Virus record (IMG/VR): IMGVR_UViG_3300043122_000118
Location: 1 to 33,992 of that record
Direction: 5' to 3' (one strand)
Origin: a virus
Length of the DNA stretch: 33,992 bases
Under the pieces are notes generated by a model. The model made no database searches. It worked only from the letters and a program-made list of their open reading frames with translations, and had not been told where the DNA came from. Positions within the stretch are counted from its first letter, which is position 1, and every line of letters starts with the position of its first letter. Below are positions 1-33,992 of the stretch, piece by piece. The position numbers and the translations under genes were made by a program.

Positions 1-38
1 ATTAAGGCTAAAATAAAGTCTGACTTTTGATGATTTCA

Positions 39-1865
39 TTATTCCGCTACCTTCTTATTGCTAACATTAACAATCGATTCACCTTTTGCATTAATGCGGT
101 GAGTTGCCATTTTTGGTGTGATAAATAGATCTTTATTCTGTATTAATAGTGCTGGCGTCATTTGAAGTAACTTTTTCCATAACGCTGGTTTTGCGTGTTG
201 CTTAACAAACTTACTATCCCAAACACGTTTCCCGCCTGCCATAATAGCCCAATACTTAACCTTGGCAATTTCTTGTTGCCCATCGATACCGAATGAATCA
301 AGCCAATATGTAACCTGGATTGCATCACTTCTGGCGCCGATGATTTCTATTTCCATTTTTAATACTGGCTTCCAATCTGCATCGGTGTACGCCTTATGTG
401 ATAAATTAGCATTTGGATCAATCAAGTATTTATTACAGTTTCCGCATATTTTGGCCGCAATGTCATTTTTATGGCCGCAACCTTTCTCAATTAGGATATT
501 GTTTAAGCGTAGATCTTCACATGCTCGGAATTTGAACCAGTGATCGCACGTATCACTCTTGCACTTTCTGGCATGAACACCGCACTCAGTGTCACACTTA
601 GGACAATAAATAAATGCATTATCCTTTTTGTCTTTGGCTTCCATAGCATCATTGAATGTCGGGTTATTGAACAAATCGGCCATTGCCTCAAGTGTTCCGC
701 TAAAGTCTAAAACTAAGTGTTCTTCTTTCTTGATACCTGCATCAATCATCCATTGTTTTGGCAAGCGACGTCCACGACCCAGTAGCTGCTCAAGTAAAAC
801 AATGCTACCTATGCGCCGTAAAATTACCGACGTGTCAATAATAGGCGCGTTAAACCCAGTGGTAAAAACACCAATTTGAAATAAATATTTAATCTTACCA
901 TCTTTGACTGCGTCAACTATCTCCTTCCGGCCTTCATAAGCCGTATTAGTCTCCGTTTTCTGAGTGGTTACAATCGCCCAAGTTATATCACCAAGCACGC
1001 TGGCGGCTTCTTTTGCGTGTTTAAATCCGCTGCATGTGACTAGCACGCCGTTTCTGTCTTTGGTTAGTTCCATAACATCATGCATAATTGCTTGAGTAGT
1101 GGATAAATCCATTTTGGCCTGCATACGCTCCATATCGGCTTTTGAATAGTCGGTCATGCTGACCTCTTCAAAATTATTAAATTCTGATAGGTCGTATTGA
1201 TGATCCGTAAACCCAAAAACATCAGGCACAGTGAAGCCGTTTTCCTTTAAAAATTCACGGTCAATTACTGGCTTTAATTCTTCTGACCAGAATGTGCCAA
1301 CAATAGATGATGAACCCCTCCAGGGAGTTCCAGAAAAACCAATTACCACTAATTTTGGATTAAGCGTTTTGAAGTGGTCGATCACCTTTGCAAATAGTGT
1401 TGTTTTTTCGCCCTCAATATCTTCATAAGCTACTTTGTGGCACTCATCAATTAATAATATGTGAGGTATTTTATCTGGTGAATAAAAGTCTTTTTCAAGT
1501 CCATTAAAAACACTGCCAACAGTCGCGCAGATATTGCTGTAGTAAGTGGACTTCACGCCAACGTAAGCAGAATAATAGCTGCATGGTGTGTCCATGTCCC
1601 ACAATTCCTTCCCGTTCTGGTCTGCTAGCTCACCAACATCAGTTAGTATCATGCATCGTGCGCCAACATTCATACAATGATTAGCAACTGCTCCCATCAT
1701 CATTGATTTTCCACTACTAACTGACGCGTTAAGAATAGCGTTCTTAATCTGTTTGCCTATTTTGTGATTGGCGAATTGCTCACGAATAAATTGCTTAATA
1801 TTTTGGATAGCTTCCCACTGATACGGGCGAGGCGTCATTAATCCAAATGTTGGTATGTCGGTCAT
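39..1865 (-). CDS. Phage SF2 DEAD/DEAH-type helicase with C-terminal zinc ribbons
   Basis: A 608-residue superfamily 2 helicase, expected to unwind DNA with ATP during phage replication or recombination. Visible motifs in order: Walker A ending SSGKS at about residues 50-54, motif II DECH at 140-143, motif III SGTPW at 178-182, and motif VI QLLGRGRRLP at about 360-369. After the helicase core come two Cys clusters (C421, C424, C428, C435, C440; and C463, C474, C477), which look like zinc ribbons that would bind DNA. It is the last gene of a leftward operon with the primase at its head; its start overlaps the stop of the nucleotidyltransferase-like gene by 4 nt. The family assignment is secure; the exact replication role is inferred. 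Confidence 0.92.
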   Translation of the reverse strand: MTDIPTFGLMTPRPYQWEAIQNIKQFIREQFANHKIGKQIKNAILNASVSSGKSMMMGAVANHCMNVGARCMILTDVGELADQNGKELWDMDTPCSYYSAYVGVKSTYYSNICATVGSVFNGLEKDFYSPDKIPHILLIDECHKVAYEDIEGEKTTLFAKVIDHFKTLNPKLVVIGFSGTPWRGSSSIVGTFWSEELKPVIDREFLKENGFTVPDVFGFTDHQYDLSEFNNFEEVSMTDYSKADMERMQAKMDLSTTQAIMHDVMELTKDRNGVLVTCSGFKHAKEAASVLGDITWAIVTTQKTETNTAYEGRKEIVDAVKDGKIKYLFQIGVFTTGFNAPIIDTSVILRRIGSIVLLEQLLGRGRRLPKQWMIDAGIKKEEHLVLDFSGTLEAMADLFNNPTFNDAMEAKDKKDNAFIYCPKCDTECGVHARKCKSDTCDHWFKFRACEDLRLNNILIEKGCGHKNDIAAKICGNCNKYLIDPNANLSHKAYTDADWKPVLKMEIEIIGARSDAIQVTYWLDSFGIDGQQEIAKVKYWAIMAGGKRVWDSKFVKQHAKPALWKKLLQMTPALLIQNKDLFITPKMATHRINAKGESIVNVSNKKVAE

Positions 1866-2236
1866 AATATTGGAATCCTTGCGTTATGTGCCATGGTGAT
1901 TGCGCTTACGGCAGCTCTATAATCAACAGTTGGATCATATTCTTCATCACCCGATGATTCAGGAAAGAACATATCAAAATTAACGCCTTTATATTCCGAC
2001 TTGTATAACCAACCAAAGCCAACAGGCTTGCTAAATCCTGCTGACTCTAAATCATGCAGCAGTCCAATTAAATCAATTTCAGGAATCTGCCTTACTCTGT
2101 AAAAAAGAATATCAATATCTTTGCGAACACCACCTTTATATAGGCATCCTCCAGTTAAGGCAACGTGACAGCCACGATTTGGCGCGAAACTTTCAATTAG
2201 TGTACATGCTTCAATAGCAAAATTTAGATCTGTCAT
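1862..2236 (-). CDS. Minimal nucleotidyltransferase-fold protein
   Basis: A 124-residue protein with the core signature of the polymerase-beta-like nucleotidyltransferase fold: ALTGGCLYKGG at about residues 26-36, then KDIDILFY where the two Asp would bind metal, and a third acidic position in VNFDMFFPES near residue 90. Such small proteins resemble the catalytic half of MNT/HEPN-type toxin-antitoxin or tRNA-modifying enzymes, but no HEPN partner is seen next to it. It overlaps the helicase start and abuts the next gene upstream, so it is co-transcribed with replication genes. The fold is well supported by motifs; substrate and role are unknown. Confidence 0.7.
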   Translation of the reverse strand: MTDLNFAIEACTLIESFAPNRGCHVALTGGCLYKGGVRKDIDILFYRVRQIPEIDLIGLLHDLESAGFSKPVGFGWLYKSEYKGVNFDMFFPESSGDEEYDPTVDYRAAVSAITMAHNARIPIL

Positions 2237-2514
2237 TACTCACCCCGCGCTTTAGATAGTAGATCATCAATTTCATCTGATAATCCTTTGTCATCAGTTA
2301 TTAACGATAAATCAGATATAAGCTTTAGCAATTGGTACATTTCTGGAGCTGCTGCGATTAGGTGAGCATTGGCTGTCGCCTCCGAAATATTTGACTTGTA
2401 TACCTCAGCTTTACAAATTAACTTACCGACATCAGACTCTATCGACATCAACCCCTCACTTAAGACTTCGTGCGGGTAAAAAGCTACCCAATCGCCTTTA
2501 GTAAACTTTTCCAT
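2236..2514 (-). CDS. Small phage protein with the LIAAAPEMYxLL motif
   Basis: A 92-residue protein carrying ANAHLIAAAPEMYQLL at about residues 47-62, a motif common in small early proteins of phages of Gram-negative bacteria (Ea8.5/Ea22-like accessory proteins). The N-terminal half, starting GDWVAF, may be a small beta domain. Its function is unknown in all relatives I can recall. It sits between the nucleotidyltransferase-like gene, with which it shares one base, and a short unknown gene 3 nt away, in the leftward replication operon. Confidence 0.75.
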   Translation of the reverse strand: MEKFTKGDWVAFYPHEVLSEGLMSIESDVGKLICKAEVYKSNISEATANAHLIAAAPEMYQLLKLISDLSLITDDKGLSDEIDDLLSKARGE

Positions 2515-2517
2515 AAT

Positions 2518-2838
2518 CTAACCCTCCAACTCACTAAGCTGTAATTTAAGATCCGCAATTTTACGCTGCTTGTTATTTTCTGCCAATTCATTAGCCCATT
2601 GTGATGACTGGTCATTGTAATATTTTAGCGTTTCAAGGCGGCTGAATAGTGAATCAAGACTTTCTTGGTTGTATGCAAATGCATGACCTAACCGTATTGA
2701 ATTATATTTTTTATACCCGCCAACATGAATATAAACGCTAAGCATATCAACATGACCAGCAAAGTCGGCCATAATTGCAAAGTCATTTTTGTTATTGTTA
2801 TTGACGCACCAAGCTAGTATTTCTGCTGCTGTTTTCAT
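2518..2838 (-). CDS. Hypothetical phage protein (106 aa)
   Basis: I do not recognise this protein. It begins MKTAAEILAWCVNNNN, has a beta-rich middle (MLSVYIHVGGYKKY) and ends in a predicted amphipathic helix rich in Lys, Gln and Leu (residues about 85-106). The start ATG shares its first base with the stop of the next gene upstream, typical of translational coupling in this leftward operon. No catalytic motif is visible. Confidence 0.7.
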   Translation of the reverse strand: MKTAAEILAWCVNNNNKNDFAIMADFAGHVDMLSVYIHVGGYKKYNSIRLGHAFAYNQESLDSLFSRLETLKYYNDQSSQWANELAENNKQRKIADLKLQLSELEG

Positions 2839-3200
2839 TAGTAGTTATCTCCACTTTTTGCGTGAAATTTATCAACCCAATATTTAGTAGTCTCTTTTTC
2901 GCTTTTAACCAAACTTTCAAGCCGCTGTATTTCTTGGTAAGCAAGTGAGCTGATGTTTTCAATTAGTGATCTGATAGCAAGTTGAGTTGCTGTTTGTGGA
3001 GATTCGCTGTAAGACTTCCAGCCACTATTGCCGCTTTCTGTGCAACCGTGAATTAGTTGGTCTGCTACATGCTTAATAACTGATTCTCGGCAAGATAGTG
3101 ATTCGATTAATTCTATCTGCTCATCATCGCTCATCAATTCCAGCAACTCGTTTGGCTCGCTAATTTCAATTGACATATAGCTGTTGATTTCAAGTTTCAT
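2838..3200 (-). CDS. Hypothetical phage protein (120 aa), acidic and helical
   Basis: Not recognised. The N-terminal half is Glu/Leu-rich and likely helical (SEPNELLELMSDDEQIELIE); the C-terminal region looks like a coiled coil (IQRLESLVKSEKETTKYW). The N-terminal 60 residues resemble a pattern seen in several phage early proteins in which SDDEQIELIESLSC is followed by a short helix, but no function is assigned. Overlaps the upstream gene by 4 nt, so it belongs to the leftward replication operon. Confidence 0.7.
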   Translation of the reverse strand: MKLEINSYMSIEISEPNELLELMSDDEQIELIESLSCRESVIKHVADQLIHGCTESGNSGWKSYSESPQTATQLAIRSLIENISSLAYQEIQRLESLVKSEKETTKYWVDKFHAKSGDNY

Positions 3201-3643
3201 GATTGCTTTTCCTCAAATGATAAATAGTCTGGAACTTCTACTAGTATTTTTTTTGTGGCATACTTCATATTTGCAGTGCCACCGGATTTTATTGCCGCCC
3301 TAGCAAATCTCACCACATATTCAAAATCATCATAACCACATGGGTCATCGTATATCTCGATCATAGTTGGGTTAAACCCACCTCCAGAGTGAAGCGCAAT
3401 TGGAGCGGCGTTAACGCTGGTTGAAAAATAATTTCTTCCATAAGTCATTTCAAAGCTTGTTAGCTCGCAGTGAAAGTCTTTCCATATTTTGCAGTATTTA
3501 AGTCTGCACTCAAACTTAACAAATGATGAGTCGAAAAATCTATCTGACAACGTATGAAGTTTTATTGCATTATCCATATTCATCTTGTTTATTGTGGCAA
3601 ACATCCCAATGATGCGGTTTGCCTTTCTTTTATTTAGTCTCAT
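3197..3643 (-). CDS. Hypothetical phage protein (148 aa)
   Basis: Not recognised. It starts with a basic segment (MRLNKRKANRIIGM), followed by a mixed alpha/beta domain with several aromatic residues. No known catalytic motif is visible. It begins directly left of the promoter/operator element at 3663-3703, suggesting that it and the genes to its left can be expressed separately from the primase, with which it does not overlap. Confidence 0.7.
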   Translation of the reverse strand: MRLNKRKANRIIGMFATINKMNMDNAIKLHTLSDRFFDSSFVKFECRLKYCKIWKDFHCELTSFEMTYGRNYFSTSVNAAPIALHSGGGFNPTMIEIYDDPCGYDDFEYVVRFARAAIKSGGTANMKYATKKILVEVPDYLSFEEKQS

Positions 3644-3662
3644 AATAAACCCTTATTATTGA

Positions 3663-3703
3663 TTGACGATACAAATACTAATAATTAGTTTGCACGCTGT
3701 CAA
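3663..3703. promoter_or_regulatory. Symmetric TTGAC-box element, site E (promoter for the leftward genes)
   Basis: TTGACG at 3663-3668 faces TGTCAA at 3698-3703 across 29 nt. Read leftward, TTGACA is followed after 17 nt by TAGTAT (3675-3680), a good sigma70 promoter for the gene starting at 3643. It overlaps the 3' end of the primase gene, so it is an internal promoter of the leftward cluster. The same box geometry recurs at 4752, 13295, 19726 and 33230. Confidence 0.55.
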
Positions 3704-4733
3704 GTAGTTTAAGTTTAAATAGTAAATTAAGTAATTCAATGCGGCCAAACTTAACATCGTAGTCGTTGAAGTCGCTGACACCTTCAATGGCTGGCGGCGA
3801 TATGAAATCGCTATTGATTGCCTTAGCTGCTGCCATTCCTTTAATTAATCCAACGTTACCGCATGACTTATGATTGTTATGATGGTCATTATCCGCAATG
3901 ATAATCTTTTTGTTGGCTGGATAAAGGTTATCAATGATTAAACTAACTGAGTGCAGGTTGTTAGAGTTGAATCCTACCACGCAAGGATAGCCTGTAGCAG
4001 CTCGCATTGTATCCATGGTCGCATAGCCCTCGCCAATCAATATCGTGTCACCAGCGCCGACTGAGCCAATCATATGGAATGCACCAGTGATTTGTGCGTC
4101 CAATAAAAACATTTTAAATCCATCAGGTTTAATTATCTGAACGTTCACCAATTCTCTACGCTCATTAATCACGGGTATAATTAGCGAACCAATAATATCA
4201 AGTGTACGGCCTTCACTGATTGGAATGATAAACCTGCTAGGCATATACCAAGCGGTTTTACCTGCTATTTGTTTGTTGGTTAGATAATGATGCCCGCTAT
4301 TTGGTATTGCATATTGCATAATTAACCTTGCACCATTAGCGGCGAGTGACTGAGCTGCTAATTTTTGGTCAGCCTCACATTGTGCGCGTAGTTTATTTTT
4401 AGCTGCTGTTTCAGCTTTGCGCGCGTCAATAGCGGATTGGTCAATGTTTGTTTCTTCTGAAATTCCAAGATAGCCAGCGACAAATTCAATGGCAGGTTTA
4501 AAGCCGCCTAGGTATAGGTCGATTAAGCCGATGCCATCGCCTGAATTGCAGTGGTTGCATATCCAATTGCCATCGCGGAACTTATCATCAAACCGAAATC
4601 GCTTAACACCATCCGCGCATATCGGGCAAGGTTGATGCTTGTTGGCTTGGCCGTGAATATCCATTCCGCAAGCGTTTATGATGTCTAACCATCTTCCGCT
4701 TGCCATTGATTTGATTTTCTCTATGTCGTACAT
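3678..4733 (-). CDS. DNA primase (P4/T7-type zinc ribbon plus TOPRIM)
   Basis: A 351-residue primase that would make RNA primers for phage DNA replication. The N-terminal zinc ribbon uses C36, C39, C59 and C62 in the pattern CPIC...RFRFDD...WICNHC, followed by SGDGIGLIDL, typical of Prim_Zn_Ribbon proteins. The TOPRIM domain shows the catalytic Glu in ILIGEGYAT (E235) and the metal-binding pair in ADND (D281, D283); a SDFNDY motif lies near residue 322. No helicase domain is fused; the DUF3987 ATPase encoded divergently at 5073 and the SF2 helicase are possible partners. It heads the leftward operon and is preceded by the bidirectional promoter element at 4752-4791. Confidence 0.92.
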   Translation of the reverse strand: MYDIEKIKSMASGRWLDIINACGMDIHGQANKHQPCPICADGVKRFRFDDKFRDGNWICNHCNSGDGIGLIDLYLGGFKPAIEFVAGYLGISEETNIDQSAIDARKAETAAKNKLRAQCEADQKLAAQSLAANGARLIMQYAIPNSGHHYLTNKQIAGKTAWYMPSRFIIPISEGRTLDIIGSLIIPVINERRELVNVQIIKPDGFKMFLLDAQITGAFHMIGSVGAGDTILIGEGYATMDTMRAATGYPCVVGFNSNNLHSVSLIIDNLYPANKKIIIADNDHHNNHKSCGNVGLIKGMAAAKAINSDFISPPAIEGVSDFNDYDVKFGRIELLNLLFKLKLLDSVQTNY

Positions 4734-4751
4734 AATAAATCCCGTTTATTG

Positions 4752-4791
4752 TTGACGGGGTAACGATATTACATTAACATGTTTTCGTCAA
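4752..4791. promoter_or_regulatory. Symmetric divergent promoter/operator, site A
   Basis: Facing boxes TTGACG (4752-4757) and CGTCAA (4786-4791) are 28 nt apart. Rightward: TTGACG, 17 nt, TAACAT (4775-4780). Leftward: TTGACG, 17 nt, TATCGT (complement of 4763-4768). The element lies between the divergent primase and DUF3987 operons, so each -35 box lies just downstream of the other promoter. The outward extension GTTGACG/CGTCAAC is also symmetric and could be an operator. Confidence 0.6.
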
Positions 4792-4823
4792 CACAAATTC
4801 CAGATTCGTAAGAGGTTATGATT

Positions 4824-5063
4824 ATGTATTCAACAGAAAGTCAGGTTAAGTCTTTTGCATCAATAAACGTTAAGTTTGATGTGACTGCTAGTAAATGTGA
4901 TGGAGGCTACACGATAACAATATCAACAAATGAGCTAAACCTTACGCCAGTTACGCTCATCACAACGCACAGCAAGACAATTAGAGTGTTTAAGTCTTTG
5001 GACGCTATCGTTAGTACATGCGAAAGAATAGGGCTTGGCAACTTCTCAGTTAGCTTTGCATAG
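4824..5063 (+). CDS. Hypothetical small protein (79 aa)
   Basis: Not recognised. A short beta-rich protein (KFDVTASKCDGGYTITIST; TLITTHSKTIRVFKSLDAIVSTCERIG) resembling small phage proteins that pair a beta hairpin with a final helix. Start choice: an ATG also lies at 4818, but AGAGG at 4811-4815 is only 2 nt from it and 8 nt from the ATG at 4824, so 4824 is preferred. First gene of the rightward replication operon, immediately before the DUF3987 ATPase. Confidence 0.65.
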   Translation: MYSTESQVKSFASINVKFDVTASKCDGGYTITISTNELNLTPVTLITTHSKTIRVFKSLDAIVSTCERIGLGNFSVSFA

Positions 5064-5072
5064 GTGTTAATC

Positions 5073-6662
5073 ATGGATAAAAATCAAATTCTAACGGATT
5101 GGGCATCTAACCATAAGGCCAACGGTATATCAGCGGCACAAATGATAGCTGAATATTATCCTGCGCAAATTGGTATGCTGATTGATCCCGATATGTGGCC
5201 GCAAATTATTGACCAAACAGCATCAGCATTTCATGTTGATATTGTTACGCCAAAGCAGGATGATTGGCGGTTAAATGTGCTTGAGCGATATAGCGCGAAC
5301 ATTAGCCATTATATTCAATTTCCTGCTAATACATGTTTTTTACATGGTCTTGGCGTGTTATCTGCCGCAATGAATCGCAAATTTTCGTTTGAGCAGCGTA
5401 TCGGCTCGGATACTGAAAAGCCCGTTAACTTGTTCTGCGTGTCTGCTCAGCCGCCATCAACTGGTAAGTCATTTGTTAACGACAGCTTTTTCGATCCAAT
5501 ACTAATCGCGTTCAAGGGCGTGTCAGACGCTAACAAGCAAAGGCGTTCAAAGATTAACGATGATATTCAAGAATTGAAAAAGATGCTTAAAACAGCGTAT
5601 GGTGCGCAGATGGACGGCATTAACAGGGATTTAGTAAGCAAGGCCGAAGAACTGGAAAACTATTGCGACTTTATACCATTCTTTAAAGATCCAACTCCAG
5701 AAGGGATGCTTAAAGCAATGGCCAAGCAAGGCGGGTGTGGCAATGTTATCTCAGATGAAGCAGACGCGGTTAACGTGTTGCTAGGTAGCGTTTATGGGGA
5801 TGCAGGCAAGCCAGCAAACAGCGGCTTGATTCTAGCCATGTTTAACGGTGAATGGATGTCTGTTGCTCGTGCTGGTAGTGACGGTTTCTTTGGTCGTGTT
5901 CGTGGCACTGTAGCTGTTTTGGCGCAAGAGGCCACTGTTAGAGCCATCTTAGAGGCTGGCAAATTAGGTCGTGGTGTTGGTGAGCGATTCTTGTTAATTA
6001 ACGAACCTGATTTTCTTGGTCATCGTGACCACATGACAAAGCGTTATATAGCCAAAGGTTTAAAGGCTGAGTACATCGACCTGATTAACAACTTAATTCA
6101 CGAGAGCGAAATTAAGCTAACTTTTGATGAAGATTCACACCATGCACTTGATTGTTATCGACAGAATATCGAACCTCATTTAGTTGCTGGCGGTAAATAT
6201 GGCGATAACATGATCCGAGGCACTTTAGGAAAGTGTACCGACCAAATTCAGCGTATTGCTTGTATATTGTGGGGCGCTCAAGAATGGTCTAAAAATGGCA
6301 AGCGTCGCAAGGTGATTGGGTATAAAACAACATGCAGGGCGATTGAGATATTCGACGAGCTAAGTAGAACTTACTTAAAGGCGGCTGAGGATTCAGGTTG
6401 CGCAGGTTTAACGCCCAAGCTTGATATTGTAATTAAGCAGCTTAAAAACCGCTTCCAGAAGGATGTGAAGGATCGCAAAATACCAAAGATTACAGTCCAA
6501 CAGTTACAGCAAAACCTAAAGAGTAAAAAGGAATTTGCTTCAACTGGTGGGCTTACGAGTTATTTAAGAGAGGTTATTTTACCCGCGCTAGCTGCAGCTA
6601 ACGTTGTGATGCTGTGCCGTGGTGAGTGGTTGATAAATCCTAATGTGTTAGATGGGGAGTAA
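5073..6662 (+). CDS. DUF3987-family replication ATPase/helicase-like protein
   Basis: A 529-residue protein of the DUF3987 (YfjI-like) family found in phages and mobile elements next to primases. The P-loop reads AQPPSTGKS (about residues 125-133) and a Walker-B-like VISDEAD follows at about 225-231; the C-terminal third contains basic helices that could bind DNA. These proteins are thought to act in replication as helicase-like partners of a primase, which is encoded divergently here. Start: a GTG at 5064 is in frame, but the AGG at 5062-5064 is well spaced from the ATG at 5073. Family assignment is good; biochemical activity is inferred. Confidence 0.85.
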   Translation: MDKNQILTDWASNHKANGISAAQMIAEYYPAQIGMLIDPDMWPQIIDQTASAFHVDIVTPKQDDWRLNVLERYSANISHYIQFPANTCFLHGLGVLSAAMNRKFSFEQRIGSDTEKPVNLFCVSAQPPSTGKSFVNDSFFDPILIAFKGVSDANKQRRSKINDDIQELKKMLKTAYGAQMDGINRDLVSKAEELENYCDFIPFFKDPTPEGMLKAMAKQGGCGNVISDEADAVNVLLGSVYGDAGKPANSGLILAMFNGEWMSVARAGSDGFFGRVRGTVAVLAQEATVRAILEAGKLGRGVGERFLLINEPDFLGHRDHMTKRYIAKGLKAEYIDLINNLIHESEIKLTFDEDSHHALDCYRQNIEPHLVAGGKYGDNMIRGTLGKCTDQIQRIACILWGAQEWSKNGKRRKVIGYKTTCRAIEIFDELSRTYLKAAEDSGCAGLTPKLDIVIKQLKNRFQKDVKDRKIPKITVQQLQQNLKSKKEFASTGGLTSYLREVILPALAAANVVMLCRGEWLINPNVLDGE

Positions 6663-6663
6663 T

Positions 6664-6777
6664 ATGCGCGGGTTATGGTGTTACAGGTGCGCAAGGCATC
6701 TTGATGTTGATAAGTTCGAGTCAAATAGTAAGTATTGGTGCAGGTGGTGTTTTGAATGCCAAAAAAGACCAATTTGA
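6664..6777 (+). CDS. 37-aa zinc-ribbon miniprotein
   Basis: A very short reading frame starting 1 nt after the DUF3987 stop. It encodes MRGLWCYRC, then about 16 residues and YWCRWCFEC, giving two CxxC pairs (C6, C9, C26, C29, with C32 extra), the layout of a zinc ribbon. Small Cys-rich proteins of this kind are common at the ends of phage replication operons; the role is unknown. The terminator at 6789-6813 follows directly, which supports it as the last gene of the operon. Confidence 0.7.
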   Translation: MRGLWCYRCARHLDVDKFESNSKYWCRWCFECQKRPI

Positions 6778-6788
6778 GAGTGAGACCC

Positions 6789-6813
6789 AGCCAGCCACCG
6801 AGCTGGCTTTTTT
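6789..6813 (+). terminator. Rho-independent terminator of the DUF3987 operon
   Basis: Seven-base-pair stem AGCCAGC/GCTGGCT with a 6-nt loop, followed by a run of T (6808-6813). It lies 11 nt after the zinc-ribbon stop codon. Confidence 0.85.
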
Positions 6814-7222
6814 ACACCTGCAAATCGACACGTTAACAATTCACGTACACAAAACACAATAATCTACACATATAACTAAAACGCATATACTTATATCAAA
6901 AAGTTATTAATCTAATTTATCAATCAATAATTCGCATCTTAATCTAATTTCCCGCAATAATCTCAGATTTCAGGGAAAAGTTAAGGCAAATTGGACAGCA
7001 CTGGATTTATTTTGCCCGAAATTAAGTTGTTGATTTAAAAAAGGAATAGTGCTTTTTTGGACGTTTGGACAGGTTTTAGATAAAAGTAACTATTAATACA
7101 TAAATAAAATTCTGACCAAAAAATGAAGGTGAAAAAACCACTGTATTTATTAAATAGAAATAGTAATATACAATTACTAATACTATATAAGCTTATATGG
7201 TAGCTAAAACTATTTATAAATA

Positions 7223-7255
7223 AGGGCTAGGTCTAAGGACTTGGCTCTTTTTTTT
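7223..7255 (+). terminator. Isolated strong terminator inside non-coding region A
   Basis: An 11-bp stem, AGGGCTAGGTC paired with GACTTGGCTCT (three G-U pairs), loop TAAG, then eight T. No coding region ends nearby: the last rightward gene already has its own terminator 410 bp upstream. It may end a short untranslated RNA starting near 7080-7100. Confidence 0.8.
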
Positions 7256-7486
7256 GATAAATTTTAAAGTAAACATGAATAATAGAGAAAAACATCCAAT
7301 TATACCCTTTATAGAGTGTAAGTGATTGATTTATATAAAGTAACAACACTTTTTAATTTTCCCTCCCTTTCCCTGAAACACCTATTTCACGTTAATAATC
7401 AGATAGTTAACTTAGGGCAAATAAAATCCAAAGTATGATATATTTTCCCTAAAGTGTATTATTTTACGACTATACACAAATATATA

Positions 7487-7515
7487 TTGTATTAAACAAA
7501 TTATAGTTGTATAGT
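7487..7515 (+). promoter_or_regulatory. Sigma70-type promoter for the 7545 operon
   Basis: TTGTAT (7487-7492), 17-nt spacer, TATAGT (7510-7515), about 30 nt upstream of the start codon at 7545. Confidence 0.5.
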
Positions 7516-7544
7516 TCCCGCATCGAAACAAAGCGGAGGTATCT

Positions 7545-7910
7545 ATGTCAATATTCAACGATTCGGTAATAAGAGTGCCAATCAATAAGGTGGCTACTCG
7601 AGTCGCCAATCAATCTGGCTGCACATCATCATTTTTAATGAGCGAAAGAGACCAGTTAAAAGCTCAGATGGTTATTGAGCAGAGCAGGCGTAAAAATTCC
7701 GAAAAGGGCACCCGTGATTATATTGATTCTGGCAAGGCGATATTTGAACTCGGCCACAAGTTAAAGGATGCAAAAATATCTGATGGAATTAAAAGCCTGC
7801 CGCTATCAGAATTTATAATAGAGGTAGTTAAAGAAAAAATGTCAAAACATGAGTGGGCTAGAGTAGTGAGCGAGGCCACAGAAATGTACGAATCTAAATA
7901 TAATAAGTAA
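7545..7910 (+). CDS. Hypothetical early protein (121 aa)
   Basis: Not recognised. A charged, probably helical protein with a central LKAQMVIEQSRRKNSEKGT segment and a C-terminal helix ending YESKYNK. A strong ribosome binding site (GGAGG at 7533-7537) precedes the ATG. It is the first gene after the long non-coding region and so is likely an early gene; its neighbour encodes a putative DNA-binding protein. Confidence 0.7.
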   Translation: MSIFNDSVIRVPINKVATRVANQSGCTSSFLMSERDQLKAQMVIEQSRRKNSEKGTRDYIDSGKAIFELGHKLKDAKISDGIKSLPLSEFIIEVVKEKMSKHEWARVVSEATEMYESKYNK

Positions 7911-7923
7911 TGGAGTTTTTAGC

Positions 7924-8217
7924 ATGAAATCAATACGAAACATGAGCGAGTTTGCAAGGCAGCATGGGGTCAGTCAGCAGGTTATGCACCACAGATGTAA
8001 GGCTGGCTGGATGTTTGGTGTGCTTGATGGTAAGCAGGTTATTTACAACCCTAAGTCGGTGATGGAAGTTAATAGCGACAAACTTGAATGTCGCAGCAAT
8101 CCAAGCTCGCATTTACGCCAAGATATACCTGATGTTAATGGGTGGGAAAAACTACCATCAAATAATGGATCTTTTATTGAGTATAAATTTGACGAGGACA
8201 GCAACAATGAAAACTAA
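7924..8217 (+). CDS. Putative helix-turn-helix DNA-binding protein (97 aa)
   Basis: The N-terminus, MKSIRNMSEFARQHGVSQQ followed by VMHHRCKAGWMFGVLDGKQ, fits a short helix-turn-helix of the kind found in excisionase-like and Cro-like phage regulators: a helix (EFARQHG), a turn, a recognition helix (SQQVMHHRCK), then a beta wing. The C-terminal 45 residues are polar and unrecognised. Overlaps the start of the next small gene by 11 nt. The DNA-binding role is inferred from pattern only. Confidence 0.6.
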   Translation: MKSIRNMSEFARQHGVSQQVMHHRCKAGWMFGVLDGKQVIYNPKSVMEVNSDKLECRSNPSSHLRQDIPDVNGWEKLPSNNGSFIEYKFDEDSNNEN

Positions 8218-8350
8218 AAAACAACTTAAAGCCGATTTGCTTGTGTTCAAATCATTAGCATTATTTTTCGCTGGCCTATCACTAATGTGTGCATTTGAAA
8301 TATTAGACTTGCGGGATCAAATAAGCGCTATTGTTGGGGGTGCGCTATGA
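8207..8350 (+). CDS. Small single-pass membrane protein (47 aa)
   Basis: Begins MKTKKQLKADLLVFK and contains one hydrophobic segment, about SLALFFAGLSLMCAFEI (residues 16-32), with a short C-terminal tail. The frame is open further upstream, but the ATG at 8207 overlaps the preceding stop as expected for coupled genes and gives a positive-inside membrane protein. Function unknown. Confidence 0.55.
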   Translation: MKTKKQLKADLLVFKSLALFFAGLSLMCAFEILDLRDQISAIVGGAL

Positions 8351-8538
8351 AACACGACATTGTTACTTTTAATAGCAAGGCATATAAAGCCGTTAATCCT
8401 GTGAGCTACGGATCATGCGACGGATGTGCATTTAATAATACGGTGCAATGCGTGAACACTAAATGCACACCAAGAGAGCGGATTGATGGAAATCATGTAA
8501 TCTATAAACCCCATTGCCGACTCGGAGTAAAACAATGA
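8347..8538 (+). CDS. Cysteine-rich small phage protein (63 aa)
   Basis: A short protein with five Cys in a CDGCAF...C...C...C pattern (about residues 24, 27, 35, 40 and 57) and the segment RIDGNHVIYK. The arrangement is typical of a group of small phage proteins of unknown role, possibly a zinc site. Starts with an ATGA overlap with the preceding gene and ends with an ATGA overlap with the NinH-like gene. Confidence 0.7.
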   Translation: MKHDIVTFNSKAYKAVNPVSYGSCDGCAFNNTVQCVNTKCTPRERIDGNHVIYKPHCRLGVKQ

Positions 8539-8804
8539 ACCTATCACGCCTAAGAAGCTTTAACCGTTTTACCTACAAAGAACCCGTTGAGCGTTCACAA
8601 CTTGCTGGATTACGTGAATCAACAATCGTTGTATCGACCATAGACGATGTTGTAACACATTGCAGGGGTAATCAGTCGATGGCAGCACGAATCCTTGGCA
8701 TGACGCGAACCACGCTGGCTTACATGCTAAAAGACCGTCGTCCTAATGTTGTTTTGATAAATGAAGTTGAACCTGGTGTTTTTACCTATACTGTTTTGAG
8801 TTAA
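8535..8804 (+). CDS. NinH/Fis-type helix-turn-helix protein (89 aa)
   Basis: Contains a Fis-like helix-turn-helix, DVVTHCRGNQSMAARILGM followed by TRTTLAYMLKD (about residues 38-66), the same design as lambda NinH and the C-termini of NtrC-type activators. It is likely a DNA-binding regulator or nucleoid-type protein. The start at 8535 gives an ATGA overlap with the previous gene; an in-frame ATG at 8514 lies inside that gene and lacks a ribosome site. Confidence 0.75.
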   Translation: MNLSRLRSFNRFTYKEPVERSQLAGLRESTIVVSTIDDVVTHCRGNQSMAARILGMTRTTLAYMLKDRRPNVVLINEVEPGVFTYTVLS

Positions 8805-8814
8805 GGAGATTGTG

Positions 8815-9174
8815 ATGAGAGCTATTGAATTTAGAGCTATATGGAATAAAACTGGCGAAGTAATGGATGATCAGGCGTACATCGGACAGTGCTTCACTTG
8901 GATGTCCGAGGGTCAAGACATTACTATTGAGCAATTCACTGGTCTGCTAGATAAAAACGGCACAAAGATATTTGAGGGTGATAAGGTAAAGTCAAAGCCT
9001 AGAGGCGCTAAAATGTATGGTGATTTTAATGTTATTTACGATAAATCTTATTGTTCATTTGTTTGTCACCATATTGAATGGTGCGATTTCACTATAAACC
9101 CTCACGAAAATTACCCCTTGGGCGAGTGCAGATTTGACATAGAAATCATCGGCAACATTCACGAGGCCAAATAA
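8815..9174 (+). CDS. YopX-family phage protein
   Basis: A 119-residue member of the YopX family: it opens MRAIEFRAIWNKTGEVM, has the family core EQFTGLLDKNGTKIFEGDKV (about residues 39-58), and ends in DIEIIGNIHEAK, matching the usual EVIGNIYE ending. The family is common in phages and its function is not established. AAGGAG at 8804-8809 fits the ATG at 8815 better than the GTG at 8812. It abuts the next gene with the stop and ATG sharing TAAATG. Confidence 0.88.
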   Translation: MRAIEFRAIWNKTGEVMDDQAYIGQCFTWMSEGQDITIEQFTGLLDKNGTKIFEGDKVKSKPRGAKMYGDFNVIYDKSYCSFVCHHIEWCDFTINPHENYPLGECRFDIEIIGNIHEAK

Positions 9175-9363
9175 ATGGAAATCTACAAACTAACAGAGGC
9201 AGACATAAACCGATTTTATGTTGATGCAATATCATCGCTTGTTTTTGGCTGCATAGATGATTCATGTAAAATTACGATTGCGAGTGACATTTTTCAAGAC
9301 TTGAAGATGTTAGCGCCTAGTTGTTCTGATATTGTTACTGATGAGATTGCGGGGTGTGTTTAA
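9175..9363 (+). CDS. Hypothetical small protein (62 aa)
   Basis: Not recognised. Starts MEIYKLTEADINRFY directly after the YopX-like stop codon, so it is translationally coupled. Contains four Cys but no CxxC pair. A promoter follows at 9392, so it ends this short operon. Confidence 0.6.
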   Translation: MEIYKLTEADINRFYVDAISSLVFGCIDDSCKITIASDIFQDLKMLAPSCSDIVTDEIAGCV

Positions 9364-9391
9364 CTAAATTAAAGTAATAGCGAAATAACGC

Positions 9392-9419
9392 TTGCATGAT
9401 AACAATAAGGTGCTACTAT
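9392..9419 (+). promoter_or_regulatory. Sigma70-type promoter before 9462
   Basis: TTGCAT (9392-9397), 16-nt spacer, TACTAT (9414-9419). A small hairpin AGGC/GCCT (9429-9442) lies in the leader, and TTGGAG at 9449-9454 supplies the ribosome site. Confidence 0.6.
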
Positions 9420-9461
9420 TAACACATCAGGCAATACCGCCTAAGCTTTGGAGCAGATGCC

Positions 9462-9677
9462 ATGAAAAAATCAAATGTTGTTATCCTTATCGTTGATATG
9501 ATTACTGGCGGTAAATTGGTTGAAGTTAGTGTTGCGGCAACTCAAGATAAATGTGGCAAGTATTATGTTAAGCGCTTAGCTACAAACCTAGATCATTACT
9601 GGTGCTGGAAAAGCGCAGCAAATTACCTGCCAGAAGTTAAAGCAGATGGCCCATACACAGCGATTAATTTCGCATAA
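9462..9677 (+). CDS. Hypothetical small protein (71 aa)
   Basis: Not recognised. The N-terminus KKSNVVILIVDMITGGKL is a beta-like hydrophobic segment, followed by a Trp/Tyr-rich part (HYWCWKSAANYLPEV). It has its own promoter (9392) and a terminator-like hairpin immediately after its stop, so it may be expressed as a single-gene unit. Confidence 0.65.
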   Translation: MKKSNVVILIVDMITGGKLVEVSVAATQDKCGKYYVKRLATNLDHYWCWKSAANYLPEVKADGPYTAINFA

Positions 9678-9683
9678 CAATTA

Positions 9684-9708
9684 AAGCGCCTAATTGGCGC
9701 TTATTTTA
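9684..9708 (+). terminator. Terminator or attenuator hairpin after 9677
   Basis: Stem AAGCGCC/GGCGCTT (7 bp) with loop TAATT, followed by ATTTTAT. The T run is interrupted, so partial read-through into the gene at 9721 is likely. Confidence 0.65.
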
Positions 9709-9720
9709 TGGAGTATTAAA

Positions 9721-9978
9721 ATGTTACAATATCAAGTTTGGTTTTTGTGCGATAGGTTAGGAATATTTGATAAGCGACGCGATGCAGTGCAGGCTGTAAT
9801 TTGTCGAGGCGTAAGCTCATATGCTGCTGAAAATATGTATTTACGCCCAAAGGGTACAGTTGCAAGGGATGTTAAACGCGTTAACTATGAGTGGTCTGTC
9901 ATTGTCGATGAGCATGAATTTATTGGAAAGATGATTGCTGGCGGAATTTATCCGCAGTCGACCAAGGGGTGTGTGTGA
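9721..9978 (+). CDS. Hypothetical protein (85 aa)
   Basis: Not recognised. A mixed alpha/beta protein with LCDRLGIFDKRRDAVQAVICRG in the N-terminal half. GGAG at 9711-9714 sets the ATG at 9721 as start. It overlaps the next gene by one base (TGATG). Confidence 0.65.
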   Translation: MLQYQVWFLCDRLGIFDKRRDAVQAVICRGVSSYAAENMYLRPKGTVARDVKRVNYEWSVIVDEHEFIGKMIAGGIYPQSTKGCV

Positions 9979-10100
9979 TGGATGTTATTGAATATAAAAA
10001 TGTGATGATTAGTGATTTATTGCGATGGTCGGAATTTTACCCAGATGAAAACTTGATTTGCGACGGTGATAATACGTGGCTGTCAATATACAAACCATAA
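9978..10100 (+). CDS. Hypothetical miniprotein (40 aa)
   Basis: A 40-codon frame that starts inside the preceding stop (TGATG) and ends just before the hairpin at 10111. It reads MDVIEYKNVMISDLL, then RWSEFYPDENLICDGDNTW. The acidic, aromatic composition is like that of other small early proteins here. Support is the coupling and spacing only. Confidence 0.5.
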   Translation: MDVIEYKNVMISDLLRWSEFYPDENLICDGDNTWLSIYKP

Positions 10101-10110
10101 ACAAAAAAAT

Positions 10111-10126
10111 GCCCTCAAACGAGGGC
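10111..10126. terminator. Terminator-like hairpin after 10100
   Basis: Perfect stem GCCCTC/GAGGGC with loop AAAC, flanked on the left by seven A and on the right by TAAAA. The U-run is stronger for leftward transcription; rightward it would be weak. Confidence 0.55.
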
Positions 10127-10206
10127 TAAAAGGTGTCAACCAAGGAAACTATACAAATCATTAGGAATGGGTTAATCTCAACAAAACAATAGCAGGTAAT
10201 GAGACT

Positions 10207-10455
10207 ATGCGCAATAAGGACGATAAACTAACACGCTTAGCTGCTAAGATGATGCAGCCACGATATGGATTTGGTCAGATGCATTATTCATCAGTGAGTA
10301 CGATTGATGCTGTAAAAGCGTTTGAATCTACGCTCACTGAATTTAAACAAACTCACCAACTCAACATACCCCGTCGTGCTTATGATATAGTAGAGCATGG
10401 TAAAGGGTGCAAAATTGACGTTGTTGGTATTTATTGGATGGTAGAGGAGATTTAG
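10207..10455 (+). CDS. Hypothetical protein (82 aa)
   Basis: Not recognised. Helical and basic at the N-terminus (MRNKDDKLTRLAAKMMQPR) and beta-rich at the end (KGCKIDVVGIYWMVEEI). It stands alone between the hairpin at 10111 and the structured leader of the HNH gene. Confidence 0.6.
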   Translation: MRNKDDKLTRLAAKMMQPRYGFGQMHYSSVSTIDAVKAFESTLTEFKQTHQLNIPRRAYDIVEHGKGCKIDVVGIYWMVEEI

Positions 10456-10499
10456 ATTGGTATAGAAGCTGTTAAGAAATAAGTATATACTGCATTAAA

Positions 10500-10567
10500 T
10501 ATCGACTAGGGCGGCCACCCGAAAAGCAATTAGTCATTGCCTGTCGATAATCATATCTGACTACCCT
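10500..10567 (+). promoter_or_regulatory. Structured leader (three-way junction with possible pseudoknot) before the HNH gene
   Basis: P1 TATCGAC/GTCGATA (10500-10506 with 10543-10549) encloses GGG/CCC (10509-10511, 10518-10520) and GCAAT/ATTGC (10526-10530, 10536-10540). The second loop region TAGTCA (10531-10536) can pair with TGACTA (10558-10563), just upstream of the start codon. It may control translation of the endonuclease. Confidence 0.45.
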
Positions 10568-10580
10568 TGACGAGGCGATC

Positions 10581-11291
10581 ATGAAGCTAATCTCATACTC
10601 AGAAGCAAGAAACTTAGGACTAAAGCGGTATTTTACTGGTAAGCCATGTAAGAATGGCCACATATCAGAAAGAACATCAAACAACGCAACCTGCGTTGAA
10701 TGCGCAAATCAATTCAAGTCAAACTACCGCAGCAATAATAAAGAAAAAATATCAAAACAATCTGTAGAGTATTCAAAAAAGAACAGAGATCTTATTAATA
10801 AGACTAGACGCAAAACAAGAACAAAGCCTGAGAACGTTGAAAAAAGACGATTGAACAGGGATCTTAATGCGGAAAGAGAGTCAAACAGATTAAGGATGAA
10901 AGCGTACCGTGAAAACCACCCAGAAGAATACAGGTTAAAAGTTAATAGATGGGCGCTAAATAGAAAGATTGCAGATCCATCTGGCGTTAAGTCTAAAAAG
11001 TTTATGTACTCATGCATTAGGCGTATGGTTAAGGATTACGGAGCAGTTAAAACAGGTTCAACATGCGAGTTAGTGGGTTATACTAGGGATGAGCTTATAT
11101 GTCACATAGAAAACCTATTCGTTGACGGCATGAGTTGGGATAACTACGGCGAATGGCATATTGATCATATAAAGCCTATGTCACTATTTTTCAAGGAGGG
11201 AATTAACGATCCTTCCATTATAAATGCATTAACTAACCTACAGCCTTTATGGGCTTTAGATAACATTAAGAAGGGTTCAAATTATGGCTGA
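10581..11291 (+). CDS. HNH endonuclease with N-terminal Cys/His zinc motif
   Basis: A 236-residue nuclease. The N-terminus has YFTGKPCKNGHISER...CVECANQ, a CxxGH...CxxC zinc motif common in phage HNH proteins. A long basic, repetitive middle (residues about 45-125) could wrap DNA. The catalytic end reads WHIDHIKPMSLF, then LTNLQPLWALDNIKKGS, the HNH signature with the key HIDH His/Asp and the N...K finish. It lies immediately upstream of the terminase genes and overlaps the small terminase by 8 nt. HNH proteins next to terminase either assist packaging or are homing enzymes; the long basic linker and leader structure fit homing equally well. Confidence 0.85.
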   Translation: MKLISYSEARNLGLKRYFTGKPCKNGHISERTSNNATCVECANQFKSNYRSNNKEKISKQSVEYSKKNRDLINKTRRKTRTKPENVEKRRLNRDLNAERESNRLRMKAYRENHPEEYRLKVNRWALNRKIADPSGVKSKKFMYSCIRRMVKDYGAVKTGSTCELVGYTRDELICHIENLFVDGMSWDNYGEWHIDHIKPMSLFFKEGINDPSIINALTNLQPLWALDNIKKGSNYG

Positions 11292-11688
11292 TAGAACTGG
11301 CCCCAAAAGCCTTATGGATGATAAGCAGTCTTTGATTGATAGAATTATGGACTATATTGAGAATCATACAGACTACGATGATATAGTCCCAAGCGCTGAG
11401 GGGTTGTCTTATCACCTCAATGTTTCACGGAAAACTATCTATAATTGGTCTGATGCTGATGATGAAATCTTACACACGTTAGATAGGCTCAAGACAAAGC
11501 AAGCTAAAATGTTGTTATCTGGAGGGCTTTCTAACTCGATGAATCCGACAATAACAAAGCTTATGTTATCTAATCACGGCTATAGTGAAAAGATTGACAA
11601 CACATCATCAGACGGATCAATGTCACCTAAAGCATCAAACGTTGTTGTCACATCATCAGACGTTGAATCAATCATAAGCAAAATATGA
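11284..11688 (+). CDS. terS: Terminase small subunit (P22 gp3-like)
   Basis: A 134-residue protein that would recognise the packaging site and load the large subunit. A helix-turn-helix-like segment (AEGLSYHLNVSRKTIYNW, about residues 38-55) is followed by GGLSNSMNPTITKLMLSNHG (about 80-99) and YSEKID, a highly characteristic sequence of the terminase small subunit family related to P22 gp3. Overlaps the HNH gene upstream and the large terminase start downstream (4 nt), as expected for a packaging operon. Confidence 0.88.
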   Translation: MADRTGPKSLMDDKQSLIDRIMDYIENHTDYDDIVPSAEGLSYHLNVSRKTIYNWSDADDEILHTLDRLKTKQAKMLLSGGLSNSMNPTITKLMLSNHGYSEKIDNTSSDGSMSPKASNVVVTSSDVESIISKI

Positions 11689-13280
11689 GTACAGCACTTG
11701 ATTGGGAAGAATTAACTGAGCAAGAGAAGCAGGCGATCAAGCTTATTAGTGAGAAATCATTTTTAGGCTTTCAGCGTTGCTTCTTTCAGTTGATCCAGGG
11801 TGAAAAGTGGTCAGTTAATTGGCATCACCGATATATGGCAAAGCCTATTGAAGAAATCGTACTTGGTAAGCGCGGATCTACTATCTTCAATATTCCTCCC
11901 GGTGCTGGCAAAACTGAAACGCTATCAATTCACGCGCCTGTTTGGTCGATGCTTGTTTGTGACCGGGTTAGAAACCTTAATATTTCATTCTCTGATACAT
12001 TGGCCAAGCGTAACAGCCGAAGAACCCGCGACATTATCACAAGCGAAGAGTTTCAATACTTATGGCCTTATCCTGTAGGGGTAAATCAGGCCGACGAGTG
12101 GTCATTATTACGCAGTGATGGCAAAGTTAAAGCGGAGGTTGTCAGCCGTTCTGCTGGAGGACAAATCACAGGTGGTCGAGGCGGCTACCCTAGCAAGTCT
12201 TTTTCTGGCTGGATATGCCTTGATGATGTTGATAAGCCTTCCGATATGTTTAGTGAAGTTAAGCGGACAAGAATACACCAGCTATTAGTCAACACTATAC
12301 GATCGCGACGTGGCAATAAATCCAAAGACAACTCAACACCAATCGTAGCCATTCAGCAAAGACTGCATCAATACGACTCTACTTGGTTTATGAGTGAAGG
12401 CCATATGGGTTTAAAGTTTGACCTAATCAAGATCCCAGCGCTTATTACTGAGGAGTACATTAAATCATTACCTGATTGGATACGCGACGAGTGTTGGAAT
12501 TGCGTTAAGGATACCGAATACAGAGAAAGAGCTGGCGTTAAGTATTGGTCTTATTGGCCTGATAACGAGTACATAGGCGACCTAATGGACTTATGGGATC
12601 GTGATGAGTACACTTTTATGTCTCAGTATATGCAGCATCCTGTGGCGTTAGGTGGCAATATATTCGATTCATCTTGGTGGCAATTCTACGATGAAACACA
12701 ATTTCAAGTTGGCGAAAATAGCCCACCAATGTTTGAATACCGATTTATTACTGCTGACACTGCGACCAAGACAAAGACCTATAACGACTTTAGCGTGATG
12801 ATGGAGTGGGGCGTATACAATGGCAAGGTTTATGCTATTAACCTAAAGCGCGGAAAATGGGAAGCTCCAGATCTGCGAACTGTATTCAGTAAGTTTATTG
12901 ATGAAGCATATGAACGCAACGATCATCAATGGGGCAATTTACGTGCTGCATATGTCGAGGACAAATCAAGCGGAACAGGTTTAATACAGGAGGTTGGCAG
13001 GTCATCGCCTTGTCAAATTGTCGCGCTACAACGTAACATCGATAAATTAACTCGCGCCATGGATACTGCGCCACAGATTAAAATGGGTAACGTATTCTTG
13101 CCAATGAATGCGCCATGGGTAACAGAGTTTGTTAGCGAGCATTCAACGTTTGCGGCAGACGATAGCCATAAGCACGATGATATAGTGGATAACACAATGG
13201 ATGCTGTTGATATTGTATTACTCAAGCCTAAGAATGCAGTCTCTGAATTTATAGCCATGCGCCGCTCAAGAAACCGATAA
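11685..13280 (+). CDS. terL: Terminase large subunit
   Basis: The 531-residue packaging motor and nuclease. ATPase: Walker A IPPGAGKT at 70-77, Walker B ICLDD at 177-181. RNase-H-like nuclease: first Asp in FITADTATKT (D358), the acidic pair in YVEDKSSG (E425/D426) and the final HDDIVD (D498/D499), all expected catalytic positions. Full length for the family. It overlaps the small subunit by 4 nt; the portal and MuF-like genes follow after a block of small genes. The next gene is preceded by the symmetric element at 13295. Confidence 0.95.
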   Translation: MSTALDWEELTEQEKQAIKLISEKSFLGFQRCFFQLIQGEKWSVNWHHRYMAKPIEEIVLGKRGSTIFNIPPGAGKTETLSIHAPVWSMLVCDRVRNLNISFSDTLAKRNSRRTRDIITSEEFQYLWPYPVGVNQADEWSLLRSDGKVKAEVVSRSAGGQITGGRGGYPSKSFSGWICLDDVDKPSDMFSEVKRTRIHQLLVNTIRSRRGNKSKDNSTPIVAIQQRLHQYDSTWFMSEGHMGLKFDLIKIPALITEEYIKSLPDWIRDECWNCVKDTEYRERAGVKYWSYWPDNEYIGDLMDLWDRDEYTFMSQYMQHPVALGGNIFDSSWWQFYDETQFQVGENSPPMFEYRFITADTATKTKTYNDFSVMMEWGVYNGKVYAINLKRGKWEAPDLRTVFSKFIDEAYERNDHQWGNLRAAYVEDKSSGTGLIQEVGRSSPCQIVALQRNIDKLTRAMDTAPQIKMGNVFLPMNAPWVTEFVSEHSTFAADDSHKHDDIVDNTMDAVDIVLLKPKNAVSEFIAMRRSRNR

Positions 13281-13294
13281 AAACTAAATAGTAG

Positions 13295-13335
13295 TTGACA
13301 GCATTATTTGTATATAATACGATTCGTGTTGTCAA
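13295..13335. promoter_or_regulatory. Symmetric TTGACA element, site D (promoter after terL)
   Basis: TTGACA (13295-13300) faces TGTCAA (13330-13335) across 29 nt; the symmetry extends to a perfect 9-bp inverted repeat TAGTTGACA/TGTCAACTA. Rightward: TTGACA, 17 nt, TACGAT (13318-13323), a good promoter for the gene at 13356. Leftward, TTGACA with TACAAA would run antisense into terL. Confidence 0.6.
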
Positions 13336-13355
13336 CTAATTAGGAGTTAAATAAT

Positions 13356-13508
13356 ATGCGAAACTTTATTGATGGAAATGCTTATTTTTTTGAGTTCTCA
13401 GGGAATTTCTACTTTGGAAGATATTCATCTAAAGATAACACTTTCGACTGTATAGACTCTAAATTCAGCGCTGACGCATGTGCGAGAGTGAGCGAGTATG
13501 TGAATTGA
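13356..13508 (+). CDS. Hypothetical small protein (50 aa)
   Basis: A 50-codon gene with a clear ribosome site (AGGAG at 13342-13346) and promoter. It is rich in Phe and Tyr (AYFFEF...NFYFGRYSS) and has two Cys; not recognised. Its TGA overlaps a TTG start of the next gene (TTGA), suggesting coupling. Confidence 0.6.
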   Translation: MRNFIDGNAYFFEFSGNFYFGRYSSKDNTFDCIDSKFSADACARVSEYVN

Positions 13509-13738
13509 AAACAACTACCGACGCCATCAACCATTTTATCAAATGGCCTACCGCTGCACATAATCACAACTGGCTAGTATTTAGACGCATTGGATTGTTT
13601 GAGCATTGGTCATGGTGGGGTGATGACGAGCTAAACGAAACATGGCAGCGTGTATGCACTCGAGAACAGTTTGAACAGCGCATAGCAGATAAGCAGCGCA
13701 AGCCTTATGAATTTAATGAACATGTGAGTGGAGAATAA
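13505..13738 (+). CDS. MKT-DAIN-type small phage protein (TTG start)
   Basis: A 77-residue protein when started at the TTG at 13505: it then reads MKTTTDAINHF, the same N-terminal signature as the proteins starting at 19314 (MKTVIDAVNEL) and 32456 (MKTIIDAVNGL). That match, plus the TTGA overlap with the preceding stop, is why I prefer this start over the in-frame ATG at 13478. The rest (NHNWLVFRRIGLFEHWSWWG) is Trp-rich. The family is common in phages and has no assigned function. Confidence 0.6.
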   Translation: MKTTTDAINHFIKWPTAAHNHNWLVFRRIGLFEHWSWWGDDELNETWQRVCTREQFEQRIADKQRKPYEFNEHVSGE

Positions 13739-13739
13739 A

Positions 13740-14351
13740 ATGTTAACAGTTAAAGAGTTTAAAGACCTTGGCGTAGAGATGCATTGCAGCGATAAAGTTC
13801 AGTGGAGGCATGGTAATCAGGTTGGTGTAATATCATTCGCATGGCGACCACTTAATACGCTACCAGATAATCCGAAGTTTAAGTATGAGGTCAATACTAC
13901 TCCGCACCAATGGAGGCCACTACTAGACCAATCAGCAGTAAAGCCTAGTGATGATAAACCAGTATTTACTCCATGGTCAGAAACTTATTCATCAGACAAG
14001 TTGCCTAAAATCAAACCAGTATTCACGCAAGCAATGGCTGATGCAGGGGAGTTGCCTCCAGTTGGGAGTGATTTTTTGCACGCTAAAAAGGTTGTGACTT
14101 GTTTATCAGTTAGCGATTATGATGGCGGAGTAGTAACGTTTGCATATAATGACAGAGATGGCCAAGAGGTTGACATTGATTGCTGCTGGAATAATGATTC
14201 ATGGGTGCAGCCTATCGACACTCGCACACCAAAGCAAAAGTCGGTTGATGCTATTCAGGAAGTTATCTGCTCTCAAGGATGGCTGTCTAAAGAGAGAGTT
14301 TCAAAAGAAATCGCAGAAAAGCTTTACGATGCAGGCTATCGCAAGTGCTAG
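13740..14351 (+). CDS. Hypothetical phage protein (203 aa)
   Basis: Not firmly recognised. It contains repeated WRPL motifs (AWRPLNTLPDNP and HQWRPLLDQ) and a C-terminal half with KKVVTCLSVSDYDGGVVTF followed by an acidic stretch; the final 30 residues look helical (GWLSKERVSKEIAEKLYDAGYRKC). GGAG at 13729-13732 favours the ATG at 13740 over the in-frame GTG at 13728. Similar modular proteins occur among accessory genes of enterobacterial and vibrio phages. Confidence 0.65.
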   Translation: MLTVKEFKDLGVEMHCSDKVQWRHGNQVGVISFAWRPLNTLPDNPKFKYEVNTTPHQWRPLLDQSAVKPSDDKPVFTPWSETYSSDKLPKIKPVFTQAMADAGELPPVGSDFLHAKKVVTCLSVSDYDGGVVTFAYNDRDGQEVDIDCCWNNDSWVQPIDTRTPKQKSVDAIQEVICSQGWLSKERVSKEIAEKLYDAGYRKC

Positions 14352-14554
14352 ACCTGCCACCAACACGCTGCGACCTTAAACAAGTCACAGCAGTTGAGAT
14401 AGTGACAGCAGTTAACCTCGCTGATTTGAGTAAAATCAAGTCAGCGAATACAGATAATAAAATACTTAGACTAGCACTATCAAATTACGTTAATGAGCAA
14501 TTGAGCGTTAGTGAGTTTTCAATAATGATTTATGAGAGGTGTGAAGATGAGTGA
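14345..14554 (+). CDS. Hypothetical small protein (69 aa, GTG start)
   Basis: Not recognised. A GTG start overlaps the end of the preceding gene by 7 nt. The protein is mostly helical and acidic at the end (MIYERCEDE). The following 31-aa membrane frame overlaps its stop, fitting a compact gene string. Confidence 0.5.
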   Translation: MLDLPPTRCDLKQVTAVEIVTAVNLADLSKIKSANTDNKILRLALSNYVNEQLSVSEFSIMIYERCEDE

Positions 14555-14642
14555 ATTTATTAGCCTGTTGCTGGTTGTTGGATTATGCTTGTTTGCTGGT
14601 CGATACATTCAACTAAAAATACAGGACGAAAAAACCAAGTGA
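14547..14642 (+). CDS. Membrane miniprotein (31 aa)
   Basis: A 31-codon frame: MSEF, then a hydrophobic segment ISLLLVVGLCLFAGRYI and a short basic/acidic tail. One transmembrane helix is likely. Overlaps both neighbours by a few bases (ATGAGTGA and GTGA), consistent with translational coupling. Confidence 0.5.
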   Translation: MSEFISLLLVVGLCLFAGRYIQLKIQDEKTK

Positions 14643-14779
14643 CCTACTACGAGCGAAAAATGGCCGAGTCATTGCAACGATATAATGATTCGATTGATGC
14701 AGGCGACACACAAAAACAAGCCGAACACATGCGCGAATACTTAAACTATGAGCGCATGAGTAAAATGATTAAGGGGTGA
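14639..14779 (+). CDS. Hypothetical small helical protein (46 aa, GTG start)
   Basis: Starting at the GTG that overlaps the preceding TGA, it encodes a charged helical peptide (YYERKMAESLQRYNDSIDAG and EYLNYERMSKMIKG). The ATG at 14660 is an alternative start. The repeated heptad-like spacing suggests a coiled coil. Function unknown. Confidence 0.5.
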   Translation: MTYYERKMAESLQRYNDSIDAGDTQKQAEHMREYLNYERMSKMIKG

Positions 14780-14783
14780 TAAA

Positions 14784-14969
14784 ATGAGCAATTACTTTAA
14801 GAATGCATGGGAAAACAAGCTAAACCACATGAACAAGTCTTTATCGCTAAACAAGTTAAGAGGCAGAGGGCTTGCCAAACTTAATAGCGATATATATCAA
14901 AATCTATCACCAAGAGGTAAGACGTTCAAAATTATGTCAGACCTCGATAACCAGATAAGTAGATTCTAA
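14784..14969 (+). CDS. Hypothetical basic protein (61 aa)
   Basis: Not recognised. A basic protein (KNAWENKLNHMNKSLSLNKL; RGRGLAKL) directly before the portal gene. It ends about 20 nt before the inverted repeat that covers the portal start codon. Confidence 0.6.
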   Translation: MSNYFKNAWENKLNHMNKSLSLNKLRGRGLAKLNSDIYQNLSPRGKTFKIMSDLDNQISRF

Positions 14970-14990
14970 CCACACTTTCACCTTTCCCCC

Positions 14991-15038
14991 ATAACATGTT
15001 AAACTCTAATCAATATCACTGAGGGTTTAACATGTTAT
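14991..15038 (+). promoter_or_regulatory. 14-bp inverted repeat covering the portal start codon
   Basis: ATAACATGTTAAAC (14991-15004) is a perfect inverted repeat of GTTTAACATGTTAT (15025-15038), separated by 20 nt. The portal ATG (15032) lies inside the right arm and the ribosome site GAGGG (15021-15025) sits at its edge, so in mRNA the hairpin would hide the start. Each arm is itself partly palindromic (AACATGTT), so it could alternatively be a DNA operator. Confidence 0.7.
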
Positions 15039-16441
15039 CTAAAAAACAACGGGCAGCTAAAAAAGCCCTCACAAATAACGCATTAGCTCAATCAAACCGT
15101 GACTTGCAAAGTATGTTTGCAGGTCGCGGTAATTTCATTGGCGAACAGCTAGAAACATCACGCGATTTAATATGCCAATACGGTTATCCAAAGAATCCAG
15201 TATTCAGCAATTTCTACTCACTATATCGACGCATCGGTCTAGCTAAAGCTGGCTGTGACATGCCTGTTGATTCTGTTTGGTCAGATTGGCCTACCATCCG
15301 AGATGTAACAGAGTTTGATTCTGATGGTGAGCCTGAATACAACGATGAAGTTAAAACAGAGTTCGAGATTGAGTTAAACAAACTAATCAAAGACCAGAAG
15401 CTAGCATTTAAAGACCGTGTGCGCTCATTAGACCGTAAGCAACGTATTGGTCAATACGCTGGCTCATTGATTGTTGCGCGTGACGTTAACAGCGCTAAGA
15501 TGAATGAACCACTTGAGAGCTTAGTGCCGGGTAACTTAGTTAAACTTGTGCCACTATTTGAATCCCAATTAATTGAGTCTGAATGGGATACAGATTTAAC
15601 ATCGGCTAACTATGGCGAGCCTACAATGTATCAAGTTGCAGAATTTGCCACTGGTTCAAAATCAAACGGTCAGAATCGTTCATTCAACTGTCACCCAAGC
15701 CGCTTAATTATGGCTGCGGAAGGTGCGGAAGACGGAACTATTTACGGAACCCCTGCCATGATGGGCTGTTTTTATGCCTTAATGGATTGGGAAAAAATCC
15801 GCATGTCATCGGCTGAGGGTTCAAAGAAGAACGCCGACCAGCGTAGCGTGTTGTCACTAAAGGAAGGTTCGAACCTACCTACTGGCGCAACCGCCGAACT
15901 AATGGACGAGAACATTAACGAGTTCGATCGCGGTGACTTATCGACATTAGTTATCAGTGACGCCTCAATGTCATCGCTTAACTCATCAATGGGCGATCCA
16001 ACTAAACCCGCTGAACTATGCGAAAAGGAAATCGCGGCAAACTATCGCATACCAATGACCGTATTGGTCGGTTTTCAAACTGGAAAACTAGCAAGTGATA
16101 AAGATACGCTGCAGTGGAATAGCTTCACGATGGAGCGTCGAGAGGGTTTCGGCAATCACCTATTAATGCAGCACATCAATCGATTTATTGAGATTGGTGT
16201 TTTGCCTATGCCTAATGGTGAAGTTGTTATTGATTGGCCTGATGCGCGTGAAGCTAGTCAGTCTGATAAATTAGCCATGGGTGAGCAGGCTGCAAATATT
16301 CGATATAAGATTTATCAATCTGGTGGCGTTCCAGAATCTGTTATCCCTGATAGCTATTTTCATGAGACGCTTGATATTGATGTTGTTGATGCTGAAGGGA
16401 TCGATGATGAGCCTGACAATGGGCCTGAACTAAATGATTAA
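15032..16441 (+). CDS. Portal protein (DUF1073/anti-CBASS-type portal family)
   Basis: A 469-residue portal that would form the dodecameric ring at the packaging vertex. The N-terminal region with MFAGRGNFIGEQLET and FSNFYSLYRRIGLAKAGCDM followed by PVDSVW matches the DUF1073 phage portal family, in which the second segment (about residues 60-85) is the most conserved. The C-terminal part is acidic (DIDVVDAEGIDDEPDNGPEL). Overlaps the MuF-like gene by 8 nt, the standard portal-MuF arrangement. Translation is probably controlled by the start-codon hairpin. Confidence 0.85.
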   Translation: MLSKKQRAAKKALTNNALAQSNRDLQSMFAGRGNFIGEQLETSRDLICQYGYPKNPVFSNFYSLYRRIGLAKAGCDMPVDSVWSDWPTIRDVTEFDSDGEPEYNDEVKTEFEIELNKLIKDQKLAFKDRVRSLDRKQRIGQYAGSLIVARDVNSAKMNEPLESLVPGNLVKLVPLFESQLIESEWDTDLTSANYGEPTMYQVAEFATGSKSNGQNRSFNCHPSRLIMAAEGAEDGTIYGTPAMMGCFYALMDWEKIRMSSAEGSKKNADQRSVLSLKEGSNLPTGATAELMDENINEFDRGDLSTLVISDASMSSLNSSMGDPTKPAELCEKEIAANYRIPMTVLVGFQTGKLASDKDTLQWNSFTMERREGFGNHLLMQHINRFIEIGVLPMPNGEVVIDWPDAREASQSDKLAMGEQAANIRYKIYQSGGVPESVIPDSYFHETLDIDVVDAEGIDDEPDNGPELND

Positions 16442-17441
16442 AGCAATAGGCCGCCCCATCATTCACAGCGCAGACGATCCCACTGGATTGGGTAGTCTGC
16501 GGGGTAAGTGTTTGCGCGAATTTCGTAAACGGGTAAAGGTGATCGCTGACCAGGTTAAACCACTAATCAAGACGATACTTGAGCAGTCTCTGGTTGATAA
16601 AGTGCAGGTTAACGTTGTCGAGCTATTACCATTAGCGCATATCGTCAACAAGACCCAATACGTGTACGAGATTAGCCCGCAGCGAATGAGCGAGGTAGAC
16701 AGGTTTATTAAAAACCTGATTTACCGCAACATGCTAGGACTTGAAGATAATCTTTGGTCAGCTCAGTGGTGGTTTAATACGTATTCACGACAAGCGGTTG
16801 AAACTGGATATAATGAGTCATTGCAGACCGCGCAAAACTTATCACCAGCATCCGTTGTTGGTGCTGAGATATCGAATGAAGTGCGCTCAATCGACTACGA
16901 GCAGATACTGCAGCAACCATATTATAAGCGCCGATTAGATGCTGTTTATGGCCGCACGTTCAATAGCATGGTCGGGTTTAGTGATGAGTCAGCAAGGCAA
17001 GTGTCAGGCATCCTATCCCGAGCAATTACATCGGGAGTGGGTTATCGCTCAGTTGCTAAAGATGTGACCAAGGCGTTTGATGATATGGCAGGTTGGCGCG
17101 CATTGCGCATCGTTAGGACTGAGTTAAACAAATCAGCTACAGACGCGCACATGGCAAACACTAAAGACCTTAATCGTGATGTGTATGGTGCTGGTTCATT
17201 TGAGGTTGCTGTGATGCACCTATCCGCGCTTGCTGAAAACTCGCGTAAATGGCATATGTCACGAAGCGGTCAAATATTTACGCCACAGGAGCAGGAAGAT
17301 TGGTGGAGGTCTGGTTCTAATTCTATAAACTGTCAATGCTCAATCGTTGACATATTAAGGGATAAGAAAACTGGTGAAGTGCTGCAGACTGCATTGCATA
17401 AGAAAGCTATTGAGCAAAGGGAAAGGCGACTAGGTAGTTAA
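16434..17441 (+). CDS. Minor head protein, MuF-like (SPP1 gp7-related)
   Basis: A 335-residue head morphogenesis protein, packaged in or attached to the portal. The MuF domain is visible in the C-terminal half: WRALRIVRTELNKSATDAHM at about residues 220-240, then SALAENSRKWHMSRSGQ and the closing NSINCQCSIVDIL, which carries the conserved NCxC. The N-terminal half is a helical portal-binding region. It ends the packaging/head operon at the bidirectional terminator 17445-17470. Confidence 0.85.
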   Translation: MIKAIGRPIIHSADDPTGLGSLRGKCLREFRKRVKVIADQVKPLIKTILEQSLVDKVQVNVVELLPLAHIVNKTQYVYEISPQRMSEVDRFIKNLIYRNMLGLEDNLWSAQWWFNTYSRQAVETGYNESLQTAQNLSPASVVGAEISNEVRSIDYEQILQQPYYKRRLDAVYGRTFNSMVGFSDESARQVSGILSRAITSGVGYRSVAKDVTKAFDDMAGWRALRIVRTELNKSATDAHMANTKDLNRDVYGAGSFEVAVMHLSALAENSRKWHMSRSGQIFTPQEQEDWWRSGSNSINCQCSIVDILRDKKTGEVLQTALHKKAIEQRERRLGS

Positions 17442-17444
17442 AAG

Positions 17445-17470
17445 AAAGCCCCCTTTGTGAGGGCTTTTGT
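17445..17470. terminator. Bidirectional terminator between MuF-like and the leftward SSB cluster
   Basis: Stem AAAGCCC/GGGCTTT (17445-17451, 17461-17467) with a 9-nt loop, flanked by A-rich and T-rich sequence on the two sides, so it can end both the rightward head operon and the leftward operon ending at 17471. Confidence 0.8.
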
Positions 17471-17848
17471 TTATTTGATGAAGTCAGACTTGTAAATAAG
17501 CGTTGGAGAATCACATTCTTCGTATTGCTCATAACCCATAAAGTTGTTTTCAACGTATGGCGCTATAAATTCAAAAAACGCTTCTATATCTCCTTCATAA
17601 TTCTTTATGTCACCCTTACCTATAAGAGAATATCCTTTAGATATTTCATCATAAGTTAAATTTCCACACTCTGTTGATGGTGAATAGTAACTTCCATTAT
17701 TAAATAGCATTACCCATCTTCTTGGCTTGTCTTTTAAGCAGTCGGCATCAAAGTCCTTATTACAAATAGCGCTAATCACATCAATAACGCTCTGAGGGGT
17801 TTCCGTTACAAAATCAACATTAACAAAAATATCAGTGTACATACCCAT
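17471..17848 (-). CDS. MGMYT-type phage protein (125 aa)
   Basis: A small phage protein beginning MGMYTDIFVNVDFVTETPQS, a start shared by a phage family of unknown function in which an N-terminal beta strand is followed by TPxxVIxVI. The C-terminal region is acidic and aromatic (YEGDIEAFFEFIAPYVE). Last gene of the leftward SSB cluster, ending at the shared terminator. Confidence 0.7.
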   Translation of the reverse strand: MGMYTDIFVNVDFVTETPQSVIDVISAICNKDFDADCLKDKPRRWVMLFNNGSYYSPSTECGNLTYDEISKGYSLIGKGDIKNYEGDIEAFFEFIAPYVENNFMGYEQYEECDSPTLIYKSDFIK

Positions 17849-17851
17849 AAT

Positions 17852-18049
17852 CTAAAACCCCATCTCAATAAACGCCCAACAAAGTAAATAAACAATCCAA
17901 AGCATTGAAGCAACTAAAAATGATGACGTTGCAGTATTCTCGACCATTCGCGGTAATCGTTTGCGCTTATTGATACAAACATCATAAGCCATAGTTAGCG
18001 CAACAAACACGCTTAGTATCATTGCAATTGTAAATAGTGTCTCCATCAT
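17852..18049 (-). CDS. Two-helix membrane protein (65 aa)
   Basis: Two hydrophobic segments, about residues 2-21 (METLFTIAMILSVFVALTMA) and 43-63 (SSFLVASMLWIVYLLCWAFI), separated by a basic loop (NKRKRLPRM). This gives an N-out/C-out arrangement by the positive-inside rule. Holin-like in size but located in the SSB cluster, away from the lysis genes, so that role is not claimed. Overlaps the upstream gene by 4 nt. Confidence 0.65.
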   Translation of the reverse strand: MMETLFTIAMILSVFVALTMAYDVCINKRKRLPRMVENTATSSFLVASMLWIVYLLCWAFIEMGF

Positions 18050-18273
18050 TTTGACTCCTTAGCAAATGGCTTGCCAAGTAAATAGGTTGAGTTAAGAGTG
18101 TTGATTGTATAACCCTCTTTCGGAGTGTGAGCTTGCATACTCATGGGTAGTAGCGCACTGGTGCGGATCATTGTTCCATCAGGCCAGCGAGAATCGCCAT
18201 AAACATTACCGATAATTACAACATCCTTTTTATCTACAATTCGTTTCCAGCTTTCAATTATTGAGTGTTTCAT
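18046..18273 (-). CDS. Small phage protein with the GDSRWPDGTxIRTS motif (75 aa)
   Basis: Contains IIGNVYGDSRWPDGTMIRTS at about residues 20-39, a sequence pattern seen in small phage and plasmid proteins (SRFPDG-WI-TS) of unknown function. The remainder ends with NSTYLLGKPF. Lies between SSB and the membrane protein in the leftward cluster. Confidence 0.6.
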   Translation of the reverse strand: MKHSIIESWKRIVDKKDVVIIGNVYGDSRWPDGTMIRTSALLPMSMQAHTPKEGYTINTLNSTYLLGKPFAKESK

Positions 18274-18287
18274 TTAAATCTCCTATT

Positions 18288-18301
18288 GCCTCCGTAGAGG
18301 C
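18288..18301 (-). other. Intercistronic hairpin after SSB
   Basis: GCCTC/GAGGC with loop CGTA in the gap between the SSB stop and the next gene. No T run follows on the leftward transcript, so it is more likely a processing or stability hairpin than a terminator. Confidence 0.4.
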
Positions 18302-18323
18302 GTTTAGTTAGTTAGTGTTAATG

Positions 18324-18815
18324 CTAGAACGGTTCATCCCAATCATCGCCAGCAGGTAATCCAGTTTGAACATTTTGTTGTGGCTGCGGCGCTTGGCGTT
18401 GAGCAGGTCGTGATTGTTGAGTATTATTCTGCGCACTATGTTGCTGATTACCACTATTTTGAGTAGTATTTGATGCATTACTAGACTGGCCAGCATCAGC
18501 AGTGCCGATATAACCAACTTTAGCATCAATCAATTCAATGCTTAGCATCGTACCGCTTTGGCCTTCGAATGATTTAATTTTTTGTTGTTGGCCTGACACC
18601 TCAACGATTGATCCAGCCACTAATGCAGACTTGTAAAAGTCAGCCTGTGGGCCATTCTTGGCAAAAATTGCGCATTCGTAATTGGTCCATTCTTTCTGCT
18701 TGGTTTCGCGGTCATAATATTGCACGCCAATACGCAAACCAAAACCTGTTGAATCTTGACCAGCTTGAAATACTGATGCTTCTTTGTTTAACTTACCTGT
18801 GATGCTTGTAGTCAT
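18324..18815 (-). CDS. ssb: Single-stranded DNA-binding protein
   Basis: A 163-residue SSB. The first 105 residues have the OB-fold strand pattern (MTTSITGKL..., FGLRIGVQYYDRETK, WTNYECAIFAK, AGSIVEVSGQQQ, GTMLSIELIDAKVG). Then comes a 45-residue Gln/Asn-rich disordered linker and the acidic tip DDWDEPF, the conserved C-terminal motif that recruits replication and repair partners. Located at a distance from the primase/helicase genes, in its own leftward cluster. Identity is strong from the tip alone. Confidence 0.92.
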   Translation of the reverse strand: MTTSITGKLNKEASVFQAGQDSTGFGLRIGVQYYDRETKQKEWTNYECAIFAKNGPQADFYKSALVAGSIVEVSGQQQKIKSFEGQSGTMLSIELIDAKVGYIGTADAGQSSNASNTTQNSGNQQHSAQNNTQQSRPAQRQAPQPQQNVQTGLPAGDDWDEPF

Positions 18816-18855
18816 TTTTCATCTTCCTTTTATTAATCGTGTGGCATAGTGCCAA

Positions 18856-19095
18856 TTATTTAGCGTAAAGTAAACCGTCTTGTACTAATTTATCGTGAAG
18901 TGATGATACACACTTAACGACTTTATATTCTGGTGCTGCAATGAGAGTTTTAAATAACTCATAAAGCACGCTATCCTTCGTTGTGTCGCGCAACCGTCTT
19001 GCGCACTTACGAATGGCTGCCACTTGATTTAAGCCGTCCACACGAGCCATTTGCCACGCTATCATAAGCGTTGTTAATTCGGATTGTGATTGCAT
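18856..19095 (-). CDS. Hypothetical helical protein (79 aa)
   Basis: Not recognised. Predominantly helical (LTTLMIAWQMARVDGLNQVA; IRKCARRLRDTTKDSVLYEL), with a basic middle. Shares a gene border with the upstream MKT-DAVN-type gene (adjacent bases) and lies just ahead of ssb. Confidence 0.6.
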   Translation of the reverse strand: MQSQSELTTLMIAWQMARVDGLNQVAAIRKCARRLRDTTKDSVLYELFKTLIAAPEYKVVKCVSSLHDKLVQDGLLYAK

Positions 19096-19314
19096 TTAAT
19101 AAATACCTGCTGACATCTCTGCAATTGTTTGGTTGAAGTCTTCGATTGTGCAAACCTCCTTAAACTTATAACCGCTCGCTGATAAGCTTCCAACCAAGCC
19201 ACCATATAATGATTTTGTCATATCAATAATAATCTTGTGCTTTGGGTGTAAGCCTAACTTTAGATTATTCAAATCACCCTTCAACTCATTCACAGCATCA
19301 ATAACAGTTTTCAT
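19096..19314 (-). CDS. MKT-DAVN-type small phage protein (72 aa)
   Basis: Starts MKTVIDAVNELKGDL, the same N-terminal signature as the proteins at 13505 and 32456; beyond this the three diverge. The family is common in phages of Gram-negative bacteria, with no assigned role. The C-terminal half here (VGSLSASGYKFKEVCTIEDF) is mixed. ATGA overlap with the upstream 59-aa gene. Confidence 0.7.
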   Translation of the reverse strand: MKTVIDAVNELKGDLNNLKLGLHPKHKIIIDMTKSLYGGLVGSLSASGYKFKEVCTIEDFNQTIAEMSAGIY

Positions 19315-19490
19315 AACATATCCCCTAATTCAATACCCAATTCACGAGCCAGTTTAATATCCTCAATCTTGCGCCTAGCCTCTTTGCGTTCTTTGCTTTC
19401 CTCGCTGACAGCTTTAGCGCGTCTTGGGCCGCGATTAATAAATTCTTGATAGCTGATTAGTGCAGCTGTGTGATATCCAGTTTTAGACAT
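19311..19490 (-). CDS. Small basic protein (59 aa)
   Basis: A 59-codon gene filling the gap between two clear genes, with an 8-nt overlap upstream and an ATGA overlap downstream. It begins MSKTGYHTAALISYQEF and has a charged helix (EESKERKEARRKIEDIKLAR) and the ending ELGIELGDML. Coding is supported by the fit to both neighbours. Function unknown; possibly a DNA- or RNA-binding coiled coil. Confidence 0.65.
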   Translation of the reverse strand: MSKTGYHTAALISYQEFINRGPRRAKAVSEESKERKEARRKIEDIKLARELGIELGDML

Positions 19491-19707
19491 TGTTTAGCGC
19501 CTCTTGTTTGAGTTTTTCAATAACCTTATCATTGGTAAGCGAAATAAAATCTTGGTTTAGATCGCACATTTCAGACATATCAAGCGCATAGCCATTAGAC
19601 GTAAGCATCGTCTTATTGATATCAAAATCAAACTCATCGCTGCTATGCTGATCAACCTCAATCAGCCACTTATGCCCGTACATTTCTATCTCTACATTCT
19701 TAATCAT
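19483..19707 (-). CDS. Hypothetical protein (74 aa)
   Basis: Not recognised. A short acidic protein: an N-terminal beta pair (NVEIEMYGHKWLIEVDQHSS) and a C-terminal helix (NDKVIEKLKQEALNNV). First gene of the leftward SSB cluster, preceded by the symmetric promoter element at 19726-19766 and a ribosome site (AAAGGAG). Confidence 0.65.
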   Translation of the reverse strand: MIKNVEIEMYGHKWLIEVDQHSSDEFDFDINKTMLTSNGYALDMSEMCDLNQDFISLTNDKVIEKLKQEALNNV

Positions 19708-19725
19708 TTTTAAACTCCTTTCATG

Positions 19726-19766
19726 TTGACAACTGAATCATATGTTATTAGTATTATCGGTGTCAA
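19726..19766. promoter_or_regulatory. Symmetric divergent promoter/operator, site B
   Basis: TTGACA (19726-19731) faces TGTCAA (19761-19766) across 29 nt. Rightward: TTGACA, 17 nt, TAGTAT (19749-19754). Leftward: TTGACA, 18 nt, TATGAT (complement of 19737-19742). The symmetry extends to TGTTGACA/TGTCAACA. It serves the divergent SSB and MT-A70 units. Confidence 0.65.
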
Positions 19767-19789
19767 CAATAAACAGGAAATAAATTAAG

Positions 19790-19858
19790 ATGAGCATGAC
19801 CCAAGAACAACAGCAAAAATTCGATGAGCAGTTTAATAAAATATTTGGAGATAAATAG
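19790..19858 (+). CDS. 22-aa leader peptide-like frame before the MT-A70 gene
   Basis: MSMTQEQQQKFDEQFNKIFG plus two residues, ending exactly one base before the ATG of the methyltransferase. Gln-rich and probably helical. Weak support: position and phase only. It could be a real miniprotein or a translated leader. Confidence 0.4.
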   Translation: MSMTQEQQQKFDEQFNKIFGDK

Positions 19859-20398
19859 ATGAGTAAAAAATATCAAGTAATCTATGCTGATCCACCTTGG
19901 CAATATGATGACAAATCTTTAAATCGTGGCGGAGCTGAAAGGCATTACAAAACAACAGCGAATAATGAGCTTGAGTTAATCGATGTGCAGTAGGTATGCG
20001 ATGATAACTGTGTAATATTTATGTGGGCTACATTTCCAAAGATAAAAGAAGCTCTAGCATTAATGGATGCTTGGGGTTTTGAATACAAAACAAATGCCTT
20101 TACATGGGTAAAAAAGAACAAGATAAAAGACAGTTGGTTTTGGGGTATGGGTAGATGGACTAGGTCAAATGCTGAAATATGCCTTTTGGGTGTAAAGGGT
20201 AAGCCTAAAAGAGTGGGTATGGGCGTTCACAGTGTAATAGATGCGCCAATAATGAAGCATTCAAAAAAGCCTGATATAGCAAGGGATAAAATTATAGAGC
20301 TTATGGGCGATGTTCCGCGCCTTGAAATGTTCGCTCGCCAATCAAGTGACGGTTGGGACGTATTCGGCAATGAAGCACCGGACTCGATAGAGATTTAA
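19859..20398 (+). pseudogene. MT-A70-family adenine methyltransferase interrupted by an amber codon
   Basis: Read as one frame this is a 179-residue MT-A70-type N6-adenine methyltransferase. The catalytic motif DPPW is in YADPPWQYDD (about residues 10-19). A TAG at 19991-19993 (codon 45) splits it. The frame resumes with VCDDNCVIFMWATFPKIKEA and continues intact through FTWVKKNK, GMGRWTRSNAEICLLGVKG, HSKKPDIARDKIIELMGD and DGWDVFGNE, all family positions. Because nothing else is damaged, this is a recent nonsense mutation, a sequencing error, or an amber needing suppression. Other genes here end in TAG (10455, 14351, 21981, 27731), so general recoding is unlikely. Confidence 0.85.
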
Positions 20399-20415
20399 TT
20401 AACTTGTGATAAACT

Positions 20416-20438
20416 AGCACTCTACGGGGTGCTTTTTT
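20416..20438 (+). terminator. Terminator after the MT-A70 gene
   Basis: Stem AGCACTC/GGGTGCT (one T-G pair) with loop TACG and six T. It separates the methyltransferase from the lysis genes that begin 12 nt later. Confidence 0.8.
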
Positions 20439-20449
20439 ATGGGTGAAAT

Positions 20450-20893
20450 ATGACCGAAGATATGCAGGTGATTGACGACGCAATCAAACGAACGCTAACC
20501 AAGATGAATCGCTATTCTGATGCGGCCAATACAGTGCTACTAATGATAGCGGCTCATGAGTCAATGGGCGGAAAATATCGAAAGCAGATTAAAGGGCCAG
20601 CGTTAAGCGTATTTCAAATTGAACCAGTTACGCACGATTCAATCTGGGATAATTGCGACTCTATTACAAAATTAGCTAACAAATGTGGATTTACTCGCGA
20701 TGTTAGCCAGTTAGCAACTAACGATGATTACTCGGTATTTGTCGCTAGGTGCTATCTACTAATGGACGTTAACCCGATACCAACAGGTATTGATGCGATG
20801 GCTAGCTACTGCAAATCATACTGGAACCGAACTGGCAAGGCGTCACCATCGGCATACATGGCAGACTATATCCGATACGCAATAAGGAGTTAA
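20450..20893 (+). CDS. Putative endolysin (lysozyme/transglycosylase-like)
   Basis: A 147-residue protein at the start of the lysis cassette. The region IAAHESMGGKYRKQIKGPAL at about residues 33-52, followed by SVFQIEPVTHD, resembles the active-site part of small phage muramidase/transglycosylase folds, with E37 as the candidate catalytic acid and a GPAL-FQIEP substrate groove. No signal peptide is present, so export would depend on the holin. I am fairly confident of the lysis role from context (holin and spanins follow) but not of the enzyme class. Confidence 0.6.
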   Translation: MTEDMQVIDDAIKRTLTKMNRYSDAANTVLLMIAAHESMGGKYRKQIKGPALSVFQIEPVTHDSIWDNCDSITKLANKCGFTRDVSQLATNDDYSVFVARCYLLMDVNPIPTGIDAMASYCKSYWNRTGKASPSAYMADYIRYAIRS

Positions 20894-20894
20894 C

Positions 20895-20969
20895 ATGCTA
20901 TTAAAATTATTAATGCTGACACACAAAGACGCTTACCAACAATTAATTGCCTTTGGTCGTGTGCTATGA
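20895..20969 (+). CDS. 24-aa hydrophobic peptide in the lysis cassette
   Basis: MLLKLLMLTHKDAYQQLIAF plus four residues; starts 1 nt after the endolysin stop behind AAGGAG and ends in an ATGA overlap with the holin gene. Too short to be a holin by itself; it may mainly couple translation of the two flanking genes. Confidence 0.45.
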   Translation: MLLKLLMLTHKDAYQQLIAFGRVL

Positions 20970-21190
20970 GCTTTCTAAATAACTGTAACGGCAAGCGGTC
21001 AATGATGCGATTGGGGTTTATGGTATCGATGCTTATAGGTACCGTTGTCTCATTGGCTGGCTGCATTGCTATGTTTATGTCATTGCCTGATGCTGGAATG
21101 GCGATAACAATTGGAACTGGATTAATTGGATCAAGCGCATTTGCTAAGGCCGTTCAATCAAAATATGAGGCTAACAATGATAAAAGTTGA
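20966..21190 (+). CDS. Putative holin (two transmembrane helices)
   Basis: A 74-residue protein with a basic N-terminus (MSFLNNCNGKRSMMR) and two hydrophobic helices, about residues 16-38 (GFMVSMLIGTVVSLAGCIAM) and 43-62 (AGMAITIGTGLIGSSAFAKA), then a charged tail. This is a class II holin-like layout, and it sits between the endolysin and the spanins. It would permeabilise the inner membrane at the end of infection. Overlaps the next gene by 14 nt. Confidence 0.7.
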   Translation: MSFLNNCNGKRSMMRLGFMVSMLIGTVVSLAGCIAMFMSLPDAGMAITIGTGLIGSSAFAKAVQSKYEANNDKS

Positions 21191-21620
21191 TCAAACCATT
21201 ACCGAAAGAGGAAAGGGCAATTGCATGCAGGCTGCACTATCTAGCTTGTTTCATACAGACATGGATAAGACGATAAATATAATTGACCACATTGATTCAG
21301 GGTGGCAAATACCTTTCATGTGCTGGATAGCGTCGATTGGTTATGAATATGATGGGGTTTACACTGCGTTTGTAGATATGGATAAAACAAAAGAAAACCT
21401 AAAAGACTCACCGAGCGTTAGCGGATACCTATTGGCGGCAGTCCCAAGCAAAAACCATAACGGAGTGAGTCATGCTGTAATAATAAACAATAACGGTCTA
21501 GTTGTTCATGATCCTCACCCAAAGATGGGGTGGCTTGGTGTTAATGTCGTAGAAAGCGGCGAAATTAGTTACTGGTATTTATTTAGCGAGGCTAACAATG
21601 ATAAATCTAGCAACGATTAA
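21177..21620 (+). CDS. Papain/C39-like cysteine peptidase-fold protein
   Basis: A 147-residue protein with the catalytic layout of small C39-like phage proteins: RGKGNCMQAALSSLF at about residues 10-24 (nucleophile Cys in GNCMQAA), then GVSHAVIINNNGLVVHDPHP at about 100-119 (active-site His in SHAVI and Asp in VHDPHP). Substrate unknown. The start is the ATG at 21177, coupled to the holin end. It lies within the lysis cassette, so it may act on the cell envelope, but similar proteins also occur away from lysis genes. Confidence 0.7.
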   Translation: MIKVDQTITERGKGNCMQAALSSLFHTDMDKTINIIDHIDSGWQIPFMCWIASIGYEYDGVYTAFVDMDKTKENLKDSPSVSGYLLAAVPSKNHNGVSHAVIINNNGLVVHDPHPKMGWLGVNVVESGEISYWYLFSEANNDKSSND

Positions 21621-21981
21621 GATTATCGGCATCATTGCAGGCTTAGTTATTTATGGCTGGCTATCATATGACTACGGCTCAACTAAGGTGCAGTCTGAAT
21701 GGAATGATGCAATTGCAAAGTTAAACGCCTCAACCAGTGAAGCATTGATCGCAGTAAACGTTAAAAATGCAGACTTGCAAGCTGACCTAATTGCTAACCA
21801 AAATAAACAGGCCGAAGTTGTAGAGGTCATTAAAACTCAAACTGTTGAAGTCGAAAAAGAGGTGCTTAAATATGTTACGAAATACCGCGATAGTGATTGC
21901 AATGCTATTGATGACGAGTGGTTGCGCATCTACAACCAATCAGTTGGACGCACAAAGGCAGTTACCGCAAAAGCCGACTAG
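21598..21981 (+). CDS. Rz: Rz-like i-spanin
   Basis: A 127-residue inner-membrane spanin. An N-terminal membrane anchor (TIKIIGIIAGLVIYGWLSYD, residues 7-26) is followed by a long periplasmic coiled coil rich in Ala, Gln, Glu and Lys (about residues 35-95, with KTQTVEVEKEVLKYVTKYRD) and a Cys-containing end. It would span the periplasm with the o-spanin to fuse inner and outer membranes at lysis. The rz1 gene starts inside it in another frame, the classic nested arrangement. Start overlaps the peptidase end in a duplicated junction. Confidence 0.82.
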   Translation: MINLATIKIIGIIAGLVIYGWLSYDYGSTKVQSEWNDAIAKLNASTSEALIAVNVKNADLQADLIANQNKQAEVVEVIKTQTVEVEKEVLKYVTKYRDSDCNAIDDEWLRIYNQSVGRTKAVTAKAD

Positions 21982-22150
21982 TTATGCATGTGGTGAATTA
22001 ACGCCTCTTGATAAGATTAATAAGGCGCTAGTATTGGCTGAGTTAGTTAGATCGCACACGCAATACATTGAATGTCAGCAGGCCGTGAATAGCTGGTTAC
22101 TTTGGTATGATGCTGTTAATAAATCATTTAGTGTTGACAGTAAAGAGTGA
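21872..22150 (+). CDS. Rz1: Rz1-like o-spanin lipoprotein
   Basis: Starting at the ATG at 21872, behind GAGG at 21859-21862, it encodes MLRNTAIVIAMLLMTSGCAS: a lipoprotein signal with lipobox LMTSGC, acylated Cys at residue 18. The mature part has Pro/Gln (QLPQKPTSYACG) like other Rz1 proteins, but is long (92 residues total) and continues past rz with a helical region. Overlaps rz out of frame. A promoter for the downstream RNA lies in its last codons. Confidence 0.82.
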   Translation: MLRNTAIVIAMLLMTSGCASTTNQLDAQRQLPQKPTSYACGELTPLDKINKALVLAELVRSHTQYIECQQAVNSWLLWYDAVNKSFSVDSKE

Positions 22151-22162
22151 TTGTTATATTGT
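22134..22162 (+). promoter_or_regulatory. Promoter for the structured RNA region
   Basis: TTGACA (22134-22139) followed after 17 nt by TATTGT (22157-22162), or after 15 nt by TATATT (22155-22160). Transcription would start near 22168-22170, right at the 5' strand of the first tRNA-like element (22171). Confidence 0.55.
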
Positions 22163-22170
22163 TAGTTTAA

Positions 22171-22282
22171 TTCGATTTGACTGAGTAGTAATCAGGCCTA
22201 AAGTTGAAACGCGATATATCATTAGTCTGGATCGCGATATCCTATAGACAAGTGAACACAGGTTCGAATCCTGTAATCGATA
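22171..22282 (+). other. tRNA-like element 1 (acceptor, D, T arms; enlarged anticodon side)
   Basis: Acceptor TCGATT/AATCGA (22172-22177, 22275-22280); D-like arm CTGA/TCAG (22181-22184, 22192-22195); a stem CGCGAT/ATCGCG (22210-22215, 22231-22236) with a 15-nt loop instead of an anticodon arm; and a perfect T arm ACAGG-TTCGAAT-CCTGT (22258-22274) directly joined to the acceptor. About 40 nt longer than a canonical tRNA. Confidence 0.55.
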
Positions 22283-22447
22283 AGTAAAAAAAGTGAGACA
22301 ACACTACGAAAACCGACTCACTCACGTTACGAGTGCATATTTTTAAAGTGTTTAGAGGTTGTGGTGTGTTTTAGAGGGCCGCTGCGTAGATTTGTCTGCG
22401 TCACACCCACCTATTGAGTTGCGGGTAAACTACAGTCTAGTTAGGCA

Positions 22448-22643
22448 CTTTAACAATATGATATACGAAAGGTGTTAACGTGACACTAAAATCCTCGAAC
22501 TATTGCCTCTGCCTGAATCATCAGATCACGCATTAGGCGGGGTAATATTTATACATTATATTATATTTTTAAAGGTTATTGGTTGATTAACTTGAGCGCC
22601 AACTTGTGCTTAGCAGTAACCTTTAACAATGTGATATACGAAA
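22448..22643 (+). repeat. Tandem 23-nt direct repeat, 173-nt period
   Basis: CTTTAACAAT, then A or G, then TGATATACGAAA occurs at 22448-22470 and 22621-22643 with one mismatch. Each copy carries the 3' arm of a long stem whose 5' arm follows ATATTTTTAAAG (22338 and 22564). The stems are different in sequence, so pairing rather than sequence is kept. Confidence 0.75.
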
Positions 22644-22713
22644 ATGGTAATCCGCGGTCGGTAGCAATAACATTGTGCCACTGTATTTGTTGGTTCGAGT
22701 CCAACTATCACAT
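22630..22713 (+). other. tRNA-like element 2
   Basis: Perfect 7-bp acceptor TGTGATA/TATCACA (22630-22636, 22706-22712) joined directly to a perfect T arm GTTGG-TTCGAGT-CCAAC (22689-22705). A third arm CGGTAGCA/TGCCACTG (22659-22666, 22676-22683, one mismatch) has a 9-nt loop without the U33 pattern; the D arm is at best two pairs. At 83-84 nt it is near type II tRNA length, but no usable anticodon is visible. Confidence 0.55.
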
Positions 22714-22816
22714 AGTTTGGTTTACTTCTGACAAGGGGTGGTCAAATATCTGCCAGCTAAGAGGCTATGACTAGCACGCAAAATTAACGTTGTGAAACGT
22801 GAATGATGCAAACAAA

Positions 22817-22881
22817 GCCTCAACGCATACGGTGCGGCTCACTGATAAAGAGCTATCGGTCATAACCGAGTTGAGGCACCA
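22817..22881 (+). other. Miniature cloverleaf with an ACCA end (tRNA-like element 3)
   Basis: Stem GCCTCAAC/GTTGAGGC (22817-22824, 22870-22877) followed by ACCA (22878-22881). Inside are three hairpins in tRNA order: GCA/TGC; GCTC/GAGC with loop ACTGATAAA, which contains CTGATAA as in tRNA-Ile; and TCGGT/ACCGA with a 4-nt loop. The last loop lacks the T-loop consensus. About 61 nt plus ACCA. Confidence 0.5.
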
Positions 22882-23033
22882 AATTACTCCATCCCCGCGC
22901 AACATGGGCAGAGGCGAATGGAACACCTATAATGGCAAAAATCTCCTGCCTAGGCTCCTACGAAATGTTGCAGACAAAGGTGTTGATTTGGCCTTCATGA
23001 CGATTAACCATCGTGTCGATTCGGTAACAAGTT

Positions 23034-23054
23034 CCCTCATGTGAGGGTTTTTTA
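23034..23054 (+). terminator. Terminator of the structured RNA
   Basis: CCCTC/GAGGG with loop ATGT (23034-23047), followed by six T and ATT. It faces the leftward terminator at 23078-23097. Confidence 0.85.
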
Positions 23055-23077
23055 TTGTCTGGATTTTAGGTATTAAA

Positions 23078-23097
23078 AAGCCCAGGTTAATGGGCTT
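23078..23097 (-). terminator. Terminator of the leftward methyltransferase operon
   Basis: AAGCCCA/TGGGCTT with a 6-nt loop; on the leftward strand it is followed by TTTAATA. Lies 28 nt after the methyltransferase stop. Confidence 0.8.
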
Positions 23098-23124
23098 GAA
23101 GTTGTAAGTTTGGCTTACAGGTTG

Positions 23125-24117
23125 CTATGCTCCGTTAATCCGCTTGGTGGCAATCTCAAAATAATTATCATCCATTTCAATTCCTATAAACTTGCGGCCA
23201 GTATTAACACAAGCCACACCAGTCGATCCACTGCCCATAGTCATATCGGCAATCAAATTACCTTCGTTGCTGTAAGTCTTGATTAAATCCTCAAGCAGCA
23301 ATACAGGCTTTTGTGTTGGGTGAAATCCGTCATAGTCTTTTTTGTATTTTAGAATGTTTGACTTGTATTTCTTTCCTTGCCATAAATTGAAGGTGCTTGG
23401 ATATTGCTCATTATGCTTTTCTAAATATTTTAACCTATCAGATTCAACTCCCCCCTTAAATATGGCGTTTTCTGATTTTAAACTGCCAAACACCCTGAAA
23501 CCTTCCATTGAATCAATGTGGAATACCTCTATTAATTCATTGTATGTCTTTTCAGTGCAAAGGCCATATTGAGTGCTGTCAACGTAAAAAGTATGCTCGG
23601 CTCGCCTATGCCCAAGCTTTGAGTTGATTTCCTTTAGGTTTAGCCCTATAAAATCCATAACTGCTTTAAAATAAACCCTAAGCGGGTGTTTATTGTCATA
23701 ATCATGCGGAGGGATTGCCTCGCTGCTTTTACTAAAAACCAAAATATCCTCAAAGTAATTAAGCGGCGCTTTCTTTGCTGTCAACGCATTAGCAAAGTGA
23801 TCCTTTTCCCAAATCATAGAGTAACAAAAAGGTAGATTAGGAATTGCCTTACTAATTAGCTCATAAGTAAAAGGATGTTGAGCAAATAAAACCATCTTGC
23901 CATTTTTGCGTAAAATCCTGTTTGATTCTTGCATGATTAAATCGGTATCGATAACGCTGTCCCAATCTGTTTTACCTTTCATTCCATGCTTAATGGATGA
24001 GCTATCGGCAATACCTTTAACAGTTCCATAAGGCAGGTCGCAAACAATAAGGTCAACGCTACCGCTTTCAATCTCTTTCATACGCTCAAGGCAATCGCCT
24101 TTCATTAGGTTAATCAT
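23125..24117 (-). CDS. Beta-class N4/N6 DNA methyltransferase
   Basis: A 330-residue site-specific DNA methyltransferase. The catalytic motif DLPYG (residues 27-31) comes first and the SAM-binding region DMTMGSGSTG (about 291-300) last, preceded by HPTQKP (about 266-271); this order is the beta class. The middle, about residues 140-230, with NSKLGHRRAEHTFYVDSTQY, is the probable target-recognition part. No restriction enzyme partner is encoded nearby, so it most likely protects phage DNA from host restriction. The start codon choice (MINLMKGDCLERM) is the usual one for the family. Confidence 0.9.
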   Translation of the reverse strand: MINLMKGDCLERMKEIESGSVDLIVCDLPYGTVKGIADSSSIKHGMKGKTDWDSVIDTDLIMQESNRILRKNGKMVLFAQHPFTYELISKAIPNLPFCYSMIWEKDHFANALTAKKAPLNYFEDILVFSKSSEAIPPHDYDNKHPLRVYFKAVMDFIGLNLKEINSKLGHRRAEHTFYVDSTQYGLCTEKTYNELIEVFHIDSMEGFRVFGSLKSENAIFKGGVESDRLKYLEKHNEQYPSTFNLWQGKKYKSNILKYKKDYDGFHPTQKPVLLLEDLIKTYSNEGNLIADMTMGSGSTGVACVNTGRKFIGIEMDDNYFEIATKRINGA

Positions 24118-24173
24118 TCTATCCCCAATGTAACATCAGTTACTTTATTAATTTATATCGTTAAAAATGCGGC

Positions 24174-24205
24174 TAAAGTGTAAGTCGATACACCTTAGCC
24201 AGTTT
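24174..24205 (-). terminator. Hairpin between 24223 and the methyltransferase gene
   Basis: On the leftward strand, GGCTAAGGTGT pairs with ACACTTTAGCC (10 pairs, one mismatch) around an 8-nt loop, then GCATTTTTA. Probably a terminator or attenuator ahead of the methyltransferase. GGCTAA recurs at 24208. Confidence 0.55.
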
Positions 24206-24222
24206 CGGCTAATATCGGTTAT

Positions 24223-24702
24223 TTAGCTTTTTGTGGCTAATTCAATAGCTCGCGTGATTGATTCTTTAGCCTCTAACAAGTCCTGTGCTGAATCTTTATG
24301 GCCTCGAATACCAGTGCATAGCAATTTCTTTATTGCGTGCTGTATGGCTGGACAAGTTACTTCAAACGCTAATAAAACATCGTACACATCAACGTGACAT
24401 GTATTCGAATATCGATCCGTTAATTCTCGTTCGTACTTGTTATTGGTTGCGTTTTGGATTTGGCTAAAAATATCTTTAATGCTTGTTAGCTGAATATTTT
24501 GTGGTCGATACTCAACAACGCGCCACCATTCATCGCTGATAGTAAAAGTCATTTCTTTAGATTCATCAGACCAATAATCATTACCTTCGCGGATTGCAAA
24601 CTCAACATTTCCAGCGTCTGTATCTTTACCCTGCCAGTTATCACTAGTAGTTAGTGCAGTGTTAGCCCACTCTGGCGCTTCATCCCAATTAATATTAATC
24701 AT
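24223..24702 (-). CDS. Hypothetical phage protein, IxWDEAPEWA type (159 aa)
   Basis: Starts MININWDEAPEWANTALTT at 24702; an in-frame ATG at 24729 would add 9 residues, but AAGGAG is spaced 7 nt from the 24702 ATG. The N-terminal 70 residues have the WDEAPEWA...Y...WW pattern seen in small phage proteins of unknown function; the C-terminal part is helical (IKKLLCTGIRGHKDSAQDLL). The start overlaps the HigA-like gene by 8 nt. Confidence 0.65.
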   Translation of the reverse strand: MININWDEAPEWANTALTTSDNWQGKDTDAGNVEFAIREGNDYWSDESKEMTFTISDEWWRVVEYRPQNIQLTSIKDIFSQIQNATNNKYERELTDRYSNTCHVDVYDVLLAFEVTCPAIQHAIKKLLCTGIRGHKDSAQDLLEAKESITRAIELATKS

Positions 24703-24982
24703 GTGTTTCTCCTTTACTGATAATTTCAACGTTACTTAAATCGACTTCTAGATTGTCGATTTCCCATTTAGCTTGAATCAACATCCAGTTTTCAATTGAA
24801 TTGCCAAATGCTTTTGATAGTCGAGCTGCCATTTCAATGCTAAGCCCTGAATGGCCAGCCACAAGACGATTGACTGTTGCAGGGTTAACGCCTAGTTTAG
24901 ACGCCAAACTCTTTGCAGATAGCTTTAGCGGCATCATGTAGGCTACCTTTAAGAATTGTCCAGCGTGTAGGTTATTTAGCAT
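24695..24982 (-). CDS. HigA/VapI-family HTH antitoxin-like regulator
   Basis: A 95-residue protein with the HigA family pattern: N-terminal LHAGQFLKVAYMMPLKLSAK, the helix-turn-helix SLASKLGVNPATVNRLVAGH (about residues 27-46), then SGLSIEMAARLSKAFGNS and ENWMLIQAKWEID. Antitoxins of this family repress their own operon and bind the HigB RNase. No HigB-like gene is adjacent: the upstream gene is Lar-like and the downstream one is unrelated. It may be a solitary antitoxin against a host HigB, or a plain repressor. Confidence 0.85.
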   Translation of the reverse strand: MLNNLHAGQFLKVAYMMPLKLSAKSLASKLGVNPATVNRLVAGHSGLSIEMAARLSKAFGNSIENWMLIQAKWEIDNLEVDLSNVEIISKGETHD

Positions 24983-24984
24983 GA

Positions 24985-25380
24985 TTAGATTTCCTTTGGT
25001 GGTGTTGGTGTTACTATTTCTATAAACATTGTGCCTTTCATATCTACATCATTTAGATCCAAATCTTGCCAGCAGTTATCTTTAAGTCCAAAGGATTTAT
25101 AGTCGATAACTAAGCAGATTCGGACAGATCCGCTTGCATCTAATACGTGATGATATGATGAAGGATTAGGATCTTCATCATCAACACTAATCCACTCATT
25201 TTGTGGTGCGCGAGTGTTCCATTGCTCAATTGCTGAATCAAAGTGGCAGAAGTTTGACGACTTGCTTTGGCATTCTCCGCAAAAAACTGTATTAGTTCCG
25301 TTATCAAATAGATCATCAATCATTACATTTTTAGATCCACAAAACGGACACGGCTTTAATTCTTCACTCATTACAATCAC
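24985..25380 (-). CDS. Lar-like restriction-alleviation protein
   Basis: A 131-residue protein. The N-terminal half is a Lar-type zinc ribbon: ELKPCPFCGSKNVMIDD (C12, C15), then VFCGECQSK (two further Cys) and the typical AIEQWNTRAP ending. The C-terminal half (EWISVDDEDPNPSSYHHVLDAS) matches the DUF551-type sequence often fused after it. Lar proteins reduce host type I restriction. It is the first gene of the leftward operon with HigA-like, DUF and methyltransferase genes, together resembling an anti-restriction island. Confidence 0.8.
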   Translation of the reverse strand: MIVMSEELKPCPFCGSKNVMIDDLFDNGTNTVFCGECQSKSSNFCHFDSAIEQWNTRAPQNEWISVDDEDPNPSSYHHVLDASGSVRICLVIDYKSFGLKDNCWQDLDLNDVDMKGTMFIEIVTPTPPKEI

Positions 25381-25401
25381 TCCTAGTTATTAAGTATGCA
25401 A

Positions 25402-25430
25402 ACAATATCACTATTTGCGCATCGTGTAAA
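25402..25430 (-). promoter_or_regulatory. Promoter of the leftward Lar/HigA/methyltransferase operon
   Basis: Read leftward: TTTACA (complement of 25425-25430), 17 nt, TATTGT (complement of 25402-25407), about 20 nt upstream of the Lar-like start. Confidence 0.55.
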
Positions 25431-25955
25431 GTTATTTACTAATCAAATAGCTTATGAGTCAAATTACTACAATTCAAACAAAGAATCATACCAATAACAT
25501 CAAATTCAAACACTCGCAAAAATCACAGGGAAAAAATCACCCCAATGGATTAACGATACATATCATAAGCTTACATGCAATTATCGCAACTTTGGATTTC
25601 TTAGGGAATAATTGGGAAAAATTTACCCGAAAATAAGTCGTTGATTATAATATGTTTTAATGGTGTTTTAGCTCTGTTTAGGGCGTTTTTGACGTCTAGT
25701 AGACTATAACCATATATACAAAAATAAAATTAGAATTTAATAAGAATTAATAAATATAGAATAATAGTAATAATTACCCCATTAATACATATATATACTA
25801 AATTCTTTATTACTTATAATAAGTTACCAAAAAATTAACATATCCAACGAGAATCCACAACATTTTAGAAATCGCCTGAAACCCTTACCACCACTAGCTT
25901 TGAGCTTAGGGCAACTTTTTCCCAATTGAATCCAGTATCACCCCTAAACTAAATT
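25431..25955. other. Long AT-rich non-coding region B
   Basis: About 525 bp without a credible gene (one 60-codon frame at 25454 has no ribosome site and low-complexity sequence). It shares ordered blocks with region A (6815-7544): CAGGGAAAA (25527), CCCGAAAATAAGTCGTTGATT (25626), ATACAAAAATAAAATT (25717), CCTGAAAC (25875) and CTTAGGGCAA (25904). A local pattern GGGAAAAA-N3-ACCC is repeated at 25529 and 25614. Confidence 0.6.
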
Positions 25956-26006
25956 TTGTACTAAATCAGCGTTTGGCGGTATAATCAGTAAATCAACGCT
26001 GGAGGG
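25956..26006 (+). promoter_or_regulatory. Promoter and operator-like repeat for the capsid operon
   Basis: TTGTAC (25956-25961), 18 nt, TATAAT (25980-25985). The inverted repeat CAGCGTT/AACGCTG (25967-25973, 25995-26001) brackets the -10 box, and GGAGGG (26001-26006) is a strong ribosome site. Confidence 0.65.
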
Positions 26007-26010
26007 CGCA

Positions 26011-27321
26011 ATGCAAAAAATTCGATTAATCACAAACGTTGGCAAAAGCCAGATTTCAGAATCAAAGGAGTTCTTTCACTTAAAGAAAATCCCTGTGACT
26101 GTGGACGGAGCTGTTATGAACGGCTTACTGTATCGAGCTGAGGACAATGCAAAGGGTATGCCGAGTATCAACGGTCGCGTAATGACTTTAGGCCATCCTA
26201 AGAACGATGCAGGTGAGTTTATTAGCGCGTCAGAAGGTGAAGCACTGGTTAATCATTTCTCTGGTGGCAGTGTTGAAAAGAATTACCATGTTAATGGCGT
26301 TCACTATGTCGATGCAAAAATTAAGAAGTCAGTTCTGAAGGCGCAGAATAACGGTGAGTGGTATTACAATCAATTGGCAAGCAAAAAGCCTATTGGAGTG
26401 TCTACTGGATTATTCAGTGGCCGTGAAATGACCGAGGGTGTTAATAACTCTGGTGCGAAATATTTTGCTATTGCTACCAATCAAAAATACGATCACCTCG
26501 CCCTATTGCACGAATCCGAAGCGCCTGCAGGTGGTAAAGATACGTTTATCAACTTCAACGCTGATGCAACTGAAATCGTTGTGAACTTGGATGCGTTTAT
26601 TGAAGCTAACGAGGAACAAGGCTTGTTCAGTCGTGTTAAGGAATTTGTAAAATCATTTAACAGCTCAAGCTATCGAGATATTGAGCGGCTAATTGAATCA
26701 AAACTAAAAGCAGAACGCACCACATCGGCAAATGAATACCTGTATCCATCAGAAACTTACGATACATTTTTTATTTACGAAAAAGGTGGTACAATGCTTA
26801 AACAGGCATATGTCGTTGATGGTGGTGAAGTTACCTTCGTTAACGAACCTAAGCCAGTAACCAAAGATGTTGAATGGACAGAATTAAACACTAACGAGGA
26901 TAACTCAATGCGCAAATTAATGTTGGCAGGATTGGAGGCTAAGGGTATTTCGGTTAACGCTGAAATCACTGACGCCGATCTGCTTGTAAAGTACAATGAG
27001 ACAAATGCAGCAGCTCCAGCGGCTAACACTGATGAAGTTCCTGCATGGGCTAAAGACTTAGCCGCTAACATGGCTGACATGAAAAAAGAAATGTCTGACA
27101 TGAAGAAAAAAGAAATGACCGCAGAAGAAGAAGCTAAAGCCAAAAAAGCCAAAGCCCTTGCTGGTAACTCTAAAATTGCCGCATTAGGTTTTGACGAAGC
27201 GTCATTACTTGCAATGAATAGCGCAACGTTAGACAATCTATACGCCAAAAACGTTGGCACGATTACGGGCAATGCATTTGCTGGTGTTGGCGAATCAAAA
27301 ACCGAAGATGAGGTATTTTAA
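26011..27321 (+). CDS. DUF2213 capsid maturation protease with C-terminal scaffold
   Basis: A 436-residue protein. The N-terminal 200 residues belong to the DUF2213 family (VTVDGAVMNGLLYRAED...GRVMTLGHPKNDAGEFIS), regarded as prohead-protease-like; HYVDAKIKKS and GVSTGLF are typical. The C-terminal 135 residues are highly charged and helical (MADMKKEMSDMKKKEMTAEE), as in scaffolding proteins. Two in-frame ATGs with ribosome sites lie inside (26794; and 26908 behind GAGG), so a separate scaffold may be made from the same gene, as in lambda C/Nu3. It is followed by decoration-like and major capsid genes. Confidence 0.8.
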   Translation: MQKIRLITNVGKSQISESKEFFHLKKIPVTVDGAVMNGLLYRAEDNAKGMPSINGRVMTLGHPKNDAGEFISASEGEALVNHFSGGSVEKNYHVNGVHYVDAKIKKSVLKAQNNGEWYYNQLASKKPIGVSTGLFSGREMTEGVNNSGAKYFAIATNQKYDHLALLHESEAPAGGKDTFINFNADATEIVVNLDAFIEANEEQGLFSRVKEFVKSFNSSSYRDIERLIESKLKAERTTSANEYLYPSETYDTFFIYEKGGTMLKQAYVVDGGEVTFVNEPKPVTKDVEWTELNTNEDNSMRKLMLAGLEAKGISVNAEITDADLLVKYNETNAAAPAANTDEVPAWAKDLAANMADMKKEMSDMKKKEMTAEEEAKAKKAKALAGNSKIAALGFDEASLLAMNSATLDNLYAKNVGTITGNAFAGVGESKTEDEVF

Positions 27322-27323
27322 TC

Positions 27324-27731
27324 ATGGCTTATAAAACAGTTTTATTAGATGGACGCGCTATCTCTCAGGTTGTGACAAATGCCGCAGCAGTTACGCCAGG
27401 CACTTTAGGTACAGTTTCTAGTGCAGCAGCATTCGCAGCAGCAGCAGATAATGCCGCTCGTTTATTCGTGTTCGGCGATAATCAATACTCAACAGATGGT
27501 TGCGAATTAGTTGCAGCAGCTGCTGGTGGTAGTGCATATCAGATTAATGATGGCGACTTACGCACGTTGATCCTTGCTGCTTCACAAACAGTGCTTAAAA
27601 ATGACAAGCTTTATATCGGTGCATCTGGTCAAGTGACTAAAGTTGTGACTGGTGGCTTAGTGGGCTATGCACAAGATAGCGTAACAACTGGCGCGGGCGT
27701 TACTGCTCAAATCGCTGTAACAATGGCTTAG
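27324..27731 (+). CDS. Putative head decoration/structural protein (135 aa)
   Basis: Ala/Gly/Thr/Val-rich structural protein (TLGTVSSAAAFAAAADNAAR; TKVVTGGLVGYAQDSVTTGA) between the protease/scaffold and the major capsid gene, the usual place for a head decoration or stabilisation protein such as a DUF2190-type. The beta-rich C-terminus (KLYIGASGQVTKVVTGG) fits a small beta-barrel. Starts 2 nt after the previous stop. Confidence 0.65.
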   Translation: MAYKTVLLDGRAISQVVTNAAAVTPGTLGTVSSAAAFAAAADNAARLFVFGDNQYSTDGCELVAAAAGGSAYQINDGDLRTLILAASQTVLKNDKLYIGASGQVTKVVTGGLVGYAQDSVTTGAGVTAQIAVTMA

Positions 27732-27743
27732 GAGCTATAGAAA

Positions 27744-28817
27744 ATGAAGACTATTGTAATTAACAATGAGTTCCGCGAGCTAGCGAAAACTGATACCCGT
27801 ATGCAATCGCATATTGATTTCATTAAAAACGCACGCCAATTCGCATCTCGTAACGAACGCCATTTATTAGACTTGCCGCGTGATGCACAAGTTCACGTAA
27901 ACGCTGGCATTCCGATCCTCGATTTCTTCCGTGAAACCGACCGCGCTGTTGAAGGTGTTCGTTTAGACGACAAGTTCTTGTTCATGGATGATTTAGCTGG
28001 TTTAGCCAAAACGGTTAGCGTTGGTAAGCTATCTGCAGTTTCATTAAAGTCTAGCGACATTAGTGATGACGTTTCAGTGAGCATGGACTTCAACGCTGCA
28101 ATCAAGCACGATCACATCAGTGCTGATTCTGACCGCAACCCAATTCCAGCGTTTATGGCTGGCGTTACTATGGGCTATCGTCATCGTGCAGGTTTAGATT
28201 CTGAAAGCATTGATTTATACGGTGATTCAGTTACGCTGAAAACCCGCAAGCTTACTGAAAAAGTCGGCTCGTATATGCTTAATGGTGATATCACTATCAA
28301 GGCAGACGGTCAATCTGGCGAAGGCATCAAGAATCACCGCAACACCCAAAAGTTAAACTTGGGCGCGGCTGGTTACAACATCAACTTAACATCAGCTACA
28401 CGCGATGAAGTTGTTGCTTTCTTCAACAAAAGTATGAAGTTAGTTTGTAACGCGAACACTATTACCAAGATTGATTTGGTCGGAGTGTCACCTGAAATTA
28501 TGGTGAATCTTAACACTCCACTATCTAACGCGCAGGGCTTTAAAGTCGGTACGTTAATGGAAGAAGTGTTGCGTTTTGCACCTCACATTGGCGGCTTTGT
28601 TGAAGATTTCGCGCTAACTGGTAACGAGTTCTATGCATACAAGCGCGATGCAAGCATTATCCGTCCGATCGTTGCTATGGCTACAGGTTCGTTCTTGTTA
28701 CCACGTCAATCTCCAGTCATGGGCTATACCACTCAACTAGTTACTGCTCAGGGTATTGAGATTAAAAAGACGATGAACAACAAGTACGGCGTTTTCTATG
28801 CAAGCGTGATTAGCTAA
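27744..28817 (+). CDS. Major capsid protein
   Basis: A 357-residue protein in the capsid position, right after the protease/scaffold and decoration-like genes. It resembles the DUF2184-type HK97-fold capsid family in length and in the ending RPIVAMATGSFLLPRQSPVM, with the long loop around YRHRAGLDSESIDLYGD. A strong ribosome site (AGGAG) precedes it, as expected for the most abundant protein. The gene's more regular codon use (many GC-ending common codons) also fits high expression. Family call is from context and pattern. Confidence 0.82.
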   Translation: MKTIVINNEFRELAKTDTRMQSHIDFIKNARQFASRNERHLLDLPRDAQVHVNAGIPILDFFRETDRAVEGVRLDDKFLFMDDLAGLAKTVSVGKLSAVSLKSSDISDDVSVSMDFNAAIKHDHISADSDRNPIPAFMAGVTMGYRHRAGLDSESIDLYGDSVTLKTRKLTEKVGSYMLNGDITIKADGQSGEGIKNHRNTQKLNLGAAGYNINLTSATRDEVVAFFNKSMKLVCNANTITKIDLVGVSPEIMVNLNTPLSNAQGFKVGTLMEEVLRFAPHIGGFVEDFALTGNEFYAYKRDASIIRPIVAMATGSFLLPRQSPVMGYTTQLVTAQGIEIKKTMNNKYGVFYASVIS

Positions 28818-28972
28818 TGCCTTACCTAGTAACTAGGGCAGTTCCATCGCTTAAATTGAGTGTTGGTGATGAGCTAAAGCACGATCAAGGTAAATTACCA
28901 GCAGCATTGTTATTTGATGCTGAATGGGTAGAGCCTAAGCAAGAAGAAGAAAAGCATAAAAAAGCTAAGTAA
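28817..28972 (+). CDS. Small protein after the major capsid gene (51 aa)
   Basis: The ATG overlaps the capsid stop by one base (TAATG). Encodes MPYLVTRAVPSLKLSVGDEL and ends in a very charged tail (PKQEEEKHKKAK). Small head-completion or capsid-associated proteins often occur here; the role is not shown by sequence. A terminator follows 8 nt later. Confidence 0.6.
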   Translation: MPYLVTRAVPSLKLSVGDELKHDQGKLPAALLFDAEWVEPKQEEEKHKKAK

Positions 28973-28979
28973 CTAAATT

Positions 28980-29005
28980 AGCCCTGCACATGCGGGGCTT
29001 TTTTT
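28980..29005 (+). terminator. Terminator of the capsid operon
   Basis: AGCCCTGC/GCGGGGCT (8 bp with one T-G pair), loop ACAT, then seven T. Confidence 0.88.
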
Positions 29006-29026
29006 GCCTGCAATTTATTGTGGTAA

Positions 29027-29046
29027 TGGTATAATTGTTTAAACAA
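29027..29046 (+). promoter_or_regulatory. Extended -10 promoter with a palindrome before the DGR-target operon
   Basis: TGGTATAAT (29027-29035) is an extended -10. The perfect palindrome TTGTTTAAACAA (29035-29046) lies at the expected transcription start and could be an operator. It follows the capsid terminator, so the receptor-binding module has its own promoter. Confidence 0.55.
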
Positions 29047-29071
29047 CGTTCACGAATTAGGAATAAACACA

Positions 29072-29431
29072 ATGGCACAACGTTATAAAATAGTTGGATC
29101 AGTTGCTAACGGTACACATTACACTGAAACACTTTCAGCAGATTTCCAGTCTGGCGTTTTTGTCATTGCGTTTTATGATGCTGGCGGCAATGCGGTAACT
29201 CCTACTGCTGGCACGATTACACCTGCAATGTCACCGATAAAAGGTCAATGGCACGCTCCATCATCAGGAGACGCCGTTATCGATGCAGTGAAGTGTAAAA
29301 AAGAAAGTGATGGCGTGGCTACTTACAACATGCCAGTTTTTGTTGCACAGGCTATCCAAGGTAAATTAACTTTGGCAGGAATCACTGGAACAGCAACAAC
29401 ATTCGAGGCTCATTTCTGGAGAGTTAGTTAA
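29072..29431 (+). CDS. Putative virion structural protein (119 aa)
   Basis: Beta-rich protein with a pattern typical of small virion structural proteins: THYTETLSADFQSGVFVIAF, AVTPTAGTITPAMSP, TTFEAHFWRVS. Lies just upstream of the lectin-fold protein and shares one base with the next small gene. Could be a tail- or fibre-associated protein; no family assigned. Confidence 0.55.
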   Translation: MAQRYKIVGSVANGTHYTETLSADFQSGVFVIAFYDAGGNAVTPTAGTITPAMSPIKGQWHAPSSGDAVIDAVKCKKESDGVATYNMPVFVAQAIQGKLTLAGITGTATTFEAHFWRVS

Positions 29432-29586
29432 TGGCATACCCTAAGCGTTTATTTCTTGGGCTTGGGCTGAGCATTGCTAATGGGTGGCCTAATGATCAGG
29501 ACGGCGCAAGCTGGTACAACAAAACAACAGGCGTCATCACATGCGGCTCAATAATTCCATCTAACGGGGTAATAAAATGTCTTTAA
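29431..29586 (+). CDS. Small protein with a predicted carbohydrate/virion segment (51 aa)
   Basis: MAYPKRLFLGLGLSIANGWP and DGASWYNKTTGVITC are visible. The ASWYNKTTGVI part resembles a short structural repeat in phage fibre proteins. The ATG overlaps the previous stop; its end overlaps the start of the lectin-fold gene by 10 nt, suggesting coupling. Confidence 0.5.
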   Translation: MAYPKRLFLGLGLSIANGWPNDQDGASWYNKTTGVITCGSIIPSNGVIKCL

Positions 29587-30827
29587 CTAAAATGGTGTGC
29601 GGCGACAATACACTTGGTAAAACTGATTTATTGATTAGTAATGTAAATGAGCTTATTGATTCAGTATCAATATCAACGCAACCAGAGGCTGAGTCTGGCA
29701 CTGATAACACTAAGAAAATGACGCCGCTCAGTACAAAACAGGCTATCACCGCGCAAGTCGGAACAATCGGAACTGCTGCAAGTAAAAATATTGGGACAGC
29801 AGATGCAAATATTAGTGATAATGCTGGAATTCAAATACTAATTAGAGACCCAAGACGCAAATCTGTAGAGGATGCAAGTGGTGGAAGAAATACAGTAATT
29901 TACGATGCACAAGGCAATCCAAATGTGATGGTTGTCATCCCACGCTTTAACTATCAAGATTTAGGCTTGCCAGATTTACAGCTTGGAACTGGCACTCCTA
30001 CTGCATTTCTAACCAACGGGGCGGCACGGGGTGAAATATTGATTGCTAAATATCTTGCAAGCGATGGAGGCTCGACGTGTTCTGTAGTCGGTGGCGTCCA
30101 GCCGCTAACCTCAGTTAATTATGATCAAGCCAAGGCTCGATGCACAGGAAAGGGCACAAATTGGCATATGATGTCAATGCACGAATGGGCTGCTATTGCA
30201 TTATGGTCATTAGCTAATGACACAGTTCCGCGCGGCAATACAAACCATGGGCGTGCGCACGATAGGCTACTTGAAACAGCACGAAGATCAGACGGCGGAG
30301 CGCCAGGTGATTCTGCTGGTACGGGCCGGACGGATACGGGAAAAGGGCCTGCTACATGGACCCATGATCACACCGCGCACGGAGTGCATGATCTAGTTGG
30401 GAACGTGTGGGAGTGGCAAGATCAGATGATGCTTGAGTCTGGACAAATAAAAACAACAATTGATAATAATCCTGGCGCTCAAGAGCTGAGCTGGGCGTCT
30501 CAACCTGCATTTTATGATGCTGCGGGCGGAGCAGTTAAGTTGAACAGTCTAGCTACCGCCGCAGCTAGTGCAAATAGTGATTTTAAATCAATCACAAAAG
30601 ATGCAGCTTATGTACCGAATGAGCTAATGAGAAGGTTGCTGCTGGAAACTGCAACTAGCAGCACGCTGGAAGGGAGGATTTACGTAAATAACGACGGGCA
30701 AAGAGTACCGTTCCGTGGTGGCAGCTGGAGCTACGGCGCTGGCGCCGGGCTTGCAGCGCTCTACCTCAACTACGCGCGTTCGGGCTCGGGCAGCATCATC
30801 GGTTTCCGTCCAGCTTTTTTTGCGTAA
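29577..30827 (+). CDS. C-type-lectin/FGE-fold receptor-binding protein, DGR-type target
   Basis: A 416-residue protein, probably the distal tail adhesin. The N-terminal 110 residues look like a virion-attachment stalk. From about residue 115 it follows the formylglycine-generating-enzyme/C-type-lectin fold: MMSMHEWAAIALWS, HDLVGNVWEWQDQM, and the terminal RGGSWSYGAGAGLAALYLNY...IIGFRPAFFA. The last 37 residues match the C-termini of diversity-generating-retroelement targets. In this part S385, Y386, G389, Y396, N398, Y399, G403, G405, S406 and I407 are all encoded by NNC codons, as expected from AAC in an adenine-rich template. No reverse transcriptase or template repeat is in the window. Confidence 0.85.
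   Translation: MSLTKMVCGDNTLGKTDLLISNVNELIDSVSISTQPEAESGTDNTKKMTPLSTKQAITAQVGTIGTAASKNIGTADANISDNAGIQILIRDPRRKSVEDASGGRNTVIYDAQGNPNVMVVIPRFNYQDLGLPDLQLGTGTPTAFLTNGAARGEILIAKYLASDGGSTCSVVGGVQPLTSVNYDQAKARCTGKGTNWHMMSMHEWAAIALWSLANDTVPRGNTNHGRAHDRLLETARRSDGGAPGDSAGTGRTDTGKGPATWTHDHTAHGVHDLVGNVWEWQDQMMLESGQIKTTIDNNPGAQELSWASQPAFYDAAGGAVKLNSLATAAASANSDFKSITKDAAYVPNELMRRLLLETATSSTLEGRIYVNNDGQRVPFRGGSWSYGAGAGLAALYLNYARSGSGSIIGFRPAFFA
30714..30815 (+). repeat. Candidate DGR variable region (VR)
   Basis: GC-rich segment encoding residues 380-413 of the adhesin. Ten codons that differ from the usual AAC template are AGC, TAC, GGC, AAC or ATC, all of the type NNC; the intervening codons (GGC, GCT, GCC, GGG, CTT, GCA) contain few adenines. 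It ends in the GC-rich stretch ATCGGTTTCCGTCCAGC, where an initiation-of-mutagenic-homing site would lie. Confidence 0.7.
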
Positions 30828-30829
30828 AG

Positions 30830-31117
30830 GTGATGACAATGCAATCAACATACATTTTTGAAGATCAGGTACACTCAGATTTTACACTCGATTTTATGCA
30901 GCAGATCGGTATGAATGCAGATCAAATCGACTCAGTGCTAAATCAACAGCAGTTTGAATTAACACAAAATATTGAGCGCAGGAAAGAAGCGTATAAAAAA
31001 GAATCAGATCCATTGTTTATAGAATGGCAATATGATCAAACTCCAGAATTAGAGCAAATTTGGAGGAGTAAAGTGTTAGAAATAAAGGGTAAATACCCAA
31101 CAACTTATCACCAGTAA
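30830..31117 (+). CDS. Small protein after the DGR target (95 aa)
   Basis: Starts with MMTMQSTYIFEDQVHSDFTL; an in-frame ATG at 30839 is an alternative start. Acidic and helical (QQIGMNADQIDSVLNQQQ; LFIEWQYDQTPELEQIWR), resembling tail-fibre assembly or chaperone-type proteins, though not the 4-helix Avd/Atd proteins of known DGRs. Its end overlaps the 3' end of the leftward HTH gene by about 100 nt. Confidence 0.6.
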   Translation: MMTMQSTYIFEDQVHSDFTLDFMQQIGMNADQIDSVLNQQQFELTQNIERRKEAYKKESDPLFIEWQYDQTPELEQIWRSKVLEIKGKYPTTYHQ

Positions 31118-31790
31118 CCTGCTCAAGACCTGATAATGGGCGTACTGCTGTTGGTTGAGACTTTAGCTGTCCAAGCACAGATAAATTGCCGCACAACTCA
31201 AAATCATCCTCACACAAATAAGGAGTTAATGATTCATCCCAATAATCTTTTGAATCATTAACGAATACAGAGGTGGGGTTTTTGTATCTAAAAGGGATTA
31301 CAAGAATTTTAGCGTTTATCTTACTTTCTAATCGCTTTAGGTTGGATAGAAAGGTTAAATGAACAGGGGTGCTGTTTTGCGCGGAAGTGACGATCATGTT
31401 AAATCGTTTTTGCTTTACATACTCATGATAATCTCCAGCCAACGAGTCAAGCTTTGCGTTTACGTTAAACTCATCTTGCGCGTCTATGCCAGTTAATTTG
31501 CTTGCGGTCTCAATAGTGCCTGATTCGATATACCCCTGTTTAATAGCCTTAGCTTTAATCAATGCAATATGCTTTCTAACGCCCGCTGTGGTCATTTTTA
31601 GCTTTTCGGCTACCACCTCCATCGTGCTATTGTTTCGACACGCTAAAAACGCTTCACGTTGCTTTTCTGTGCAAAATTGAAGGTAGTTATCATCATTAAA
31701 ATCAACCGACTTTGATTTGCACTGACCTTGCTCAATTCGTTCGTCAATTGACGGCTTATCGTATGACTGAAATTCATCATAATGCGACAT
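31017..31790 (-). CDS. HTH phage protein with an apparently displaced C-terminus
   Basis: A 257-residue protein with an N-terminal helix-turn-helix: FCTEKQREAFLACRNNSTMEVVA, then EKLKMTTAGVRKHIALI (about residues 39-78). The middle carries LVIPFRYKNPTS, YWDESLTPYLCEDDFEL and QLKSQPTAVRPLSGLEQVTG, familiar from a phage protein group that is normally longer. After LEQVTGDK the expected continuation (in my memory of the family, a GHPK-like segment) is replaced by LLGIYPLFLTLYSSKF, which is the antisense of the rightward gene 30830-31117. The gene is therefore probably truncated at a recombination joint near 31100. Confidence 0.65.
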   Translation of the reverse strand: MSHYDEFQSYDKPSIDERIEQGQCKSKSVDFNDDNYLQFCTEKQREAFLACRNNSTMEVVAEKLKMTTAGVRKHIALIKAKAIKQGYIESGTIETASKLTGIDAQDEFNVNAKLDSLAGDYHEYVKQKRFNMIVTSAQNSTPVHLTFLSNLKRLESKINAKILVIPFRYKNPTSVFVNDSKDYWDESLTPYLCEDDFELCGNLSVLGQLKSQPTAVRPLSGLEQVTGDKLLGIYPLFLTLYSSKFALILEFDHIAIL

Positions 31791-31868
31791 GGTATATCCT
31801 TATTTAGTCATGCTAAGAAATTTAAACCAGTTGCGCGTGTTTTGTTGGTTGCGATATTGGAGTTTCAT

Positions 31869-32456
31869 TTATTTGGCCGCCGTTAAGTGTGTGATGTTGG
31901 CACAGAGTCCAATACTGAATTTAGTATACTTATCTATTCTTAGATACCCACCAAACTTAAAGCCCATCCTAGTTTCACCTTGGCAGTCAAACATATAAGC
32001 CTCACCATCAATTAATTTTTTTGGTGCTGGCGTGATTGTGCCTAGATCGACAGTAGTCTTAAATATCTCTCTTTCAATCCATCCTCCCCAGAAATCTCCA
32101 GCGCCAAGCCTACCAACAAAGAATTTTCCATCTTCAACGTTAATAAGCGTAACCTTAACGCGTTCATTAGTTTGATATGCTTTACCAATTTCATAAATCA
32201 TGCCGTCAACTTCAACCGTGTCAACTTTCGGCAATGTTGGCTGCCAGTTTGAAAGCTCGGTTACTAGGCTATTTAGCTCGATTACAGTGCAAACCAAATC
32301 CCATGCTGACATTGCAAGCGATACATTTTCAGATTGACGCCCAAGGTGATTAGCTAGCTCGAAATCGCCATCAAAAAACCATACATGTGTTTCAAACTCT
32401 CTACCACAACCAAAGTTCCCATTTAATCCATTTACCGCATCAATAATAGTTTTCAT
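31869..32456 (-). CDS. MKT-DAVN-type phage protein (195 aa)
   Basis: Starts MKTIIDAVNGLNGNFGCGRE, the same N-terminal module as the genes at 13505 and 19314, but here attached to a long body with EVDGMIYEIGKAYQTNERVK, GKFFVGRLGAGDFWGG and a C-terminal beta region. Modular fusions like this are common in accessory phage genes. Function unknown. Abuts the next upstream gene. Confidence 0.65.
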   Translation of the reverse strand: MKTIIDAVNGLNGNFGCGREFETHVWFFDGDFELANHLGRQSENVSLAMSAWDLVCTVIELNSLVTELSNWQPTLPKVDTVEVDGMIYEIGKAYQTNERVKVTLINVEDGKFFVGRLGAGDFWGGWIEREIFKTTVDLGTITPAPKKLIDGEAYMFDCQGETRMGFKFGGYLRIDKYTKFSIGLCANITHLTAAK

Positions 32457-32753
32457 TTATTTAATCTCCATGCATACTTTCAAAATCTTACTTTTAAAAT
32501 CATTAATTGCACCGCTTCTATAGGACTCAGTGCCATAGCGCGGTACATCATATGCCAGCATAACTAATGGAGTTGCATCGCTTTCCATACCTTGTGCAAT
32601 TACAACTTCCATAACTTGATCTAATGACGCGCCACTTTGACGGGCTTTCATTACCGATTCAGCTACGGTTGTGACACCTTTGCATTGCTCATAAGTTGAT
32701 GCTGATGCGTTGGCCGATAATAATAGTGCTGTTGCTAGTAATAGTGTTTTCAT
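32457..32753 (-). CDS. Small secreted (periplasmic) protein (98 aa)
   Basis: A clear signal peptide: MKTLLLATALLLSANASAST with cleavage expected after ASA (residue 18 or so). The mature part is about 80 residues, helical, with two Cys (C24 and C94) that could form a disulfide in the periplasm. An early phage gene encoding a secreted protein suggests superinfection exclusion or envelope modification, but the sequence does not show which. ATG overlaps the previous stop by one base. Confidence 0.7.
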   Translation of the reverse strand: MKTLLLATALLLSANASASTYEQCKGVTTVAESVMKARQSGASLDQVMEVVIAQGMESDATPLVMLAYDVPRYGTESYRSGAINDFKSKILKVCMEIK

Positions 32754-33208
32754 TATTTGTTATCCTTGCTTTCTAGTGTTCTTAGCAACCCTACAGACCA
32801 TCTGCATGAATTACCATTATCTGCCCACTTAGTGTTTGTGACGTCTGCAGGGTGAAATAGTCCATCATTAACAAGCCGCTTTATATCCACAGGAGTTACC
32901 CCTACGATTTTTGCAACCTCAATAGATGACATCAAGGCATTTTTATTTAATGATTTTGTCCAATCTGGCATTTTGAAGGATCTATATCCATTAATCCCAT
33001 ACTCGCACACTCTTGGATCAATAAATCCACTGCATTCTGCCCATTCTTTATACTGGCTTTCAGTCCATCCTAAAGTTCGCTTTCCAATCATTAGTGGTTT
33101 TGGAAATTTCCCATCACGAACCCATACATATAAAGAAGTGCGCTTTCTATTTACAAGCTTGCACATTGCTTCTATGTCTATTAGCTGATTTGCGTTTGAT
33201 GTTTTCAT
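32753..33208 (-). CDS. AlpA-like regulator with two tandem HTH domains
   Basis: A 151-residue regulator. The N-terminal half is AlpA/MerR-like: AMCKLVNRKRTSLYVWVRDG (about residues 14-33), followed by KFPKPLMIGKRTLGWTESQY, the exact layout of prophage AlpA proteins. The second half repeats the design: SIEVAKIVGVTPVDIKRLVN (about residues 95-114). AlpA proteins control excision genes in P4-like elements; here it starts the leftward accessory operon beside the symmetric promoter element at 33230. Two DNA-binding domains in one chain fit binding a two-box operator. Confidence 0.75.
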   Translation of the reverse strand: MKTSNANQLIDIEAMCKLVNRKRTSLYVWVRDGKFPKPLMIGKRTLGWTESQYKEWAECSGFIDPRVCEYGINGYRSFKMPDWTKSLNKNALMSSIEVAKIVGVTPVDIKRLVNDGLFHPADVTNTKWADNGNSCRWSVGLLRTLESKDNK

Positions 33209-33229
33209 TTTCTTGCTCCATTGCGTTAG

Positions 33230-33270
33230 TTGACGATTGACAATGTAATTGTTATTAGTTATCTTGTCAA
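33230..33270. promoter_or_regulatory. Symmetric divergent promoter/operator, site C
   Basis: TTGACG (33230-33235) and a second TTGACA (33237-33242) face TGTCAA (33265-33270); the outer pair is 29 nt apart. Rightward: TTGACG, 17 nt, TATTAG (33253-33258). Leftward: TTGACA, 17 nt, TACATT (complement of 33242-33247). It separates the AlpA-like gene from the rightward gene at 33298. Confidence 0.6.
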
Positions 33271-33297
33271 CATCAAATTAAATAAAAGGTTTAGAAA

Positions 33298-33540
33298 ATG
33301 AGCAATGTAGAATTAAAAGATTTCGAGTCGGCGGTTAAAGTGTTAGTTGCAGGTGGCAGCAAAATAAAAGGTAGCGTGATTCATTCGACCAAGTTGCACA
33401 TGGTTTATGGCGTGCCAGTTGTTGATTGCGTTAAAGGGTCAGGTGCTGGTTGTGCTGGTGCTACTGATGACATTAATCGCAATAGTGTTTACTCGTTTAA
33501 AGCACGCGTTGAGAAAGCTATTGAGTTTATTAAAGACTAA
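33298..33540 (+). CDS. Hypothetical protein (80 aa)
   Basis: Not recognised. A Gly/Ala/Val-rich alpha/beta protein (KVLVAGGSKIKGSVIHSTK; VDCVKGSGAGCAGATDD) with three Cys. First gene to the right of the symmetric element at 33230, with AAAAGG as the ribosome site. Confidence 0.65.
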   Translation: MSNVELKDFESAVKVLVAGGSKIKGSVIHSTKLHMVYGVPVVDCVKGSGAGCAGATDDINRNSVYSFKARVEKAIEFIKD

Positions 33541-33551
33541 AGTGCTATAAT
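33521..33551 (+). promoter_or_regulatory. Possible promoter before 33579
   Basis: A perfect -10 TATAAT (33546-33551) lies after the stop of the previous gene; the best -35 match is TTGAGT (33521-33526) at a long 19-nt spacing. GAGG at 33569-33572 is the following ribosome site. Confidence 0.45.
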
Positions 33552-33578
33552 AAGCGCTCACTCATAAGAGGATTTACT

Positions 33579-33650
33579 ATGCCATCTGGTAAGCCCGTCA
33601 AGGGTAGAGAAAATCGCAACAAATCAGGCGATCCAAAAAAAACTAAGTAG
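33579..33650 (+). CDS. Basic miniprotein (23 aa)
   Basis: MPSGKPVKGRENRNKSGDPK plus three residues. A very basic peptide with a proper ribosome site (AGAGG) and its own -10 box, directly before the membrane-protein gene. Function unknown. Confidence 0.45.
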   Translation: MPSGKPVKGRENRNKSGDPKKTK

Positions 33651-33656
33651 GTGTTT

Positions 33657-33992
33657 ATGTTGAACATCATTGCAATGGTCGCCGTTATCGCGGCCATTTT
33701 ATTATCTAAAAACAGATTCATACCAGTAACAATCCTAGCGTATTATTGCGCTTACTTTTGCTTAGAGGCCGGCTTATTTGGTTGGATAGATGACACTGGG
33801 ATTGTGTCAGAAACCAGCTTTAACCTAGCAACTATATATTACATATCATTTGCAGCCATTGAACTTCTAATCATCATCGCGCTATGCATTAACACCAACA
33901 AGCATAAGAAAGTCGGCATTATCTATGCCTTTGTTGTACTCACCTCAATGGTTTATAACTCAATACAAGCCGTTAGCATGTCGATAGAGTCA
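33657..33992 (+). CDS. Membrane protein, truncated by the window end
   Basis: The open frame runs off the right edge after 112 codons. Hydrophobic segments near residues 2-16, 21-41, 63-80 and 89-105 suggest at least four membrane helices (NIIAMVAVIAAILL; VTILAYYCAYFCLEAGLF; ELLIIIALCI; VGIIYAFVVLTSM). It may be a phage membrane protein of the tail or superinfection region; not recognised. Confidence 0.6.
   Translation, partial: MLNIIAMVAVIAAILLSKNRFIPVTILAYYCAYFCLEAGLFGWIDDTGIVSETSFNLATIYYISFAAIELLIIIALCINTNKHKKVGIIYAFVVLTSMVYNSIQAVSMSIES

Follow-up and report, generated by a model that had tools for sequence, protein, structure and literature searches.

What occupies the long stretch behind the lysis genes of this virus, in which no convincing gene can be read? 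The window analysed here is the whole of IMG/VR record IMGVR_UViG_3300043122_000118 (33,992 bases), and the locus in question lies at 22134-23053 on the plus strand. The original prediction saw in it a giant structured RNA, either a member of the class formed by the phage RNAs GOLLD and ROOL or a new one. Our own reading, to which we would give a probability of roughly 0.45 when taken as a whole, is that the locus yields an autonomous RNA, that this RNA belongs to a family built as a conserved chassis with exchangeable slots, and that it is directed at the ribosome.

Limits and coding potential of the locus

The o-spanin gene stops at 22150, where the untranslated interval starts, and a promoter overlaps the 3' end of that gene. 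The signals that delimit the locus are as follows.

22134..22162, plus strand: sigma70-like promoter TTGACA-17-TATTGT, found by scanning; near-identical promoter sequence in the relatives L126, L127 and L129
23034..23053, plus strand: intrinsic terminator CCCTCATGTGAGGGTTTTTT, computed
~23080-23100, minus strand: terminator of the facing DNA methylase gene, read from the sequence

The predicted RNA starts at about 22169 and ends at 23053, leaving about 880 nt without a credible gene between promoter and terminator. A Pfam search with both ORFs of the interval returned no family. The 81-aa ORF at 22799-23044 was considered as a gene and rejected, as it has no Pfam match and its reading frame is not kept in L126, L127 and L129, where it is interrupted by stops and a frameshift. 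The promoter, the gene-free interval and the terminator that had been proposed after the lysis genes are thus all borne out by scans, Pfam and ORF comparison, and the two terminators do face each other. Folding of the RNA strand gives -258.6 kcal/mol (z = -2.9), a stability that 0 of 20 shuffles attain. The element itself is present where the interval had been drawn (22165-23054), but its start is expected at about 22169 and not at 22165. It had also been proposed that the RNA is made late owing to its position behind the lysis genes. This is not supported: the locus has its own sigma70-type promoter, and its place differs between relatives, being behind a head gene in 3/49, amid baseplate/tail genes in L148 and mid-genome in 1/4. 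With a promoter and a terminator of its own, the locus would be transcribed autonomously into a single non-coding RNA of about 880 nt.

Relatives and the conserved core

Among phage isolates, a sensitive DNA search found a single match, 67 nt at 88% identity, which is intergenic in Shewanella phage 3/49 and sits between promoter-like and terminator-like sequence. Pattern scans of viral contigs with the block matching 3/49 and with blocks A and C (listed below), together with a capsid-protein search, gave the syntenic relatives L126, L127/L132 and L129/L133; a 3/49-like group (L027, L029/L061 and L135) came from the same searches. Matches to a looser pattern, GAGGCTATGAC-N-GCAAA, are mostly due to chance, yet it pointed to L027, L029 and L061. 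Searches with another conserved core, CTTTAACAATRTGATA, and with the stretch TTCGATAATAAGGATGGTGATAA led to L147/L148, L154, L179, L182 and L183, and phages 1/4 and 1/40 were recovered by isolate search. The contigs L003/L125 are the window's own virus from another sample and serve as a twin. One further candidate, L136, was rejected as a chance match inside coding sequence. Bacterial genomes gave 0 matches to the pattern and none confirmed with the capsid profile, and the plasmids searched gave no match. About 14 distinct members can be told apart, found in at least four phage settings with differing neighbour genes and including isolates such as Shewanella phages 3/49 and 1/4. Model R1, made from block B, recovers every member on which it was built, plus L154, 1/4 and 1/40; L154, first met through the D1-core pattern, was picked up a second time, independently, by the B model (E = 1.4e-7). 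R1 misses the most divergent members, L147/L148 and L179, whose assignment to the family relies on the D core, the anti-SD stretch and a shared order of parts.

Alignment of the window with L126 and L127 gives blocks at ~90-98% identity, separated by dissimilar stretches of differing length. Across the members, the conserved blocks are A, a D helix, B and then C or another terminator, and the inserts between them are unrelated. In the window these parts are located as follows.

22293..22335, plus strand: block A, promoter-proximal, GTGAG...GAGTG; 98% identity in L126, L127 and L129 (o-spanin there 79-91%)
22337..22461, plus strand: first copy of helix D1 (22337-22352 pairing with 22446-22461); the insert that it encloses, slot 2, is unique
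22456-22465 with 22557-22566, plus strand: possible first copy of helix D2 (10 bp), which would enclose another unique insert; read from the sequence, no comparative support
22561..22632, plus strand: D1 helix copy 2, arms 22561-22581 and 22614-22632
22629-22636 with 22706-22713, plus strand: D2 helix copy 2, ATGTGATA / TATCACAT, closing the cloverleaf-like element CL2
22746..22813, plus strand: block B, with covariation; basis of model R1
22752-22754 with 22763-22765, plus strand: B pseudoknot helix, over P1 (22756-22759 with 22772-22775)
22778-22790 with 22797-22809, plus strand: B hairpin P3, 3' of P1
22882..23031, plus strand: block C, conserved 3' domain with a possible GCAACAT/ATGTTGC closing helix and others; not coding

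Block C is 91% identical in L129, against 79-88% for the spanins; in L126 and L127 the spanins themselves reach about 91%, and there only block A exceeds this background.

Two parts, B and D1, show clear covariation. The B structure was tested as a three-pair pseudoknot helix, a four-pair P1 and a ten-pair P3. Two-sided changes are found in 8 of these 17 pairs, against 3.0 in shuffles (0 of 500 reach 8) and 0-1 in slid controls, and 95.2% of cells are paired, against 86.7% in shuffles and 17-34% in slid controls. All changes counted in the pseudoknot helix and P1 come from L183, for which 1/4 and L154 are independent checks by eye. For instance, L183 and 1/4 jointly exchange GCC/GGC for CGC/GCG and GCTA/TAGC for GCAT/ATGC, and in L154, which stands outside the count, both pseudoknot helices are compensated in yet another, third way (CGG/CCG with GGG/CCC). 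D1 was tested with both arms joined and inserts removed. Here two-sided changes affect 11 of 18 pairs (3.1 in shuffles) and 96.8% of cells are paired (41-53% in slid controls); because the arms were chosen for complementarity, the slid control flatters D1 and the two-sided changes are the stronger evidence. The tandem structural unit noticed in the window is this D unit, present twice, with CTTTAACAATRTGATATACGAAA at 22448 and 22621 forming the 3' arm of a D1 helix each time.

The same 3' arm of D1 holds CTTTAACAAT, two copies of which are found there and none in the rest of the window. It resembles the core of E. coli rRNA boxA, which should be treated as a lead only. It makes antitermination a serious rival or a second role: cis-acting signals of the boxA/NusB-S10 type, or put-like hairpins, in the promoter-proximal parts would help polymerase to cross a long untranslated tRNA/RNA unit. 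A promoter-proximal block A conserved at 98% would suit this explanation, but the boxA-like core is gone in L027, L135, L182 and L183 while the pairing stays, D1 is absent from L129 and 3/49, and B lies far downstream, just ahead of the tRNAs. We consider antitermination unlikely as the explanation of the locus.

Two observations concern the promoter-proximal region itself. Block A holds CTCACTCAC (window 22293-22350), in which GTGAG can pair with the first half or GAGTG with the second; the hairpin with GAGTG has ATTTTT behind it and a weak terminator score, as would suit an attenuator. In the 3/49 group, block A is replaced by a hairpin domain, GATGCCAACTGCGAAGTGTTGACGC..., with compensated changes (GCCAAC/GTTGGC vs GCTAAC/GTTAGC). 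It is found in L002 (4885-4950), L135 (1840-1910), L061, L154, L179 and L185 (1501-1580), and Shewanella phage 1/41 has it without B, between promoter-like and terminator-like sequence.

Homologous loci thus covary strongly in B and D1, in the very comparison that the original prediction had named as its refutation test, and its large structured non-coding RNA of the tRNA-associated phage kind is upheld. By sequence comparison, a structured-RNA family as such is almost certain. It appears to be previously undescribed, with a folded core that is conserved across unrelated Shewanella-type phages; a literature search, largely without subscription papers, found no prior Shewanella-phage RNA of such kind. 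The host of the window's virus may be linked to Shewanella too, a link that runs only via modules held in common with Shewanella phages.

Slots, tRNAs and tRNA-like folds

Four slots can be distinguished among the conserved parts. Slot 1 is 5'-terminal, helices D1 and D2 (ATGTGATA/TATCACAT) enclose slots 2 and 3 respectively, and slot 4 separates B from the 3' end. The D2 closing helix, for example, surrounds unrelated inserts in L127, L061 and L148. Three cloverleaf-like elements had been reported in the window, and all three can be placed in slots.

22171..22281, plus strand: CL1, slot 1; acceptor TCGATT/AATCGA, D-arm CTGA/TCAG, T-arm ACAGG-TTCGAAT-CCTGT
22629..22713, plus strand: CL2, slot 3; D2 copy 2 as closing helix, T-arm GTTGG-TTCGAGT-CCAAC at 22689-22705
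22817..22881, plus strand: CL3, slot 4; compact four-way junction GCCTCAAC...GTTGAGGC-ACCA, at the position of the relatives' true tRNAs

CL1 combines canonical-looking D- and T-arms with an enlarged anticodon/variable domain; CL3 lacks a T-loop, and CL1 and CL2 lack CCA. Neither ARAGORN (at its normal threshold, with introns allowed too) nor the Rfam model finds a tRNA in the window, and the Rfam model and ARAGORN's tmRNA mode find no tmRNA there. CL1 and CL2 are reported only at a relaxed 70% ARAGORN threshold, amid many other matches on both strands. The body of CL1 recurs at 95% identity over 103 nt in a tRNA-like insert in slot 3 of L147/L148, a myophage, where the acceptor, GTGATATT/AATATCAC, is wholly unlike that of CL1 and is paired in both. 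This recurrence with a replaced and re-paired acceptor points to folded cassettes that travel from slot to slot and from phage to phage. The other slot inserts of the window have no homologue beyond the twin contig; their folds are therefore those of single sequences, without covariation support.

In most relatives, slot 4 holds true tRNAs, which score 48-69 bits with the Rfam tRNA model and are called by ARAGORN as well. They follow B directly in L126 (Pro), L127/L132 (Arg and Ser), L135 (Ser and Arg), L027 (Ser and Thr) and L154 (Gly), and lie farther downstream in L029/L061 (Gly and Trp) and in 1/4 (Gly and Arg, after a pseudo-tRNA). Such an arrangement could be that of a tRNA operon in decay or in transit, in which case the locus would comprise a cassette leader, spacer and trailer, the cloverleafs would be broken tRNA genes and the blocks would be processing or recombination signals. 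Real tRNAs in slot 4 of many relatives, the sequence CCAAATT common to spacers, CL3 without its T-loop and L182 with tRNA-like remnants only are all consistent with this. However, B, promoter and terminator are kept without an ARAGORN tRNA in 3/49, L129/L133, L182 and L183, the covariation of B and D1 is strong, and CL1 is 95% conserved between unrelated phages with its ends re-paired. We find a tRNA operon an improbable account of these data, and prefer a chassis that carries tRNAs as one kind of cargo. Members range from ~200 to 1000 nt, L129 having ~400 nt without D unit or tRNAs and 3/49 having ~200 nt; because these smallest members have neither tRNA nor D module, cargo is not essential.

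Further elements were seen in relatives and in other phages. Aberrant pseudo-tRNAs of 95-122 nt, with a good T-arm and acceptor and an enlarged anticodon region, lie at 3113-3234 of L137 and at oriented 334-428 (reverse strand) of L147; with introns allowed, ARAGORN calls the latter a tRNA-Trp that carries an insert of 17 nt. In part of the 3/49 group (L135, L027 and L154), tRNAs and terminator are separated by a small ORF (e.g. MSDKQQDNTVV... in L135); the window has none. The slot-3 insert of L061 resembles intergenic sequence of coliphage CUS-3, of Arthrobacter phages and of a Pseudomonas phage tRNA cluster. A second RNA-like module, with core AAAACGAGGCGTCGGTACACGCCTAT and a possible closing helix GCTGAT/ATCAGC, is found in a Shewanella-type phage, in CUS-3 (between Q and holin) and in Arthrobacter phages (near terminase/HNH genes), and also in Aeromonas and Acinetobacter phages and a Pseudomonas phage tRNA cluster. 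Its copies are at L061 6101-6281, L138 2990-3220, L139 1501-1607, L140 691-795, L141 1501-1564, L142 1501-1542 and L143 1501-1528. Rfam gave no match to the module where scanned, and the CUS-3 version is present in 117 of 5,426 complete E. coli genomes.

The anti-SD complement and comparison with known RNAs

What such an RNA might act on is suggested by the sequence just ahead of block B.

22729..22744, plus strand: anti-SD-complementary site TGACAAGGGGTGGTCA; pairs with the 16S tail at -16.6 kcal/mol, more strongly than any other site in the 910 nt scanned

All members have a G-rich stretch immediately before B. When the whole RNAs are scanned, the strongest pairing with the 16S tail GAUCACCUCCUUA is in 13 of 14 members at a site 14-18 nt ahead of B; energies across the members are -12.4 to -19.7 kcal/mol, and L126 and L127 carry the full TAAGGAGGTGAT. 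Six of the 14 sites are identical by descent (AATAAGGATGGTGATA), so the count amounts to only about seven independent versions. The accessibility of the complement is predicted to be not high, with a mean unpaired value of 0.30 in the window, the 17th percentile of the locus. The window thus has both the covarying B pseudoknot and hairpin and the anti-SD complement before B by which the family is recognized.

The codon after the site is ATG in L126, L027, L147 and L179, CTG in the window, L127 and L129, and CTC in 1/4, L183 and L154. In the ATG-bearing members the stretch could be the ribosome-binding site of a mini-ORF. Taken further, this would make the locus a minigene, in which the anti-SD stretch and ATG start an ORF (e.g. 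MPATRL-stop in L126/L027) and translation over B is the purpose. Those four members do have good SD spacing and an ATG, but CTG or CTC replaces the start codon in most members, the window included, reading frames vary, and the changes keep pairing and not codons. A start codon present in only part of the members means that peptide initiation is not the conserved feature, and we regard a minigene as very improbable. Since the position of the complement is conserved and the start codon is not, we tentatively favour an RNA that contacts the 30S subunit and acts on translation.

We propose that the closing helices D1 and D2, the anti-SD complement and the B pseudoknot and hairpin would form the chassis, and that the slots would take tRNAs, tRNA-like folds or other RNA domains, exchanged by phages probably of one host group. 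The RNA would dock on the 30S subunit via the anti-SD complement, with B alongside; in the window RNA the proposed 30S-binding stretch is AAGGGGTGGTC. Once docked, it would act on translation during infection. Host RNases would free the tRNA cargo where present, and tRNA supply would be optional. From transcription and processing to ribosome binding and effect, these are steps that we infer, and the ribosome-directed mechanism is put forward tentatively, at somewhat less than an even chance. Its fullest version is rather doubtful: a viral ribosome RNA machine that docks on the 30S subunit by 16S-complement and pseudoknot and carries exchangeable tRNA or tRNA-like cassettes in unrelated phages of one host group.

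GOLLD and ROOL are very large phage RNAs beside tRNA islands whose function is open. A cmscan of the window against all 4227 Rfam 15 families gives no match at the gathering threshold, and relaxed-E scans of the window region and of the relatives' scanned loci give no credible match except tRNA in the relatives. A specific search for ROOL (RF03087) found no match at E <= 10 in 14 records, a result that is weak alone as no control genome scored either. The accession that had been quoted for GOLLD, RF01998, belongs to group-II-D1D4-1, a group II intron domain. GOLLD/ROOL membership is therefore not supported, and a new class becomes the better-supported half of the original guess, given that no Rfam family matches.

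Likeness in kind is a separate matter. GOLLD is a large phage or prophage RNA near tRNA islands, with a conserved 3' region, a variable rest and sometimes a tRNA in the linker, and ribosome binding is reported for it; ROOL is a large phage RNA that is often near tRNA islands (PMC12286853). The locus could be an RNA-only assembly of that sort, a cage or scaffold reached independently. It has a like size, phage setting and tRNA neighbourhood, a conserved 3' part, a variable remainder and a tRNA in the linker, and GOLLD has a reported ribosome association (PMC12286853). Against this stand the lack of an Rfam sequence or model match and a size range of ~200 to 1000 nt, which is unlike a fixed cage subunit, and we hold an assembly to be highly improbable.

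Other known systems share single features with the ribosome-directed chassis that we favour. Phage tRNA clusters resemble it in the true tRNAs that most relatives have in slot 4; here, however, the tRNAs are inside a conserved structured RNA that also occurs without them, and the window has no canonical tRNA. As in tmRNA and tRNA-like RNAs, CL1 and CL2 join a T-arm and acceptor stem to a non-tRNA domain, but ARAGORN and Rfam give no match, no tag reading frame was identified and both lack CCA. The likeness to rRNA boxA, a lead only, is confined to the CTTTAACAAT core, which here forms part of a covarying helix and which some members have lost. Closest in kind are GOLLD and ROOL, both large, phage-borne and tRNA-linked. 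ROOL differs in that RF03087 gives no match (control genomes being silent too), and GOLLD in that the present family has a core of B pseudoknot, D helices and anti-SD site, has members down to ~200 nt and, in the window and the relatives' loci scanned, matches no Rfam family other than tRNA. Compared with these RNAs, the B-core family goes down to a far smaller size (~200 nt, in isolate 3/49), its covarying core is defined, and the 16S tail is a specific candidate target that lends itself to testing. Natural variants occur both with tRNAs and without them among Shewanella isolates. The question why phages link large structured RNAs with tRNAs can thereby be approached by experiment.
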